Part shown: positions 1-64,000 of the stretch, piece after piece | Layout of the letters: every line of letters begins with the position of its first letter | How positions within the stretch are numbered: position 1 is the first letter of the stretch | DNA from: Methylobacter tundripaludum | Lineage (GTDB): Bacteria > Pseudomonadota > Gammaproteobacteria > Methylococcales > Methylomonadaceae | DNA: 64,000 nucleotides | Assembly (NCBI RefSeq): GCF_002934365.1 | Contig: NZ_PTIY01000006.1 | Span: 124,001-188,000, forward strand | Direction of reading: 5' to 3' | The notes under the pieces: generated by a model | What the model was told of the DNA's origin: nothing | Databases searched by the model: none | What the model saw: the letters and a program-made list of their open reading frames with translations, nothing else | Translations under genes and position numbers: made by a program

Positions 1-471
1 TATCGAGTCGAAATCGGGCGTATCCCATAAAACGCCATGCGGCAAGAGTCCTGAATCAGTGGTGTTTTCGCTTAGCGAATAGCAATCGTGCCGGTCTTTG
101 CTGAGCTGGGTTTGCGGCAACTGCTGGAAGCGGCCGAAATAACGTTGCAGGCCGTTGCAGTCTTCAATACTGACGCCGTTGCAAAAACCCTGAGGATGAA
201 TAGTGTAACCCGCCAACGGACTGACGCCGGCGGCGCTGCTGTTTAACAGCACGTTGGCCAGCGAACTTTTTCCGGCCTGCGTGGGTCCCACCACGGCCAT
301 TTGCAACAACGGCTGCTGCGACGCAGCAATCAGCTGGCCCTTACGGATAAAGGCTTCAGCCAGAATAAGCTGATCGATCCGTTGTTGATAGCTTGTTTTG
401 ACAGAGTCGGCGCCCAGTTGAGCCGAAACCGCCTGGTAACGTTGTTTTAATAATTGGATAAATTCCAGCAT
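1..471 (-). CDS. GTPase-domain protein, N-terminal part (gene runs off the window)
   Basis: Reading leftward from an ATG at 471 the frame stays open to the window edge, giving the first 157 residues of a longer protein. A P-loop of the GTPase kind, GPTQAGKSS, lies at about residues 62-70. A DTPDFDS motif near residue 150 fits the G3 (DxxG-like) switch region. The first 50 residues look helical. This matches dynamin-like or Era-like GTPase domains with a helical leader. The family cannot be narrowed because the NKxD motif and C-terminus lie outside the window. It is transcribed away from the lipoprotein gene at 601. Confidence 0.75.
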   Translation of the reverse strand, partial: MLEFIQLLKQRYQAVSAQLGADSVKTSYQQRIDQLILAEAFIRKGQLIAASQQPLLQMAVVGPTQAGKSSLANVLLNSSAAGVSPLAGYTIHPQGFCNGVSIEDCNGLQRYFGRFQQLPQTQLSKDRHDCYSLSENTTDSGLLPHGVLWDTPDFDSI

Positions 472-600
472 GAAAAGCCAGCTCAGGATTATAATGACCT
501 GCTATTTTACTTCGTTTGACAAACCAGCGTTATATAATAAACATCGCAAACCATGTAAATAGCATGACATGCGTCCCTACTTAAACTTGAGGTTATCTTT

Positions 601-1026
601 ATGAAGAAATTACCTATTCTTCTGCTCATTCTCTGCTGCACTTCTTTAATCGCATGTAGCAAGGGCTCACAAATTAATGGCCATACTACCCGCACCGCTT
701 TTAAATCAGTAAAGGCGCTAAAAAACCGCTTATCGCCCGATGCTCGCATTGAGTTTGAAGTGTCTTTCTGGATGCTTCGCGATTCCATTAAAAGTGAAAA
801 AGAATTTCTTAATACTGTTGACGGTAAAAAACCTGAAGAGATCATTGCAATGGGCAAAGAACTTTATCAGCAACGGAAAAACAGCGGTTTTGCAGGCTAC
901 GAGAAATACACAAGCTGGGATGATATGATCGCCAAATTCGGCAAGGAAAGAATTGACCAGGATAACCGTAAAGGCCCAAAAGAAGACCCTAAAGACAAAG
1001 CCAACGACGTTTTGTACAAGCTCTAA
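601..1026 (+). CDS. small outer-membrane-type lipoprotein, function unknown
   Basis: The 141-residue product starts with a lysine-rich n-region, a hydrophobic stretch and a lipobox LIAC (Cys at about residue 19), so it should be lipid-anchored after signal peptidase II cleavage. The mature part is hydrophilic and rich in Lys and Asp, with no membrane segment or recognised catalytic motif. A GAGGTTATCTTT leader provides a GAGG ribosome-binding site about 7 bases before the ATG. Its 3' end converges on the DUF2959 gene with only 3 bases between stops. It resembles small uncharacterised proteobacterial lipoproteins. No function can be assigned. Confidence 0.8.
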   Translation: MKKLPILLLILCCTSLIACSKGSQINGHTTRTAFKSVKALKNRLSPDARIEFEVSFWMLRDSIKSEKEFLNTVDGKKPEEIIAMGKELYQQRKNSGFAGYEKYTSWDDMIAKFGKERIDQDNRKGPKEDPKDKANDVLYKL

Positions 1027-1029
1027 GCC

Positions 1030-1689
1030 TTACCGGCCAGGCAAGGCTTTTTGTTCGGTTAATACTGCAACAAATTGACTTGCCTCAGTGATGGTCTGCT
1101 CCATTGCACGGATCAGCTGGGAAATATCGATGCCTATCTCAATAAATTCATGTCTTAATGCCGCGATAGCCTGGGCATTAAGGTTGTGCTTCAAATACAA
1201 CACCTGATCCTTGAATGCCGCCAGCACCGGCTGAATTTTTGCTTCCGCCTTTTGCATGGACTTGATAAGCCGGGCGTAATTTTGTCTGGCTAACTTTAAT
1301 TGCTGCTTGCTGTGTGAGCGCAAGTTACGGTTCGTGTATTCATTCAGTTCGCTTTCCCATTCTTTAAACAGCGCCTCGCTGACCTGTTCGATCGCCCTGA
1401 TTCTGTTGCTGACCGCTTCGGATTTGGCACAGCAAAACTGATACTGTCTGTTCAGCAGGTTATATTTATGGTCCAGCGCCGTCTCATTAACGCAAACCAG
1501 GGTCTTAAACCGCTCCAGCGCATCTTCAAACTCATTTTTGGTTTCCCGCAAACCCACGCAGGCCTGCTCGACATGAGCAACCACTATATCGCGCTTATGT
1601 TCGCCAATCGATTCCCTGGCGCTGTAATAGACGTTGCGGATTTTTTTTGAGAGGAAGCCTCTGATTAAATTTAACAATATTTTTACCAA
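1030..1689 (-). CDS. DUF2959 family coiled-coil protein
   Basis: The 219-residue protein is almost entirely helical and charged, with a short hydrophobic amphipathic start. Recognisable family features are the GEHKRDIVVAHVEQA stretch near residue 30, a central coiled coil with EEWESEL-like composition, and the FKDQVLYLKHNLNAQAIAAL block near residue 160. These match the DUF2959 family found widely in gammaproteobacteria. Function is unknown. Here the usual signal or lipoprotein start is replaced by a lysine-rich amphipathic segment, so the location is unclear. It stands alone, converging with the lipoprotein gene. Confidence 0.8.
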   Translation of the reverse strand: MVKILLNLIRGFLSKKIRNVYYSARESIGEHKRDIVVAHVEQACVGLRETKNEFEDALERFKTLVCVNETALDHKYNLLNRQYQFCCAKSEAVSNRIRAIEQVSEALFKEWESELNEYTNRNLRSHSKQQLKLARQNYARLIKSMQKAEAKIQPVLAAFKDQVLYLKHNLNAQAIAALRHEFIEIGIDISQLIRAMEQTITEASQFVAVLTEQKALPGR

Positions 1690-1770
1690 ATCGTTGGATG
1701 CCGGGGTATTTTGATCGGCTATTAAAACCTTGATGTATTTACTTGAGTTTTATCACTTGAAATCTTTTTA

Positions 1771-1834
1771 TTCACCACGAAGACACGAAGGACGCGAAGT
1801 TTATTTCTTCGTGTCCTTCGTGTCTTCGTGGTGA
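1771..1834. repeat. palindromic dispersed repeat, family R1 (copy 1)
   Basis: The left arm TTCACCACGAAGACACGAAG plus GGACGCGAAG is mirrored by CTTCGTGTCC followed by TTCGTGTCTTCGTGGTGA, leaving a loop of about 8 bases. It lies between DUF2959 and cysS. The arms would form a long hairpin in either transcript. The same arms recur at 20032, 30043, 38367, 46186 and 48331. Confidence 0.9.
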
Positions 1835-1899
1835 TATTTTTTACAACTTAACATTGCACTTTTTCCACGACTCCCGTGGGAATACCGTTACTCGACTAA

Positions 1900-3285
1900 C
1901 TATTCGCGCCGCCAGCTGGTGGTGCCGTCGGGCGAATCTTCCAGAATCACGCCCTGCTCTTTCAGGTCGTTACGGATTTTATCGGCCAAAGCCCAGTCTT
2001 TGGCTTTTTTTGCATCCAGACGCGCCTGGATTTGCTGTTCGATTTGTCCTTCACCAAGTACAGCGTCCCCGCTACCTTTAAGAAAAGCATCAGGGTCATC
2101 CTGCAATATGCCCAGCAAGCCGCCTAAATATTTCAGCGTAGCCGCCAATACACCAGCTTTCTGCGGGTCGGTTTCTTTGGCTTTATTCAAGTCCCTGGCT
2201 AAATCAAACAACACCGACAAAACAACCGGCGTATTAAAATCATCATCCATCGCCTGTTCAAAACGGATTTTATATGCTTGCTCAATCGCCGCATCGGCCG
2301 TAATTTCCACGCCGCGCAGGGCAGTATACAGCCGCGTTAAAGCCGCTTTTGCGTCATTGAGCTGTTCATCGGAATAATTCAACGGACTGCGGTAATGACT
2401 GGAAAGAATGAAGAAGCGGATGATCTCCGGCTTGTACTGGTTCAACACTTCACGCACGGTAAAGAAATTACCCAGCGACTTGGACATTTTTTCTTCATTA
2501 ATACGGACAAAACCGTTGTGCATCCACAGATTGACGAATTTCTCGCCGGTCGCCCCTTCCGACTGGGCTATTTCATTTTCATGATGCGGAAACTGCAAAT
2601 CCATACCGCCGCCGTGGATGTCGAAATGATTGCCCAAACAACAGGTGGACATCGCCGAACACTCGATATGCCAGCCGGGGCGGCCCAAACCCCACGGCGA
2701 ATCCCAGGCAGGTTCGTTGGCCTTGGCCATCTTCCACAACACAAAATCCATCGGATTGCGTTTTGCCGGATCCACATCAACACGTTCGCCGGCCTGCAAA
2801 TCGTCCAGGTTCTTGCCCGATAACCGGCCGTAATCCTTGAACTGGGTCACCGCATAAAAAACATCGCCATTGCTGCCGACATAAGCCAAGCCTTTGTCCG
2901 CCAAGGCTTTAATCATCGCGATAATGTCGTCGATAGATTGCGTCGCCCTCGGCTCAAGGTCGGGCGGCAAAACGGCCAGCGCCCGCTCATCCTCGTGCAT
3001 CGCGTCAATAAACCGCGCAGTCAATTGACTGTAGTCTTCGCCGTTTTCAATCGCACGTTGGATGATTTTGTCGTCAATATCGGTAATGTTGCGCACGTAG
3101 GTCAATTCATAACCCTGATAGCGAAGGTAACGAGCAACCGTATCGAACACGACCATGACCCGCGCATGGCCGACATGGCAATAATCGTAAACCGTCATGC
3201 CGCAGACATACATGCCGACTTTGCCCGCTACGCGCGGCTGGAACTGTTCTTTTTTTCGGGTCAGGGTGTTATATATTTTCAGCAT
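1900..3285 (-). CDS. cysS: cysteinyl-tRNA synthetase
   Basis: This class I aminoacyl-tRNA synthetase charges tRNA-Cys with cysteine in the cytoplasm. The 461 residues match the usual length. The signature HVGHARV (HIGH motif) is near residue 38, zinc-binding Cys and His residues occur at Cys28 and in the IECSAMS and FPHHENE region, and the KMSKSLGN loop is near residue 265. The C-terminal tRNA-binding domain is complete and ends in TTSWRRE. It starts at ATG 3285 (MLKIYNTL), the expected family start. The gene is divergent from the cyclophilin gene at 3435, the bases between them serving as a shared promoter region. Confidence 0.97.
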
Positions 3286-3434
3286 GTCATTAAATCATTC
3301 AGTTAGGCGATGTTTTCCATTGCCGATCAGCCGGGGCAGGTTAAACAAATCCGCACAATCTACCAAGCGCATGCTTCTCTTTCAAGACAAAAACACTTAG
3401 AATTTGTTCTTTGCATCACTCAACAAGGAAAACC

Positions 3435-4016
3435 ATGCGTACTTTCATTTTCTCCATGATGCTGCTTTTAACCACAACACTCTCATTTGCAACGGAAAAT
3501 AAAATGTCTGATACACCATCAAAAGTTAAATTAACAACCTCTATGGGTGAAATCATTATCCAGCTGAATCCTGAAAAAGCGCCTATTTCATCGGCAAATT
3601 TCCTGACTTATGTTAACGAAGGCTTTTACAGCAACACTATTTTCCATCGCATAATTCCCGGATTTATGGCGCAAGGCGGCGGTTTTGATACTGACTTTAA
3701 CCAAAAAGCGGTTCATGATCCTATCAAAAACGAAGCCGATAACGGCTTGCCGAACAAACGCGGCACTTTAGCGATGGCGCGCACCAACGTTCCCGATTCC
3801 GCAACCGCTCAGTTTTTTATCAACTACAAAGACAATTCATTCCTGAATCATACCAGCCCAACACCCAGTGGCTGGGGCTACGCGGTATTCGGCGAAGTCA
3901 TTGAAGGCATGGATGTTGTCGATGAAATGGCAAAACAACCCACAGGCAACCGTGGCGGACATCAAGACGTACCCAAAACCGACATCATTGTCGAAAAAGC
4001 TGAAGTTATAAAATAG
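3435..4016 (+). CDS. cyclophilin-type peptidyl-prolyl isomerase
   Basis: It catalyses cis-trans isomerisation of Xaa-Pro bonds during protein folding. The ATG at 3435 is chosen because AAGGAAAA lies just upstream. The product is 193 residues with a hydrophobic signal segment (FIFSMMLLLTTTLSFA), so the protein is probably periplasmic like PpiA. The cyclophilin core is clear: FHRIIPGFMAQGG near residue 75 holds the catalytic Arg, ATAQFFIN lies near residue 125 and GYAVFGEV near 150. After the signal peptide comes a second Met (MSDTPSK) which would yield a cytoplasmic PpiB-like form. The signal-bearing start has the better ribosome-binding site. Confidence 0.92.
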   Translation: MRTFIFSMMLLLTTTLSFATENKMSDTPSKVKLTTSMGEIIIQLNPEKAPISSANFLTYVNEGFYSNTIFHRIIPGFMAQGGGFDTDFNQKAVHDPIKNEADNGLPNKRGTLAMARTNVPDSATAQFFINYKDNSFLNHTSPTPSGWGYAVFGEVIEGMDVVDEMAKQPTGNRGGHQDVPKTDIIVEKAEVIK

Positions 4017-4100
4017 ACGAAAGGCGCAAGGCTAAAGGCGAAAGGTGCCGACACCCCCCCGTCTTTAGCCCTTTGCCCTTTGCCCTTTGCCCTTTTGCCT
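4017..4100. repeat. heptamer inverted array, family R2 (copy 1)
   Basis: Downstream of the cyclophilin stop comes an array of GGCGAAA/GGCTAAA-type heptamers (about 4017-4047), a short C-rich spacer, then the complementary array TTTAGCCCTTTGCCCTTTGC repeated to about 4100. The arms can pair into an imperfect hairpin. The right arm runs directly into the start region of lpxH. The related arrays are at 15061 and 40258. Confidence 0.85.
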
Positions 4101-4111
4101 CTCACTCGCCC

Positions 4112-4837
4112 TTGAATCAAGAAATCCTATTCATCTCAGACCTGCATATTTCCCTGGAAAAGCCTGAAATCACCCGCCGGTTTCTTTCATTCCTTAGCGA
4201 TAGAGCGCCCAAAGCAGCCGCGGTTTATATATTGGGCGATCTTTTCGATGCCTGGATAGGCGACGACGACTTTACTCCACCCAACAACACGATCCGAAAA
4301 CAGCTTAAACAGCTGACCGATTCAGGCACTCAGGTTTATTTACAGCAAGGCAACCGCGATTTCCTGCTAGGTAAGCGGTTTGCCAAGGATACCGGCGTCA
4401 TACTTCTCGATGAGTACGCCGTGATCGATTTACATGGCACGCCGACGCTGTTAACTCACGGCGATTTATTGTGTACCGATGACCGGCCTTATCAGGCATT
4501 CCGCGCCAAATCCCATACCCTGGAATGGCAACAATCCGTGTTGTCAAAGCCCTTGTTTTTACGGCTGCTGGCGGCACGCTGGTATCGTGTCCGCAGTTAT
4601 TTCCACAAACGCCGGAAGTCCCAGGACATTATGGATGTCAATCAGGACACGGTGATCAACGTTATGCGCAAGCGACGCTGCCTGCGCTTGATTCATGGGC
4701 ATACGCACCGTCCCGCTATCCATGACTTTGAAATAGACGGACAACCCGCACAGCGCTTTGTTCTTTCCGCATGGAGCAAGCATGCGGCCGAAGTATTATG
4801 CTGGAACAGCAACGGCTACCACATCGAAGCCATTTAA
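4112..4837 (+). CDS. lpxH: UDP-2,3-diacylglucosamine pyrophosphatase (lipid A biosynthesis)
   Basis: LpxH hydrolyses UDP-2,3-diacylglucosamine to lipid X and UMP at the inner membrane. The metallophosphoesterase motifs are all present: FISDLHIS near residue 7, GDLFDAWIGDD near 40, GNRDF near 80, THGD near 115 and HGHTHRP near 195. The reading frame extends 13 codons upstream to 4073, but that part (PFALCPF...) is only translated repeat R2. A TTG at 4112 gives MNQEILFISDLHIS and 241 residues, close to E. coli LpxH. No convincing ribosome-binding site precedes it, probably because the repeat has replaced the native leader. Confidence 0.93.
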   Translation: MNQEILFISDLHISLEKPEITRRFLSFLSDRAPKAAAVYILGDLFDAWIGDDDFTPPNNTIRKQLKQLTDSGTQVYLQQGNRDFLLGKRFAKDTGVILLDEYAVIDLHGTPTLLTHGDLLCTDDRPYQAFRAKSHTLEWQQSVLSKPLFLRLLAARWYRVRSYFHKRRKSQDIMDVNQDTVINVMRKRRCLRLIHGHTHRPAIHDFEIDGQPAQRFVLSAWSKHAAEVLCWNSNGYHIEAI

Positions 4838-5106
4838 CCTGTCTATTTGTTTTACATAGATAAAAGTCAAAAATAAATTCAGCGACTTTAATTCGAGCAC
4901 TATTACAAATGCAATCTTTGTAGAACCTCCTCTTCCTCCTCGGCGACAATTAAATCAATGACGTGTCGCTCAACCGCATCTGTAACGAAATATCCTGAAA
5001 ATCTAAAGCCCTCGTAGCGGCTGCACGGATGCAGGAGCAATGACCGGCCACCCTGTGTTTTATCAAAACGTTACAGAAAATCACTCCGCATCGACGCCTA
5101 TAAAAG

Positions 5107-5135
5107 TTGACTTTTGGGGCAAAATCATTAAATTT
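5107..5135 (+). promoter_or_regulatory. possible sigma-70 promoter for xoxF
   Basis: TTGACT at 5107-5112 is followed after 17 bases by AAATTT at 5130-5135. The -35 box is good and the -10 box poor, so an activator may be needed. The implied leader is about 118 bases long. Confidence 0.3.
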
Positions 5136-5190
5136 AGGCCCCTAGAGTGAAAATTTCCTGTATCCATGGAACATGAAAAACACCCTAAAA

Positions 5191-5202
5191 ACTAATATTA
5201 GT
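5191..5202. promoter_or_regulatory. perfect palindrome ACTAATATTAGT in the xoxF leader
   Basis: A 12-base perfect dyad lies about 58 bases before the xoxF start and about 56 bases after the possible -10 box. It may be an operator or simply part of the leader RNA. Confidence 0.35.
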
Positions 5203-5220
5203 CCTAAAAAACACAATCAC

Positions 5221-5243
5221 TATTCTGTCAAATTAACAGAATA
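5221..5243 (+). promoter_or_regulatory. inverted repeat just ahead of the xoxF ribosome-binding site
   Basis: TATTCTGT, a 7-base loop and ACAGAATA form a perfect 8-base-pair hairpin that ends one base before CCAGGAG, the xoxF Shine-Dalgarno region at 5245-5250. In RNA it could protect the 5' end or shape ribosome access. In DNA it could bind a dimeric regulator. Confidence 0.5.
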
Positions 5244-5259
5244 CCAGGAGAAATATAAT

Positions 5260-7116
5260 ATGAAGAAGCCTTTGAAAAGTTGGCTGCTTGCTTCCAGTGT
5301 GGCTGCTATTCTAGCCGCACCAGCAGTTTCAACTGCTAACAGCGAAGTTGAAAAACTGACCCAAAACCCAGCCAACTGGGCAACTTGGGGTGGTGATTAC
5401 GCAGGTACTCGTTACAGCAAGCTAAGCGAAATCAATACCAGCAATGTGAAAAATCTGCAACCAGCCTGGTCTTTTTCTACAGGCGTCTTGCGTGGCCACG
5501 AAGGCGGCCCCTTGGTTGTTAACGATGTTCTTTACATTCATACACCTTTCCCTAACACTGTTTACGCAATTGATCAAAAAACTCAATCCGTAATCTGGGA
5601 ATTCACGCCGACACAAGATGCTGACGTAACTATTCCTGTTATGTGCTGCGACACTGTCAACCGTGGTTTGGCTTATGGCGACGGCAAAATCTTCCTGCAA
5701 CAATCCGATACCGTTTTAACTGCACTGGACGCTAAAACCGGTAAACGCGTATGGAGCGTACAAAACGGCGACCCTAAACTGGGCATGACCAACACACAGG
5801 CTCCGTTAGTTGTTAAAGATACTGTTTTAACCGGTATTTCCGGTGGTGAATTTGGTGTTCGCGGTTTCTTGGCGGCATACAACATCAATACCGGCGCGCT
5901 GGTCTGGAAAGGCCACAGCATGGGTCCTGATAAAGACACTCTGATTGATCCCAAGAAGACAACCACCTGGAAAGACGGCAAAGTCACTCCGGTTGGCGAA
6001 AACTCAAGCACCAGCACTTGGCAAGGCGACCAATGGAAAATCGGCGGCGGCACGACATGGGGCTGGTACAGCTATGATCCTAAATTGAACCTGATTTACT
6101 ACGGATCAGGCAACCCATCTACATGGAACCCGGTTCAACGTCCTGGCGACAACAAATGGTCCATGTCATTATGGGCTCGTGACGCCGACACCGGTGCGGT
6201 TAAATGGGTTTACCAAATGACTCCACACGATGAGTGGGACTTTGACGGTATCAACGAAACCGTTCTGGTTGACCAAGAAGTTAAAGGCAAAATGCACAAA
6301 ACTATCGTGCATTTCGACCGTAACGGTTTTGGCTACACGTTAGATCGTGAAACCGGCGAACTGCTTGTTGCTGAAAAATTCGACAAATCAGTTAACTGGG
6401 CAACTCATGTCGACATGAACACCGGCCGTCCACAAGTTGTATCTAAATACAGTACTGAGCAAAACGGCGAAGACGTTAACACACAAGGCGTTTGCCCTGC
6501 TGCGTTAGGAAGTAAAAACCAACAACCGGTTTCTTACTCTCCACAAACCGGCTTGTTCTATATCTCAGGCAACCACTTGTGCATGGACTACGAACCATTC
6601 GAAGTATCATACACAGCGGGTCAACCCTACGTTGGCGCTACTTTGACTATGATGCCTGCCGGCGCGGACGTTATGACCGGCAAACCAGACGGCACAACCA
6701 ACCTGGGCCAGTTCACAGCTTATGACGCCAAAACCGGTAAAATCGCTTGGTCTAACAAAGAACAATTCTCTGTTTGGTCAGGTTCTGTTGCAACTGCCGG
6801 CGGCGTAGTATTCTACGGTACTCTGGAAGGCTACCTGAAAGCGGTTGACGCTAAAACAGGTAAAGAACTCTATCGGTTCAAAACACCTTCCGGCATCATC
6901 GGCAACGTTAATACTTGGGAATATAACGGCAAGCAATATGTTGGCGTTCTTTCAGGTATCGGCGGCTGGGCTGGCATCGGTATCGCTGCCGGCCTTGACA
7001 GCGGTGAAGCAAGTTCAAACTCCGAAGGTTTGGGCGCTGTGGGCGCTTACAGAAGCTTAAGCTCTTTCACTAAACTGGGCGGTACATTAACTGTATTTAC
7101 ATTACCCAGCAACTAA
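5260..7116 (+). CDS. xoxF: lanthanide-dependent PQQ methanol dehydrogenase XoxF
   Basis: XoxF oxidises methanol in the periplasm and passes electrons to a c-type cytochrome. The ATG at 5260 follows CCAGGAG by 9 bases and gives 618 residues with a clear signal peptide (cleavage near AVSTANSE). Family marks are the adjacent cysteine pair in [10 protein letters not shown] that contacts PQQ, repeated beta-propeller W motifs, and the active-site segment [11 protein letters not shown]. In precursor numbering Asp327 is the catalytic base. Asp329, two residues on, is the extra ligand that marks lanthanide-binding XoxF, whereas calcium-type MxaF has a small residue there. Codon use looks biased as in highly expressed genes. 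A strong terminator follows, then xoxJ. Confidence 0.97.
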
Positions 7117-7143
7117 ATCGATCTGATTTTTAGATTGTGAATT

Positions 7144-7181
7144 AAAAGCCCCGGTTGATTTATCAACCGGGGCTTTTTTTT
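7144..7181 (+). terminator. rho-independent terminator after xoxF
   Basis: AGCCCCGGTTGAT pairs with ATCAACCGGGGCT around a 2-base centre and is followed by eight Ts. It sits between xoxF and xoxJ, so xoxJ is probably expressed at a lower level by partial read-through or its own promoter. Confidence 0.93.
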
Positions 7182-7239
7182 GCCTCTTTATCCAGTAAAC
7201 TATGACCCCTTACTGTTTGATTCACACAAGGAGATCTTA

Positions 7240-8109
7240 ATGAGGACCTTACCTCAACATACAGCATACTTCGCCATCTTGTTTCTAGCCGCAATCAGCT
7301 TTTCCGCCACAGCAGAAGAAAAATTCAAAGTCTGCGCCGACCCTTTGAATCCGCCCTATTCCACAAAAAACAAAGACGGCTTTGAAAACAAAATCGCCGA
7401 ACTGTTTGCCAAAGAACTGGGACAGACCGTTGAATACACATGGTTGCCGCAACGCATCGGCTTTATCCGCAACACGTTAAATGCGCCGTTAAAAGACACC
7501 GATGTGGACAGCAATGAATATAAATGTGACGTCATTATGGGCGTTCCGGCAGGTTACGAGCTTACCTTGACAACCTCTCCGTACTACCAGTCGACTTATG
7601 TGCTGTTAATCGCCAAAGGACGCGGCTGGGATGATATTATCGATGCCGCCCAATTAGCCGATCTGCCGCTAAAAAGACAGGAGGCATTAAAAATTGCGAT
7701 GTTTGACCGCGGCCCCGGCACAACCTGGATGCAAAAAAACGGTCTGCTCGATGTGGGCATCCCTTATCAATCGATGTCGGGCGACGGCGAAAATAATGTC
7801 GCCATGCAGATAGAAAAGGATCTTAAAGCGAAGAAGATTGATATGGTTATTCTGTGGGGACCTATGGCGGGCTATGTCGTTGCGCAAAGCCCTAAAAACA
7901 GTTACTCAATGATCCCGATGAAATCAACACCGGACATGAAATTCGAATTTGCGATGGCGATGGGCGTTCGCAATGGCGATAAAGCAAGAAAAGAGGCTCT
8001 TGACAAGCTGATAGCGGATAAAGCGGATAAGATTCGGGCCATCATGGCAGGTTACAACTTTCCGTTGCTACCGCTCCCTAAACAGGCTGTTCGCAAAGAC
8101 GACGATTGA
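7240..8109 (+). CDS. xoxJ: XoxJ, periplasmic solute-binding-like partner of XoxF
   Basis: Proteins of this family (MxaJ/XoxJ) have the fold of periplasmic binding proteins and are thought to help activate the methanol dehydrogenase. The ATG at 7240 follows AAGGAGA by 7 bases and gives 289 residues. A signal peptide ends near SFSATAEE, and the mature start FKVCADPLNPPYSTK is typical. Later features are GFENKIAELFAKELG, TSPYYQSTYVLL and a C-terminal FPLLPLPK stretch. It lies 123 bases after xoxF, the usual xoxFJ order. No xoxG cytochrome gene follows; the next gene is malQ on the opposite strand. Confidence 0.9.
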   Translation: MRTLPQHTAYFAILFLAAISFSATAEEKFKVCADPLNPPYSTKNKDGFENKIAELFAKELGQTVEYTWLPQRIGFIRNTLNAPLKDTDVDSNEYKCDVIMGVPAGYELTLTTSPYYQSTYVLLIAKGRGWDDIIDAAQLADLPLKRQEALKIAMFDRGPGTTWMQKNGLLDVGIPYQSMSGDGENNVAMQIEKDLKAKKIDMVILWGPMAGYVVAQSPKNSYSMIPMKSTPDMKFEFAMAMGVRNGDKARKEALDKLIADKADKIRAIMAGYNFPLLPLPKQAVRKDDD

Positions 8110-8161
8110 CCCCAATTAATCTATATTCAAGGGCGGCCCGGCCGGCCGCCCTACGAAAACC

Positions 8162-9631
8162 TTATTTACGATTAAACAAGCCAACCAGATACGCAAATCT
8201 GACCGCCCGTTCATGTGACAACTGATCCCACTGAAAACGCCACTTCCAATTACCCACAGTTGTACCTGGAGTATTCATACGATGCTCAGACCCCAATTCC
8301 AGAATATCCTGCATCGGAATGACCGCAAGGTTTGCAACCGATGCCAATGCGGCATGAATTAACGCACAATGCAGCGGCATAGCGGGCCTGCCGAGGTAAT
8401 CGTAAATGTGGTTCCTAGCATCATCGCTAATACCCTGCAGCCAGCCTAACGTTGTGTCATTATCATGAGTACCGGTGTAAACAACGCAGTTTTTCTCATA
8501 ATTGTCCGGCAAATAAGGGTTATCAGGGCCGTCGCCAAATGCGAACTGCAAGATCTTCATGCCCGGCAAACCAAACTCATCCCTTAACGCCTCAACTTCG
8601 GGTGTAATAATACCCAAATCCTCGGCAACCAACGGAATCGACCCATGCTCGGCTTTTATTGCATTTAATAACGCCTGGCCCGGCGCATTAACCCAAACGC
8701 CATTAATTGCGGTATCTTCATTGGCGGGTATTTCCCAGGCGGCTTCAAGTCCCCGGAAATGATCGATCCGAATAATATCAAACAACTCAAGCTGGGTTTC
8801 CATCCTTTCGACCCACCAATGAAATCCGGTGTTCTCCAGATGGTCCCAGTTATAGTGCGGGTTCCCCCAGCGCTGCCCTGTTTCAGAAAAATAATCGGGC
8901 GGCACACCGGCCACAACAGACATCTCACCTGATTTATCGAGCTTAAAAACCTCACGATGCGCCCAGACATCGGCACTGTCATAAGACACAAAAATAGGAA
9001 TATCGCCGAATAAAAAAACACCATGCCGGTTGGCGTAGACTTTTAATTCCAGCCATTGCCGGAAGAACACATATTGCTCAAATTTAATACATTCAATTTG
9101 TGTTTTTAGCCGGCGACGCGCTTCTTTTATGGCTTTTGCATCTCTTTCCTTGAAATGCTCCGGCCACTGGTTCCAGCATTGCTGGTTAAATTCAACTCTA
9201 AGCGCCAGAAACAACGCGAAATCATCGAGCCAGAACGCCTTGTCCCGGCAAAAAAGTTCAAAGTCCTCCTTATCCCGCTGTTCGGCGCTTTCCAGGTATC
9301 CATAATAAGCTTTTGTTACCAGACACCTTGTGGCGCAATTGCCGGCACATTCTTCGCATTTCTCGGTGCGGTGCAGCCACCCCCGCTTGACCAGCCACTC
9401 AATATTGATTAATGCAGGATTCCCGGCGTGGGCGGACAGGCATTGGTAGGGCGAACCATCCGCATGGGTCATGCCTAAAGGCAAAACTTGCCATACGCTC
9501 ACCCCCGAATCATGCAGAAACTTTACAAAATGGTAAGCTTCCTGCCCCAAATCACCCTGACGGCCCGCACCCGGCAACGATGTAATATGCAAAAGAATGC
9601 CGGCGCGGCGTTTATTTAAGACGTCATTCAC
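8162..9631 (-). CDS. malQ: 4-alpha-glucanotransferase (amylomaltase, GH77)
   Basis: MalQ moves alpha-1,4-glucan segments between maltooligosaccharides and acts in glycogen turnover. The 489-residue length is normal for bacterial amylomaltase. Family marks include ILLHITSLPG at the N-terminus, WQVLPLG, GDIPIFVSYDSADVWA, FDIIRIDHFRGLEAAWEIP with the catalytic Asp, VAEDLGIITPEV with the acid Glu and YTGTHDNDT. A Cys-rich insert CEECAGNCATRC near residue 95 is unusual and may bind metal. It is the downstream member of the minus-strand group glgC, GH57, malQ. Confidence 0.95.
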   Translation of the reverse strand: MNDVLNKRRAGILLHITSLPGAGRQGDLGQEAYHFVKFLHDSGVSVWQVLPLGMTHADGSPYQCLSAHAGNPALINIEWLVKRGWLHRTEKCEECAGNCATRCLVTKAYYGYLESAEQRDKEDFELFCRDKAFWLDDFALFLALRVEFNQQCWNQWPEHFKERDAKAIKEARRRLKTQIECIKFEQYVFFRQWLELKVYANRHGVFLFGDIPIFVSYDSADVWAHREVFKLDKSGEMSVVAGVPPDYFSETGQRWGNPHYNWDHLENTGFHWWVERMETQLELFDIIRIDHFRGLEAAWEIPANEDTAINGVWVNAPGQALLNAIKAEHGSIPLVAEDLGIITPEVEALRDEFGLPGMKILQFAFGDGPDNPYLPDNYEKNCVVYTGTHDNDTTLGWLQGISDDARNHIYDYLGRPAMPLHCALIHAALASVANLAVIPMQDILELGSEHRMNTPGTTVGNWKWRFQWDQLSHERAVRFAYLVGLFNRK

Positions 9632-9824
9632 TCTTAATGATCTCTTGTTTGTGGTAACTATTCAGCAAATGCTAACTTTATGGGAACGCGGCTAACACTG
9701 CGCGGCAGACTCGGCCGGATTGCCAAAAGCCAAATCCATTATGCCCTTTACAACAGGCTTTAATAACTTTACCTGTTATAGCTTTCATACAACTTTCAAT
9801 TTTAATCAGCCAAATATGTTAGCT

Positions 9825-11519
9825 TCATACAAGCTCGACGCCTGGACGCATTGCTCCTCCCATAGCCGGAGCGCCGGAACCTTGGGTAAATGACATCGCC
9901 AGATAAGCGGGGGGATCTTCACCCAGCAATCGATACAAATTAGCCAAATTAAGCCGGAATTGTTTCTCAAAGTTGCTGACCGCTTCGCCCGGATTATAAT
10001 CGCCAAACCACCAAAACCAGTCGGACCCTTCACAAACGGCTAACTGAAGCTCGGCCTGTTGCGCTTGTTTATCCGTTAACCTACCGGCGGCAATGACTTT
10101 GTCAAACGTCCATTTAGCATCCCCGAGCATATCCCAACCTCGATTCTTGTCCGCATCGCCTATCCAGGTCGAAAAAGTGCCGTAAACCCAACTGCCCGCA
10201 ACCATTTTCGACAGCGGCTTAACGTCAACATTCTTGCGCAGACATTCCGAAAAAGTCGTTAATTCAATAGCCTGATGATCGGCCAGACGATGATACAGGC
10301 CGTTGAGGAAGTAATAGCCATTAGCAGGAAAATACTCCCAGGCATTCTCGCCGTCCATAATAATTGAAACCACCTTGTCTCCGGCTTCATGCATGGCAAT
10401 ATTTTCCAGATGGTGGATCAGATCGCCGACCGCATCATCGGCATGCCATTTTGAATACTCAAAACCAATAAGATCGGATAAGCCGTCATCCCGGAAAAAG
10501 CAGGCTATATCGGTTTTTTTCAGTTTAAAAGGATGATGAATCCCTGTGTGTTTGGCGTTTTCAGGAAGATTCAAACTATTATGCAGCACGGACCCGCCGC
10601 TAGCCGCCCAATCAAAACCGAAGTCACCCAATATTTTTAAGGTCTGCTCGCTGATGCTGCCTTCCGAAGGCCAGCATCCTTTAGGCTCAAAACCAAAAAA
10701 CCGTTTAAACGTCTGCACGCCCTTTTCAAGATGCCACCATACGCGCTCCTTGCCTCCCGGATAGGCATCCAACTCAGGCAAAGGAGCACTCGGCATAGCC
10801 TCATGGGTGGAGTTCAAGTCCAGCAACAACGGCATGATAGGATGGGCGTAAGGCGTCACGGAAAGTTCAACCTGCCCTTTTCTGGCTAATGCCTTGTATC
10901 TACAGATAATACTGGTCAGCTGCTCGGCAATGACTTCTACAATTTCAATCCTGTCGTGCATGGTATAGCCGGAGCCTTTCTCTATCAGGCGTTTTATTCG
11001 GCTATCCGCCAACTTTATCGTTTCACCCATCCAAACCAAATGATACCAAACCAGAATATCGCTGATAAATTGAGAATTGACATACGTCAAAGAGTCGTAA
11101 TGCTGCTCAAGCCATTCGGCCATTTCAATCAATCTTTTAAAGGTCGGATAACGGTTGATTTGCCGTTCCCTGTTCGCACGCATGCAGTCTTTAACCAGTT
11201 TCATGCGCTCTTCAGGATCCGCCGGAATACTCGGGTTAACCAAAGCCGCCAATAAAGGATCGGTAATCGAAATGCGGTCATGCAAATAGCCGTTGACTTG
11301 CCGGGCATATTCCTCGATTTGTTCCAGAAGTATAGGCGCGAAATTCACCACCGCCTTAGCCTTCGGCACGGCTTCCAGATGCGCCGCCATATCCACATAG
11401 TCTTTAATAACATGCAGATAGGTCCACGGCAGCTTGAATTCTCCCGTCTGTAAATCCCTGTATTCCGGCTGGTGCATATGCCAGCACAAGACCAGTTTCA
11501 GTTTTCTTTTATCTGACAT
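9825..11519 (-). CDS. glycoside hydrolase family 57 protein, alpha-amylase-like
   Basis: The GH57 catalytic domain opens with [14 protein letters not shown], the family's first conserved region, and continues with [14 protein letters not shown] near residue 275, which carries the likely catalytic Glu, and [12 protein letters not shown], which carries the Asp/Glu region. The ATG at 11519 is preferred ([14 protein letters not shown] upstream), giving 564 residues. The start lies inside the last codons of glgC (11-base overlap), so the two are translationally coupled. GH57 enzymes act on alpha-1,4-glucans as amylases, glucanotransferases or branching enzymes. Which of these applies cannot be told here. 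Confidence 0.9.
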
Positions 11520-12789
11520 AATGTCTTCTTTGTCCCAGCATGTCCGGCGTAACCAAAACGACTCCACCGGGGCTCACATGGAATCTTTTCTCATCTTCGG
11601 CCCTGTTTTCGCCGATGATGGTGCCTTCCGGGACTTCGCTGCCTTTCTCTATAATCGCTTTGGTAATGCGGCAATGGCGGCCGATATTCACTTCCGGCAA
11701 AACAATGGTGTCTTGCAACGTTGTGTATGAGTTAACGCGGACATTAGAAAATAGCAGGGAATGCCTGACTTTCGCCCCGGAAATCACGCAACCGCCGGAA
11801 ACCATAGAGTCAACTGCCTGGCCCCGTCTTTTGTCGCTGTCGAAAACAAATTTGGCCGGCGGTGTTTGTTCCTGATAGGTCCAGATAGGCCAGGTTTTAT
11901 CGTATAAATTTAAATCCGGCTTTACGCCAATCAATTCCATGTTGGCCGCCCAGTATGCATCGATGGTCCCCACATCGCGCCAGTAACTTTGCACCCCGCT
12001 TTGCAAATCCAAAAAGGGGTAAGCGTTGGCGACATATTTATCGATAACCGCCGGAATAATATCCTTGCCGAAATCCCGGCTTGAGCTCTTGGTGTCGGCA
12101 TCTTTTAGCAATTGTTCAAACAAGAAACCGGCATTAAAAATATAAATACCCATGGATGCCAACGCAGTGTCCGTTCTGCCCGGCATAACCGGAGGATGCT
12201 CCGGCTTCTCAACAAAAGCCCTGACCCGCCTGTTTTCATCGACATCCATCACGCCGAAAGCGGTTGCATCCTGTAGCGAGACTTCGATACAGCCGATCGT
12301 CAAATCGGCCTTTTTTTCAACATGATCGGCAAGCATCGCGCCGTAATCCATTTTATAAATATGATCCCCGGCCAGCACTAGGATATGTTCAGGGCTACGG
12401 CTACGCAAAATATCAATATTCTGGAAAATAGCGTCAGCTGTTCCTTTATACCAGGAATTCTCGTCGTGCCGTTGCTGGGCCGGCATCAAATCGACATACT
12501 CGCCAAATTCGCCGCGTAAAAACCCCCAGCCCTGCTGGATGTGCCTGATCAGCGAATCCGACTTGTATTGGGTCAAAACGCCTATCTTGCGTATCCCCGA
12601 GTTCATGCAGTTCGACAGCGGAAAATCGATAATCCGAAACTTGCCGCCAAACGGTACAGCCGGCTTGGCGCGCCAATCGGTCATATTCATTAACCGCGAA
12701 CCTCGGCCACCGGCCAGTATTAATGCAATGGTATTGCGGGTTAACTGGCTGACATTATGATCATACTTATGATTACTTGACGCTGACAT
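11509..12789 (-). CDS. glgC: glucose-1-phosphate adenylyltransferase (ADP-glucose pyrophosphorylase)
   Basis: GlgC makes ADP-glucose from ATP and glucose-1-phosphate, the committed step of glycogen synthesis. The 426-residue protein has [11 protein letters not shown] near residue 23 (nucleotide loop), [20 protein letters not shown], the WYKGTADAI catalytic area, [11 protein letters not shown] and, at the C-terminus, a left-handed helix domain with hexapeptide repeats. Conserved Arg and Lys residues in the N-terminal and SDKRRG areas fit allosteric control by sugar phosphates, as known for this family. It is divergent from glgB with a 91-base shared promoter gap. Confidence 0.97.
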
Positions 12790-12880
12790 TTTTCATCTCC
12801 ATGTGGAATAGACTGACAACTCTTGATGTGTTTGGTAACATTCACGCAACTATTATTCCACTACACCGAGGCTATTCATA

Positions 12881-15055
12881 GTGAAAAAGCAATCTAATAA
12901 CGCACTTGATTCAGATGCTATAAAAATCATGGAAGCCAAACATCATGATCCTTTTTCAATTTTAGGCCGCCACCCCAAGAACGATCACATTCAGGTTAAA
13001 GTGTACCTGCCTTACGCGGAAACGGTCAGCTTGAGTCACAACGGCGCGGCCTTGAACCGGATACCGGATACCGACTTTTTTGAATATAACGCCGAACCCG
13101 GCCGGTTGCCGGCTCATTACCGCCTGTCCTGGATCGATAAAGACGGCAACAGCCACGAAAACTACGACCCGTATGATTTCGGTCCGCAACTGCCGGAATT
13201 TGACCAACACCTATTCGGCGAAGGCAAGCACTGGCATATCTACCAAAAATTGGGCGGACATCTGCACAGCGTCGACGGCATTGCCGGGGTTTTGTTTACG
13301 GTTTGGGCGCCCAATGCCGGACGGGTCAGCGTAGTCGGCGATTTCAATCGCTGGGACGGACGTTGCAATCCGATGCGCAGCTTGGGCGGCAGCGGCATTT
13401 GGGAACTGTTCGTACCGGATTTGCAAGCCGGCTGTTTCTATAAATTTGAGATATTAAACCGCAATACCCATGAGGTTCTGTTAAAAACCGACCCTTACGG
13501 ACAGCAATTCGAATTCCGCCCCAACACCTCGTCAATTGTTGTCCATGAAAACAACTATGATTGGCAGGATCAGCAATGGCTGGATGACCGTGTCCGCCAC
13601 AATTGGCTGCATGAACCCATGTCTATCTACGAGGTTCACCTGGGTTCCTGGCGCCGCGATCATCTGGGCAATTTCCTCAATTACCGCGAACTGGCCGTAC
13701 AGCTGGTCGACTATGTCAAGGAGATGGGCTTCAGCCATATTGAGTTATTGCCGGTCACCGAACACCCGCTGGACGCCTCCTGGGGTTATCAAACCACCGG
13801 CTATTTCGCCCCGACCAGCCGTCACGGCACGCCGGACGATTTCCGCTATTTCATCGACACCTGCCATCAAAACGGCATCGGCGTAATCCTGGACTGGGTA
13901 CCCGCACATTTTCCCAAAGACAGCTTTGCGCTGGCCCGTTTCGACGGCAGCGCGCTTTATGAGCACGAAGACCCGCGCAAAGGCGAACACCGCGACTGGG
14001 GCACATTGATTTATAACTACGGCCGCAACGAAGTTAAAAACTTTTTGCTGGCCAGCGCGATGTTCTGGCTGGAGGAATTCCACCTCGACGGCTTGCGGGT
14101 CGATGCCGTGGCCTCGATGCTGTATCTGGATTATTCCCGCAACGAGAATGACTGGATTCCCAACATGTACGGCGGCAACGAAAACCTGGAAGCGATCGAC
14201 TTCCTCAGAGAACTCAATACCGTCACCCACGACCAGCACCCCGGCACGGTGATGATGGCTGAAGAATCCACGTCCTGGCCGCAAGTAACCCGGCCGACCT
14301 GGACCGGCGGCTTGGGCTTCTCGATGAAATGGAATATGGGCTGGATGCACGACACGCTGGCCTATATGAGCCAGGAGCCGATACACCGCAAATATCATCA
14401 CGACCAGCTCACGTTCGGGATGCTCTATGCTTTTACCGAAAACTTCTGCCTGCCCTTCTCCCACGACGAAGTCGTGCATGGCAAAGGCTCCCTGGTCAAC
14501 AAAATGCCGGGGGACGAATGGCAACGCTTCGCCAACCTTCGGCTGCTTTACACCTTGATGTACACCTATCCCGGCAAAAAACTGCTGTTTATGGGCTGCG
14601 AATTCGGGCAAGGCTCCGAATGGAACTTTAACAGGCCATTGGACTGGTATGTACTGGACTACCCGCATCACCAAGGCATACAAACGCTGGTAAAAGACCT
14701 GAACCATCTTTATAAAAAGCACCCGGCCTTGTACCAGCATGATTTCGATCATCACGGTTTTGACTGGATCGATTGCCATGATGTGCAACAGTCCATCATC
14801 AGTTACCGGCGCAAAACCGAAAATGAAAACTTGATTGTCATACTCAACTTTACCCCGGTACCCCGCGAAGAATACCGGATAGGCGTACCTCTGGAAGGCG
14901 CCTATACGGAAATATTCAATTCCGATTCCGGCTACTACGACGGCAGCAATGTCGGCAACGGCGTAGCATTGTCGGAACCTACGCCGTGGATGAATCAGCC
15001 CTACTCTATCAGCCTTACCTTACCTCCGTTAGGCGCCGTAATTTTGAAATTATAG
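12881..15055 (+). CDS. glgB: 1,4-alpha-glucan branching enzyme (GH13)
   Basis: GlgB introduces alpha-1,6 branches into glycogen. The 724 residues contain an N-terminal beta-sandwich ([12 protein letters not shown]), a second CBM48 module ([18 protein letters not shown]), the GH13 barrel with [12 protein letters not shown] (nucleophile Asp), [10 protein letters not shown] (acid Glu) and [13 protein letters not shown], and a C-terminal beta domain. Length and order match the two-module GlgB type. It is followed by repeat R2 and then glgA in the same direction, probably one transcription unit. A GH57 branching-type enzyme is encoded at 20145, so branching activity may be duplicated. Confidence 0.97.
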
Positions 15056-15060
15056 GTTTT

Positions 15061-15182
15061 AGGCGAAGGGCGAAGGGCGAAGGGCGAAGGGCGAAGGGCG
15101 AAGGGCGAAAAAGTTTGCATCTAAATTTAAAAAACGTTCCAATTTTTAGCCTTTAGCCTTTAGCCTTTGGCCTTTAGCCTTG
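15061..15182. repeat. heptamer inverted array, family R2 (copy 2)
   Basis: Seven exact or near-exact tandem heptamers (AGGCGAA then GGGCGAA six times) occupy 15061-15109. After an AT-rich spacer, five TTTAGCC-type heptamers run to about 15182. The two arms are roughly complementary and would fold into a long imperfect hairpin between glgB and glgA. It is the cleanest copy of the family. Confidence 0.92.
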
Positions 15183-15256
15183 AAAATATCATCCGGTGTT
15201 CGATAACAAACCTAACATCTGTTGAGTAGTTATCCTTTAATAAAACAAGCAAGACC

Positions 15257-16690
15257 ATGAAAAAAATACTTTTTGTCACCAGTGAAACGCATCCTCTGAT
15301 TAAAACCGGAGGACTGGCTGACGTTTCCGGCAGTCTGCCCAAAGCACTCGTCGAATTGGGCGAAGATGCGCGCATTATCATGCCGAATTATCAAGCCATC
15401 AAAACGACCGAAGAAATTCGCTACTTAAGCACTATCTATGTCAATAATTACGCGGTGAATATCCTGGAAACCCGGCTGCCGGGCACCGGCGTCATCGTGT
15501 GGCTGGTAGACGCCCCGGAATTCTTCAATGTTCCCGGCAATCCCTATCATGATAAACACGGCAATCCCTGGGCCAACAGTGCCGAACGTTTCGCCCTTTT
15601 CTGCCGCGTCACGGTAGAAGTCGCGATGAACCGGAGCTATCTGGACTGGAAGCCCGACATCGTTCACTGCAACGACTGGCAAAGCGGACTGGTCCCGGCG
15701 CTGCTGTCTTTGGAATACAGCAGGCCCGCTACCGTTTTTACAATACATAACATGGCTTATCAGGGGATATTCCCAAGCGCGACTTACCTTTCCTTGAATT
15801 TGCCCGGCCAACTTTGGAACCCTTACGGTATCGAATATTACGGCATGCTGTCATTCCTTAAAGGCGGCCTGGTCTATTCGGACCGCATCACCACCGTAAG
15901 CCCGACCTATGCCAAGGAAATTCAAACCGCCGAGTTCGGCTACGGCCTGGAAGGCCTGTTAAGCCACCGCAAAGACTTTCTGAGCGGCATTATCAACGGC
16001 ATAGATACCGACCACTGGAACCCGGAAACCGACAGCAACATCAGCCAAACCTATAATCATTTAACGCTAACCAAAAAACGGCTCAACAAAACGGCGCTGC
16101 AGGAAAAACTATCCCTGCCCGTTGACGATAGCATCCCCGTATTCGGGCTTATCAGCCGATTGATCGAACAAAAAGGCATCGACCTGATACTGGAATGCCT
16201 CCCCGAGATGCTGACCCACCGGCTGCAATTTGTACTGCTCGGCAACGGCAACAAAGGTTTTGAACAACGCCTGCATAATTTTGCCGAAAGCCACCCCGAC
16301 AAAATATCGGTCACCATCGGTTATGACGAAACGCTGGCGCACATGATTGAAGCAGGGGCGGATATATTCCTGATGCCCTCGCGCTTTGAGCCCTGCGGCT
16401 TAAACCAGATTTACAGCCAACGCTACGGCACCATACCCATCGTCAGAAAAACCGGCGGACTGGCCGATACCGTCGTCGACGCCGTCCCGGAAACGCTGGA
16501 CAATAAAACCGCGACAGGCCTTGTGTTTAATGAAGCAAGCCCTGCGGCATTGATGGAAGCGATTAAACGCTCGCTGATTTTGTATACCCACCCTAAAACC
16601 TGGAAACAGCTGCAAACCACCGGCATGAAAAGAGACTACTCGTGGAGCACAAGCGCCCAGCAATACATGACTTTGTACAGTCATCTGTAG
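15257..16690 (+). CDS. glgA: glycogen synthase (ADP-glucose type, GT5)
   Basis: GlgA transfers glucose from ADP-glucose to growing alpha-1,4 chains. The 477-residue protein starts with KILFVTSETHPLIKTGGLADV, which holds the KTGGLAD ADP-glucose-binding loop. HNDWQSGL-like HCNDWQSGLVPALL is near residue 140 and FTIHNMAYQG near 160. The C-terminal nucleotide-binding region has PSRFEPCGLNQIYSQRYGTIP with the catalytic Glu, then TGGLADTV. It lies downstream of glgB across repeat R2. Its 3' end converges on the phospholipase D-like gene. Confidence 0.97.
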   Translation: MKKILFVTSETHPLIKTGGLADVSGSLPKALVELGEDARIIMPNYQAIKTTEEIRYLSTIYVNNYAVNILETRLPGTGVIVWLVDAPEFFNVPGNPYHDKHGNPWANSAERFALFCRVTVEVAMNRSYLDWKPDIVHCNDWQSGLVPALLSLEYSRPATVFTIHNMAYQGIFPSATYLSLNLPGQLWNPYGIEYYGMLSFLKGGLVYSDRITTVSPTYAKEIQTAEFGYGLEGLLSHRKDFLSGIINGIDTDHWNPETDSNISQTYNHLTLTKKRLNKTALQEKLSLPVDDSIPVFGLISRLIEQKGIDLILECLPEMLTHRLQFVLLGNGNKGFEQRLHNFAESHPDKISVTIGYDETLAHMIEAGADIFLMPSRFEPCGLNQIYSQRYGTIPIVRKTGGLADTVVDAVPETLDNKTATGLVFNEASPAALMEAIKRSLILYTHPKTWKQLQTTGMKRDYSWSTSAQQYMTLYSHL

Positions 16691-16702
16691 CGGGCAAGCC
16701 GC

Positions 16703-16725
16703 AAGGGTACGCTATGCGTACCTTT
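16703..16725. terminator. weak hairpin between converging genes
   Basis: AAGGGTACGC, a TAT loop and GCGTACCTTT form a near-perfect stem 13 bases after the glgA stop and 31 bases from the end of the opposite-strand gene. There is no long T run, so termination would be weak. Confidence 0.4.
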
Positions 16726-16755
16726 CGGTATTCGATCGTTCACACATAAACCGGC

Positions 16756-18348
16756 TCAGTAATACACTCTAAACGACCGCCGTATTTGCTCAAACTCATA
16801 CAGATAAGGCTTTGCCACTTCGTAATTGGCGGCCACGACCAGCAGGTCGTGTGAAAAAACCGAGGTGTTGTACCAGTTGAAACTGCCTTCAATAACGATG
16901 TAGTCGTCAATAATGCAGTATTTGGAATGGATCGGCGAATACGGCACCGGATGATCGTCTTGCCCGTAAACCAGGCCGACCGAAATGCCCGCATACTTTA
17001 GCCGGTCCACTGTCGGCAGCAACGGCCTGGCCAGCTCTTCCGCCATCGGCCGCTCCACGCCGATACGCCCCTGTCTGGCCAGATGCCCGTTCAGCAGGAT
17101 ATGAACGTTGACGCCCCGGTGATGGGCATTGATCAACGCATTGACCACGCTGTCGTGGTGATCACCCAACAAATCGCCGATCAGGAATAACGACACTTTA
17201 ACCGAATATCGGGCGCGGTTGATTTCGGCCAATATCGCGTGATGCGGGCGGTAGGGCTTGCCGTTCAGCATAACGTGCCGGCCAAAGGTATAGAGCAGGT
17301 TGAAATGACTCAACGGATCGATGCCGTATTTCTGGTTGACGCCGCCGCGCTGGCTTTGAAAGATATTATCCAGCAGTCGGCAGATGCCTTTGGAATGGAA
17401 AGTCATGCCCGATTCCCAATTGGCCCACCAGCGATCGAAGGTGATATTGAACGAACCCAGTATGCTGTCCTCGTCATTAAAAATAATGAACTTGGTGTGC
17501 ATATCCGGCTCCACTTCGATCAGATGATGCTTGGGGCTGCAAAACACGCCGATCAACTCGATCCGGGAACGCTTTAAGCGCGCATAGTTGTGACTGTTGG
17601 TCAGCGTCATTTTTCGCCAATCGACGATGCACTGCACCAAGACTCCCTGATCGCTGGCGTGCAGCAAATGCGTCGTAAAATCATAATCGTCTATGCAATC
17701 GACACTGACTTTTATCGTGCATAAACGCCCGGGATTCTCGTGCTTGCAACGGATAACCTTGTCGATCAGGTCGTGAATATAGCGCTTCGGGTGGTAAGGA
17801 TGGTATTGCTGTCCCTTGGTGAACTTGGGCACCAGCTGCAAAGCTTCGAAATGATGGTTGTACCAATCGACATCGCTCTGCAATTCACCGGCATTCAGTT
17901 CGTAGGCCCGATAACTGCTAGGCGTCGACCAATCGCCAGTAATCCTTCGGTACTGCGGGCTGTCTCCCTGGAGCTGGTGCCAGTCCATAAAGATATATTC
18001 GTTTTGGGAGGCAATCGAGTGCTCGTCCAGATGCACGATAAAAGCGAACTTAACGCAATTGATCTGGCCGAAGTTGCTGGAAAACGGGTGGATATAAAAA
18101 TCCCGCGTGCAGCGTTTGTGGCGGTCCCACTGAATGTCATAGGCGTCGGTATCGACGATGTAGGTTTCGCAGACCGCATCGCGGTAGACTTTTAAGATAA
18201 CCTTTACATTGGCCTGAACGCCGTAGAACACATCGAAATCTATTTTTCCCCAGCGGATATAGAATTTGTCGTTGAAATCGTTAACTCTCTGGAAAGAGCC
18301 GCCCAGGTTTCCGTGAGTGGGCGAGGCATAGTGTTCGGCTATCTGCAT
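16756..18348 (-). CDS. phospholipase D-superfamily protein in the glycogen cluster
   Basis: The 530-residue protein has two HKD-type motifs. The first, at His284, reads HTKFIIFND, with Asn at the usual Asp position, and is followed by GSFN. The second, at His474, is canonical (HSKYCIID, six residues, GSFN). The first 130 residues form a separate beta-rich region without a recognised name (KFYIRWGKIDFDVFYGVQ). There is no signal peptide or membrane segment. The superfamily includes phosphodiesterases acting on lipids, nucleic acids or other phosphodiesters; the substrate is unknown. ATG 18348 (MQIAEHY) is chosen because GGAGA lies 7 bases upstream. An ATG at 18381 is also in frame. Confidence 0.8.
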   Translation of the reverse strand: MQIAEHYASPTHGNLGGSFQRVNDFNDKFYIRWGKIDFDVFYGVQANVKVILKVYRDAVCETYIVDTDAYDIQWDRHKRCTRDFYIHPFSSNFGQINCVKFAFIVHLDEHSIASQNEYIFMDWHQLQGDSPQYRRITGDWSTPSSYRAYELNAGELQSDVDWYNHHFEALQLVPKFTKGQQYHPYHPKRYIHDLIDKVIRCKHENPGRLCTIKVSVDCIDDYDFTTHLLHASDQGVLVQCIVDWRKMTLTNSHNYARLKRSRIELIGVFCSPKHHLIEVEPDMHTKFIIFNDEDSILGSFNITFDRWWANWESGMTFHSKGICRLLDNIFQSQRGGVNQKYGIDPLSHFNLLYTFGRHVMLNGKPYRPHHAILAEINRARYSVKVSLFLIGDLLGDHHDSVVNALINAHHRGVNVHILLNGHLARQGRIGVERPMAEELARPLLPTVDRLKYAGISVGLVYGQDDHPVPYSPIHSKYCIIDDYIVIEGSFNWYNTSVFSHDLLVVAANYEVAKPYLYEFEQIRRSFRVYY

Positions 18349-18466
18349 AGGTTTATCTCCATGATAAAAGGGCATAGGCATCTAAACAACGTGTCATCCC
18401 GGCAGGGATTACCGGGATGACGATAATACAATCCATGCGAATACCTTGTAAGCCGCTTACAATTTC

Positions 18467-19972
18467 TCATTTAGGCTCAAAGGTCATGAAATAACCGCAA
18501 TGATCGGAAACCCGGCCGTAATCCTGATCGGTAAACAAAACCCTCGCCGAAGTGACATGCAGCTCGCTGGTTTTATTCAAGAAAATATAATCGATACGGT
18601 AATCATCGCTAGGATAATCCTGCCAATGCGGATCGTTCACCCTGAATATTTTTTCAAACACGCCTTCTGAATTGGCCGCCAGATACTGGTCGTCATATTG
18701 GTGGCCATCGACCACCAGATGGTAGCCTTCGGACCCGGCGGCAATGTTAAAATCGCCGCACAGCAACGTGGCGCCGACATGCGCCGACTGTTGCGTCTCG
18801 GCCCACTCGCACAGCCGTTTAAATTGCCCGGCAAAACCGTCTTCCCACCAGCTTAAATGCGCCGAAAAAACATTAACCCGGCCCATGTAAGGGGCCTTGA
18901 TTTGGGCCATGACCACTTTTCTGGAGTGGATGCTGTAGGCATCATGGCTGTCCGACACATACCGGGCATCCTGCTTGACGAACGGATATTTGCTTAGAAT
19001 CGCGACGCCTTCGCGATACTTGTCAAAGCCCAGATGCGACCAGTCGGTGTGGATATGGTACGGCGTAGGCAATCGGTCGTTGATTATCCTGGCGGAGTTG
19101 GACGCCCAATCCCCTGCCCCGCCATTCCAAAGTTCCGCTACTTCCTGTAGACAGACGACGTCGGCATTCAGTTCGTCAATCGCCTTGGCTATCTGGGAGA
19201 ATTTATAATCCTGATTGTCTTCCTGATAACAATGCAGGTTAAGAATCAAGACCTTCAGCGGCTCGCGGCTGAGCGAGTAGTTTTTGCCGCGGTTATTGTC
19301 CCAAAAAACCTGGCCGTGGCGTTCAAGCGAGATGCTGTATTCCAAGCGAAAAGCCTGGCCGATCCTGAGCCAGCCTTTCCAGGCTGCAACCCCGTATTGG
19401 TTCGGGTTCCTGGCATTGCTGAGCGATTCTTTATCCCAGTAGGCTCTTTTGAAATGGCAGGGCGTTTTATGGGTATGCCGCCAGTTGTCGGTCGTCCAAT
19501 GCACCGTCACTTGGTCGGCATCGATAAATTTGTCCACCGCCACGGTGATCGGAATATTTTTTTGCCCGTCTTCCAGCTTGTTCGCAAAACCCGTGTTTAA
19601 AACCGGAACAGCGCAAACCACCTTGATGCCGGAGTCGGCCTGACTGGAATAATTTAAGCCCTGTTTGTTATCCCAGCACTCGCCCGCCGAGGTCCGGCAG
19701 CGAAGCCCGAAACGGATATTGCCGGGCAGCGATTTGGCCGGGCTGAGCTGAAAACTGACCTGCGCCTGCCAGTATTCCTGATCGTGCTCCAGCTTGCTGT
19801 GATAGTTTGCAGGCAGGGTTTGCCAGTCGCCGTCTTCACCCGCCCAAAGCACATCAATCCGTTTGTCGTAGCTTGAGCTTTCCACCCGCATGAAAAAACT
19901 CAAGTTCTGCTGAACGCCGGTTTTTTTTCGGCTAATCACATTTTCAACATACAGCAGTTGGATTTTGTCCAT
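18467..19972 (-). CDS. EEP-fold phosphodiesterase/phosphatase with two starch/glycogen-binding-like modules
   Basis: Residues 240-501 form a complete endonuclease/exonuclease/phosphatase domain: LQEVAE near 275, FSAHLSWW near 385, LLCGDFNIAAG near 405, YRIDYIF near 470 and the terminal VSDHCGY. Ahead of it are two similar modules of about 115 residues. Each ends in a WDNxxGxNY signature (WDNKQGLNY at 100, WDNNRGKNY at 224), the hallmark of CBM21/CBM53-type starch- or glycogen-binding domains. No signal peptide is seen. The combination suggests a phosphoester hydrolase tethered to glycogen granules. The activity is inferred from folds only. It is upstream of the PLD-like gene in the same direction. 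Confidence 0.82.
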   Translation of the reverse strand: MDKIQLLYVENVISRKKTGVQQNLSFFMRVESSSYDKRIDVLWAGEDGDWQTLPANYHSKLEHDQEYWQAQVSFQLSPAKSLPGNIRFGLRCRTSAGECWDNKQGLNYSSQADSGIKVVCAVPVLNTGFANKLEDGQKNIPITVAVDKFIDADQVTVHWTTDNWRHTHKTPCHFKRAYWDKESLSNARNPNQYGVAAWKGWLRIGQAFRLEYSISLERHGQVFWDNNRGKNYSLSREPLKVLILNLHCYQEDNQDYKFSQIAKAIDELNADVVCLQEVAELWNGGAGDWASNSARIINDRLPTPYHIHTDWSHLGFDKYREGVAILSKYPFVKQDARYVSDSHDAYSIHSRKVVMAQIKAPYMGRVNVFSAHLSWWEDGFAGQFKRLCEWAETQQSAHVGATLLCGDFNIAAGSEGYHLVVDGHQYDDQYLAANSEGVFEKIFRVNDPHWQDYPSDDYRIDYIFLNKTSELHVTSARVLFTDQDYGRVSDHCGYFMTFEPK

Positions 19973-20031
19973 CCTTTGTCTCCGTTATTACTGGTCCGCG
20001 CGACAGATCGAAAAGAAAAGTAGTGGCTTGA

Positions 20032-20132
20032 TTCACCACGGAGACACGAAGAAAAACTAAAATAAAACTTTGTGTCTAGGCAATTGCTCCTGCATTGCTC
20101 TACCTTCTGCATCCATGCAGTCGTTCGTGGTG
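20032..20132. repeat. palindromic repeat R1 (copy 2, with insert)
   Basis: The left arm TTCACCACGGAGACACGAAG is followed by AAACTTTGTGTCT, and the outer right arm CGTTCGTGGTG appears only at about 20121. In between is a GCTCCTGCATTGCTC and CTGCATCCATGCAG patch that has its own dyads. The copy at 38367 carries a similar insert at the same place, so these two form a composite subfamily. Confidence 0.8.
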
Positions 20133-20144
20133 TTCTGCTTTAAG

Positions 20145-21791
20145 TTAATGCTTATCAGGTTTATAACCGGCACTTACATTTGAAGGATTGTAATCCCGAA
20201 AATCAATGTCAGGAAAAATATTATCCATGATCTCCAAAGCGGTCAGATAACGCTCGTTGAGCCTGTTCTTGCGAATGCTGTCGTGCAAATAGTTAAACCG
20301 GGCCAAGTGATCGGTAATGCGTTTGTTCGCATAATCGATGGTTGTGCCCGATTTCATGATAAACGGCCAATCGGAGGCTTGCGCCAGCAGAATCGACCTG
20401 GCGGCCTGATTCAAAGCCCGAATTTGCAGCGGCGTCAGCGCTAATCCCTTAACGTCGTTCGCCAGTTTTTCCATATCCAGCTCGGCCTTGTGCAGCAAGG
20501 GATAAATCCAGTCGTTCGTTTCATTGATCCAGTAACCGGAGTAACCCTGATCGCCCCAGGTGGATGCGGCTGGCGTGGCGGCCTGAAGCGACGGCTGCTG
20601 TGTTAAATACTCGCCGCAACTGATCAGCTGAACGCCGCTCGCCTTTTCGCTCGCCAATCTCAGCACGCATTCCAGCCAATGCGTGCCTTCAAACCACCAA
20701 TGGCCGAACAGTTCCGCATCGTAAGGCGCGACAATGACCGGCGGCCTGTCCATCGTAGCCTCAAGCCGGTCGATTTGGCCCCGGCGTTTATCGATGAAGT
20801 CCTGGGCATGCCGATACGCCTTCGCCTTGGCCTGTCTCGGATTATAAATTTCCTTGGGCAGGTTGCCGCCGGTCACGCGATGGTATTTGATTCCGGTGTT
20901 GATGCGGGTTTCCCGGTCCAGAATATAGGGCGCGATATAATCCAGCTCCCGCTCAAAACCGATGTCGCTATAGTATTCGCGGTAGTCAAAATCGCCCGGA
21001 TAGCCTTCTTTAGCGCTCCAGACTTGCTTCGACGACTCGGGATCGCGCGCAAACGCCGCAACACCGTTGCCGCAATCAAGTGGCGCATAAACGCCGTTGC
21101 GGGGCTGCTCGCTTGCATCCATGACGCCGTGCGTATCGACGAAAAAATACTTGATCCCGGCATCGGCCAGCACCGTCTCAAGCCCCGGATAATAGCCGCA
21201 TTCGGGCAGCCAGAAACCGCTCGGGGCGCTGCCTGTCGCGGCCTTAAACGTTGCGATGCCGGTATTGATCTGGTTGCGGACCGCGGTTTCGCTGACATTC
21301 AACAACGGCAAAAAGCCGTGGGTCGCGGCAGTCGTTACCAACTCAAGCTTGCCGGTGGCCTGATGTTTTATAAAAGCCGCCAGCAAATCGCCTTGATAGC
21401 GATTCTGGTAAGTGTCCAACGCATTCAGGAAAAAGCGCCGGTACAGCCGCGCTAATTTTTGGTACTCCGGCTGCTTGCGGGTTCTGATGATTTCCTTCTC
21501 GGCCAATTCCAGCCGGCTATGCAGGTATTTCAGGAAACGCGTTTGCAGCAGGTCGTCGCGCAGCATCGAGATCAACGTCGGCGACAATGACAGCGCCAGA
21601 CGGTAATCGACGTTATCCGCATGTAAGCGGTCGAGCACGCCGATCAACGGCAGGTAGCATTCGGTCATGGCTTCGAACAGCCAGTTCTCCTCAAAAAAAC
21701 TGTCATGCTCGGGGTGGCGCACATACGGAAGATGCGCGTGAAGAATAATACTCAGGAATCCCTGCCCGGTACGCGGTAAGCTGTTTGTCAT
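20145..21791 (-). CDS. GH57 enzyme of the 1,4-alpha-glucan branching-enzyme type
   Basis: The 548-residue protein opens with LSIILHAHLPYVRHPEH, the first conserved region of GH57 branching enzymes. SGFWLPECGYYPGLE near residue 215 holds the likely catalytic Glu, and VIVAPYDAELFGHWWFEG near 345 holds the catalytic Asp. The C-terminal helical region matches DUF1957-type members. It is distinct from the GH57 gene at 9825, which is of amylase type. The gene directly follows DUF4912 (5-base gap), a frequent neighbour of such enzymes. It gives the organism a second possible branching enzyme next to GH13 GlgB. Confidence 0.88.
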   Translation of the reverse strand: MTNSLPRTGQGFLSIILHAHLPYVRHPEHDSFFEENWLFEAMTECYLPLIGVLDRLHADNVDYRLALSLSPTLISMLRDDLLQTRFLKYLHSRLELAEKEIIRTRKQPEYQKLARLYRRFFLNALDTYQNRYQGDLLAAFIKHQATGKLELVTTAATHGFLPLLNVSETAVRNQINTGIATFKAATGSAPSGFWLPECGYYPGLETVLADAGIKYFFVDTHGVMDASEQPRNGVYAPLDCGNGVAAFARDPESSKQVWSAKEGYPGDFDYREYYSDIGFERELDYIAPYILDRETRINTGIKYHRVTGGNLPKEIYNPRQAKAKAYRHAQDFIDKRRGQIDRLEATMDRPPVIVAPYDAELFGHWWFEGTHWLECVLRLASEKASGVQLISCGEYLTQQPSLQAATPAASTWGDQGYSGYWINETNDWIYPLLHKAELDMEKLANDVKGLALTPLQIRALNQAARSILLAQASDWPFIMKSGTTIDYANKRITDHLARFNYLHDSIRKNRLNERYLTALEIMDNIFPDIDFRDYNPSNVSAGYKPDKH

Positions 21792-21796
21792 GATGT

Positions 21797-22402
21797 TTAG
21801 TTGCTGATGCCTAGACCGGAGGCATTTTTATTCAGGCAAGAGGTGGAGTTCTCTGAGTCTTGATGCCGCTGGGCCGGTCCATGGTGAGCATGAATAATAT
21901 TCGACTGCGCCAAAACGATAAAGCTGTCGTCCGCACCCTGTTTGCCGATCGCGGCCGAATAAGTCGTTTCCTCAACCGGGCTTGGCAAAATCACTTGTTG
22001 CTGGGTATTGGGGCTGTCGACGGCTACGTCGAACCATAATGCTTCGTCGGTATCGGCGCTGTCTTCCTCGGCTTGGGTATAGATTCTTAAGGTAAGCCCG
22101 TTATCAGGCTCAGGCGTTTCCCTGGTTTCGCCAAGATTCCAATACGCATGAAGATGTTCGGGATCGACCGGCAACAATATCAATTCCGGTTTGCTGCAAG
22201 ACACTTTCGGCGCAAAATCGCGGCTGATTTCCTTGCCAATATCCAAGAGTTCTCTCGGCGTAAGCCTTATTTTTTCGACACGCTCCGGCATCTGGCTTGA
22301 AAAGCATGGCGTAAAATCCCGACTGATTTCCCGACTGATCTCAAGCATGTCTTTTGCCGATAGATTGAATTTGGAATGGTACTCTGAGTGCAAAAACGTC
22401 AT
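21797..22402 (-). CDS. DUF4912 domain protein with duplicated N-terminal motif
   Basis: The 201-residue product has a C-terminal DUF4912-like part (ELILLPVDPEHLHAYWNLG near residue 75) of the kind often found beside GH57 alpha-glucan enzymes. The N-terminus contains two copies of a short helical motif: SAKDMLEISREISRDFTP near residue 15 and TPRELLDIGKEISRDFAP near residue 48. No catalytic residues or transmembrane segments are visible. A role as an accessory or binding protein of the GH57 enzyme is an inference from the neighbourhood. It is the first gene of its minus-strand group. Confidence 0.72.
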   Translation of the reverse strand: MTFLHSEYHSKFNLSAKDMLEISREISRDFTPCFSSQMPERVEKIRLTPRELLDIGKEISRDFAPKVSCSKPELILLPVDPEHLHAYWNLGETRETPEPDNGLTLRIYTQAEEDSADTDEALWFDVAVDSPNTQQQVILPSPVEETTYSAAIGKQGADDSFIVLAQSNIIHAHHGPAQRHQDSENSTSCLNKNASGLGISN

Positions 22403-22729
22403 TGCCGGCCTTAAGCGTTACGATTACCTTATCTGAATTTCTTCCCTACACCCGCCTCTTTCTTCCCAAGTTATCTTTCAAAGATGACCCAAAAAGCAGG
22501 CTCGTCCAAGTATACGGAGTAAATTCCGTAGGGTCCAGTGCGCCGCTTTAATTACCGCCGAAGCGCGCCGCGTGCTTGGGATAAATGCTTGTCGATTATA
22601 ACGGCCGTCCCTTGAGACGGTTTGATCGGCTGCTTATCGAGATTGAACCCGTCCAACATCATTAGTCTACAGCCCCATTCCAGGTCTTTCTGCGATGTCC
22701 GGGCTACGGGCTGCACTTAACCAACGTGT
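22403..22729. other. intergenic region, nothing identified
   Basis: About 327 bases separate the DUF4912 start from the end of the molybdenum hydroxylase gene. A short dyad ACGGAGTAAATTCCGT occurs near 22518. No gene, terminator or clear promoter was recognised. Base composition appears to shift to GC-rich across this stretch. Confidence 0.5.
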
Positions 22730-25078
22730 TCAGGCTTTGCGCAACTGATCCCGGATAGGCAGTTGGCGGATGCGTTGGCCGGTAGCGGCGAAAATCGCGT
22801 TGCACAATGCGGGCGCAATGGGCGGGACGCCCGGCTCACCGACGCCGCCGAGCGGCGCATCGAACTCGGTCGCGGGCAGCAGATGAACCCGGATTTCGCG
22901 GGGCGCGTCATCCATACGGGTGAGTTGATAGGCATGGAAGTTATCCTGCACCACCGCTCCCTCCTTGAAGCTGATTTCGCCCAGCGTCGCCAGGCTGATC
23001 CCCATAATGCAGGCGCCTTCGATCTGCGAACGGATGCGCTCAGGATTAACCTGCGGCCCGCAATCCACCGCCACGTCAATGCGGGGAATGCTCAATTCGC
23101 CGTCGCCGTTGACGGCTACCTCGACCACAACCGCAACATAAGTGACGAAGCTGTAATGAGCCGCCAAGCCCAATCCTCCGCCCTTGGGCAAGGTGCGTCC
23201 CCAGCCCGTCTCGCGCGCAACGGTTTCGATCACCCGGCGCAGGCGTCCGGTGTCCAGCGGGTAGGCCTCGGGCGACTCCCCGTAATTCCAGCTGTCGCCA
23301 AGGGTACTCGGATCAATGCGCTGCGGCGGGCCGATCAGCTCAAGCAGGAAATCCTTAGGATCGCGTCCCGCCGTAGCGGCCAATTCGGCAACGAAGGACT
23401 GGATCGCGAAAGCATGCGGGATATTGGACACCGAACGAAACCAGCCGATGCGGGTATGCGCTTCGGCCTCCGGATTTTCGATGCGCAGGTTGGCAATCGC
23501 AAAGGGCGCATTGATAACGCCCATGCCGAGTTCGATCGGCATCTGGTGCTTGCTGTCGGGGCCGAAAGTGGACGAAATGGTCGGCGCTACCGTTCGGTGC
23601 AGCCACGCTACCGGTTTGCCCTGGGCATCCAGACCCGCTTCCAGCCGCTCGACTGAAACCGTGTGGAAATAAGAGTGGTGCAGGTCGTCCTCGCGCGTCC
23701 AGGTCAGCTTGACCGGCTTGCCGTTCATCGCCTGCGATAACAGCGCGGCTTCAATGACGTAGTCGGGTATGGATTTGCGTCCGAAACCGCCGCCCAACAG
23801 GGTGACATGCACCGTAACATCGTCCTCCGGCAGCTTGAGCCATTTGGCCACGCTGTCGCGGGATGCCTGCGGAGCCTGCGTGCAGGTCCATATTTCGCAT
23901 TTCCCCTTAACGATGCGGGCGGTTGCGGCCGGCGGCTCCATCGGGGCCTGGGCGAGATGCGGAGCGTAATATTCGGCTTCCAGCCGTTTGACCGCGCCTT
24001 GCAAAGCGGCGTCGACGTCTCCTTCGTTGCGGACCACTTTACCCGGTTTGCGCGCCGCTGCTTCAAGCTCGGCCTTGTACATCAACGAATCGTAAGTTCC
24101 GTGAGGCCCGTTGTTCCATTCGATCTTCAGCGCCTTGCGTCCCTGAATAGCCGCCCAGGTATTGCGGGCGATCACGGCGATTCCCCCGAGCGGGTTGAAG
24201 CCGGCAGGCAGGGGACTGCTCGGCAGCTCGACCACTTTAACCACGCCCGGCAGCTTCAGGGCATCCTTGGCATCGTAACTCAAGACTTTGCCGCCGAATA
24301 CCGGCGGGCGCGCCACTACGGCGTAAAGCATGTCGTCGAGACGGGTGTCGATGCCGTACTGTGCCTGGCCGGTGACTATATCCTGACCGTCATAAATCCC
24401 GAGCCGCCCTTTGCTGATGTAGCGGAACTCCGCCGGTTTCTTCAGGCGCAAGGTTTCCCGATCGGGCACCGGCAGTTTTGCCGCGACCTTGGCCAGCTGA
24501 CCGTAACCAAGTGTTCTGCCGGTCGCGGGATGAAGAACCTGATGCAGCTCGGCGCGGACTTCCTGCACCGGCACTTGCCATTGCGCTGCCGCCGCCGATT
24601 CGAGCATGCTGCGGGCGGCCGCGCCGACCCGGCGCATCGGCATAAAGAAATGGCGCATGCTGCGGGAGCCGTCGGTATCCTGGTTGCCGTAACGCGATTC
24701 ATCGCCGGTCGCCTGCTCGACCCGTACATGCAGCCAGTTGGCTTCGAGTTCGTCGGCCACCACCATCGGCAGGCTGGTGCGCACGCCCTGCCCCATTTCC
24801 GAACGGTGACAAACAATGGTCACCGTGCCGTCCTCCGCTATCGCGACGAACACCAGCGGATTATCCACCCAGCCGTGCGGCATTGCATCGGCGCCGTACT
24901 TGCCTTTTTCTGAAGGCGCGGCCGTTTCGTCGGCCCCGCTCAGCGAGGGAAAACCGGCAGCCAATACAAATCCGGTCAAGGCAAAATTCTTGATAAACGC
25001 GCGCCGGCTGATGTTGGCGATATACAGGCCGGCGTCGTCCGGGCTCAATATAGTGGGATTATCCAGAGACTTTTTCAT
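22730..25078 (-). CDS. molybdenum hydroxylase large subunit, isoquinoline 1-oxidoreductase (IorB) type
   Basis: The 782-residue protein belongs to the xanthine dehydrogenase/aldehyde oxidase superfamily and would bind molybdopterin cytosine dinucleotide. A Tat-like signal [18 protein letters not shown] lies near residue 26, so it is likely exported folded. Cofactor and active-site marks are SEMGQGVRT near residue 95, LGGGFGRKS near 430 and the C-terminal [15 protein letters not shown] with the catalytic Glu. The small iron-sulfur subunit overlaps its start by 4 bases. The true substrate (N-heterocycle or aldehyde) is unknown. Base composition is richer in G+C than the flanks. Confidence 0.9.
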
Positions 25079-25542
25079 GACTTACGCTCCGTTGACCCGG
25101 CGGCCTGTTTGATCGCGGCGCGTATGCGGGGATAGGTGCCGCAGCGGCAGATATTGCCGCTCATGGCCTTGTCTATATCGGCGTCGCTGGGTTTGGGGTT
25201 TTGCTTGAGCAGCGCCGTGGCCGCCATTATCTGGCCGGACTGGCAATACCCGCATTGCGGCACGCTCAGTGTTAACCAGGCATCCTGAACCTTTTGCCCT
25301 GTTGCGTCCTGGCCGATGGCTTCGATCGTGACGATTTTCTTTCCGACGGCGGCCGAGATCGGCGTCACACAAGCGCGGGCGGGCTCTCCGTCGAGATGCA
25401 CCGTACAGGCTCCGCATAAAGCCATGCCGCAGCCGAATTTGGTTCCGGTCAGGCCCAGATAGTCGCGCAAGGCCCAAAGAAGGGGGGTATCCGTCGGCAA
25501 ATCGATCTGCCGGGGCTTGCCGTTGATGTTGAGCGTAATCAT
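25075..25542 (-). CDS. molybdenum hydroxylase small subunit with two [2Fe-2S] clusters (IorA type)
   Basis: The 155-residue protein carries electrons from the molybdenum subunit. The plant-type cluster site [12 protein letters not shown] is near residue 38 and the second, CGYCQSGQ with CRCGTYPRI, runs from about 95 to 135. The start at 25542 ([13 protein letters not shown]) is preferred because GGAGAAA lies just upstream; an in-frame start at 25587 has no such site. It overlaps the large-subunit start by ATGA. No third FAD subunit is encoded, as expected for the IorAB type, so electrons probably go to a cytochrome or the quinone pool. Confidence 0.93.
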
Positions 25543-25696
25543 CGGATATTTCTCCTTCCAGTTATCAGAGCTACAGGGCACTCGCATCGCAGTGTCACTG
25601 GCCGCAAGTATGTCGGACGAAATCTTACAGGGCTTGGATCGGCCAGTAAAGGCGCCTAAGCCGAGGTTCGTGTCAGGATTTTACTCGGCTGTATGA

Positions 25697-26485
25697 TTAT
25701 TCCAGCGCCTTGCTCAACGACTCGCCGCAGCCGCCTCGCCGCACCAGCACCATTTCACTGGCGATAGACAAGGCGATTTCCTCAGGCGACTTCGCGCCGA
25801 GATCCAGGCCGGCCGGGGCGCGCACCCTGGCAAGGCCGGACGCTGAAAAACCTTCCTGCGCCAATCGCGCCAAGACCAGATTCGCCCGCTTGCGACTGGA
25901 AACCAGCGCGATATACGCGGCTTCGGATTGCACAGCGCGGGCTAGAGAGTCGTAGTCGCCCTTGTGATGGGTCGCTATCACTACAAAATCGCCCGTTTGC
26001 GGCTGCAATTGCTGATACCGGCAATCGTCGCTGATGATGCGCTCAGCGGAGGAAAAGCGCTCCGCCGTGGCCTGCGGGTCATTGACAACCACCTCGAACC
26101 CTAAGCGGCTGGCGAATTCGCAAAGACTTTCCACGATGCGTCCATGTCCCATGAGCCAGAGTACCGGCTTGGGCAAGACCGGTTCCACATACACCCGCAT
26201 GCTGCCGCCGCACGGCATGCCCGCGCCGAAAACTTCGTCATTCAAGTCGACTTCAATCACGCGAGGTTCTCCTGTTTCAAGACATTCAAGCGCCGCACCG
26301 GACACCAGGGATTGCGCGCAACCGCCGCCGACCCAGCCGGCAATGACCTTGCCGGAGAGGTCGATCAGCGCCTTGGCCGCAGGTTTTGCCGAGGATGAGC
26401 CCAGTATTTCCACGACAGTGGCCAAGGCATAAGGACGGCGCGCCATGCGCAGTTCGATCTGGAGGTCGAGAATATCGCGGGTCAC
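25697..26485 (-). CDS. XdhC/CoxI family molybdenum cofactor maturation factor
   Basis: Proteins of this family bind the molybdenum cofactor, promote its sulfuration and insert it into hydroxylases. The 262-residue product shows VGGGCAQSLV near residue 52, EVFGAGMPCGGSMRVYVEP near 85, the Rossmann-type LMGHGRI near 112 and a C-terminal LDLGAKSPEEIALSIASEMV block. All are typical. Its start overlaps the end of mocA by 4 bases, and it lies 154 bases upstream of the iorA-like gene, so the four genes form one functional block. Confidence 0.9.
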   Translation of the reverse strand: MTRDILDLQIELRMARRPYALATVVEILGSSSAKPAAKALIDLSGKVIAGWVGGGCAQSLVSGAALECLETGEPRVIEVDLNDEVFGAGMPCGGSMRVYVEPVLPKPVLWLMGHGRIVESLCEFASRLGFEVVVNDPQATAERFSSAERIISDDCRYQQLQPQTGDFVVIATHHKGDYDSLARAVQSEAAYIALVSSRKRANLVLARLAQEGFSASGLARVRAPAGLDLGAKSPEEIALSIASEMVLVRRGGCGESLSKALE

Positions 26486-27078
26486 AATGGTTTTATAATT
26501 TTTGTCAGGATTTTCAAATCTTCCGGCTTATCGATGTCCCGAAGCACGCCTGCATCAGCGCAATCTATCAGCCGAAGTTGATCAAGATGCGCCTGAATCA
26601 CCGTTTTCGCGCCTTGATCGCCGCCCAACGCGGCCAGTTCCGGGCCTAAATTTCGTGAAAAACCTACAGGGTGTCCGCGTCGGCCTTGCCAGCAGGGCGC
26701 GGCAATGGGCGCACCCGAGCGAAGCGCATCCGCCACCTTGCCGATGGTCGCGGGCTCTATCCAAGGCATGTCCGCCAGCGCGATCAGCCAGCCGGCGGCG
26801 GCGGGACAGGCCCGGATACCGAATGCAAGACTCGCTCCCATCCCTTGCTCGGCGTCGGCGCAAACCCGGACTTCCGCGCCCTCGGCCTGCAATAGAGCGG
26901 TCAGCTCCCCGCCGCTGGGCCGCACCACCGCCAGCACCCTGTCCGTGCTCGCTAACAGGTTGCGGCAGGCTCGCACCGCCACCAAATCGCCATCGGGCAA
27001 GCTACGGGTCAGTTTGTTGTCCGCGCCGAAGCGCCGGCCGGCTCCGGCGGCCAGCAAGATACCGACAATCGAATCCAT
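26482..27078 (-). CDS. mocA: molybdenum cofactor cytidylyltransferase (MobA-like)
   Basis: MocA adds CMP to molybdopterin, giving the dinucleotide used by this hydroxylase class. The 198-residue protein starts with IVGILLAAGAGRRFGADNKL, the nucleotide-binding loop of the family. LIALADMPWIEPAT near residue 100 contains the metal-binding Asp, and WQGRRGHPVGFSR near 132 the acceptor-binding region. It is the first gene of the GC-rich minus-strand block and is translationally coupled to xdhC. MobA (GMP transfer) is the alternative, but the gene context favours CMP. Confidence 0.88.
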   Translation of the reverse strand: MDSIVGILLAAGAGRRFGADNKLTRSLPDGDLVAVRACRNLLASTDRVLAVVRPSGGELTALLQAEGAEVRVCADAEQGMGASLAFGIRACPAAAGWLIALADMPWIEPATIGKVADALRSGAPIAAPCWQGRRGHPVGFSRNLGPELAALGGDQGAKTVIQAHLDQLRLIDCADAGVLRDIDKPEDLKILTKIIKPL

Positions 27079-27370
27079 CAGTCTAAATGGCCGCTTCGGC
27101 TGGGTAATGTAGGGGCGATCATAATCTAGTCTGGGCTCGCGTGAATCAGGGCAAGGACATTATCACCGCCCCCTCCGATTAGCAAGATTCTTCATTTAGA
27201 CGAAGTCAGCTTGGGGACAAGAAAAATGTATCGCTACAGCGGCGATGGTTGGAACCCGACGGGGGGAGTTACCTTCTTTTGCGTCGCCTAAAGCGCCTAC
27301 TGTGGGTGCTCTCGGCGCATCCCTGTCCCCGCGCTTCGGGTGCTACGCAACGAGCGCATGTACAGGCTCC
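27079..27370. other. intergenic region between mocA and nasA
   Basis: A stretch near 27285-27360 contains C/G-rich short dyads around GCGCATCC and GCGCTTCGG and can be read as an open frame on the plus strand, but composition and the lack of a start signal argue against a gene. It may be a dispersed repeat. Nothing else was identified. Confidence 0.45.
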
Positions 27371-30013
27371 TCACAACAACGCCTTAATCTCCGGCACGCA
27401 AGAGCCGCAGTTGGTTCCGGCTTTTAGGCAACGCCCGATTTCCTGATGGGTTTTGAGGCCTTGTTCCCTGATTGCTGCAAGTATGGTTTTTTCCCCGACG
27501 TTAAAGCAGGCGCAAACGATAGTGCCGACATCGGCTTGACCGACGGGCGGCTTGCCGGTCAATAACGCCTTGCGTTCGGTTTTTTCCAGCTCTGTTTTTT
27601 CGAACAGCCCGGCCAGCCAGTTGCGCTCGGGAAGCGCAGACTCGGCGGCGATAAAAACCACGCTTTCGAGCTGATTGTTCACGATACGCGCGGCCCGGTA
27701 ATTGCCCCGGCCGGGATCTTGATATTCCTGCCACTGAGGCGCTGCGCCATCGTTGTCGCAGAGATTGTTTTTCGCCCAATCCTGCCAGTTTTCGGACAGC
27801 GTCATCCCGGCCAATTCATAACGGTAAACCTGTTCGCCTTTGATTTTCACCCAATAATCCGGCGCGTCGATGCCCAGCTCGCGGCGGGACAGGATAAAGC
27901 CTTGCCAAGCGGGTTGATAGGTTTTGATCCGCACCGGCGTGTGCTTGCTTTCCGGTTGATTGGAAATCGGGTCGACTATCGCGTTGACTAACGCGCCCAT
28001 GCGTCCGCGGCCGGCGTATTGTTCGGTCCAGTGCATCGGAACGAACAGGCTGCCCGGAAGCTGGCTGTCGGTAACCTGCACCCGCGCAAGCATGGTTCCC
28101 CAACGGCTTTCTATGCTTGCCAGGCTGTTGGTAACCAAGCCATAACGCCGCGCATCGTCAGGATGCACTTCGACAAAAGGCTCGGGCTTGTGCTGATTTA
28201 ACTTCGCCGCAATGGCCGTGCGCGTCATGGTGTGCCACTGGTCGCGCAGGCGGCCGGTATTTAAAATCAGCGGATAATCCTGGTCCGGCGGATTGACCGG
28301 CGGGCGCGGCGTGACGGCGATAAATTTGGCTTTGCCGGATTCGGTAAAAAACCGACCGTCATCGAACAACCTGGCCCTGCCCTTCGGATAGGCCTGGTTA
28401 ACCGGCCATTGGATAGGCTGTAATCGCTCGTAATCCTGCCCGGCGATGTCCGCAAACGCCGATATGTCGAAATCGCGCGACCCGTTATTTTCGAAACCGG
28501 ACAGCCGGGCGTGTTCGCGAAAAATCTCCACCGGGCTCTGGTAATGAAACGCCTGCTCGAAACCCATGCGCCGCGCCACTTGGGTGATAATCCACCAGTC
28601 CGGCTTGGCGCCGCCTGCGGGCTTGAATAATGCCCGTTGCCGTGAAATCCTCCGCTCGGAATTGGTGACAGTGCCGTCTTTTTCGCTCCAGCCTTGCGCG
28701 GGCAACAGCACATGCGCCAAGACAGTCGTATCGGTATCGGCGATGCAATCGGACACCGCTACAAATTCGCATCGCTGCAAGGCTTGTTTGACTTTATCGG
28801 CATTGGGCAAGCTGACTACGGGGTTGGTACCCATAATCCACACGGCTTTGACTTTGCCCTCATAGATCGCATCGAACAGTTCGACGGCCGGGTAACCGGA
28901 TTTACGGGCGATATTGTCGCTGCCCCAAAACCGTGCAACCCGCTCGATGTCATCGGTACTGGAAAAATCCATGTGCGCGGCCAGTTGGTGCGACAAGCCG
29001 CCGACTTCACGCCCGCCCATCGCGTTCGGTTGTCCGGTCAGCGAGAACGGCCCACAACCGGGCTTGCCGATTCTGCCGGTCGCCAGATGGCAGTTGATAA
29101 TCGCATTGACCTTGTCGGTGCCGGATGACGATTGGTTGATGCCTTGGCTGTACAGGCTGACGACTTTTTCATGGCCGGCGAACCATTCGTAAAAGCGGTG
29201 CAGGTCGTCTTTGTCTAACCGACAAGTATCTGCAACCTGTTCAATATCGATACAGGCGGCATTTAGGGCTAACTCAAAGCCTTCGGTATGGGCTTTTATA
29301 TAAGCTTGGTCCAGTACACCTTGCCCGCTTAAAAAATGCAGCAATCCGTTAAACAAGGCGGCGTCGCTGCCGCTGGCCAGCGGCAAATGCAAATCGGCGA
29401 TGTCGCAGCTGACGGTGCGGCGCGGATCGATCACGACGATTTTTAACTTAGGGTTAGATTCCTTGGCCGCGCGTATCCGCTGAAAACTGACCGGATGGCA
29501 CCAGGCGGCATTGGAGCCGATCAGCACGATCATCTCGGCCAATTCCAAATCCTCATAACAACCCGGCACGGTATCGGAGCCAAAGGCGCGTTTATGTCCG
29601 GCGACCGAAGACGACATGCACAAGCGGCTGTTGGTATCCATATTGCCGCTGCCGATAAAGCCTTTCATCAGCTTGTTGGCGACATAATAATCTTCGGTCA
29701 GCAATTGCCCGGAGCCGTAAATCGCTACCGCGTCCGCACCGTATTTTTGAATAGTATTAATAAAAGAATCGGCGACCAGATCCAGCGCCTCCGTCCAGCT
29801 GGTTTCGCACCCGTAAACTTTCGGCTGCAACAGCCGGCCTTTCAGTTCGACGGTTTCGCCGAGCGCGGAGCCTTTGGAGCAAAGCCGCCCGAAATTAGCC
29901 GGATGCGTGGCGTCGCCGCTGATTTTAAGGTGATGATGGGCTTCATCGATCTTCGCGCTGATGCCGCAGCCTACGCCGCAATAAGGACAAGTGGTTTGTA
30001 CGGTTGTATTCAT
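27371..30013 (-). CDS. nasA: assimilatory nitrate reductase, catalytic subunit
   Basis: NasA reduces nitrate to nitrite in the cytoplasm for biosynthesis. The 880-residue protein begins with the [4Fe-4S] motif CPYCGVGC at residues 9-16 and CSKG near 47. It continues with molybdopterin-binding regions (MDTNSRLCMSSSVAGHKRAFG, SLTGQPNAMGGREVGG) and ends with a BFD-like [2Fe-2S] domain (VCACFNVGEKT, TNCGSCVPEI) that accepts electrons from a reductase partner. It has no signal peptide. The FAD reductase gene lies 108 bases upstream across repeat R1, in the same direction, downstream of a sigma-54 promoter candidate. No nitrite reductase gene is in the window. Confidence 0.96.
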   Translation of the reverse strand: MNTTVQTTCPYCGVGCGISAKIDEAHHHLKISGDATHPANFGRLCSKGSALGETVELKGRLLQPKVYGCETSWTEALDLVADSFINTIQKYGADAVAIYGSGQLLTEDYYVANKLMKGFIGSGNMDTNSRLCMSSSVAGHKRAFGSDTVPGCYEDLELAEMIVLIGSNAAWCHPVSFQRIRAAKESNPKLKIVVIDPRRTVSCDIADLHLPLASGSDAALFNGLLHFLSGQGVLDQAYIKAHTEGFELALNAACIDIEQVADTCRLDKDDLHRFYEWFAGHEKVVSLYSQGINQSSSGTDKVNAIINCHLATGRIGKPGCGPFSLTGQPNAMGGREVGGLSHQLAAHMDFSSTDDIERVARFWGSDNIARKSGYPAVELFDAIYEGKVKAVWIMGTNPVVSLPNADKVKQALQRCEFVAVSDCIADTDTTVLAHVLLPAQGWSEKDGTVTNSERRISRQRALFKPAGGAKPDWWIITQVARRMGFEQAFHYQSPVEIFREHARLSGFENNGSRDFDISAFADIAGQDYERLQPIQWPVNQAYPKGRARLFDDGRFFTESGKAKFIAVTPRPPVNPPDQDYPLILNTGRLRDQWHTMTRTAIAAKLNQHKPEPFVEVHPDDARRYGLVTNSLASIESRWGTMLARVQVTDSQLPGSLFVPMHWTEQYAGRGRMGALVNAIVDPISNQPESKHTPVRIKTYQPAWQGFILSRRELGIDAPDYWVKIKGEQVYRYELAGMTLSENWQDWAKNNLCDNDGAAPQWQEYQDPGRGNYRAARIVNNQLESVVFIAAESALPERNWLAGLFEKTELEKTERKALLTGKPPVGQADVGTIVCACFNVGEKTILAAIREQGLKTHQEIGRCLKAGTNCGSCVPEIKALL

Positions 30014-30042
30014 TAAAAACGGCTTGAATGTAAGTAGGTTAA

Positions 30043-30089
30043 TTCACCACGAAGACACGAAGTTTTTATCTTTGTGTCTTCGTGGTGAA
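30043..30089. repeat. palindromic repeat R1 (copy 3, short)
   Basis: TTCACCACGAAGACACGAAG is mirrored by CTTTGTGTCTTCGTGGTGAA with a 7-base loop. It lies between the FAD reductase gene and nasA inside the presumed operon, where the hairpin could affect read-through or mRNA stability. Confidence 0.9.
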
Positions 30090-30121
30090 ATGCTTTAAGT
30101 TGATTTGGAAGAGACACCGCC

Positions 30122-31339
30122 TTACTCGGCATAAGCTTTACCAAAAATCAGCGCGTCCCTGATGCCGGAAATGTCTTCTCTTTGCTCCAGCAATTGCTGG
30201 TACCAGCCGCCATCGGCTGTGTCGCCGTACAGCACCGCGCCGGCCAGCTTGTTAGCCTTGATGACCAGTTTTTTATAAACGCCTAAAGCGGGATCGGTAA
30301 AACAGATGCTTTGACAACTTTCATCGCCTTGAAAATCGCCGACCGAAAACAGGTTGATGCCGGTCACCTTCAGCTTGGTCGCAGTCGGCAGCGCGACATA
30401 TTCCGCCGCGCCGTGGGCGCTGAGATGATTGGCGCACACCTTGGCTTGCTCGAACAGCGGGGCGACCAGGCCAAACGTATCGCCGCGATGCTGGATGCAT
30501 TCGCCGACCGCATAAATGCTGGGATCGTAACTTTGCAAGGTATCGTTGACCACGATGCCGCGCTCACAATAAATCCCGGCTTTTCGAGCCAGTTCCATGT
30601 TCGGACGCACGCCGATAGCCGCAACAAACAGATCGCATTCGAGTTGTCTGCCGTCAGAAAAACTAACCGCCGTGATGTGATTGTTTTGATCGCCTGTCAA
30701 CTGCGTAAGTTTGGCGGCCATTTTAAATTTAAGGCCGCGTTGCTCCAGCTCCGTTTGCAGCATTTTTGCTGCGGGCCTGTCCATTTGCCGGTTCAGCAGG
30801 ATTTCATGATTATGGATCACGGTGACATCCATGCCCCTTAAAACCAGGCCGTTAGCGGCCTCCAACCCCAACAGCCCGCCGCCCAACACCACGGCTTTTT
30901 TATGGCTGCGGCTGTAGTCGAGCATCTTATTCACATCGAAAATATCCCTAAAACTGATCACGCCATCCAGGTCACTACCCGGAACCTCCGGCATGACCGC
31001 CTTGGAACCGGTCGCGATCAGCAGCCGCTCGTATCCGGCGACCGTGCCGTCCTGGGCGTAGACTTCCTTGTGTTTCCGGTCGATGTAAACCGCGGCCTTA
31101 CCCTCGCCCGCATGCAGGGTTATGCCGTTGTCGATGTACCACTGGCGGTTATTGATCACAATATCCTCGATGGTTTTTTCGCCGCACAGCACCGAAGACA
31201 GCATGATGCGGTTGTAGTTGCCGTAAGGCTCGGCGCCGAACACGGTAATATCGTATTTGTCCGGCGCGGCGGTCAGCAGTTCCTCTACGGTACGCATACC
31301 CGCCATGCCGTTACCTATGACGACCAAGCGTTGTTTCAT
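30122..31339 (-). CDS. NAD(P)H/FAD reductase, probable electron donor to NasA
   Basis: The 405-residue flavoprotein resembles the N-terminal half of NirB-type nitrite reductases and NasB-like nitrate reductase reductases. It has an FAD-binding GNGMAGMRT at the N-terminus, an NAD(P)-binding VVLGGGLLGLEAA near residue 145 and ATGSKAVMPEVPG. It lacks the siroheme and iron-sulfur half of NirB. Start ATG 31339 is chosen over the upstream 31363 because AAGGAA precedes it. The neighbouring nasA encodes a BFD-like acceptor domain, which makes this enzyme the natural donor. That role is inferred. Confidence 0.88.
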   Translation of the reverse strand: MKQRLVVIGNGMAGMRTVEELLTAAPDKYDITVFGAEPYGNYNRIMLSSVLCGEKTIEDIVINNRQWYIDNGITLHAGEGKAAVYIDRKHKEVYAQDGTVAGYERLLIATGSKAVMPEVPGSDLDGVISFRDIFDVNKMLDYSRSHKKAVVLGGGLLGLEAANGLVLRGMDVTVIHNHEILLNRQMDRPAAKMLQTELEQRGLKFKMAAKLTQLTGDQNNHITAVSFSDGRQLECDLFVAAIGVRPNMELARKAGIYCERGIVVNDTLQSYDPSIYAVGECIQHRGDTFGLVAPLFEQAKVCANHLSAHGAAEYVALPTATKLKVTGINLFSVGDFQGDESCQSICFTDPALGVYKKLVIKANKLAGAVLYGDTADGGWYQQLLEQREDISGIRDALIFGKAYAE

Positions 31340-31389
31340 CTGGGGTTCCTTATGTGAATGCATCAGCTCAAACTGTATGCCATTTCAAT

Positions 31390-31405
31390 AGCAATCGGTA
31401 TGCCG
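31390..31405 (-). promoter_or_regulatory. sigma-54 promoter candidate for the nitrate reductase operon
   Basis: On the minus strand the sequence reads CGGCAT-ACCGA-TTGCT. It matches the -24/-12 consensus TGGCAC-N5-TTGCW at GGCA and all of TTGCT with exact spacing. It would give a leader of roughly 40 bases before the reductase ATG at 31339. The neighbouring genes encode NtrB and NtrC. Confidence 0.7.
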
Positions 31406-31533
31406 ACTTTAATCCTGTAAGCCGTAATAAACCGGCTCAAGCGTCAGTAACAACCGGTATTTCCGGTAACTCGCGAGCCGACAAGCCGGAAACGCCGCCT
31501 CCCGCTATGTTTTTCGACGAGACTCTCCTGAGC

Positions 31534-31549
31534 AGCACCGAAGGGTGCA
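31534..31549. promoter_or_regulatory. NtrC-like inverted repeat upstream of the sigma-54 promoter
   Basis: AGCACC-GAAG-GGTGCA resembles the NtrC enhancer dyad GCACC-N5-GGTGC but has a spacer one base shorter. It lies about 130-145 bases upstream of the sigma-54 element, a normal enhancer distance. A lone GGTGCA half-site follows at 31665-31670. Confidence 0.4.
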
Positions 31550-31766
31550 ATCGGACTTGTCCGATCTTATTCCGGCCGACATCTAAAACATGAAATATAA
31601 AAGAACGCTAACGCGCCAAGATGGGGCATAAATAATTTGAAGAGGCAGCCAAACGGTCGATAATGGTGCAACAGAATGGAGCGTAATAAAGCATGCCGCA
31701 AAAACCATCGTATAGCGTGGCTGGTTATGTGGGATTCCACCTAACGCCCCACTCCACCCTGCCGGG

Positions 31767-31782
31767 CGGCCTGCAAATTGCT
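31767..31782 (+). promoter_or_regulatory. sigma-54 promoter candidate for ntrBC
   Basis: CGGCCT-GCAAA-TTGCT matches the -24 GGC and the complete -12 TTGCT at the correct spacing, 47 bases before the ntrB ATG. A TATACAAT stretch directly after it could also serve as a sigma-70 -10 box. Two back-to-back sigma-54 elements would let NtrC control both its own operon and nitrate reductase. Confidence 0.5.
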
Positions 31783-31828
31783 ATACAATCCATAACGCTC
31801 TTAACTTTGAATAACTTTAAAGCAATCC

Positions 31829-32884
31829 ATGTATAAACGTATCCTTGATCACCTTAACGGCGCAATCTTGTTATTTGATCGCGATCTGAGCCTCACTTAC
31901 CTTAATTCAGCCGGAGAAATTCTGCTTGCCGACAGCTCGCGCCACTTGGTGGGGCTCAGCGCTAATGAGATATTCAAATCCTCCGATCCGGCATTGCTGC
32001 TTAATTTGCAGCAATGTTTAACAATGGCGGAACCGCTGCTGGATCGGGAGCTTATTCTGGACCGCATGACCCACAGCATCACCATCAATTTTAGCGCGAC
32101 GCCGTTGTTGAAGGATGAGCAGGTCGACGAAATCCTGGTCGAATTACAACAAGTGGACAATCACCTGCGCATATCCAAGGAAGAACGCTTGTTAACCCAG
32201 CAGAATACCGCCAGAATGCTGGTCAGGGGGCTGGCGCATGAAATCAAGAACCCCTTGGGCGGCTTGCGCGGGGCGGCGCAATTACTGGATCTGGAATTAC
32301 GCGACCAGGATCTCAAGGAATACACCCGGATTATCATTGCCGAGTCCGACCGCCTGCAAGGCTTGATGGATAAAATGCTCGGCCCCAATAAATTGCCCAA
32401 TAAAAAGGCCATCAATATTCACGAAGTGCTGGAGCGGGTCAGGCAGCTGGTTCAAGCCGAGTCCAACCTGACCATTAAATCGGACTACGACCCCAGTATC
32501 CCGGACATCTATGCCGATAAAGACCAACTGATTCAGGCTATTTTAAATATCGCTAAGAACGCCGTTCAAGCACTGAACGGGGAAGGCGACATCCTGATCA
32601 AAACCCGAATCCACCGGCAAGTGACCATTGGCCGCAAACGCTATAAATTGGCCGTGAAGTGCGACATTATCGATAACGGTCCGGGCATCGACGCCGATAT
32701 GATGAACCAGATTTTTTATCCCATGATCACCGGGCGCGCCGACGGCACAGGACTGGGTTTGTCGATAGCCCAAGCGTTGATCAATCAGCATAACGGTTTG
32801 ATTGAATGTACCAGCGAGCCTGGAAACACGGTGTTTTCAATCTTCTTACCCATTATTTCACAGGGAGAGACCGACAATGACTAA
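31829..32884 (+). CDS. ntrB: nitrogen regulation sensor kinase NtrB (GlnL)
   Basis: NtrB phosphorylates or dephosphorylates NtrC in response to PII proteins. The 351-residue cytoplasmic protein has an N-terminal PAS domain (LNGAILLFDRDLSLTYLNSAGE), the phosphoacceptor box LAHEIKNPLGGLRGAAQLL near residue 138, the N box ILNIAKNAVQAL and the ATP-lid motifs DNGPGID and GTGLGLSIAQALI. There are no membrane segments, as expected. Its last 8 bases overlap ntrC. A sigma-54-like promoter lies 47 bases upstream. Confidence 0.96.
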   Translation: MYKRILDHLNGAILLFDRDLSLTYLNSAGEILLADSSRHLVGLSANEIFKSSDPALLLNLQQCLTMAEPLLDRELILDRMTHSITINFSATPLLKDEQVDEILVELQQVDNHLRISKEERLLTQQNTARMLVRGLAHEIKNPLGGLRGAAQLLDLELRDQDLKEYTRIIIAESDRLQGLMDKMLGPNKLPNKKAINIHEVLERVRQLVQAESNLTIKSDYDPSIPDIYADKDQLIQAILNIAKNAVQALNGEGDILIKTRIHRQVTIGRKRYKLAVKCDIIDNGPGIDADMMNQIFYPMITGRADGTGLGLSIAQALINQHNGLIECTSEPGNTVFSIFLPIISQGETDND

Positions 32885-34307
32885 AGCCGAAACTGTCTGG
32901 ATCATCGATGACGACAAATCCATACGCTGGGTCGTGGAAAAAGCCCTGCAAAAAGCGGACATCAACACTCGCAGTTTTTCCGGTGCGGCCGACTTGCTGA
33001 ACGCATTGCAGGACGACTCGCCCGATGCGCTGATTACCGATATCCGTATGCCTGACATGGATGGGCTGGAACTGTTGAACAAGATTCAACTGAGCCACCC
33101 GAATCTGCCGGTGATTGTGATGACCGCTCATTCCGATCTGGAAAGCGCCGTCGCCGCATTCCACGGCGGCGCTTTCGAATACCTGCCCAAGCCCTTTGAT
33201 ATTAAAGAAGTCGTCGATCTTGCCCATAGAGCCTGCATCCATAGCCGGCAGCAGCAAATTGAGACGGTTTCGGATACCCATACGGTCGAGGAAACGACGC
33301 CGGAAATTATCGGCGAAGCGCCGTCGATGCAGGAAGTGTTCCGCGCAATCGGTCGGCTGGCAAGATCGCAGATCACCGTACTGATCAACGGCGAGTCGGG
33401 AACCGGCAAGGAATTGGTCGCCAAAGCCCTGCATCGGCACAGCCCCAGAGCCGACAACCCGTTCATCGCCCTGAATATGGCCGCGATCCCCAAAGACCTG
33501 ATGGAATCGGAACTGTTCGGCCATGAAAAAGGCGCGTTTACCGGCGCGCAATCGCGCCGCGCCGGACGCTTTGAACAAGCCGACGGCGGCACCCTGTTTC
33601 TTGATGAAATCGGCGACATGCCCGCCGAACTGCAAACCCGTTTATTGCGCGTACTGGCCGACGGCGAGTTCTATCCGGTCGGGTCGTATTCATCGGTCAA
33701 AGTCGATGTACGCATTATCGCCGCCACTCACCAGAACCTTGAAACGCTGGTTGAGCAAGGCCGCTTTCGGGAAGATTTATTCCACCGCCTGAACGTGATC
33801 CGCATCCACATCCCGCCGCTACGCGAGCGCAAGCAGGATATCCCCTTGCTGCTGCGCCACTTTTTAAATCAGGCGGCCGTTGAACTCAATACGGAAGTTA
33901 AAATCCTAAAACCCGAAGCGGAGGCTTTTTTAAGCACGCTGGACTGGCCGGGCAATGTCAGGCAACTGGAAAACAGCTGTCGCTGGCTGACCGTGATGGC
34001 GTCGGGCCGGGAAATTCATTTACACGACTTGCCGCCCGAGTTGCTCAATACCCTATCGGAAAAAAACGAGACTGAAAACGGCTGGGAAGCATTACTGAGG
34101 AGCTGGATAGACCAGCAATTGCTGTTGAACTCTCATCTGGCGCATGGGTACGAGGGTGAAATCGCCAAACACATCATTCCGACGGTTGAAACCATTTTAA
34201 TTAAGGCCGCGTTAAATTTTACCCACGGCAAACGCCATGAAGCGGCTATTTTATTGGGCTACGGCAGAAACACCCTGACCCGTAAAATTCAGGAGCTGGG
34301 GATATAA
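32877..34307 (+). CDS. ntrC: nitrogen regulation response regulator NtrC (GlnG)
   Basis: NtrC is the enhancer-binding activator of sigma-54 promoters under nitrogen limitation. The 476-residue protein has a receiver domain with phosphorylatable Asp in [12 protein letters not shown] (near residue 54), an AAA+ domain with [15 protein letters not shown], the sigma-54-contact loop [24 protein letters not shown] and a C-terminal Fis-type helix-turn-helix ending [25 protein letters not shown]. The ATG at 32877 follows AGGGAGAG and overlaps the ntrB stop, so synthesis is coupled. Two small RNA genes follow within 150-400 bases. Confidence 0.97.
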
Positions 34308-34427
34308 CTGTCCAGACGGGTCTTTTATTCCGCCGTGAGCTGCGTTGCACGGGGCAACCGATGAATAACGATCGCCCAATGTAGGCGAATACTTACGGCA
34401 ATTAGAACACTGCGACAATATGCCACA

Positions 34428-34456
34428 TTCCATCATTTATCATTTATCGCTAATAT
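34428..34456 (+). promoter_or_regulatory. promoter of small RNA gene 1
   Basis: TTCCAT at 34428 and TAATAT at 34451 are separated by exactly 17 bases. The same arrangement is conserved at 34661 and 34829, with a conserved CACATTCC block overlapping the -35 position. No sigma-54 element was found here. Confidence 0.55.
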
Positions 34457-34462
34457 ATATAC

Positions 34463-34544
34463 AACTCTTGAGATGCAAATTTCCTCCTCGAAATTCAGAG
34501 TTTTATATCCTTTTTAATGCGGCCTAACCGGCCGCATTTTTTTT
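34463..34544 (+). ncRNA. predicted small RNA 1 downstream of ntrC
   Basis: The predicted transcript of about 82 nucleotides starts with CAACTCTTGAG and folds as AACTCT...AGAGTT (outer stem) around AATTTC-CTCCTC-GAAATT, which leaves CUCCUC in the loop. That loop is complementary to Shine-Dalgarno sequences (GAGGAG). A classic terminator, ATGCGGCC-TAACC-GGCCGCAT followed by eight Ts (34517-34544), closes the gene. There is no open reading frame. A second copy 233 bases on keeps the promoter spacing, hairpin, loop and terminator while other bases differ, which is a strong sign of a functional RNA. Ends are inferred, not measured. Confidence 0.8.
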
Positions 34545-34660
34545 GCCTGCAAGAAAGTCATTTACTCCCGGTAATCCGGCTTAATCAACCCGTTTTTTGC
34601 TTACGATAAAACAATCCGCTACCGGTTCTGCGACATTCTGACACGCGGCAATTTGTCACA

Positions 34661-34689
34661 TTCCGTTACTTAACATTTGCCGTTAATAT
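34661..34689 (+). promoter_or_regulatory. promoter of small RNA gene 2
   Basis: TTCCGT at 34661 and TAATAT at 34684 with a 17-base spacer, preceded by CACA as in copy 1. Confidence 0.55.
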
Positions 34690-34695
34690 AGCTGC

Positions 34696-34778
34696 AACTC
34701 TTGAGATGCAAACTTCCTCCTCGGAATTCAGAGTGTTATATCCTTCTCTAATGCGGCCTAATCAGCCGCATTTTTTTT
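34696..34778 (+). ncRNA. predicted small RNA 2 (tandem paralogue)
   Basis: This copy is close in sequence to RNA 1: it shares AACTCTTGAGATGCAAA, TTCCTCCTC, AATTCAGAGT and the terminator ATGCGGCC...GCCGCAT with eight Ts (34751-34778). The inner stem changes from TTTC/GAAA to TTCC/GGAA, shifting by one base but still exposing UCCUC in the loop. The terminator loop also differs (TAATCA against TAACC). Such structure-preserving differences argue for selection on the RNA rather than a recent plain duplication. Confidence 0.8.
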
Positions 34779-34828
34779 GCCTGCGATAAACCGGTTCCGT
34801 CGCATGCCGACACACGGGACAAGCTACA

Positions 34829-34880
34829 TTCCATTGCTCAACATTTGTCTCCGATACAACTGCAACTGCTGGCGTGCGAC
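34829..34880 (+). other. degenerate third copy of the small-RNA unit
   Basis: TACATTCCAT, a 17-base spacer and CGATAC line up with the promoters of the two intact copies, and TGCAACTGCTGGCGTGC aligns with the start of the RNA. Homology then fades: there is no CTCCTC loop and no terminator. It looks like a decayed third tandem copy. Confidence 0.55.
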
Positions 34881-35006
34881 GGCAGTGAAAACTTTGCCTG
34901 ATTGGCGACGGCTAACGTAAAAGTTTACCGGCAGCGCTAAACGACAGCCGGATATTGAACCCGCCGCCTGGCGTGCTCATATCCACAATAGCTGACCAGA
35001 GGAGAA

Positions 35007-35354
35007 CTAGCCCAGCTTGAAGCCGACAAAAAAACCGCCGACTCCGCTGGCGCCCTTGCTGGTAACGCTGGTCAGGCGATCGACCAGAAACCCGCCGGAG
35101 CTTTTTGCGGCTTCTGTGGCCGCACTGGCCGCATGTTGCAGCTTCTCATCGGTTATATCGATGACGTCGTAATATTCCGCAACAAACAGCAGCACGATTG
35201 CAGCTCCCCCAAGAAACAGCACCGTGCGCAACATTTTTTTGGCGAAATAACCGACCGCCAAGCCGATTACAAACGGCGTGCCAACATTGCCAAGTAAAAA
35301 AGCCGAAGAAAAGATGTCGGTAGACGATGCGGCGTCGACTGGTTGAGTATTCAT
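35007..35354 (-). CDS. FUN14 family small membrane protein
   Basis: The 115-residue protein has a glycine-rich membrane helix near residues 24-40 (GTPFVIGLAVGYFAKKML), a second at 44-60 (VLFLGGAAIVLLFVAEYY) and a closing GGFFVGFKLG. That pattern of GYxxKK, hydrophobic helix and terminal GGFxxGFxxG is typical of the FUN14 domain known from mitochondrial FUNDC1 and from many bacteria of unknown function. No neighbour suggests a role. It faces the small RNA genes, with its 3' end towards them. Confidence 0.75.
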   Translation of the reverse strand: MNTQPVDAASSTDIFSSAFLLGNVGTPFVIGLAVGYFAKKMLRTVLFLGGAAIVLLFVAEYYDVIDITDEKLQHAASAATEAAKSSGGFLVDRLTSVTSKGASGVGGFFVGFKLG

Positions 35355-35714
35355 GGTTGTGAGCTTCCTCTGTTGTGATGATTGAGATAGTCCGGCAGGC
35401 AGGGTAAAAGTATCGCGCGTCGGGCAAATTCAGTCGATGCACGGGCTTATCCACACTACACCTAAATCTTTACCGCATTAATTGTTGCCGGGACCGTAAA
35501 AGTAACCGCTCGTTTTTATTGTTTACTTTTTTATTCTATCACCAAATTCAACCGCGTCAGAAAACAAAGCTGTAGGCGCGATATATACAAAAGAATCTTC
35601 CCTTACGCATCAAAAACCAGGTTTTATTAAAACCTTATCGCTTATAAGCGTACAATCATTCCAATTTTTTACCCCAAAGCCCCCAGCTAAATTTTTAAGT
35701 TGGACGAGAGCATT
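35355..35714. other. intergenic region between two divergent genes
   Basis: This 360-base AT-rich stretch must hold promoters of the FUN14 gene and of the hemerythrin/GGDEF/EAL gene, but no clear consensus element or hairpin was recognised. Confidence 0.5.
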
Positions 35715-38363
35715 ATGTATTCAGTTGAAGTTTTTCCATGGAATAAAAATTTCGAGGTTGGTGTACCGCTGATCGATGCACAGCACCAAAAGTTGGTCGA
35801 GTTGTTAAATGTGTTGGCAGGTCACTTGGCCTACCAATCCGACGTCCCCACCTTAAACAATGTTTTCAATGACTTGGCTGAATACGCTATTTACCATTTT
35901 CAGGCCGAGGAGCGCATCTGGCATGCGTTCTTCCCTGAAGACCCCTGGGAAACAAAACATAAAGAGGATCACAGGCGGTTCTTGGCTACGGTGAACAGAA
36001 TAATGGGGGGGAAAACCAGCAGGCCGCTGGATCAGCTGATTGAAGAAATCCTGACATTTCTGACCCAATGGCTGGCCTTTCATATTCTGGACACCGACAT
36101 GCGCATGGCCAAAGTCGTGTTGGCGGTACAATCAGGCGTACCGTTAAACCAGGCCAAGAAGCAAGCCGACCAGGAAATGAGCGGGGCGATGAAGGTGCTG
36201 ATCGAAACCATGCTTTCGATGTTCGATGCGCTTTCTTCACGCACCATGCAACTGGCGAAGGAGGTCGTTGAACGCCAGAAAGCCGAGCAAGCCAGCCAGG
36301 ACGCCCTGGATCGCCTGCAAAAAATCGCCAGCCAGGTACCGGGACTGGTGTTCCAGTTTCAGCGGTTTCCCGATGGGCGCTCCTGCATCCCTTACGCCAA
36401 TGAGGCCATTCGCACTATCTACCGGGTCAGCCCGGAGGAAGTCAGCGAAGATGCGACCAAGATACTTGCCGCCGTGCATCCTGACGATCTGGACGCTTTC
36501 AAGACGTCCTTTAAGGTATCGGCGCAAAACTTAACGCCATGGCGCCAGGAGTACCGCTTGAAATTTGACGACGCCCCTGTCTGCTGGCTGTTCGGTAACG
36601 CGCTGCCGCAGCGGCAGGCGGACGGCTCCGTACTTTGGCACGGCTTCATCACCGACATCACCAAGCAAAAGCAGGATGAGGTGGATCTTCGCATCGCGGC
36701 CACCGCATTTGAATTGCAGGATGCCATGTTGGTCACCGATGCAAACAACGTTATCCTCAAAGTCAATCAGGCATTTACCCGAATCACCGGTTACAGTGCC
36801 GAGGAAGTCCTGGGAAAAACCCCCAATTTGCTCAGCTCAGGGCTGCATGATAAGGCTTTTTACACGGCGATGTGGGATAGCATCAATCGCACCGACGCAT
36901 GGCAGGGTGAAATATGGAACCGGCGCAAAAACGGCGAGGTGTTCCCTGAATGGCTTATTATTACGGCGGTAAAGGCAGCCGATGAAAAGACTGAGCAGAT
37001 TCATCATTACGTTGCCTCTTTTTCCGATATTACCTCCCGCAAAGCCGCCGAGGAGGAAATCAAACAACTGGCCTTTTATGATCCTCTCACCCAGCTGCCT
37101 AATCGCAGACTGCTGCAGGAACGCCTTAAACACAGCATCGACATAGAACGGCGTGACGGCAAACGGCTGGCATTACTGATGCTTGACCTGGATCGCTTTA
37201 AAGCGGTCAACGACAGTTTGGGGCATCTGGCGGGCGACGAGTTACTGCAACAGGTCGCGGCGCGCATCACGGCAAGATTGCGCGATGTGGACATGGTGGC
37301 GCGTCTGGGCGGGGACGAATTTGTCGTCTTGCTGGAAGACATTGCGCATCCTGAAGACGCCGCACGGGTGGCTGAAGAAATCATATTCGCGTTAAGCAAA
37401 TCCTTCCAACTAACCCAAAGCAATGACGTGCAGATTGGCGTCAGCATCGGCATCAGCCTGTATCCTGAACACGGCGCCAGCTATGAAGAGCTCACGGATC
37501 ACGCCGATGCCGCGCTGTATCAAGCCAAAGACCAAGGACGCGGCTGCTATGCCTATTTTTCCGAAGACCAGACGATCGCAGCCCGTGAACGCATTGCCTT
37601 GGAAACAAGGCTGCGCCGGGCGATAGAGCAACAGGAGCTGCGCGTTTTTTACCAACCGCAGGTCGATATTGCCAGCGGACGCATCGTCGGCGCCGAAGCT
37701 TTGGTACGCTGGCAAGACCCGGCAGAGGGGCTGATTCCCCCGCTACGTTTTATCCCAATCGCCGAAGAAACCGGGCTGATTTTGGACATTGGCAAATGGG
37801 TGCTCCGTGAAACCTGCCGTCAAGGTCGCCGATGGCTGGATGAGGGTTTGCCGCCGCTAACGTTGGCGGTCAATGTTTCTCCCCAGCAATTCCGCCGCGG
37901 TAATATTAGCGCCTTGGTTGAGGCGGTGCTGAACGAAACAGGGTTCCCGGCCGAACACCTGGAGCTGGAAATGACTGAAAGCGGACTGCTGGAAAACCAG
38001 AGCAATGTGATGGAGCTTCTGAACAAGTTGCGTTATCAAGGCGTCCGTCTCGCCATTGACGACTTCGGCACGGGTTTTTCGTCGCTGGCTTACCTGAAGC
38101 ATTTCCCGCTGGACGTGTTAAAAATCGACAAAAGCTTTATCGATGACATTCCGCACTTGCAGGACGATATGGAAATTGCCGCGACTATTATTGCAATGGG
38201 ACATATTCTGGGCTTTAAAGTGCTGGCGGAAGGCGTCGAAACCCCGGAGCAACTGGCGTTCCTGCGGGAAAAGAACTGCGATTCGTATCAAGGTTACATC
38301 CTTAGCCCGCCTGTGCCGGCGGAAGCGTTTGCGCTGTTATTGCGGGAGCAAGGAATAAATTAA
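35715..38363 (+). CDS. bacteriohemerythrin-PAS-PAS-GGDEF-EAL cyclic-di-GMP enzyme
   Basis: The 882-residue protein would tune cyclic-di-GMP to oxygen. Residues 1-135 form a hemerythrin domain with di-iron ligands at His24 (DAQHQKL), His61 and Glu65 (YHFQAEE), His82/His86 (HKEDH) and HILDTDM near 120. Two PAS regions follow (about 200-320 and 330-440). An intact GGDEF motif lies in RLGGDEFVVLL near residue 532 and an intact EAL in GAEALVRW near 660. The DDFGTGFSSL and YQGY motifs of active EAL domains are also present. No membrane segment is seen. ATG 35715 is preferred to TTG 35700 because of GGACGAGAG upstream. Confidence 0.93.
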   Translation: MYSVEVFPWNKNFEVGVPLIDAQHQKLVELLNVLAGHLAYQSDVPTLNNVFNDLAEYAIYHFQAEERIWHAFFPEDPWETKHKEDHRRFLATVNRIMGGKTSRPLDQLIEEILTFLTQWLAFHILDTDMRMAKVVLAVQSGVPLNQAKKQADQEMSGAMKVLIETMLSMFDALSSRTMQLAKEVVERQKAEQASQDALDRLQKIASQVPGLVFQFQRFPDGRSCIPYANEAIRTIYRVSPEEVSEDATKILAAVHPDDLDAFKTSFKVSAQNLTPWRQEYRLKFDDAPVCWLFGNALPQRQADGSVLWHGFITDITKQKQDEVDLRIAATAFELQDAMLVTDANNVILKVNQAFTRITGYSAEEVLGKTPNLLSSGLHDKAFYTAMWDSINRTDAWQGEIWNRRKNGEVFPEWLIITAVKAADEKTEQIHHYVASFSDITSRKAAEEEIKQLAFYDPLTQLPNRRLLQERLKHSIDIERRDGKRLALLMLDLDRFKAVNDSLGHLAGDELLQQVAARITARLRDVDMVARLGGDEFVVLLEDIAHPEDAARVAEEIIFALSKSFQLTQSNDVQIGVSIGISLYPEHGASYEELTDHADAALYQAKDQGRGCYAYFSEDQTIAARERIALETRLRRAIEQQELRVFYQPQVDIASGRIVGAEALVRWQDPAEGLIPPLRFIPIAEETGLILDIGKWVLRETCRQGRRWLDEGLPPLTLAVNVSPQQFRRGNISALVEAVLNETGFPAEHLELEMTESGLLENQSNVMELLNKLRYQGVRLAIDDFGTGFSSLAYLKHFPLDVLKIDKSFIDDIPHLQDDMEIAATIIAMGHILGFKVLAEGVETPEQLAFLREKNCDSYQGYILSPPVPAEAFALLLREQGIN

Positions 38364-38366
38364 TTT

Positions 38367-38533
38367 TTCACCGCGAAGATCACGAAAAATGAAATATAAA
38401 AACTTCGTGATCTCGCCAACTGCTCCCTGCGTTGCTCGACCTCCTGCATAACCCACAGGGATGTAGGGAATGCAGATATTGCAGGAGCAAATATCTGTCC
38501 TTGCAGTCGTTCGTGTCTTCGTGGTGTTATGCC
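38367..38533. repeat. composite palindromic repeat R1 (copy 4, with insert)
   Basis: CACCGCGAAGATCACGAA pairs with TTCGTGATCTCG within the first 50 bases. A 100-base insert follows, with its own dyads (CTCCTGCATAACCCAC, TATTGCAGGAGCAAATA), before the outer arm CGTTCGTGTCTTCGTGGTG. The insert resembles that at 20032. It separates the cyclic-di-GMP gene from purM. Confidence 0.8.
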
Positions 38534-38558
38534 TTAAGCGGAAACGATTAAATCCCGT

Positions 38559-39602
38559 TTACAGATAGTTAACTTCCGGCTTGCCTTCGGACTCGACCAG
38601 CTCGCCGATAGTAAAAGCCTGCTCGCCCAACTGACTCAAGGTTTCAAGCGTCGCCCGCTCATCCTCGGGAGCCACGCAAACGATCATGCCGATGCCGCAA
38701 TTAAAAGTGACCAGCATGTCCGCCTGCGATACGTTACCTTTTTCCTGCAACCACTTGAAGATGGCCGGAAACTCCCAGGAAGCAAGGTCGATGTGGGCGT
38801 TGGTGTCTTGCGGAAGCACGCGCGGAAGATTCTCGGTCAAGCCGCCGCCGGTAATGTGGGCCAGCGCATGCACCGGTACTTTATCGAGCAGCGACAACAA
38901 CGACTTGACGTAGATCCGGGTCGGTTCGAGCAAGGCTGCGCCCAAAGATTTGCCGTTAAAGGGTTCGGTCAGCGCCGACTGACTGTGGGTGATGATTTTC
39001 CTGATTAATGAATAGCCGTTGGAGTGCGGGCCGGATGATGCGAGGCCGATCAGCTTGTCGCCGACTTTGACTTTGCCGCCGTCGAGCACTTTGCTTTTTT
39101 CCACGATGCCGACGCAAAACCCGGCCAGATCATACTCCCCGTCCGCATACATGCCCGGCATTTCTGCGGTTTCGCCGCCGACCAAAGCAGCACCTGCCAA
39201 CTCGCAACCTTTGCCGATGCCGTCCACGACCGCTGCGGCGGTGTCGACATCCAGCTTACCGGTCGCAAAGTAATCAAGGAAAAACAGGGGCTCCGCGCCC
39301 TGAACAATAATATCGTTGACGCACATTGCAACCAGGTCGATGCCGATGGTGTCATGGATACCCAACTCATTGGCCAGTTTCAGCTTGGTGCCTACGCCAT
39401 CGGTACCGGAAACCAGAATCGGCTGCCGATAACGGTCCAGCGGCAGTTCAAACATCGAACCGAAACCGCCCAGACCCGCCATGACCCCTGCCGTCCGTGT
39501 TCTGGCTGCAATAGGCTTGATCCGTTCGACTAATGCGTTACCGGCTTCAATGTCAACGCCTGCGCTTTTATAATTCAAGCTTTCTTGATTTTGTTCGCTC
39601 AA
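38559..39602 (-). CDS. purM: phosphoribosylformylglycinamidine cyclo-ligase (AIR synthetase)
   Basis: PurM closes the imidazole ring in the fifth step of purine synthesis, using ATP. The 347 residues match the family length. Typical stretches are [20 protein letters not shown] at the start, [13 protein letters not shown] near residue 85, [22 protein letters not shown] near 115, [11 protein letters not shown] near 165, [17 protein letters not shown] near 210 and [17 protein letters not shown] near 270. No purN follows; the gene stands alone between a repeat and an upstream region of about 240 bases. Confidence 0.97.
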
Positions 39603-39846
39603 TGTGGTGTTCTCTTGCTAAAATTTAAACTTCCGATATTGTACAAGACATCATCGGTTTTGTCTGAAGGATATGAATACACAGGTTTTATCTGACAGAT
39701 GTTACCGTAGCGTTTGTGTGAATTTGGATTCATATCATTTTAAGCGCGGCAAATTGAAAAAAATAATTAACGTGGTTGGCTGTTAATTACAGTGGATCAA
39801 CCGAAACCGCCCATGGCAACACCAAGTCTTTTTGAGGAGTGGATAT

Positions 39847-40251
39847 ATGAACGTAACAAAAATGTTTAACCCTATGCTGTTTATTGCAGCCACATTATTT
39901 ACCGGCACCGTTTCCGCCTATGAGTCGGGTCTAACAGAAGAGATTTGCAAAAAGCCCCAGTTCAGAGACTTCAGCCTTCCTGTCTTTCAAGAGCCCGAAA
40001 AAACCGAGATTCCGCCTGAATCAACATTTTCCTTCATGGTTTCGCCTTGGGCCAAGCCGAGCACCATCAAATTGACCGCTAAAAATCAAGAACTCGAATA
40101 TACGGTCGAAAGCAACAGCAGTTTTCACCGGGTTAAGGCAAAGTTGCCTGCTGCTTTCAATGGCCAATATGTCAGGCTCAATGTCAGCGCCAAAGCGGAA
40201 TTAGGCTGCTCCGGCCAAAACGGATGGCTGGTTAAAGTAACCGATAAATAA
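39847..40251 (+). CDS. small exported protein of unknown function
   Basis: ATG 39847 lies 7 bases after GGAG and gives 134 residues with a signal peptide ending near TVSAYESG. The mature part of about 110 residues is predicted beta-rich, with Pro-rich strands (FSLPVFQEPEKTEIPPES) and two Cys residues, one near the start (EEICKKP) and one near the end (LGCSGQ), which could form a disulfide. It has no recognised motif. An immunoglobulin-like periplasmic fold is a guess from strand spacing. It is monocistronic, followed by repeat R2. Confidence 0.75.
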   Translation: MNVTKMFNPMLFIAATLFTGTVSAYESGLTEEICKKPQFRDFSLPVFQEPEKTEIPPESTFSFMVSPWAKPSTIKLTAKNQELEYTVESNSSFHRVKAKLPAAFNGQYVRLNVSAKAELGCSGQNGWLVKVTDK

Positions 40252-40257
40252 CAGAAG

Positions 40258-40320
40258 TGAAAGGCTAAGGGCGAAAGACGAAAAAACCTAACACAGGATC
40301 GCTCTGTGCCTTTTGCCTGT
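40258..40320. repeat. heptamer inverted array, family R2 (copy 3, short)
   Basis: AAGGCTAAGGGCGAAAGACGAA on the left and GCCTTTTGCCTG on the right are separated by a spacer with its own small dyad (CACAGGATCGCTCTGTG). It fills the gap between two converging genes, where the hairpin may act as a weak terminator. Confidence 0.75.
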
Positions 40321-40321
40321 T

Positions 40322-40789
40322 TTAATAAAGCACCTTGTCGGTCTTTTCAGCCCATATCTGAAACGGCTGCATTGCATTCGGCAGATTTAAATGCAGCATG
40401 GCGATACGGCGCTGATGCGGCAACACGGCAATCTCATCGTAAATGAAGCTGTCGTCAAAGTTGGCGGCAGCGGCATCATGCCGACTACAGGCAAAATAGA
40501 CCTTTTCAAGCCTCGCCCAGTAGATCGCCCCCAGGCACATCGGACAGGGCTCGCAGCTGGAATAAAGGGTGCAGCCCGGCAACTGGAAATCATTGAGCTT
40601 TTGACAAGCCAGGCGTATCGCCATCACTTCCGCATGGGCGGTAGGGTCGATATTGCTGGTGACCTTGTTGCCGCTGGCGGCAATCACCCGTCCCTCTTTT
40701 ACAATAACCGCCCCGTAAGGGCCGCCCTGTCCCGATCGGGCATTCTCTACGGCCAGATCGACCGCCTGCCGCAAAAACTCCTCATCCAT
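40322..40789 (-). CDS. guanine deaminase-type nucleoside/base deaminase
   Basis: The 155-residue zinc hydrolase of the cytidine deaminase fold has the metal and proton-shuttle motif HAEVMAIR near residue 53 and PCPMCLGAIYWARL near 80. The segments NKVTSNIDPTAHAE and the C-terminal AEKTDKVLY resemble bacterial guanine deaminase (GuaD), which converts guanine to xanthine. A tRNA adenosine deaminase (TadA) is less likely because of these segments. Its ATG directly abuts the metA stop, so it is translated from the same mRNA. Confidence 0.85.
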   Translation of the reverse strand: MDEEFLRQAVDLAVENARSGQGGPYGAVIVKEGRVIAASGNKVTSNIDPTAHAEVMAIRLACQKLNDFQLPGCTLYSSCEPCPMCLGAIYWARLEKVYFACSRHDAAAANFDDSFIYDEIAVLPHQRRIAMLHLNLPNAMQPFQIWAEKTDKVLY

Positions 40790-41854
40790 TTATAAGCCTA
40801 GGGGATTATTTGGGTCTACGCCATCCATGAAAGGCAGGCCACGTTCCTGATGGGTCAATTGATATATTTTTCCCAACCAATTGTTGAATACCGCTTTCGC
40901 CGTATCGCCCCAGGTGTTGTCGATATGTTCCAGCACCTGGTTTTCAGGAAACTCGGCCAGACGCAGCCCGTTCTGTCTGGCCGATATGACCTGCTGCTCA
41001 TAACCGGCAAAAATCTGCTGGACCTCGGCATTAAAATAATTTTCCGGGAACGGCGGGTAGTCGTCTATTTCCGCACGATAAAAGCGCAGGACTTCACGCT
41101 TGTATTCTTTCAACAGGCTGATGTCGTCATATTCAGGATGCCCTTGAAAAAACACAATGCGAAAACCGTCCGGGCTGACCGCAAGATGCACGCCGGCTTC
41201 TTTGCTGGCGGCCAGGACCCTGAGCCCGTGTTGTTCCATATCGCTCTGGAATATTTCATTAAAACGGGAATGAGGGACGTCAAATCGGGTGTTGATTTCC
41301 GCGACCAACGGATGGCTGCGATCGGTTAGTTTATGCGAAAACACTCCCCAACGTTTGGCCGGCAAGCGGGTTCGCTCGATGCCGTAACAATATTGAATGA
41401 CGGCATGCGTCGCAAGGCATGAACACAATATCGAGGTGACATTTTCCTTCGCCCAGAAAAAAACCTCGGTCAACGGTTGCCAGAAATCTTCCTCGGATAA
41501 TCGGGGATGCGTGACATTAGCGCCGCTGATGATCAGCGCATCCAAGCCATCCCGTTTGATTTTCTCGAAGGGTTCGTAATATTTAGCGATATGGGCTTGC
41601 GCTTCCGGGCTTCTTTTCAGTCCCTCAATGGTAAACGGATGCACATGAAACTGAACGATCTGGTTGCACGCCCCCACCAGCCGGAAAAATTGTCTTTCGG
41701 TCGCTTCCAGCGCCGCATCGGGCATCATATTGAGCAGACCGATATGCATTTCCCGTATATCCTGATTACTGGCGCGAACAGGATCCAGTATTTCCTCCCC
41801 TTCTTCACGAAGGCGTTGAAATGTCGGTAAATCAGTATGTGCAACTAAAGGCAT
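40790..41854 (-). CDS. metA: homoserine O-acyltransferase, MetA/MetAS type
   Basis: It acylates homoserine with succinyl- or acetyl-CoA at the start of methionine synthesis. The 354-residue protein shows MHIGLLNMMPDAALEATERQ near residue 35, LIISGANVTHP near 105, the nucleophilic Cys in SILCSCLATHAV near 142, KRWGVFSHKL and the catalytic His and Glu in VFFQGHPEYDD near 235. The C-terminal tail is longer than in E. coli MetA, as in other members of this type. Sequence alone does not settle succinyl versus acetyl use. It lies 18 bases after the P-loop gene. Confidence 0.93.
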   Translation of the reverse strand: MPLVAHTDLPTFQRLREEGEEILDPVRASNQDIREMHIGLLNMMPDAALEATERQFFRLVGACNQIVQFHVHPFTIEGLKRSPEAQAHIAKYYEPFEKIKRDGLDALIISGANVTHPRLSEEDFWQPLTEVFFWAKENVTSILCSCLATHAVIQYCYGIERTRLPAKRWGVFSHKLTDRSHPLVAEINTRFDVPHSRFNEIFQSDMEQHGLRVLAASKEAGVHLAVSPDGFRIVFFQGHPEYDDISLLKEYKREVLRFYRAEIDDYPPFPENYFNAEVQQIFAGYEQQVISARQNGLRLAEFPENQVLEHIDNTWGDTAKAVFNNWLGKIYQLTHQERGLPFMDGVDPNNPLGL

Positions 41855-41872
41855 AACCGGACTCCGTCCATA

Positions 41873-42718
41873 TTATTGCTGGGAACCAAGGGCATCGGCG
41901 ATAAGCCGGATAAAGTCATCCTCGCCGTTAACGGCGGCGACATCGTTCGCATCGACAGTATAGCCGTATTGATCGGCGATAGCCTGATAGCGGGGCAGTC
42001 TGGACTTGAATAGCTCGGGAAAAACCCAGGAGACAAAATCATCCGGCTGAATGGCATCAGTGGAAGAATACTGTCTAAGCTTCATGAATTCGGCGAGTTT
42101 TTCATCAAGGAACGCTTCCCGATAATAAAGCGGCTTGGGATCGGATTTAGCGCGTTCAATAATGGTTTGCTCCAATTCCGGCGGAATTTTGATGTAAACA
42201 ATCAGCGTGTTCTGCGCCAGCGTTTCCAGCACCTCGGGGCTATCCAGCTCGCAAACGCTGCCTCCGGCGTCATTGACGAAGTGCTTGTAGCCGTATATGT
42301 CTACCGCTTTATCGATAAAATCCGGCACGTCATTCATCGCGGCAATCTCAGCCTGATGGTGCAGTTTTTGCCGGCGTTTGAATTCCTGCAAAGACAGTCC
42401 GCCCAACTCAGGATTGCCGAGTTTACCGAGAAAGCTGGAAACAGGAGCCAAGTTATCGACGGTTATCTTATTGCTGATATGGATGGAGTCGGAAAGCAGC
42501 AATTCGCGCAGAAACGGAACGCGCATGGCTTGGCGCTTGATATTATCCAGAATAGGCTCTTCCAGATATTTTGTGCCTATCCGGTAATCGCCGGAATAAT
42601 GGAACCATTTGGCTTTAGGCAATTTATTGGCCAGCGTGGTTTTTCCCGCGCCGGACATAGCCAGCAGAGTAATGCGTTTTGTTTGCCAGTCCAGGAATTC
42701 CTGAGGACTCATTTTCAT
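41873..42718 (-). CDS. P-loop ATPase/kinase-like protein of unknown role
   Basis: The 281-residue cytoplasmic protein has a Walker A motif SGAGKTT near residue 21 (ITLLAMSGAGKTTLANKL), followed by HYSGDYRIGTKYLEEP, and a hydrophobic NTLIVYIKIPPELE strand near 170. It resembles nucleotide or shikimate kinase-like folds but the substrate is unknown. It is the second gene of a four-gene minus-strand group: DUF6763, this gene, metA, guaD. The association with the small acidic gene upstream appears in other gammaproteobacteria, from general knowledge. Confidence 0.75.
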   Translation of the reverse strand: MKMSPQEFLDWQTKRITLLAMSGAGKTTLANKLPKAKWFHYSGDYRIGTKYLEEPILDNIKRQAMRVPFLRELLLSDSIHISNKITVDNLAPVSSFLGKLGNPELGGLSLQEFKRRQKLHHQAEIAAMNDVPDFIDKAVDIYGYKHFVNDAGGSVCELDSPEVLETLAQNTLIVYIKIPPELEQTIIERAKSDPKPLYYREAFLDEKLAEFMKLRQYSSTDAIQPDDFVSWVFPELFKSRLPRYQAIADQYGYTVDANDVAAVNGEDDFIRLIADALGSQQ

Positions 42719-42734
42719 TGTGATGCTTCCCTCA

Positions 42735-43034
42735 TTAATCCAGGTAATCTTCTATGTCCAGATCGTCAGGATTGGGTCTGTGTTCGTCCGTATCGGTATA
42801 GCCCAAATCATCGACCTCAAGATCGTCAAAAGGCGCGCTCCAGTCTTCAGGAGCCTCAATATAATCGAAAGTTGAGCTATACCAGCTGTCATGGTCGTAT
42901 TCGCCAATATCGCCGTTAAGGTATTGGACTTCAATGGAATCATCGCTTTCTTCAATGGCGACGACTTTAAATTTCAGGTTGTTTTCCACATCCTTGTACC
43001 AACTGCCGATGATAGGGTCTGCTATGGTTGTCAT
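42735..43034 (-). CDS. small acidic protein, DUF6763-like
   Basis: The 99-residue protein is strongly acidic in its second half (FDDLEVDDLGYTDTDEH, DDLDIEDYLD). The first half is a compact beta-rich domain (DPIIGSWYKDVENNLKFKVVAIEE and DIGEYDHDSWYSS) of the kind seen in small uncharacterised gammaproteobacterial proteins. There is no signal peptide. It is the first gene of the group leading to metA and lies 16 bases from the P-loop gene. Confidence 0.75.
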   Translation of the reverse strand: MTTIADPIIGSWYKDVENNLKFKVVAIEESDDSIEVQYLNGDIGEYDHDSWYSSTFDYIEAPEDWSAPFDDLEVDDLGYTDTDEHRPNPDDLDIEDYLD

Positions 43035-43235
43035 AATTATTCCTCAATGCTTAGCTAGAATGTTTCGCCGCAAAAATATCTAAAAGGTAAGTGATCTTAC
43101 TAACAATGCAAAAGAAAATACAAAAGTATTTTATACTGGCCGGGATAAATTTATTTTCCGTATTTTTATATTGAAACCCGCGTTAAAGCCTGTTATGACA
43201 AGGCTGATTGAATTATCCGGGTGCGATATTTATAA

Positions 43236-43254
43236 AGTAAGCACCGCTTACTTG
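43236..43254. promoter_or_regulatory. perfect inverted repeat upstream of the BrkB-type gene
   Basis: AAGTAAGC-ACC-GCTTACTT is an exact 8-base dyad ending 16 bases before the start codon at 43271, within the divergent promoter region shared with the DUF6763 gene. It could be an operator or an RNA hairpin occluding the start. That start has no clear Shine-Dalgarno sequence. Confidence 0.4.
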
Positions 43255-43270
43255 CAACAGTCCGCCAATA

Positions 43271-44191
43271 ATGACGAATAATGTGTTCAGATCAAAAACT
43301 CTGTTTTTAGAGTTACTGCAAAAACTGATTACGCAGTCGAAAGCAATTCGCCCTCCCGGTTTCGCCGGACTGACATTGCATGACATAGGCTTCTTCTTCC
43401 TGGTGGAAATCCAAAAAAGCGCCATTACCACTCGGGCGTCCGCAGTAGCCTTTACTCTGTTTCTCGCGATGTTTCCCGCCATCATCTTCTTTTTTTCGTT
43501 GATACCTTTCCTGCCCGTCGCTAATCTGCACCAGCAGGTGTTCAACGAAATGCACTCGCTATTACCTGAAAACGCTTATCAGGCCGCTGTTGAAACCATT
43601 AACGATCTGGTGAAAAACCAGCATAACGGATTGCTATCATTCGGATTTTTGGTAACAGTCTACTTTGCCACCAACGGTATTAATGCGTTGATGGAAGCGT
43701 TCAACCAGGCTCTTCATGTCGTTGAAACCCGATCTTTTATCAAGCAGCGGTGCGTTTCGCTACTCTTGTTTGTAGCGCTCTCGCTGCTCCTGCTGACGGC
43801 TTCATTGCTGATTATATTCAGCGAAGTTGCGATCAATTATGCAATTGATCAGGGCTGGCTCTTACATGACTGGCGAGAAATATTATTATTGATGCTGGGC
43901 AAGTGGCTGGTTGCGCTTTTGCTGTTATATACCGCCATCTCGTTGCTGTATTACTTTGGCCCGGTTAATTCGGCCAACTACCAGTTTATAAGCCCCGGCG
44001 CGCTGTTGGCGACCGTTTTATCGATCTCGGCGTCATTGCTGTTTAACTATTATGTCAACAACTTCGGCACTTACAACAAGGTGTATGGCGGCATCGGCAC
44101 CATCATGGTCATCATGTTATGGCTCGAATTTAACTGTTTGATTATGCTGATAGGTTTTGACCTAAACGCCAAAATATACAACCGTTCTTAG
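43271..44191 (+). CDS. YihY/BrkB family inner membrane protein
   Basis: The 306-residue protein has six hydrophobic segments, including ASAVAFTLFLAMFPAIIFFFSLI near residue 60 and the closing GTIMVIMLWLEFNCLIMLIG. The conserved FGPVNSANYQFISPGALLATV block near residue 235 is diagnostic for this family. Its biochemical role is unsettled; older annotation as ribonuclease BN is not supported. It starts at ATG 43271 without an obvious ribosome-binding site. The 3' end converges on ubiA. Confidence 0.9.
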   Translation: MTNNVFRSKTLFLELLQKLITQSKAIRPPGFAGLTLHDIGFFFLVEIQKSAITTRASAVAFTLFLAMFPAIIFFFSLIPFLPVANLHQQVFNEMHSLLPENAYQAAVETINDLVKNQHNGLLSFGFLVTVYFATNGINALMEAFNQALHVVETRSFIKQRCVSLLLFVALSLLLLTASLLIIFSEVAINYAIDQGWLLHDWREILLLMLGKWLVALLLLYTAISLLYYFGPVNSANYQFISPGALLATVLSISASLLFNYYVNNFGTYNKVYGGIGTIMVIMLWLEFNCLIMLIGFDLNAKIYNRS

Positions 44192-44234
44192 CAAGCGGCT
44201 TTGGGAATATCCCCGGCTGTCACAATCGGTCCGG

Positions 44235-45137
44235 TCATCGTCGCAACCAATAATCCGCCAGCAAACCTAAAAACACGGCCAAGCCATACCAGTTGTTGTT
44301 TAAAAACGCCTTAAAACAAAGCGCTCTTTCCCGGTGAAGAATCAATTTTTGCTGATAAACCGACAAGCCCGCCGCAATTAAAATACCGCCGTAATAAGGC
44401 CAACCGGTGTTCGCCATTTGCCCCACAGTAATCAGCAGGCCGAGTATGACGACCTGCAACGCCGCCATGATGTGACGGTCGTAAGCGCCGAACAGTATGG
44501 CCGTCGATTTAACGCCTATTTTCAGATCATCGTCCTTATCGACCATCGCGTACATGGTGTCGTAAACCAACGCCCATAATATGGTAGCCAAATACATCAG
44601 CCAGCCCACCGGCGGAATGCTGTCCAGCTGCGCGGCAAACGACATCGGCACCGCCCAGCCGAAAGCCATGCCCAAATAGGCCTGGGGCAAATGAGTGTAA
44701 CGCTTCATAAACGGATAGCTGGCGGCCAGAAAGGCGCCGATGAACGACAGCATGATGGTGTAGATGTTCAACAACAAGACCAAACCGAAAGAGCACAAAC
44801 ACAACACCGTAAAAACTATCAGCGCTTCCTTGGGGCTTACCCTGCCTGCGGCGATAGGCCGCTGCTTGGTGCGTTCCACATGCGGATCGAAGTCGCGGTC
44901 GGCATAATCGTTAATCACGCAGCCTGCCGCCCTCATCAGCACAACGCCCAGACAAATAACGGTCAAAACCAGCAAATCGGGTTTGCCGCCGCTGGCGACC
45001 CACAGCGCCCACAACGCAGGCCACAATAAAATCAGGATGCCGATAGGCTTGTCGAATCGCGCTAATAGCCAGTATTGCTTGATTCGATCCAGTACGCGAT
45101 CCATTATTTTGTCCATCATCGTTATTGCCTTTTCCAA
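44235..45137 (-). CDS. ubiA: 4-hydroxybenzoate polyprenyltransferase
   Basis: UbiA attaches the polyprenyl tail to 4-hydroxybenzoate in ubiquinone synthesis. The protein (300 residues from ATG 45137; Met codons at residues 7-8 and 12 could also start it) has the aspartate-rich motif [19 protein letters not shown] near residue 75 and the second motif [19 protein letters not shown] near 190, which bind the diphosphate through Mg ions. Several membrane helices are evident. [19 protein letters not shown] near the start is characteristic of UbiA. It is divergent from arsC. Confidence 0.95.
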
Positions 45138-45196
45138 AGCCTGAATTTTATTAAAAATGCTATTATAGCTTTTTTATTTTAATGAGCAGGTGAACC

Positions 45197-45544
45197 ATGA
45201 GCGTAAAGATTTATCATAATCCGCGTTGCGGCAAATCGCGTCAAACCTTGCAACTGTTAAAAGAGCAAGGCATCGAACCTGAGGTTGTCGAATATCTTAA
45301 AACGCCTCCCAGCGCCCAGGAACTGGATGAGATTCTGCAAAAGCTGGGCATGGAACCGCGCGAGTTAATGCGTAAAAAAGAAGCCGAATATAAGGCGAAC
45401 GGCCTGGACGATACGTCGCTGGACCGGCAGGCGCTGATACAAGGCATGGCGGACCATCCCATTTTAATCGAACGGCCTATTGTTATCGCGGGCGGCAAGG
45501 CGGCCGTTGGCCGTCCGCCGGAAGCCGTGCTCGCCATTCTTTGA
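45197..45544 (+). CDS. arsC: arsenate reductase (glutaredoxin type)
   Basis: The 115-residue thioredoxin-fold protein has the catalytic Cys in IYHNPRCGKSRQTL at residue 12 and a conserved ELMRKKEAEY stretch. The C-terminal PILIERPIVIAGGKAAVGRPPE is typical of glutaredoxin-dependent ArsC. It reduces arsenate to arsenite. There is no arsB or arsR here; the neighbours are wrbA, a DUF2069 gene and hda, a common gammaproteobacterial arrangement in which the gene may serve another redox role (YffB/Spx-like). A GAGCAGGTGAACC leader offers a GCAGGTG ribosome-binding site. Confidence 0.9.
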   Translation: MSVKIYHNPRCGKSRQTLQLLKEQGIEPEVVEYLKTPPSAQELDEILQKLGMEPRELMRKKEAEYKANGLDDTSLDRQALIQGMADHPILIERPIVIAGGKAAVGRPPEAVLAIL

Positions 45545-46147
<603 letters not shown>

Positions 46148-46185
46148 AGCGGATGCGGGTAAACAGGCGATTAAAAGCCCCCTTA

Positions 46186-46249
46186 TTCACCACGAAGACA
46201 CGAAGGACACGAAGAATAAAACTTCGTGTCCTTCGTGTCTTCGTGGTGT
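46186..46249. repeat. palindromic repeat R1 (copy 5)
   Basis: TTCACCACGAAGACACGAAG with GACACGAAG on the left and CTTCGTGTCC with TTCGTGTCTTCGTGGTG on the right form a nearly perfect hairpin around AATAAAA. It lies between wrbA and the DUF2069 gene in the same transcript direction. Confidence 0.92.
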
Positions 46250-46316
46250 TAATCTTTTAAATCTTTTTAACCGATTTTTTGTGGACTTACCTGTTATTAC
46301 TGAGAAATTACCATTC

Positions 46317-46670
46317 ATGACCATAAAACCGATTTACTGCTATATCACTGCCCTGACCGGTTTTTTCGGGCTGTTCGCTTTGCTGATGCTATGGAATACC
46401 GTGCTCGCGCCGTCGACCCGTTTTCCGGTGGCGCTGGTTTTATTGGTCTCCGTTATGCCATTATTGCTGCCCATGCGCGGCTTACTGGATCGCAATCCCA
46501 GAAGCTGCGCATGGGCCGCCTACGTCAGCCTAATCTATTTTCTCCACGGCACTGCCGAAGCCTACGTCAACGCCGACGAACGGCTGTATGCATCGCTTGA
46601 AATCCTGCTGAGCCTGATGCTGTTTTTCGGCTCCGCGTTTTATGTCCGCTTTGCAGGAAAACAAAACTGA
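46317..46670 (+). CDS. DUF2069 inner membrane protein
   Basis: The 117-residue protein (from ATG 46317) has four hydrophobic helices: ITALTGFFGLFALLML, FPVALVLLVSVMPLLLP, a central WAAYVSLIYFLHGTAEAY with a conserved His, and LEILLSLMLFFGSAFYV. This is the DUF2069 pattern. A GTG at 46281 would add 12 residues. Function is unknown. It directly precedes hda (2-base gap), which suggests coupled expression and is a conserved pairing in gammaproteobacteria. Confidence 0.85.
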   Translation: MTIKPIYCYITALTGFFGLFALLMLWNTVLAPSTRFPVALVLLVSVMPLLLPMRGLLDRNPRSCAWAAYVSLIYFLHGTAEAYVNADERLYASLEILLSLMLFFGSAFYVRFAGKQN

Positions 46671-46672
46671 CA

Positions 46673-47377
46673 ATGGCGGAGCAGCTTCCATTACATTTTG
46701 AATTTCGGGCCAACCAGACCTTTAACGATTTTTTCCCCGGAACCAATCGCGAAATCGTCACTCATTTGCAGCGGTGTGTTGCCGGCCTGGGCGAACAGCA
46801 AATTTTCCTCTGGGGCAAATCGGGCCTGGGCAAGACTCATCTGCTGCAAGCCTGCTGCCATCAGGCCCAACGGCAAAACATCCGCTCATTCTATTTTGAT
46901 TTAGCCCATGCAGAATTGCCTGATCCCGCGATACTGGACGGACTCGATGAATATGATGTCGTTTGTTTCGACAACATCGAGTGCATAGCCGGCAATGCGG
47001 ATTGGGAGCTGGCCTTTTTTAATTTTTTCAACCGGCATCGCGATCGGGGCCACAAACTGATCGTATCGTCATGTGCCGCACCCAATGATCTCGCCATCCG
47101 ATTGCCCGACCTGAAAACCCGTCTTAACTGGGGCCTGGCCTTAAAAATACAGCCTTTGACCGACAGCGACCGTATCGCGGCATTAATCTTTAAAGCCGAT
47201 CAAATGGGCTTTGAGATCGCGCCGCAAACCGGGCGTTTCCTGCTGACTCATTACGATAGGGATCTGGCCGGTTTATGGGCCTTACTGGAAAAACTGGACA
47301 AGGCGTCATTGGCCGCCAAGCGCAAACTAACCGTCCCTTTTTTAAAGCAGATTCTGAACGAAGACAGCCATGATTAA
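46673..47377 (+). CDS. hda: Hda, regulatory inactivator of DnaA
   Basis: Hda, bound to the DNA sliding clamp, stimulates ATP hydrolysis by DnaA after initiation. The 234-residue protein has an N-terminal clamp-binding motif QLPLHF (residues 4-9), an AAA+ Walker A GKSGLGKTHLLQA near residue 48, Walker B VVCFDNIECIAG near 105, and the arginine-finger region LKTRLNWGLALKI. It is shorter than DnaA and lacks the DNA-binding domain, as expected. Its stop overlaps the panE start by 8 bases. Confidence 0.92.
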   Translation: MAEQLPLHFEFRANQTFNDFFPGTNREIVTHLQRCVAGLGEQQIFLWGKSGLGKTHLLQACCHQAQRQNIRSFYFDLAHAELPDPAILDGLDEYDVVCFDNIECIAGNADWELAFFNFFNRHRDRGHKLIVSSCAAPNDLAIRLPDLKTRLNWGLALKIQPLTDSDRIAALIFKADQMGFEIAPQTGRFLLTHYDRDLAGLWALLEKLDKASLAAKRKLTVPFLKQILNEDSHD

Positions 47378-48293
47378 AGTGCTGGTTATTGGAGCAGGAG
47401 CCGTCGGCGCGTTTTACGGCTCGCTGCTGTCGCAGGCCGGAGCCGAAGTATCGGTGGTTTGCCGCTCCGATTACGATCAAGTCAAGCAACACGATTTCAT
47501 CATCAACAGCCAAGCGCTCGGCCGCTGGAATTTTACCCCGGCACAGGTGTTAAAAAATGTGACCGATTTTAAAGGGACGCCGGACTATATTTTACTCTGC
47601 ACCAAAATCATTCCGACGCTGGATCGTGTCGCACTGATACGCCCGGTTGTCGGCCGAAATACGTCGATAGTCTTTATCCAAAACGGCGTGGAAATCGAAC
47701 AGGAAATGCTGAATGCTTTCCCGAATAATGAACTCGTCAGCGGCCTGGCGTTTATCTGCTGCAACCGGACAGGCCCCGGAGAAATATTGCACTTGGCCTA
47801 CGGCCGTCTGGCTTTAGGTAATTTGCCGAACGGCGTCAGCCTTAAAACCGCGCAGCTTTGCGAACTGTTTAATCAATCCGGCATTGATTGCGGGGCAATC
47901 GACAACATTGTGACCGGGCGCTGGCAAAAATGCGTCTGGAACGCGCCGTTTAATCCGCTGTCGGTACTGTCAGGCGGTTTGCTGACGCTCGACATCCTGC
48001 AAACCCAGGAGTTTTTCGTGCGCAGCATCATGCAGGAAATTTGCGATATTGCGTCGGCCGTGGGGCATCCCTTGCCCGACGATATTGTTGACACCAACAT
48101 CGAAAATACCTACGCGATGCCGCCTTATAAAACCAGCATGCTGCTGGACTATGAGGCCGATCAGCCGATGGAGACCGAAGCCATCCTCGGCAATGCCCTG
48201 CGCGCCGCCCGCCGGGTGAGCATTGTCGCGCCTCATCTGAAATCGGTCTATGCGTTGATGAAGCTGAGGGAATTGAAGCTAGAGCAGCACTAG
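47370..48293 (+). CDS. panE: 2-dehydropantoate 2-reductase (ketopantoate reductase)
   Basis: PanE reduces ketopantoate to pantoate with NADPH for coenzyme A synthesis. The 307-residue product has the Rossmann motif VLVIGAGAVGAFYGSLL at the start, the catalytic Lys in RWQKCVWNAPFNPLSVL near residue 190, and the C-terminal TSMLLDYEADQPMETEAILGNAL with the substrate-binding residues. Some enzymes of this family act on other 2-oxoacids. It overlaps hda by 8 bases and ends the arsC-panE run. Confidence 0.9.
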   Translation: MIKVLVIGAGAVGAFYGSLLSQAGAEVSVVCRSDYDQVKQHDFIINSQALGRWNFTPAQVLKNVTDFKGTPDYILLCTKIIPTLDRVALIRPVVGRNTSIVFIQNGVEIEQEMLNAFPNNELVSGLAFICCNRTGPGEILHLAYGRLALGNLPNGVSLKTAQLCELFNQSGIDCGAIDNIVTGRWQKCVWNAPFNPLSVLSGGLLTLDILQTQEFFVRSIMQEICDIASAVGHPLPDDIVDTNIENTYAMPPYKTSMLLDYEADQPMETEAILGNALRAARRVSIVAPHLKSVYALMKLRELKLEQH

Positions 48294-48330
48294 AGTATTT
48301 AATACATACGACACAGAACAAAGACTTTTA

Positions 48331-48402
48331 TTCACCACGAAGACACGAAGAGCACGAAATTTTATATTTTTTTCTTCGTGTCCTTCGTCTCTTCGTGGTG
48401 AA
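48331..48402. repeat. palindromic repeat R1 (copy 6)
   Basis: TTCACCACGAAGACACGAAG plus AGCACGAAA on the left and TTTCTTCGTGTCC plus TTCGTCTCTTCGTGGTGAA on the right flank an AT-rich loop. It sits between the converging panE and DUF3455 genes. Confidence 0.9.
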
Positions 48403-48447
48403 TACTTTTAACCATTGCGTAACATCAGTTATGAACGTGAATTTACG

Positions 48448-48948
48448 TTATTTGGCATAAAAAACATAATCCGCCGTATAGGCAACCCGCTTTTCGCCTC
48501 CCAGATGATTGGCGTCGCATCCCGCGGCAGGCGGCAGGCCTCCCTGCGTATTAACCCGGTTGATAAAGTCCACGTTCGAAAACAGACCGTCACCCTGATG
48601 GGAAACCACCTCGACCAGCAACCAGGAAATAGCCTTGCCCGGCGCCATATCGACTTTATTGACGACCCGGCCGACTACGCGGCTGCCTTCTTTATATTCC
48701 CACAGGGGGCCGGCGGAGTGATTCCCGACGATGTTGCCCTTGGCATCGAACAATTTGGCGTCGGGCGCCTGCGTTTCCCACGCATACTCGCCTTTATTCA
48801 GTGCGCATTGGTAAATCTGATCGCCCTTCGCATGCGCGGTCAAAACGGGGCTATAGCCCGCAGGCGCTTTAATCTGTTCGGGCGTTGAAACCTCCGCATG
48901 AACCGCACCTTGTAACATGACCGATAAAATCAATATCTTTTTAATCAT
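48448..48948 (-). CDS. DUF3455 exported protein
   Basis: The product of 166 residues (ATG 48948, with GGTGA 5 bases upstream; an ATG at 48960 is also possible) has a signal peptide ending at AVHAEVST. The mature part matches DUF3455: GDQIYQCALNKGEYAWETQAPDAKLFD near residue 40, HSAGPLWEYKEGSRVVGRV near 78 and LPPAAGCDANHLGGEKRVAYTADYVFY at the end. Family function is unknown. Its start overlaps the end of the broken SDR gene upstream, so it was once in an operon with it. Confidence 0.85.
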   Translation of the reverse strand: MIKKILILSVMLQGAVHAEVSTPEQIKAPAGYSPVLTAHAKGDQIYQCALNKGEYAWETQAPDAKLFDAKGNIVGNHSAGPLWEYKEGSRVVGRVVNKVDMAPGKAISWLLVEVVSHQGDGLFSNVDFINRVNTQGGLPPAAGCDANHLGGEKRVAYTADYVFYAK

Positions 48949-48953
48949 AACAT

Positions 48954-49490
48954 TCACCATGGCATTGGCGTTCCGTCGTATTTGACGAAACTGCCGGATT
49001 GATCCAAAGAAAAGTTCTCTATCAACGTGCGCATTCCGGCAACGCTTTGCTCCGCATCGATTAGCGCATTCGGCCCGCCCATGTCGGTTTTGACCCAGCC
49101 GGGATGAAAAGTAAGCACGCCGACAGACTGATTTTTAAGCTCTATCGCCAAACTCTTCATTGCCGCATTCAACGCCGCTTTGCTGGACCGGTGCAAGATA
49201 CTGCCCATCAGGCTGCTGATATTAACAATCAGTCCTTTATCGCTGGTTTTAATTTGCGGTAAAAAAGCCTCGGCCATTTTTATGGGGGCCTCGGTGTTAA
49301 CTACCAGCGAATGGGTCCAGGCCTGATAATCGAGACGGCCAAAACCGTTACTGTTGTCATCCGTATAAATACCGGCATTATTAATCAAAACATCGATACG
49401 GCTGCCCGCCAGTTTTTGCGACAAGGCCTCAATTTGTCAAAACTCTGAAACATCGAGTTTTTCCAGCTGAATAGTAGGGTAGCGCGGCCA
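48954..49490 (-). pseudogene. short-chain dehydrogenase/reductase, truncated and interrupted
   Basis: The intact part (49437 to 48954) shows VLINNAGIY, ISSLMGSIL and PGWVKTDMGG, all SDR features. The catalytic Tyr-x-x-x-Lys is replaced by HRSSKAALN, with the Lys kept but not the Tyr. Upstream, the frame hits a TGA at 49438-49440 and then continues as WPRYPTIQLEKLDVSEF back to 49490, the expected preceding SDR strand. The first 40 or so residues with the TGxxxGxG cofactor motif are absent, replaced by the sodB terminator region. The gene is therefore a remnant. Confidence 0.85.
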
Positions 49491-49520
49491 GAACGTTGTA
49501 GATTTTTATTGCTCCCATAA

Positions 49521-49555
49521 AAAAACCTCCTGCATCGGCGACGCAGGAGGTTTTT
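49521..49555 (-). terminator. terminator of sodB
   Basis: AAAAACCTCCTGC and GCAGGAGGTTTTT form a 13-base stem with a 9-base loop, flanked by A and T runs so that it works in both directions. It lies 15 bases after the sodB stop. Confidence 0.92.
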
Positions 49556-49569
49556 ATACTACTTTAAAA

Positions 49570-50151
49570 TTATGCTGAAAAGTTTTTTGCAGCAAAATCC
49601 CAGTTAACCAATGCCCAGAATGCTTCCAAATAAGCCGGACGCGCATTGCGGTAATCGATGTAATAAGCGTGCTCCCAAACATCGCAAGTCAACAAAGGTG
49701 TTTGACCCGTGGTTAATGGGCAACCTGCGTTGCTGGTGCTGACCAGCGCCAAGCTGCCGTCGGCATTTTTTACCAGCCAAGCCCAGCCTGAACCGAAGGT
49801 AGTAACTGCGCATTTGGTGAATTCTTCTTTAAATTTCGCGAATGAGCCGAAAGTTGCGTTGATTGCATCGGACAAAGCGCCGGTAGGTTCGCCGCCCGCA
49901 TTGGGTGCTAAGCTGTTCCAATAGAAAGTGTGATTCCAGACTTGCGCCGCGTTATTGAAAATACCGCCGGAAGATTTCATAATGATTTCTTCTAATGATA
50001 AACCTTCAAATTCAGTACCCGGAACCAAGTTATTCAGGTTTGTCACATAAGTTTGGTGATGCTTGCCGTAATGATATTCCAAGGTTTCGGCAGAAATATG
50101 GGGCGCCAATGCGTCTTTAGCATAAGGCAGAGCAGGAAGTTCGAAAGCCAT
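49570..50151 (-). CDS. sodB: iron superoxide dismutase
   Basis: SodB removes superoxide in the cytoplasm. The 193-residue protein has the metal ligands His27 ([11 protein letters not shown]), His in [14 protein letters not shown] near residue 74, and Asp and His in [17 protein letters not shown] near 155-165. Family marks AWLVKN and WDFAAKNF are present, and AGGEPTG favours the iron-type enzyme. It has an A-rich AGGAGAA-type leader and its own terminator. The SDR remnant lies downstream in the same direction. Confidence 0.96.
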
Positions 50152-50236
50152 GGGATTCTCCTAAATTAAAGTTGATGTAAAGTATTGCATACAAACAGCC
50201 GGCGATAAAACAAATACCAAGCGTTTTAATAAACAA

Positions 50237-50483
50237 TTACTTTAGCATTGCTCGACGATTAAATAAAGCAATAGCCAAGCCGGATAGCGCCAAATCGTTA
50301 AAATTGCTCACGTAACCCCCCGTGTTGACCGGCAAAAACGTCCGGTTCTGGATTATCGGCATATAGGGACTCCCGGTAGCTATCCCAATAACCCAATGCT
50401 GAAACTTGAGTGAAAAAACTGCCGCCGCAAACAGGTATTTCACCACTGAAACCGGGCTTTGAATGCTTAACCGTCAACAGCAA
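50237..50483 (-). pseudogene. possible remnant of a PEP-CTERM exported protein
   Basis: On the minus strand one frame encodes QVSALGYWDSYRESLYADNPEPDVFAG, which resembles the ALGYWDS-type opening of DUF4082-like PEP-CTERM proteins and then an N-PEP motif. A different frame a few codons on encodes DLALSGLAIALFNRRAMLK, a hydrophobic helix plus a basic tail like the end of a PEP-CTERM signal. A frameshift and a large internal deletion would explain the split. No start signal is seen. The reading is tentative; chance hydrophobic sequence is the alternative. Confidence 0.4.
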
Positions 50484-50484
50484 C

Positions 50485-51162
50485 TCAACGCTGTTTACGG
50501 GGCGCTTCCTGGATCACGCCTTGCTTTTCCGCCAACGCCAAGACCCGCTGACCGGTTGGGATCATCATTTTAGTTAATTGCCGGTTTTTAACCCAGACTA
50601 AAACTCGAAAACCCAGCAGCAAAAACACGATGATCGAATAAAACAAAGGTTCGGCCAAATTACCTTTGAGTTGCCAGAAATAATGAATAATGGCCGCAAC
50701 GGCTGCAATATAAATAAGCCGGTGAAGTTTTTTCCAGGTTTTACCCATACGCTTTTTAGCCCATTTAGGCGAAGTCAGCGCTAATAGAAAAATAATGCCA
50801 TACGCTAACACCCCAAACCAGATATAAGGGCTCTCAATAATATCAATACCGATAATACGCCACATCAGGGCATGATCTGCAAGCAAGTAGCCCAGCAAAT
50901 GCAAGCTTGCATAAAAAAAAGCATACAGCCCGAACAATTGCCGGTAATCGGCCATACCGCGCCATTTTGTAATCGTCTGGATAGGCGTAATCGCCAGGGT
51001 CAGACATAAAAAACGCAATGACCAATCCCCCAGACGAATATGCAAGGCTTGAACCGGATTTGACCCTAAATTGTCGAACGCAATGTCGACACACAACCAT
51101 AACAATGGCAGTAAACAGACGACAATGAATTTTGACCGCAAATTATTGATTCGAAAGATCAT
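50485..51162 (-). CDS. msrQ: MsrQ, heme-binding membrane subunit of methionine sulfoxide repair
   Basis: MsrQ passes electrons from the quinone pool to periplasmic MsrP. The 225-residue protein has six hydrophobic segments and the conserved His residues for b-heme in FYASLHLLGYL near residue 88, KKLHRLIYIAAVAAIIHYFW near 145-160. The motif ITKWRGMADYRQLFGLYAF is typical. Its ATG overlaps the msrP stop by one base (ATGA), showing a coupled operon. Confidence 0.93.
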   Translation of the reverse strand: MIFRINNLRSKFIVVCLLPLLWLCVDIAFDNLGSNPVQALHIRLGDWSLRFLCLTLAITPIQTITKWRGMADYRQLFGLYAFFYASLHLLGYLLADHALMWRIIGIDIIESPYIWFGVLAYGIIFLLALTSPKWAKKRMGKTWKKLHRLIYIAAVAAIIHYFWQLKGNLAEPLFYSIIVFLLLGFRVLVWVKNRQLTKMMIPTGQRVLALAEKQGVIQEAPRKQR

Positions 51163-52118
51163 CAGAAAAAATGCCGCAAGTCCATATCGCTATAAAGCGA
51201 AGCTACTTGCTCGCCATAGCCGTTAAATAATTCAGTTTGCCGACGCGGAGTAAAAAAACCGCTGCCTAATTGGCGTTCGCTGCTTTGGCTCCAGCGTGGA
51301 TGGGCGACAGCCGGATTTACATTAGAATAAAAGCCGTATTCATTAGGCGCGAATTGATTCCACGATGTGACTGGCGGTCTTTTTAACAGCTCGATTTTTA
51401 CAATCGCTTTAATGCTTTTAAAGCCGTATTTCCAAGGCACCACCAAACGTAACGGCGCTCCATTTTGCTTGGGCAGAATATCGCCGTACATGCCGACCGC
51501 CAGGATTGTCAACGGATGCATGGCCTCGTCGATGCGCAAGCCTTCGACATAAGGCCATTCAAGCATCGCGTTATTGCGTTGTTTGAGCATTATTTCCGGT
51601 TGATAAACGGCGGTAAATTTTACAAATTGGGCGGTTGATAAAGGCTTAACCGTTTTTAACAGCTCGCCCAGCGAAAAGCCGACCCAAGGCACAACCATTG
51701 ACCAGCCTTCGACACAACGAAACCGATAGATGCGCTCTTGAAGGGTCTGTTGGCGCAAAACATCTTCCAGATAATAACTGCCGGGCTTTTCGACCTCGCC
51801 GCTTATCTCTACGGACCAGGGATCGGTGCGCAGGTTTTGCGCCAGGTTCGCTGCATCTTTTTTATTGAACGAAAACTCATAATAATTTGTGTAATTTTTA
51901 ATCAGTTCGGCTGGCGTAGGCGTTAAAAGATCGGCAGAGAAATCCCCTGTTGGCAAATCCGCCCAAGCAGGCTTATTGCTGTCCGCCAATATCGGCGAAA
52001 TACCGGCGCCAGCCCCCATCACCGCTAACACGGCCTTAATGATTTTGCGCCGCCCTCTAAAGATTAAAGGATCGGTAATCTCGCTGGCCGGAATATCATT
52101 TTTTGTTTTAATTATCAT
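51162..52118 (-). CDS. msrP: MsrP, periplasmic molybdopterin methionine-sulfoxide reductase
   Basis: MsrP (YedY family) repairs oxidised methionines in periplasmic proteins with Mo-molybdopterin. ATG 52118 gives 318 residues. A Tat-type signal, GRRKIIKAVLAVMGAGAG, lies near residue 23. YRFRCVEGWSMVVPWVG near residue 135 contains the Cys molybdenum ligand, followed by GAPLRLVVPWKYGFKSIK and TPRRQTELFNGYGEQVASLY at the end. It is followed by msrQ and preceded by the sterol desaturase-like gene with a 47-base gap in the same direction. Confidence 0.95.
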   Translation of the reverse strand: MIIKTKNDIPASEITDPLIFRGRRKIIKAVLAVMGAGAGISPILADSNKPAWADLPTGDFSADLLTPTPAELIKNYTNYYEFSFNKKDAANLAQNLRTDPWSVEISGEVEKPGSYYLEDVLRQQTLQERIYRFRCVEGWSMVVPWVGFSLGELLKTVKPLSTAQFVKFTAVYQPEIMLKQRNNAMLEWPYVEGLRIDEAMHPLTILAVGMYGDILPKQNGAPLRLVVPWKYGFKSIKAIVKIELLKRPPVTSWNQFAPNEYGFYSNVNPAVAHPRWSQSSERQLGSGFFTPRRQTELFNGYGEQVASLYSDMDLRHFF

Positions 52119-52165
52119 CGCCAAAGTGACCCAATGCTTTATCAATGCGAGCAAACCGAAACAGG

Positions 52166-52996
52166 TTATTTTTTACCTTTAGGAATCCAACCCAAAAGTT
52201 GCCGAACTTTAAGCTCGGTAATAAACGCCAGCGAAAACAACTGTATAAAATTTTCAGCTTCAATGAGGTCCAAACCTATATTTTCAGGTACCAGTTCTTT
52301 TCGCGTTCCAAACATTCGATCCCAGATGGACAATACAATGCCATAGTTACTGTCGTGCTCTTTGCGTAACGTGGAATGATGGGCGCGGTGTAGCGACGGC
52401 GTAATAATGACTTGAGAGATCGCCTCTTCATTGGGAACGCGAAGGTTGGCGTGATGAAAAAAAATGAAAAACAGCTCGATAATCTCGATCGAAAGCACCA
52501 GATAAGCGTTCACGCCGATGACCACGACGAATATCGACTTATAAACGATTTCCAGCAATAAATCGAAAACGTGGAAGCGAAAGCCGGTGGAGACATTAAA
52601 ACTTTTATCGCTGTGATGTATTTTATGAAACCGCCACAAAAACTCGTTTTTGTGGCTCGCCACATGCCACAGATAAATTGCCAAATCAAAAAACACAAAG
52701 GCCAATACCCATTTGACCGGACCATTTTCCAAGCCGCCCAATAATCCATAAGCGGCAAATTGCTGCGCGACAAGAAATAATGACGATGCCCTTAATACCG
52801 TCAAAATCAGGTTATTGACCAAAAACGCCGTAGTATTGGTAACAAACGATTCCTTGTTGATTTTTTGAGGAAAATCACGATAAGGCTTAACTTTCTCCAT
52901 GACCAGCAACAACAGAAAAGCCAATATCGCAAGACCGAATAACGCCTCATTAAAAAGTAAGTCGCCGCCATTATTGGCGCTTGTTGTCTGATTCAT
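52166..52996 (-). CDS. sterol desaturase/fatty acid hydroxylase family membrane protein
   Basis: The 276-residue protein has about four membrane helices and the di-iron histidine clusters HVASH near residue 111, HKIHHSD near 124 and HRAHHS near 208. The family includes sterol C-4/C-5 oxidases and fatty acid or carotenoid hydroxylases. Some methanotrophs make sterols, but no other sterol gene is in the window and the substrate cannot be assigned. It lies 29 bases after the LOV gene and 47 before msrP, within one operon. Confidence 0.88.
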   Translation of the reverse strand: MNQTTSANNGGDLLFNEALFGLAILAFLLLLVMEKVKPYRDFPQKINKESFVTNTTAFLVNNLILTVLRASSLFLVAQQFAAYGLLGGLENGPVKWVLAFVFFDLAIYLWHVASHKNEFLWRFHKIHHSDKSFNVSTGFRFHVFDLLLEIVYKSIFVVVIGVNAYLVLSIEIIELFFIFFHHANLRVPNEEAISQVIITPSLHRAHHSTLRKEHDSNYGIVLSIWDRMFGTRKELVPENIGLDLIEAENFIQLFSLAFITELKVRQLLGWIPKGKK

Positions 52997-53025
52997 AAAC
53001 TTACCCTTCTCTCTAAGTAACGGGG

Positions 53026-53484
53026 CTATTTGCTCGGCATGGCTTTTAGTAAATCGTTCAATTCTTTAATTTCATTATTGGCGTTAATCTGCTCGGTTAT
53101 ATCGTACTGCACGCCGAGATAATAAATAACCCGTTGTTTTCTGTCGAATAAAGGCGTTATTTTCAACCGGTTATGGAACAAAGTACCGTCTTTTTTATAA
53201 TTGCGTAAGGTTACCTCGATTGCCTCATGATTTTTCATCGCTTCGGCTATTTGGCGGCGTGCTTCCTGGTCCCTGTCGTCACCTTGGAGGAAACGGCAAT
53301 TGTGGCCGATAATTTCTGCCTGACTATAACCGGTTAATCGCTCAAAGGCCTTATTAGCGTAAACAATCGGAGCGTCATCCAAATCCGGGTCGGCTAAAGT
53401 CACACCGTTAACACACTCATCTAAAATAGCGGAAAGCACTTGCGGAATGAGACCGCTGTCTTTTTCAACAATAAAAGGCATCAT
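53026..53484 (-). CDS. short LOV-domain blue-light photoreceptor
   Basis: The 152-residue protein consists of one LOV (PAS) domain with short flanking helices. The flavin-reactive motif GHNCRFLQG (Cys63) is canonical, as are NKAFERLTGYS near residue 44, TLRNYKKDGTLFHNRLKITPLFD near 95 and YYLGVQYDITEQ near 125. The C-terminal helix (ANNEIKELNDLLKAM) may mediate dimerisation. There is no effector domain, as in short LOV proteins of Pseudomonas. Two adjacent ATGs (53484, 53481) follow GGGAG; the first is listed. It lies 40 bases after the SRPBCC gene. Confidence 0.92.
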   Translation of the reverse strand: MMPFIVEKDSGLIPQVLSAILDECVNGVTLADPDLDDAPIVYANKAFERLTGYSQAEIIGHNCRFLQGDDRDQEARRQIAEAMKNHEAIEVTLRNYKKDGTLFHNRLKITPLFDRKQRVIYYLGVQYDITEQINANNEIKELNDLLKAMPSK

Positions 53485-53524
53485 TAAACTCCCATGTTTA
53501 TATAAATCACGAATCGGCCAGACG

Positions 53525-54007
53525 TTAGCCGCCTTCAACGGCGATTAAGTTTTTGATGTTTTCAACCGTGTTTTCAGCCCCCTCTTCAATGGCCGAACGT
53601 ATCAGTTTTTCAAACGGACGCATAAAAACTTCGAGCTCCAATAACTCAAAACGAAAAGTCAGGCGCGTGGGTTGTTTGTGTTCGCTGCTTTCCAATAGAT
53701 AACTGTGCTGATAGGGCTCGGTCAGGCCTTTAAAAATAAGTTTTATAGAGGGCTGATAATCTGTAATTTCAAAAACCGATTCGACTTCCGCGCCGTTGTC
53801 TTTACGAACTTGTTTCGCCTTGGCGCCGATAAAAACCTCTTTACCGTCCAAGGGCTCAAATTCAACAACTTCTACCGACCATTTAGGGTAGTTATCAAAA
53901 AAATATTCGCCAATATAAGAAAAAACATCGTGAACCGGTTTATTAATCTCAATGCTCGCTTCACCGACAACCGGCTTGGATAAATCAAACGGAAACTTAA
54001 TCTGCAT
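53525..54007 (-). CDS. SRPBCC (START-like) family protein
   Basis: The 160-residue protein shows ASIEINKPVHDVFSYIGEYFFDNYPKW, the typical opening of the SRPBCC hydrophobic-ligand-binding fold, then beta strands and a long C-terminal helix (EKLIRSAIEEGAENTVENIKNLIA). There is no signal peptide. ATG 54007 (MQIKFPFD) is preferred to a TTG at 54043. It is the first gene of the five-gene minus-strand run SRPBCC, LOV, sterol desaturase-like, msrP, msrQ. A lipid or pigment ligand is possible but unproven. Confidence 0.82.
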   Translation of the reverse strand: MQIKFPFDLSKPVVGEASIEINKPVHDVFSYIGEYFFDNYPKWSVEVVEFEPLDGKEVFIGAKAKQVRKDNGAEVESVFEITDYQPSIKLIFKGLTEPYQHSYLLESSEHKQPTRLTFRFELLELEVFMRPFEKLIRSAIEEGAENTVENIKNLIAVEGG

Positions 54008-54043
54008 TGTAAAAACCCATTCCTTATTGAGCGCAACACTCAA

Positions 54044-54543
54044 CTACATTGCTGTTCTTCTTTAATGTACCAGCATAAATATTAATTACAAACTCTGAAC
54101 CCATTTAGATTCATCGTTTTTCTCATGCCAAGTCAAACGCCTCATGGACGAGCAGGCTGAGTTTAAGCGAACCGGGAAGCGGCGAATCGTATTTCATCTT
54201 GCGCTATAGCATTTCAATACGGTTTAAATATGAACTATTCGAGGTGGAACTTCGATTGGAAAACGGCCGATGCGGCACGAAAATCCGCTCGATAAACCTT
54301 CTACTGTGGAGCCAAGTTTCTCGCGTTGCTGATGGCGCTCATGTGATTTTTGAGCCAATCAGTCAACCGCCGTTTATGCCGGGCCATTACCGGCATGCTG
54401 AAAACATAGGAGGAATCGGGGTGTAAATCGCCATTGCGTTTCCCGAACATTACCCTGATGTAATGCCGGTAATATTGGAGAACTACCGCACTAACAACTC
54501 GGCAGAAAAGTGATTGTATTTGTTGCGGGCATTCACCTGCGAA
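54044..54543. other. intergenic region without recognised gene
   Basis: About 500 bases lie between the SRPBCC promoter side and the flagellin terminator. Short dyads such as GCCGGGCCATTACCGGC (near 54378) and ACATTACCCTGATGTAAT (near 54446) occur. A 75-codon open frame at 54199-54426 has no ribosome-binding site or recognisable content. Eroded mobile-element sequence is possible but nothing identifies it. Confidence 0.4.
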
Positions 54544-54588
54544 ACAGGCTGGTTTTAGTAGCGCTAAACATGACTAAAACCAGCCTGT
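54544..54588 (-). terminator. long hairpin after the flagellin gene
   Basis: ACAGGCTGGTTTTAGT and ACTAAAACCAGCCTGT make a perfect 16-base stem with a 13-base loop, 8 bases beyond the flagellin stop. There is only a short T run on the minus strand, so it may also stabilise the mRNA. Confidence 0.8.
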
Positions 54589-54596
54589 GAACTTGA

Positions 54597-56732
54597 TTAG
54601 CGTAACAGAGCCATCACGCCTTGGCTGGATTGGTTTGCCTGAGCCAGCATCGCGGTGCCTGCCTGTTGCAGGATCTGGGTGCGGCTTAATTCCGCCGTTT
54701 CCGATGCAAAGTCAGTGTCTTGAATACGGCTGCGGGACGCAGTCATATTCTCAGACGAAACCTGCAAATTTGAAATCACCGAAGTGAAACGGTTTTGTAT
54801 CGCCCCCATAGAGGCACGTTTGGCGACAACTGTGTTGATCGCCGCGTCAATCGCCTTGATTGCCGCAGTAGCGCCCGACGCGGTACTGACATCCAGTCCG
54901 CCGCCGACCACGACATCGTCGTTGTTTTGGGCAACTAAGCCAAACTTCTTCAAACCGGTGCCGCCTGCCGGGATAAGAAGCCCAAGGTCATCGGGAAGGC
55001 CGTTCCCATCGATCCTGATTGAACCGCCGTTGGACGAGGCTAAGTCAATATGTCCGCGTATGCCGACAAACTGGGCGGAGGCAATGGTGGTGGTTAGTGC
55101 GCCGGTAGCGCTTTCGGAGACTGCGGTGAAAACACCGCCACCCGTTGCGCCTGCGCCGTTATCGTCGGCAACGATAATATCGACGCCTGAATCCGATTTC
55201 AGCAGCAACTTGCCGGTAACGGCATCTGCGGAGGCCTTGACGCCTGCGATGCCCGCGGCATTGATTTTGGTTACCACATCCGCTAAAGACACATCGGTTG
55301 CCGCAAGCGAAACGACCGTGCCGTTAATGGAAAACTTGTTAGTTGCCCCCAAGGTCGATCCGGCTACTGTGACATAGGCTGAGGTTGAGGCTGTCGCGGT
55401 GACGTTGGTTTGGCTGCCGATCGCGTTGATCGCGGCGGCTTTATCCGCGGCGCTGCCGGTTGCGGTGGCCCCAACCTGTACGCCGTTGATTTTTACCACA
55501 TCGGTCGAGGTCGTTGCCGGGTCGTAAACGCCGGCGCCGGTGGTGACGACGCTATTGAGATCTGCCGTGGCTGCCGCTGCCGTAGCGAAAGAGGCCGTGA
55601 TTTGTCCATCCCCGGTCACACTGCCGTTGCCAGTCCCCATATTTAATCCAAACGCAGTGAGCGCACTCGGATCGTAGGTAGCCAAAGTGCCGATTTTTAT
55701 ATCCGCGCCGTTGCCGCTGGTCAATCCAAGAAAGCCAGTATAGGTTCCCGCCGACAAACCGGTGTTGGCGGTGACGCCGCTAATCGCTATTGCCGCGCCG
55801 TTCTGGTTGCTCAATATCAGGTTGCCGTCCTTGCCGATGGTCGCGTCGACACCGCCGACCTGCCGGTTGATATTATCCGCCAATTGCGACAGAGAAACGG
55901 CGGTGTCTATGGTAACAGAAGTACCGAGGGTGCCGGCAGCCGAGTCCACAGTGATGACTAAGCCGGTAACCGCGTGGGCGGCGTCCACTGAGGCGCGGGT
56001 GCCGGTGACCTTGTTAAAGGCATCCGCGGTCACGCCTGATGTTGAGGACGTGTTGTTAATCGCCGTTTCCATACCCGCTATGTTGGTGGAATTTGAGCCT
56101 CCAGCTACGCCTCCCACAGATACGCCGTTAAGAGTCATCTGGCCAACCCCAGTCGCCGCTATCGTATTTCCAACCCGTCCTGAGTAGGTCTGCCCGGCCG
56201 CCACGGAACTGTTCAGCGCCAATGTTTTGGTGTCGGTCTGGCCGATGGTGAAGGAAATGCCTTGGCCTGCGTAGGCGCCGACCTGAATGTTGCGGCTTTG
56301 ATTTGCGCCGGCTCCGGAAAACAGCTTGACGCCGTTGAAATCGGTGGTGGCGGAAATCCGGTCGATTTCATCGTAAAGCGATTTGACTTCGTTTTGGATA
56401 GACGAACGGTCGGTGTCGCTGTTGGAATCGTTGGCGGACTGTACGGCCAACTCACGCATCCGTTGCAGGATGGTGCTCATTTCGCCCAAACCACCTTCAG
56501 CCACCTGGGCGATGGAGATACCGTCGTTGGCGTTACGCACGGCCTGATTGAGGCCTTTGATCTGCGCCGACATACGTTCGACAATCGACAGACCGGCCGA
56601 GTCATCTTTCGCGCTGTTGATACGCAGGCCGGAGGACAAGCGCTGCATCGCCTGCATACCGGCGGCTTGCGATTTATTTAAATTACGTTGCGCAGTCAGC
56701 GCACCCATATTGGTATTAATATATTGGGCCAT
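54597..56732 (-). CDS. fliC: flagellin, large type
   Basis: This is the filament subunit of the flagellum. The conserved ends are clear: residues 1-140 (INTNMGALTAQRNLNKSQ, RLSSGLRINSAKDDSAGLSI, ELAVQSANDSNSDTDR) and the last 80 (QNRFTSVISNLQVSSENMTAS, SRIQDTDFASETAELSR, QSSQGVMALLR). The 711-residue length exceeds the usual 280-500, owing to a Thr/Ser/Ala/Gly-rich central domain of about 490 residues with flagellin hook-IN-like repeats (DGNLILSNQNGAAIAIS). It is probably surface exposed and possibly glycosylated. No chaperone or cap gene lies beside it. A perfect sigma-28 promoter lies upstream. Confidence 0.96.
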   Translation of the reverse strand: MAQYINTNMGALTAQRNLNKSQAAGMQAMQRLSSGLRINSAKDDSAGLSIVERMSAQIKGLNQAVRNANDGISIAQVAEGGLGEMSTILQRMRELAVQSANDSNSDTDRSSIQNEVKSLYDEIDRISATTDFNGVKLFSGAGANQSRNIQVGAYAGQGISFTIGQTDTKTLALNSSVAAGQTYSGRVGNTIAATGVGQMTLNGVSVGGVAGGSNSTNIAGMETAINNTSSTSGVTADAFNKVTGTRASVDAAHAVTGLVITVDSAAGTLGTSVTIDTAVSLSQLADNINRQVGGVDATIGKDGNLILSNQNGAAIAISGVTANTGLSAGTYTGFLGLTSGNGADIKIGTLATYDPSALTAFGLNMGTGNGSVTGDGQITASFATAAAATADLNSVVTTGAGVYDPATTSTDVVKINGVQVGATATGSAADKAAAINAIGSQTNVTATASTSAYVTVAGSTLGATNKFSINGTVVSLAATDVSLADVVTKINAAGIAGVKASADAVTGKLLLKSDSGVDIIVADDNGAGATGGGVFTAVSESATGALTTTIASAQFVGIRGHIDLASSNGGSIRIDGNGLPDDLGLLIPAGGTGLKKFGLVAQNNDDVVVGGGLDVSTASGATAAIKAIDAAINTVVAKRASMGAIQNRFTSVISNLQVSSENMTASRSRIQDTDFASETAELSRTQILQQAGTAMLAQANQSSQGVMALLR

Positions 56733-56772
56733 GGTGCTTCTCTCAAGTAGAAGTTAATACAATCTTAAGTTC

Positions 56773-56799
56773 TTATCGGCGCAGCTTTAAGAAACTTTA
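56773..56799 (-). promoter_or_regulatory. sigma-28 (FliA) promoter of the flagellin gene
   Basis: On the minus strand TAAAGTTT, 11 bases and GCCGATAA match the enterobacterial FliA consensus at every position. It is 41 bases upstream of the flagellin ATG. Confidence 0.92.
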
Positions 56800-57032
56800 A
56801 TAACCATTAATGATTACCGGTAGATTCAGAACACAGAGCTATAAAATCGAGACTGTATCATAATGATTTTAATACGCTTATCTGCTTCCACTTTTTAAGC
56901 ACAAATAATACCAATTATTTATTTTTATAATTTTACATAAGGTTACTTTAAGCCTGACATTTGTGCGGCTTGCTTCACGGCATTTTGTCATTTTCTTGGC
57001 GCTACCGAATAAACCGCTTCCATCTAATCAAG

Positions 57033-59921
57033 TCATGCCGTCCCTGCCTCTATTTCCTGACCGCTAACCTCGCGTAGCCGTGCAATCGATTCGAGCACCC
57101 TGTTTTGCGCATCCGCAAAGCCGGCTAATATTTCAGGTTCATATTGCGCTGGCTTCTTAAGCGTTTGTTCCAACATTTCTACGCCGGTTTTCAATTCCGG
57201 CATCGCAAGATTGGCCGCCACGCCTTTCATGGCGTGAAGCATGCTCAAAGCCGAATCGACATCGCCTGCCTGCAACAAAGCATCTAACCGAATCTCGGCA
57301 TCGCTATAGCTCTGATAGAATTTCAATAACAAGTCACGGAACAGTCTTTCATTGCCCACAACATTTTTTAATCCTTGCAGCATATCGATACCGGGTAAAC
57401 AGTCCGGCAGTAACGCCACGTTTTGTTCGGCCGCCTTCGCCAAACAGGAACCCTGCGTTGCCCTTAATTCCGGTTTGATAACATCGATCAGGCTTGCCAG
57501 TAATTCATCAACATCTATAGGCTTGGTCACATACCCGTCCATCCCTACATGCAGACACCTCTCTCGAGCGTCGCTGACGGCATGAGCCGTCATCGCAATA
57601 ATCGGCAAATCGTCAAACTGCGCTTCGGAACGGATGATTCGGGTTGCCTCATAGCCGTCCATAACCGGCATTTGCAGATCCATCAATACGGCGTCAAAAT
57701 GGTTTTCCCGTATTTTTTGTACGGCGTCATGGCCGTCCGCCGCAATGGTGACATCGAAACCTTCCTGCTCCAGCGTTTCTTTCGCCACCTGCTGATTAAT
57801 ATGATTGTCTTCTACCAGCAGTAACTTTGCGCCTTTAATCCCATCAGGAATTTCGTTTCCCGCCCCGGCGCAGCGGTCTTGCGAAACAGGATTTTGATCA
57901 AACGCATCGACAACCGCATTGAACAGCGCAGACGGATGCACCGGTTTGATCAGAAAACCGTCTGGATTAAATTCGGTTGATCGCTGCTCAATGTCTTCCG
58001 CGCCATGCGCGGCAATCATGATAATGTGGGGAATGCGGGGAATGTTAAGGTTACTTTTAATATGATGCGTCAGCGAAATACCATCCATTCCAGGTAGATC
58101 CCAATCCATTAACACCAGCTGATAAGGGTCTTCAGCAGAGGCGTTTTCCAACAGTTGAATAGCCTGCTCGGCTGTCTCGGCCTGGGTCACTTGAAAGAAA
58201 AAGGTTTCCAAATACAGACACAAGACATTCCTTGACGCCTCGTCGCCATCCACCACCAATGCCTTTACGCCGCGAAAAGCATCGCGCGATGCCGCTCGTT
58301 TTTGATCCGCCTCCTGGAGTTGCCCAAAGACGGCGGTAAACGTAAACGTGCTGCCCATCCCTATTTCACTGCTTACATTGATGGCGCCGTTCATCATCTC
58401 CACCATCCGCTTGCAAATCGCCAAGCCTAAGCCTGTTCCGCCGTATTTACGGGTGGTCGATTTATCGGCCTGGTTAAAGGACTGAAATAATCCGCCTATT
58501 TGTTCTTCCGTCAGGCCTATGCCGGTATCTTTAACAAAAAACTCCAGCATAATTTGATCCGGTTTTTTCAGTTGTTCACCGCCTTCCGCTAACGCAATTT
58601 CAACAACGATCTCGCCGTAATTGGAAAACTTTACCGCATTATTGACTAAATTAAGCAATATCTGGCCCAGTCTTAGCGGATCGCCCACCAAATCCAAAGG
58701 CACGTCGCCTCCGGTAATAAAATGCATCTGCAGGCCTTTTTCTTCCACCTTGTCCGTCATTAAACTGGAAAGATCACTCAGCACGTCATGCAAATTAAAC
58801 GCAATAGCTTCCAGCTCCAGTTTCCCGGCTTCGATTTTGGAAAAATCCAAAATATCGTTAATAATCCCGAGCAATCCGCGCGAAGAAACCTGAACTTTAG
58901 TCAGATAATCCCGCTGTTTTGCAGTCAGATCGGTCTGTAACGCTAACCGGGTCATACCGATGATCGCATTCATCGGGGTTCGAATCTCGTGACTCATCAC
59001 CGAAAGAAATTCCGACTTGCTTTTATTGGCGGCAACCGCCTGGTCTCGCGCTTCGGCCAATTCGGATGTGCGGTTTATTACTTTTTGCTCTAAGGTCCGG
59101 CTGTAGTCTTCAAGCTTATCGTAAGAAATTTTCAAGTTCCTGGCCATTTGCGCAAACGCTAACGTTAGCGCGCCAATTTCCCCATCCTGACGGATTTTTT
59201 TAACATGGTCCCCGACCGAAAAATTACCTTGCGCTAATTCATCCGCCAACCGGGTTAAGTGCATCAGAGGCCGGGACAATCGCTCAGATACAAACAATAC
59301 GACACACGCGCCAATCAGGATAAAAATAGCTGTGGTTATTAATAGCCTCGTTATCATTGCGCGGATTTGACGGGTGCTCTCCTCTCTGGAATTAACAATC
59401 TCCTGATTAAGCAACTCCAAAGAAAAGCCCAGCCGGAGCACCCCCCAAGGCTTTGCACTCACTCGAATCGGCATGATAAATTCCATAAAGGACTTACCGT
59501 TGCTGACATACTCATTAACCGTTGCGGTTATTTGGCCTGCCGCAAACACATCCTCTTTTTCGGATAAAACGTCCATTTCCAATTGCGGCTTTAGCGTATG
59601 GATATAGGCTCTCCCGGAGGATTGCATCAATATGATGTAATGAAGCGCCTTATTTTCCCGCACCGCGTTTCTTAACTGATCGGCAACCAGCGAAAGGTTT
59701 ACGGATGCGATGCCGTTCTCGACTTGACCCGATAGATTATCGGACAGAATCCGCCCTCTATCGATTAACCTGCCTTTCATCAGTACAATGCGCTTTTCCA
59801 ATTCCTTTTCAAACACATCTTTTTGAAACTCGATCTGAACAAAGGTCAACATCGTCAACAAAGCGATAATCAACCCAACCATCGTAACGAGAAGTTTTCT
59901 AAAAATACTTCGTTTAACCAT
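57033..59921 (-). CDS. BarA-like hybrid sensor histidine kinase
   Basis: The 962-residue inner membrane protein has an N-terminal membrane helix, a periplasmic sensor region of about 145 residues, a second helix ([19 protein letters not shown]) and a HAMP segment. The kinase core follows, with phosphoacceptor His in [16 protein letters not shown], then NLVNNAVKF and [13 protein letters not shown]. Two receiver domains come next ([11 protein letters not shown] and [11 protein letters not shown], both with the Asp), and the C-terminal HPt domain has [14 protein letters not shown]. This is the phosphorelay order of BarA/RpfC-like kinases, with an extra receiver. The partner regulator is not in the window. 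TTG 59936 is an alternative start. Confidence 0.92.
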
Positions 59922-60075
59922 CTTGTTTAAACTCAAAAGTGTTTTTGGGGAAATTTATTTTGCTTACTTGCCTTTACTGCTCTCGGCATTATAAATCTAA
60001 CTTTAACAGCAGCCTGATTAATTACACCGTTTCGGTTATTCTGTTAAAAACGGTGTTATCCATTCGTAAAGGATC

Positions 60076-60600
60076 ATGACAAAACCACTTTTATTCTGTT
60101 TCGAACCGGTTGCAGATTGCAACGCAGAGATATTGATTTTGGGCAGCATGCCGGGACAGGAGTCTTTGGCGGCAGGCCAATATTATGCAAACCGCCGCAA
60201 TGCTTTCTGGAAAATCATGGCCGAATTGCTTGAGTTTGATCCCGGCTGTTCGTATGAGGCCCGGCTACACGAACTGAAGACGGCCCGCATCGCGCTATGG
60301 GATGTACTGAAATCTTGTACACGAATCGGCAGTTTGGATGCAAGCATTGATAACAGCTCCATCACGGCGAATAACTTTCAGAGCTTCTTTGCTGCGCATA
60401 ACCGGATCCGTGCGGTCTTTTTCAACGGAGCAAAGGCGGAGTCAGCGTACCGGCAGTATGTTTTGCCTACCATCAGCAACGTTCCGCTCAGCTATATGCG
60501 TCTTCCATCGACCAGCCCGGCGCACGCCTCTCTGTCCTATGAACAAAAACTTCAGGCATGGCGGGCAGCGTTGAGCCCTGCCGAAATAAGCCTGTCCTGA
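60076..60600 (+). CDS. DNA-deoxyinosine/uracil glycosylase family protein
   Basis: The 174-residue protein belongs to the uracil-DNA glycosylase fold, hypoxanthine-DNA glycosylase type. The motif ILILGSMPGQESLAAGQYYANRRNAFWKIM near residue 20 is characteristic, followed by IALWDVLKSCTRIGSLDASI near 72 and FFNGAKAE near 118, with LPSTSPAHASL near 150. It would excise deaminated bases during repair. The last three codons and the stop (SLS-stop) are formed by the inverted repeat that starts at 60589, so the native C-terminus may have been altered. Confidence 0.85.
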   Translation: MTKPLLFCFEPVADCNAEILILGSMPGQESLAAGQYYANRRNAFWKIMAELLEFDPGCSYEARLHELKTARIALWDVLKSCTRIGSLDASIDNSSITANNFQSFFAAHNRIRAVFFNGAKAESAYRQYVLPTISNVPLSYMRLPSTSPAHASLSYEQKLQAWRAALSPAEISLS

Positions 60601-60665
60601 GCTCGTCGAAGTGGCCTGTCCTGAGTCCTTCGACCTCGCTCAGGAGAGCCTTGCCGAAGCGGCAG
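60588..60665. repeat. CCTGTCCTGAGC-type inverted repeat (family R3)
   Basis: AGCCTGTCCTGAGC followed by TCGTCGAAG, then a second GGCCTGTCCTGAG with TCCTTCGAC and the inverted CTCGCTCAGGAGAGCC with TTGCCGAAG, form overlapping dyads. This sequence type is a common dispersed element of many bacterial genomes. It fills the space after the glycosylase gene and overlaps its end. Confidence 0.8.
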
Positions 60666-60690
60666 CTAAAACTGGCGTTGCCGGCCTACG

Positions 60691-60921
60691 CTATTTCTTT
60701 TTGAAATAAAAAACCTGTTTATCGGATTCTTTTATCAAAAGAATAATTTGATGCCCGGTCTGGTCGGAATAAACGCCAAAATCCAGATGTGCGGCTGGAT
60801 CGGTTGCGATCACTTTGACTACTTCGCCGCTGGACATGCTCATCAAGGCTTTTTTCAGACGCAACAAGGGCAATGGACAGTTCAATCCGCTGGCATCTAG
60901 TTCCAGATTAAATTCGATCAT
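60691..60921 (-). CDS. TusA/SirA-family sulfur carrier protein
   Basis: The 76-residue protein has the signature LDASGLNCPLPLLRLKKAL at residues 7-25, with the persulfide-carrying Cys and CPxP motif. TusA-type proteins relay sulfur for tRNA thiolation and cofactor synthesis. The start at ATG 60921 is the family start; an ATG at 60939 is in frame. The hydrophobic IILLIKESDKQVFYFKKK tail is typical. It is divergent from cysG with a 76-base promoter gap. Confidence 0.9.
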   Translation of the reverse strand: MIEFNLELDASGLNCPLPLLRLKKALMSMSSGEVVKVIATDPAAHLDFGVYSDQTGHQIILLIKESDKQVFYFKKK

Positions 60922-60997
60922 GGTTTTAAGTTTTCTCAACTAAGTTCGGTGCGCTTATAATACCATCCTCTTTTAAATCCACGAATCATCACACACA

Positions 60998-62383
60998 ATG
61001 GATTATTTCCCGATATTTTTAAAACTTAAAGACCAGGCTTGCCTGGTTGTCGGCGCAGGCGAAATCGCCGCCCGAAAAATTGAATTATTGGCGCGAGCCG
61101 GTGCAAAAATCACGGTCATCGCCAGGGAGATAAGTCCTACGGTATCGAGCTTGCAGGCGTCTCATAACTTGACGCTGCTGCAACAATCCTTTTCTCCCGC
61201 CGATCTTGGCAACTTCAGGCTGGTGGTATCCGCGACGGATAACGGAGAAACCAATCGCCTGGTTGCCGAAACGGCGGCGGAACAAAACATCCCGGTTAAT
61301 GTAGTCGATAACCCCGAGCTTTGCAGCTTCATATTTCCGGCCATTATCGACCGCTCGCCGATTATTGCAGCGGTATCCTCCGGCGGCGCTACACCCGTAT
61401 TGGCCCGCTTGCTGAGGGCTAAAATAGAAACGGTGATTCCTCCCGCCTACGGCCGCCTGGCCGGTCTGGCAGATAAGTTCAGGGACCAGGTCAAGCAGCA
61501 TATCAAGCGGCCGGCACAACGCCGGATTTTCTGGGAAAACGTATTGCAGGGTTCTGTCGCCGAACTGATCTTCTCCGGCAAAGAACAGGAAGCCGAACAG
61601 CAATTGGAGCAAACCCTGCTTAAGCAAGAACAAGACACTACCCTCGGCGAAGTCTACCTGATTGGCGCAGGCCCCGGCGCACCGGACTTGTTGACTTTCC
61701 GCGCACTGCGATTGATGCAGCAGGCCGATGTGGTCGTTTACGACCGGCTGGTTTCGCCGGAAATTCTCGATTTGGCGCGCCGGGATGCAGAAAAGATTTA
61801 TGTCGGCAAACAGCGCCAATATCATGCACTGCCGCAGGAATCCATCAATACCCTGTTGGCTGATCTGGCTAAAGCGGGAAAGCGGGTGGTACGCTTAAAA
61901 GGCGGCGACCCGTTCATATTCGGCCGCGGCGGTGAAGAAATTGAAACCTTGATGCAGCAAGGCATTAATTTTCAGGTAGTCCCGGGCATCACTGCGGCTT
62001 CCGGATGTGCAACCTACGCCGGCATCCCGCTAACCCATCGGGACCATGCGCAATCCTGCACTTTCGTCACCGGACACCTAAAGAATAATTCCATCAACTT
62101 AAACTGGACGCAACTTGCGGCGCCCAATCAAACCATCGTCATCTATATGGGCTTGGTCGGCCTGGAAAAAATCTGCCAGTCCCTGATTGAACACGGAAGT
62201 TCCAAAGATTTACCTGTCGCCATTGTGCAACAAGGCACTACATCCAACCAGCGGGTGATTACCGGCACCTTGGAAACATTGCCGGGCAAGATTGCCGGTC
62301 AGGACATCAAGCCGCCCACTCTGATTATTATCGGCACGGTCGTAACGCTGCATGACAAACTAAGCTGGTTTCAGGCCGGCTAA
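60998..62383 (+). CDS. cysG: siroheme synthase (uroporphyrinogen methyltransferase/dehydrogenase/ferrochelatase)
   Basis: CysG converts uroporphyrinogen III to siroheme, the cofactor of sulfite and nitrite reductases. The 461-residue fusion has an N-terminal NAD-binding domain (CLVVGAGEIAARKIELLARAGA, FSPADLGNFRLVVSATD) with ferrochelatase activity. From about residue 215 comes the methyltransferase with VYLIGAGPGAPDLLTFRALR, VRLKGGDPFIFGRGGEE and VPGITAASGCATYAGIPLTHR. Both halves are complete. It fits the nitrate assimilation genes elsewhere in the window. Confidence 0.96.
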   Translation: MDYFPIFLKLKDQACLVVGAGEIAARKIELLARAGAKITVIAREISPTVSSLQASHNLTLLQQSFSPADLGNFRLVVSATDNGETNRLVAETAAEQNIPVNVVDNPELCSFIFPAIIDRSPIIAAVSSGGATPVLARLLRAKIETVIPPAYGRLAGLADKFRDQVKQHIKRPAQRRIFWENVLQGSVAELIFSGKEQEAEQQLEQTLLKQEQDTTLGEVYLIGAGPGAPDLLTFRALRLMQQADVVVYDRLVSPEILDLARRDAEKIYVGKQRQYHALPQESINTLLADLAKAGKRVVRLKGGDPFIFGRGGEEIETLMQQGINFQVVPGITAASGCATYAGIPLTHRDHAQSCTFVTGHLKNNSINLNWTQLAAPNQTIVIYMGLVGLEKICQSLIEHGSSKDLPVAIVQQGTTSNQRVITGTLETLPGKIAGQDIKPPTLIIIGTVVTLHDKLSWFQAG

Positions 62384-62497
62384 ACGGTTAAGCTGTCATT
62401 CATAAGCGCTGCTGATACTATTACTCGGAAAAATAAACAAAACAATTGAATTTTCCGGCTAAATTCCCTATCCTTTACGGGTTTAACTTTTAATCGG

Positions 62498-62523
62498 ACT
62501 GTTTTTTCTTCAAAAATAACAGT
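62498..62523 (+). promoter_or_regulatory. leader hairpin of the cytochrome c gene
   Basis: ACTGTT, TTTTCTTCAAAAAT and AACAGT form an imperfect stem-loop 14 bases before the AAGAGAGG ribosome-binding site. It parallels the hairpin in front of xoxF. Confidence 0.35.
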
Positions 62524-62549
62524 TCTTTTTACTACCAAGAGAGGTCATT

Positions 62550-62888
62550 ATGAAAAAATCATTAGCTACATTGGCAGGCATCGCTTTAATCACTTTAAGT
62601 GGACAAGTATTTGCCGACGAAGCCAGCGACATCGGCAAGAAAATTTATGAGCGCGCTTTCGGTCGCGGTTGCGGCACTTGCCACGACATCGCTTCAAACC
62701 CACAGTTAACTACTTTAATTAAAGGCGGCCAACTGGACAGAGCAAAATTCGAAAACGTTCTGAAAGAAGGTAAAGGCGGCATGCCGAAAGCTATCGCTGA
62801 AATCATGAAAAACCCAGCCGTTGTTAAAGCCGGATACGGCGAAGATCAAGCTGTTGACGCTTTGTACAAATATCTGGGCGGCAACTAA
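62550..62888 (+). CDS. small periplasmic c-type cytochrome
   Basis: The 112-residue precursor has a signal peptide cut near GQVFADEA, one heme site CGTCH at residues 41-45, and a likely axial Met in KGGMPKAI near residue 78. The mature size of about 90 residues fits a class I cytochrome c. Strong ribosome-binding site, highly biased codons and a very strong terminator indicate high expression. It could take electrons in the methanol-oxidation chain but is 55 kb from xoxF and not of the XoxG/MxaG length, so this is only a possibility. It is monocistronic. Confidence 0.9.
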   Translation: MKKSLATLAGIALITLSGQVFADEASDIGKKIYERAFGRGCGTCHDIASNPQLTTLIKGGQLDRAKFENVLKEGKGGMPKAIAEIMKNPAVVKAGYGEDQAVDALYKYLGGN

Positions 62889-62904
62889 CCTGGATCGGCG
62901 AACA

Positions 62905-62945
62905 CAAAAAAGCCGCCCCAGTCAGAGATCGGGGCGGCTTTTTTT
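62905..62945 (+). terminator. terminator of the cytochrome c gene
   Basis: AAAAAGCCGCCCC and GGGGCGGCTTTTT form a perfect GC-rich stem followed by seven or more Ts, 17 bases after the stop. Confidence 0.95.
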
Positions 62946-62983
62946 ATTCAAAAAACGGTATTGTTACACGCGCGACCAGGAAA

Positions 62984-63595
62984 CTAATCCTTACCCAAAT
63001 AACTTGTTTTGACTTCTTTATAAGGCAATCGGTTACGATTTTTAATCCAGATGCCCGCAACTGCCGCCAGCATCAACCCGCAAGAAGCAAGCGTCACATA
63101 GATCAGGCGTTTTAATTGGGACATTTCCTGCATTAACTGTTCATTAGAAATAGCCGTATTTGCTTTCTTAGCGGGCTCTGAATAAGTGCGGAGCACTTTA
63201 AGATCGTTTTTCAAGTCTTCTATCGTACCTATCGAACTGGAAACGGATCCCACCCGGAGACTTTCTTCCAATGCGTTTAATTTACTTTCGATTGAACCGC
63301 TGACCAGACCGACAAGCTGACCTTTCAGTGCGTTAACTTCCGCAGATACCACCGGATTCATCTCAGCCGCATAAGTCTCGGTGGCAGTGGCGTTTCTATA
63401 GCTATTAATAAAACTCTGGCTTGGGAACAATAAAAAACCGGCTATCAAAATGACAACCATCAAGGAACAGATTATCGTCAGCAACAATCTGTTAACTTTC
63501 ATTAATGCGTGATGCGAAGGTATTATTTGCAGAACGGCCGGAGCGTTGCCGTGCAACGCCTCCACGACTGAATTTGTCTTATCTGTATCGCTCAT
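62984..63595 (-). CDS. membrane protein of unknown function with coiled coil
   Basis: The 203-residue protein has a short cytoplasmic start, a membrane helix near residues 37-57 (LLLTIICSLMVVILIAGFLLF), a loop of about 110 residues with coiled-coil character (VSAEVNALKGQLVGLVSGSIESKLNALEESL), and a second helix near 165-185 (IYVTLASCGLMLAAVAGIWI). It ends with a basic tail. The loop would face the periplasm. I do not recognise the family. It lies between the cytochrome terminator and argG. Confidence 0.75.
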   Translation of the reverse strand: MSDTDKTNSVVEALHGNAPAVLQIIPSHHALMKVNRLLLTIICSLMVVILIAGFLLFPSQSFINSYRNATATETYAAEMNPVVSAEVNALKGQLVGLVSGSIESKLNALEESLRVGSVSSSIGTIEDLKNDLKVLRTYSEPAKKANTAISNEQLMQEMSQLKRLIYVTLASCGLMLAAVAGIWIKNRNRLPYKEVKTSYLGKD

Positions 63596-63783
63596 TAATT
63601 AACTTCCCCTCGAACCAGGAACCTACGGCGACCAACCATCCTGACCGAACAATTATTATTTTTCATAACAAACCATGTCGGTAGTAGTGCTACCTAACTC
63701 GCGATTATACAAGTTTAATGCTCAAGTCCTGCATATTATTTAAGTGTATGCCGCATATAAATCCGGCAAGACAGGTTTGATAA

Positions 63784-63814
63784 GGCAGCATAAAGTTTCT
63801 AACCCTATGCTGCC
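63784..63814 (-). terminator. hairpin after argG
   Basis: GGCAGCATA and TATGCTGCC form a 9-base stem with a 13-base loop, 8 bases beyond the argG stop on the minus strand. The T run is weak. Confidence 0.5.
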
Positions 63815-63821
63815 TATAGCA

Positions 63822-64000
63822 TTACTTTAATCGCTTGGCGGCGGCTATTCTCATTCTCAGCGCATTTAACTTGATAAAACCCTCGGCATCTTTTTGATTA
63901 TACGCGCCGGCATCATCTTCAAATGTTGCGATGCTTTCGTCAAACAGGCTGTCTGTATCGGAAGCGCGTCCGACGACGATCACATTGCCTTTATAAAGCT
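63822..64000 (-). CDS. argG: argininosuccinate synthase, C-terminal end
   Basis: The frame read leftward from the window edge gives the last 58 residues: [56 protein letters not shown] and a TAA at 63822-63824. This is the diagnostic C-terminus of ArgG, which joins citrulline and aspartate in arginine synthesis. The rest of the gene is outside the window, so completeness cannot be judged. Confidence 0.93.

Follow-up and report, generated by a model that had tools for sequence, protein, structure and literature searches.

An apparently undescribed small RNA family, widespread in gammaproteobacterial methanotrophs, appears to be under the control of the RegB/RegA redox sensor and not of nitrogen

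Introduction

The small RNA (sRNA) NrsZ of Pseudomonas is encoded next to ntrC and requires both NtrC and sigma-54. The two methanotroph sRNA genes described here also lie next to ntrC, but neither an NtrC nor a sigma-54 site was found in the family to which they belong, whose adjacency to ntrC was observed in Methylobacter loci alone (below). A different likeness is to NmsRA and NmsRB of Neisseria meningitidis, which are tandem, near-identical sRNAs with a UC-rich single strand and a UC-rich loop, both anti-Shine-Dalgarno in character (as described in the cited parts of PMC5362039); the likeness is one of description rather than of sequence comparison, and those RNAs are linked to RelA and the stringent response, whereas a RegA-type box is present here. 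PcrZ of Rhodobacter sphaeroides is induced via PrrA, a RegA orthologue, has a PrrA consensus in its promoter and represses mRNAs by direct pairing (the review PMC8139620, in the passages cited). It is a single alphaproteobacterial sRNA for photosynthesis genes, whereas ours is a multi-copy family of gammaproteobacterial methanotrophs, and we claim no homology. Each half of the mechanism considered below, PrrA dependence and UC-rich pairing, is thus already known separately.

The same RegB/RegA two-component system has been studied in Methylomonas sp. DH-1, where the main text of PMC13274454 reports that it is necessary for growth on methanol, that RegA is found by ChIP at the feo promoter, and that RegA controls tbdr and tonB indirectly, via unidentified intermediaries; the words “motif”, “sRNA” and “small RNA” do not occur in that main text. 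RegA motifs are known to be degenerate, and the parts of PMC5506826 used here quote SSGNVRDNHYSNCSS for RegA, YSCGGC(5)GWCRMA for PrrA and GNGRCRTTNNGNCGC for RegR, and state that no RegA motif could be derived for Acidithiobacillus ferrooxidans. The promoter box described below is a specific candidate RegA site for gammaproteobacterial methanotrophs.

Results and Discussion

Two sRNA units and a relic downstream of ntrC

The stretch of DNA that was analysed (the window) is 64,000 nucleotides long and corresponds to C6:124001-188000 of a 4.18 Mb Methylobacter tundripaludum genome; positions below are those of the window and all features are on its plus strand unless stated otherwise. Its ntrB and ntrC genes (NCBIfam equivalogs, over cut-off; ntrC, a neighbour outside the RNA family, lies at 32877–34307 and matches TIGR01818 with 729.6 bits) are followed by two repeats, at 34412–34556 and 34645–34790, and then by a promoter relic. 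A 101-nt direct repeat (34412/34645, 84% identity, spacing 233) and a 42-nt direct repeat (34515/34749, 90% identity, spacing 234) agree with the terminator scan, which finds a terminator-like site of nine pairs in unit 1 and of eight in unit 2 (five such sites in the scanned region versus 1.8 in shuffles), and this bears out the original prediction of two units 233 bases apart, each with its own terminator. That both terminators share the stem GCGGCC/GGCCGC and a run of eight Ts is right for the T8 run, but the stem of unit 2 is GCGGC/GCCGC.

Comparison with other members places RNA starts at positions consistent with 34462 and 34695, so that the sRNA genes, both of A-type, span 34462–34544 (unit 1; 104.9 bits with covariance model R1 and 92.4 bits with R2, below) and 34695–34778 (unit 2; 110.7 and 94.5 bits). 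Upstream of unit 1 lies a putative proximal activator box of RegA type, GCGACAATATGCCACATT (34412–34429), which with a matrix score of 32.4 is the top site in the window, and a −10-like TAATAT (34451–34456); unit 2 has a putative distal site recognised by promoter comparison, GCGACATTCTGACAC (34630–34644), a proximal box, GCGGCAATTTGTCACATT (34645–34662, matrix score 29.1), and again TAATAT (34684–34689). Both −10-like elements were read from the sequence and align among the promoters. The UC-rich linkers, unpaired in the predicted folds, are at 34503–34515 and 34736–34749 (the latter AUAUCCUUCUCU), and sequence and scan together place the intrinsic terminators with their T8 runs at 34516–34544 and 34750–34778.

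A third unit, at 34814–34880, aligns to the other two through a box remnant, a weak −10 and an RNA start, retaining “ACATTCCATTGCTCAACATTTG” and the start CTGCAACT; it has no hairpin or terminator, and neither R1 nor R2 matches there. It had been described as a decayed copy that keeps only promoter and RNA start, which is a fair reading because G015, another genome, carries three complete copies next to the same downstream gene, in place of the window's two copies and relic. Two minor features of the locus are that GCCTG directly after the T8 run (34545–34549 and 34779–34783) recurs across genera although it lies beyond the terminator, and that a gene for a FUN14-family protein (PF04930; 35007–35354, minus strand) lies beyond the sRNA array and recurs in its vicinity in several relatives.

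The units belong to an RNA family of one methanotroph family

A 20-nt core of the units was used as a seed to scan the GTDB contig collection. It occurs exactly in 29 loci, and since the titles of 28 of these name Methylobacter, Crenothrix, Methylococcaceae or Methylococcales, the units are not chance sequences; the 29th (L008) shows neither box nor terminator and was dropped, as were two duplicates. In alignment A2 each of the 31 rows has the stretch “CAACTCTT” in front of the core, although the search pattern did not include it, one row with a C-to-T change at its first base. Covariance model R1 matches 137 of the 301 genomes of the order, and R2, which draws on 45 members and assigns base pairs to the outer stem and the terminator alone, matches 189 of them (144 of the 228 good genomes and 28 of the 50 genera), every matched row in the order survey belonging to the window's own family. 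Class-wide, R2 matches 2 of 369 genomes, the window's own and one of its family. The two units are therefore members of an RNA family that, within the genomes sampled, is limited to a single family of methanotrophs, and the covariance-model search that had been suggested as a check found relatives across many genera of that family. The window's own genome has further R2 matches on contigs C2, C11 and C21 (those on C11 and C21 being R2 training members), and copies are often tandem, with two to four in the arrays examined, mostly 170–240 nt apart.

Rfam 15 gives no match at gathering score in the window and no family match in six further loci, where a cobalamin riboswitch elsewhere in L069 is the one hit; the near-misses at the units, AaHKsRNA82 with 27.1 bits against a gathering score of 51.4 and ncS025 with 26 bits against 46 (E 0.017), fall far short and were rejected. 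We also found no description of the family among the best matches, main texts only, in the openly available literature on small RNAs of Methylobacter, Methylococcales, Methylomonas and Methylotuvimicrobium, on methanotroph sRNAs and on methanotroph RegB/RegA; PMC12403871, in the part cited, concerns regulatory elements of Methylosinus sporium 5, a type II methanotroph. As originally suspected, the sRNA family is apparently undescribed, and it is widespread in gammaproteobacterial methanotrophs.

Conserved parts of the RNA

The predicted RNA of about 83 nt has an outer stem enclosing an inner hairpin that varies among members, followed by a UC-rich linker in single-stranded form and the terminator. 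Taken without the terminator, the nested hairpins of the two units do not exceed shuffles in stability (z −0.28 and 0.00), and we therefore drew structural support from comparison. Alignment A4 holds 44 promoter-plus-RNA sequences (7 of the 51 members were left out of it, and 6 of 51 out of A5, mostly as near-duplicates), and in it 93.7% of the cells of outer stem and terminator are paired, with 23 cells changed on both sides compared with 4.4 in shuffles (none of 500 shuffles being as high); controls in which stem and terminator were slid are far lower, pairing in 27–55% of cells. The lack of base-pair covariation had been named beforehand as the observation that would count against the RNA, and computation finds covariation in outer stem and terminator. 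An initial consensus fold in which UGAG was joined with CUCG had been derived from near-identical sequences and gave way to the outer stem with a variable inner hairpin.

In single folds the inner hairpin varies in sequence while its arms compensate (26 different 5′ arms among 51 members, by a rough parser). The parser misplaces the stem in a few rows (e.g., window 34695 and L079), so that this count and those of loops and linkers are approximate. The proposal of a nested hairpin exposing a CUCCUC loop holds for the minimum-energy fold of unit 1 (loop at 34484–34489), but the minimum-energy loop of unit 2 is UCCUC, and as a conserved core or functional end the loop had to be given up: it is lost in divergent members, CCUCC or CUCCU being present within the hairpin in 28 of the 51 members, by eye chiefly those of a Methylobacter-like clade, as against 47 of 51 with a UC-rich, anti-Shine-Dalgarno-like linker before the terminator. 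The anti-Shine-Dalgarno potential predicted for these RNAs would thus reside mainly in the linker, which, together with tandem near-identical copies, is also what an NmsR-like mode of action would call for. The unit 1 linker (CCUUUUU) is a weak anti-Shine-Dalgarno sequence; units of family f4 have linkers such as AUCCUCCUCUU. The linker is matched approximately in conservation by a GAGAUGC stretch that forms one side of the internal loop.

A promoter box at fixed spacing

The best-conserved element of all is the promoter box GCGRCAATNTGYCACATT, 31–33 nt upstream of the RNA, often preceded by a second GCGRC-N5-GYCRC site that is missing in several copies, including unit 1 of the window. The original prediction did not include this box, which points to RegA; TTCCRT, which it had read as a −35 hexamer, is the end of this longer and far better conserved box. 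The proximal box is present in 44 of 44 A4 promoters, three of which (L108, L110 and L112) were found via the box itself, and in all 48 cmsearch matches (lowest score 22.9). Computed outside the training set, it accompanies 52 of 52 members: in test loci outside the training rows, all 14 R2 matches have it, 32 nt before the RNA in 13 and 33 nt in one, and all 38 further R2 matches, which are closer relatives and in part from genomes of training rows, have it at 31–32 nt. The latter count leaves out a duplicate row and eight rows used in training, among them L194 (a duplicate of L047) and L199, which were not in the 14-match test and were covered in the further-match search.

A matrix score of 15 is reached by 28 of 2967 random windows and, when strong sites are avoided, by 3 of 3000. 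The double-box pattern with at most three mismatches matches five times in the window's own genome and its reversed control not at all, and the exact box occurs in 273 of the 301 genomes of the order, matches to the reversed control being rare. By our reading, the 26 exact boxes of ten genomes lie at window-type sRNAs (12), at sRNAs of a type divergent from regB (6), at sRNA-like units of family f4 (4) and at leaders of HEAGHA-motif genes (2), and the remaining two lie at a phasin-like gene (by eye), whose relative in the window's own genome has no Pfam or NCBIfam match, and at a site that precedes TonB- and ExbD-like genes.

Link of the box to RegB/RegA

The box resembles the published motifs of RegA-family regulators. 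With at most one mismatch, the RegR, PrrA and RegA motifs are found in 25, 32 and 44 of the 44 promoters, versus 0.8%, 1.0% and 20.5% of 2000 random windows, and with at most two mismatches the RegR and PrrA motifs are each found in 44 of 44, versus 4.5% and 7.6%; the 44 promoters are related sequences, so these fractions are not independent. The window's own genome encodes one full-length RegA-family regulator (184.8 bits) adjoining a RegB-like kinase (225.3 bits). Neither protein reaches its NCBIfam equivalog cut-off; the kinase has GGASNPI, the motif reported for RegB of Methylomonas sp. DH-1 in the main text of PMC13274454. RegA (E at most 1e-30) is present in 279 of the 301 genomes of the order. 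Kinase presence was uninformative as a test (293 of 301 genomes at 1e-20, none over cut-off).

The box is genomically linked to regBA, as computed in two ways. Adjacency, defined as a box at most 400 bp upstream of the kinase or at most 2.2 kb upstream of RegA, was surveyed in 70 of the 273 box-bearing genomes (150 boxes listed), 61 of which have a listed regulator position; among the boxes listed, an exact box lies upstream of regB in 31 of the 61 (16 by kinase position and 15 by RegA position), in all 31 cases facing away from regB. This arrangement spans families f1, f4 and f7; the other 30 genomes, including 13 of 14 of family f7, have no listed box beside regB. Among the 228 good genomes, 211 of 220 with RegA have the box versus 3 of 8 without it (Fisher p 2e-5, kinship ignored), and in genus g34 the box is present in 7 of 7 genomes with RegA and in none of 3 without. 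The exceptions are nine RegA-positive genomes without the box and the good RegA-negative genomes G132, G191 and G253 with it; several incomplete RegA-negative bins also have it. Autoregulation of regB by the box was considered and set aside, as the box faces away and a divergent sRNA-like unit follows it in the examined loci. In G028 the regB-divergent type of sRNA adjoins an msrA-like gene (named by eye) and not regB, so adjacency to regB may partly reflect inherited gene order.

The feo promoter failed as a positive control. No box is present within 1.5 kb either side of feoB at 20 loci of 15 genomes, where the best box score is 12.8 versus at least 21.3 for the training sites. The degeneracy of RegA motifs softens this objection without removing it.

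Proposed mechanism and alternatives

We consider it probable that the units are RegA-activated sibling sRNAs that act in trans by pairing with ribosome-binding sites. A RegA-type redox response regulator would probably bind one or two GCGRC-N5-GYCRC sites overlapping the −35 region, a position judged from the spacing, and RegA~P would activate a promoter that has a −10 but no good −35. The UC-rich linker of the RNA would most likely cover the ribosome-binding sites of its targets, joined in the Methylobacter-like clade by the C-rich loop, and such pairing may lower translation when the quinone/NADH pool is over-reduced. If this is true, an RNA layer is added to the energy-metabolism balance of methane-eating bacteria. 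The sRNAs would then be candidate intermediaries for the indirect effects of RegA on tbdr and tonB, and with the family tied to the redox system this gap in the explanation of the DH-1 results becomes directly testable.

What switches the sRNAs on could be judged differently. The nitrogen role first envisaged, with NrsZ-like control through NtrC and sigma-54, draws on the position of the units, which immediately follow ntrC in the window and in further Methylobacter loci, but we regard it as very improbable: none of the 44 promoters is within two mismatches of the NtrC or sigma-54 motifs, which agrees with the earlier failure to see a sigma-54 site, and the suggested check of whether relatives lie by ntrC gave NtrC matches in 8 loci of a set of 28 and in 1 of a set of 33, all titled Methylobacter or of genus g1. 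NtrC was not matched in the loci of other genera, stretches of at most 8–20 kb whose length limits the weight of this absence. That another regulator, perhaps an oxidative-stress factor or other Fis-type HTH_8 protein, binds the box of the same sRNA family, its association with RegA being inherited gene order, would accommodate the box-free feo loci, the sRNA by the msrA-like gene of G028 and the boxes in some RegA-negative genomes; we think this unlikely in view of the match to three published RegA-family motifs, the joint loss of box and RegA within g34 and the regB adjacency in three families. The RegB/RegA redox sensor thus seems the likeliest switch for the sRNA family.

The RNA might also act otherwise than by pairing with mRNAs. 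It could titrate a protein or sponge other RNAs, with the GAGAUGC side and the UC linker as docking sites, as the similar conservation of these two parts and the several near-identical copies in many genomes would allow; UC-rich single-stranded anti-Shine-Dalgarno stretches are pairing sites in the comparable NmsR siblings (PMC5362039, as cited above), and we hold this reading to be quite unlikely. An AUG near RNA position 11–14 in 46 of the 51 members could begin a short peptide gene, an idea that we reject as scarcely credible: frame, length and sequence are not conserved, 5 of 51 members lack the AUG, and by eye no ribosome-binding site precedes it.

A broader and speculative reading, which we offer as doubtful, is that RegA acts largely via RNA in gammaproteobacterial methanotrophs, one conserved promoter module driving several sRNA subfamilies (the window type, the regB-divergent type, an mmoX-adjacent unit and the leaders of HEAGHA-motif genes). 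These sRNAs would be the missing intermediaries through which RegA indirectly controls iron uptake and, possibly, the methane monooxygenase switch.

Other box-driven units

Several further units lie behind the same box. In the mmoX region of the window's own genome, on contig C22 (L143:11547-11564 and 11363-11380), and in L144 (3117-3134 and 2947-2964), two box-driven units sit between an mmoX-like gene (PF02332) and a phasin-like gene (by eye; no family match); they are a diverged sRNA with a terminator and the phasin-like gene itself, and the arrangement in G028 is alike. The box also occurs, in either orientation, some 60 bp upstream of a gene for a sigma-54 activator that may be mmoR (L143:4063-4083 and L144:11245-11265), and in G028 it comes after the genes for soluble methane monooxygenase and one that is GroEL-like (by eye). 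Elsewhere, sRNA-like units with a terminator stand directly upstream of paralogous small HEAGHA-motif ORFs (L145:1390-1546, L110, L112, L146 and L149), the one ORF tested having no Pfam or NCBIfam match; these units may serve both as leaders and as free RNAs.

The second type of sRNA behind the same box (UAACUUUUAAGGCUC...UUAUAUUCUUCCUAA, with a GGCGG terminator) was seen in L157:3561-3690, L158, L159, L160, L156 and L147, with two copies in L147, and is divergent from regB except in L156. A further terminator-bearing unit follows a GTGACAATATGYCRCATT box in L154:1344-1361 and L162:1591-1608, and in G128 the unit behind this form of the box adjoins a gene that by eye resembles PEP synthase.
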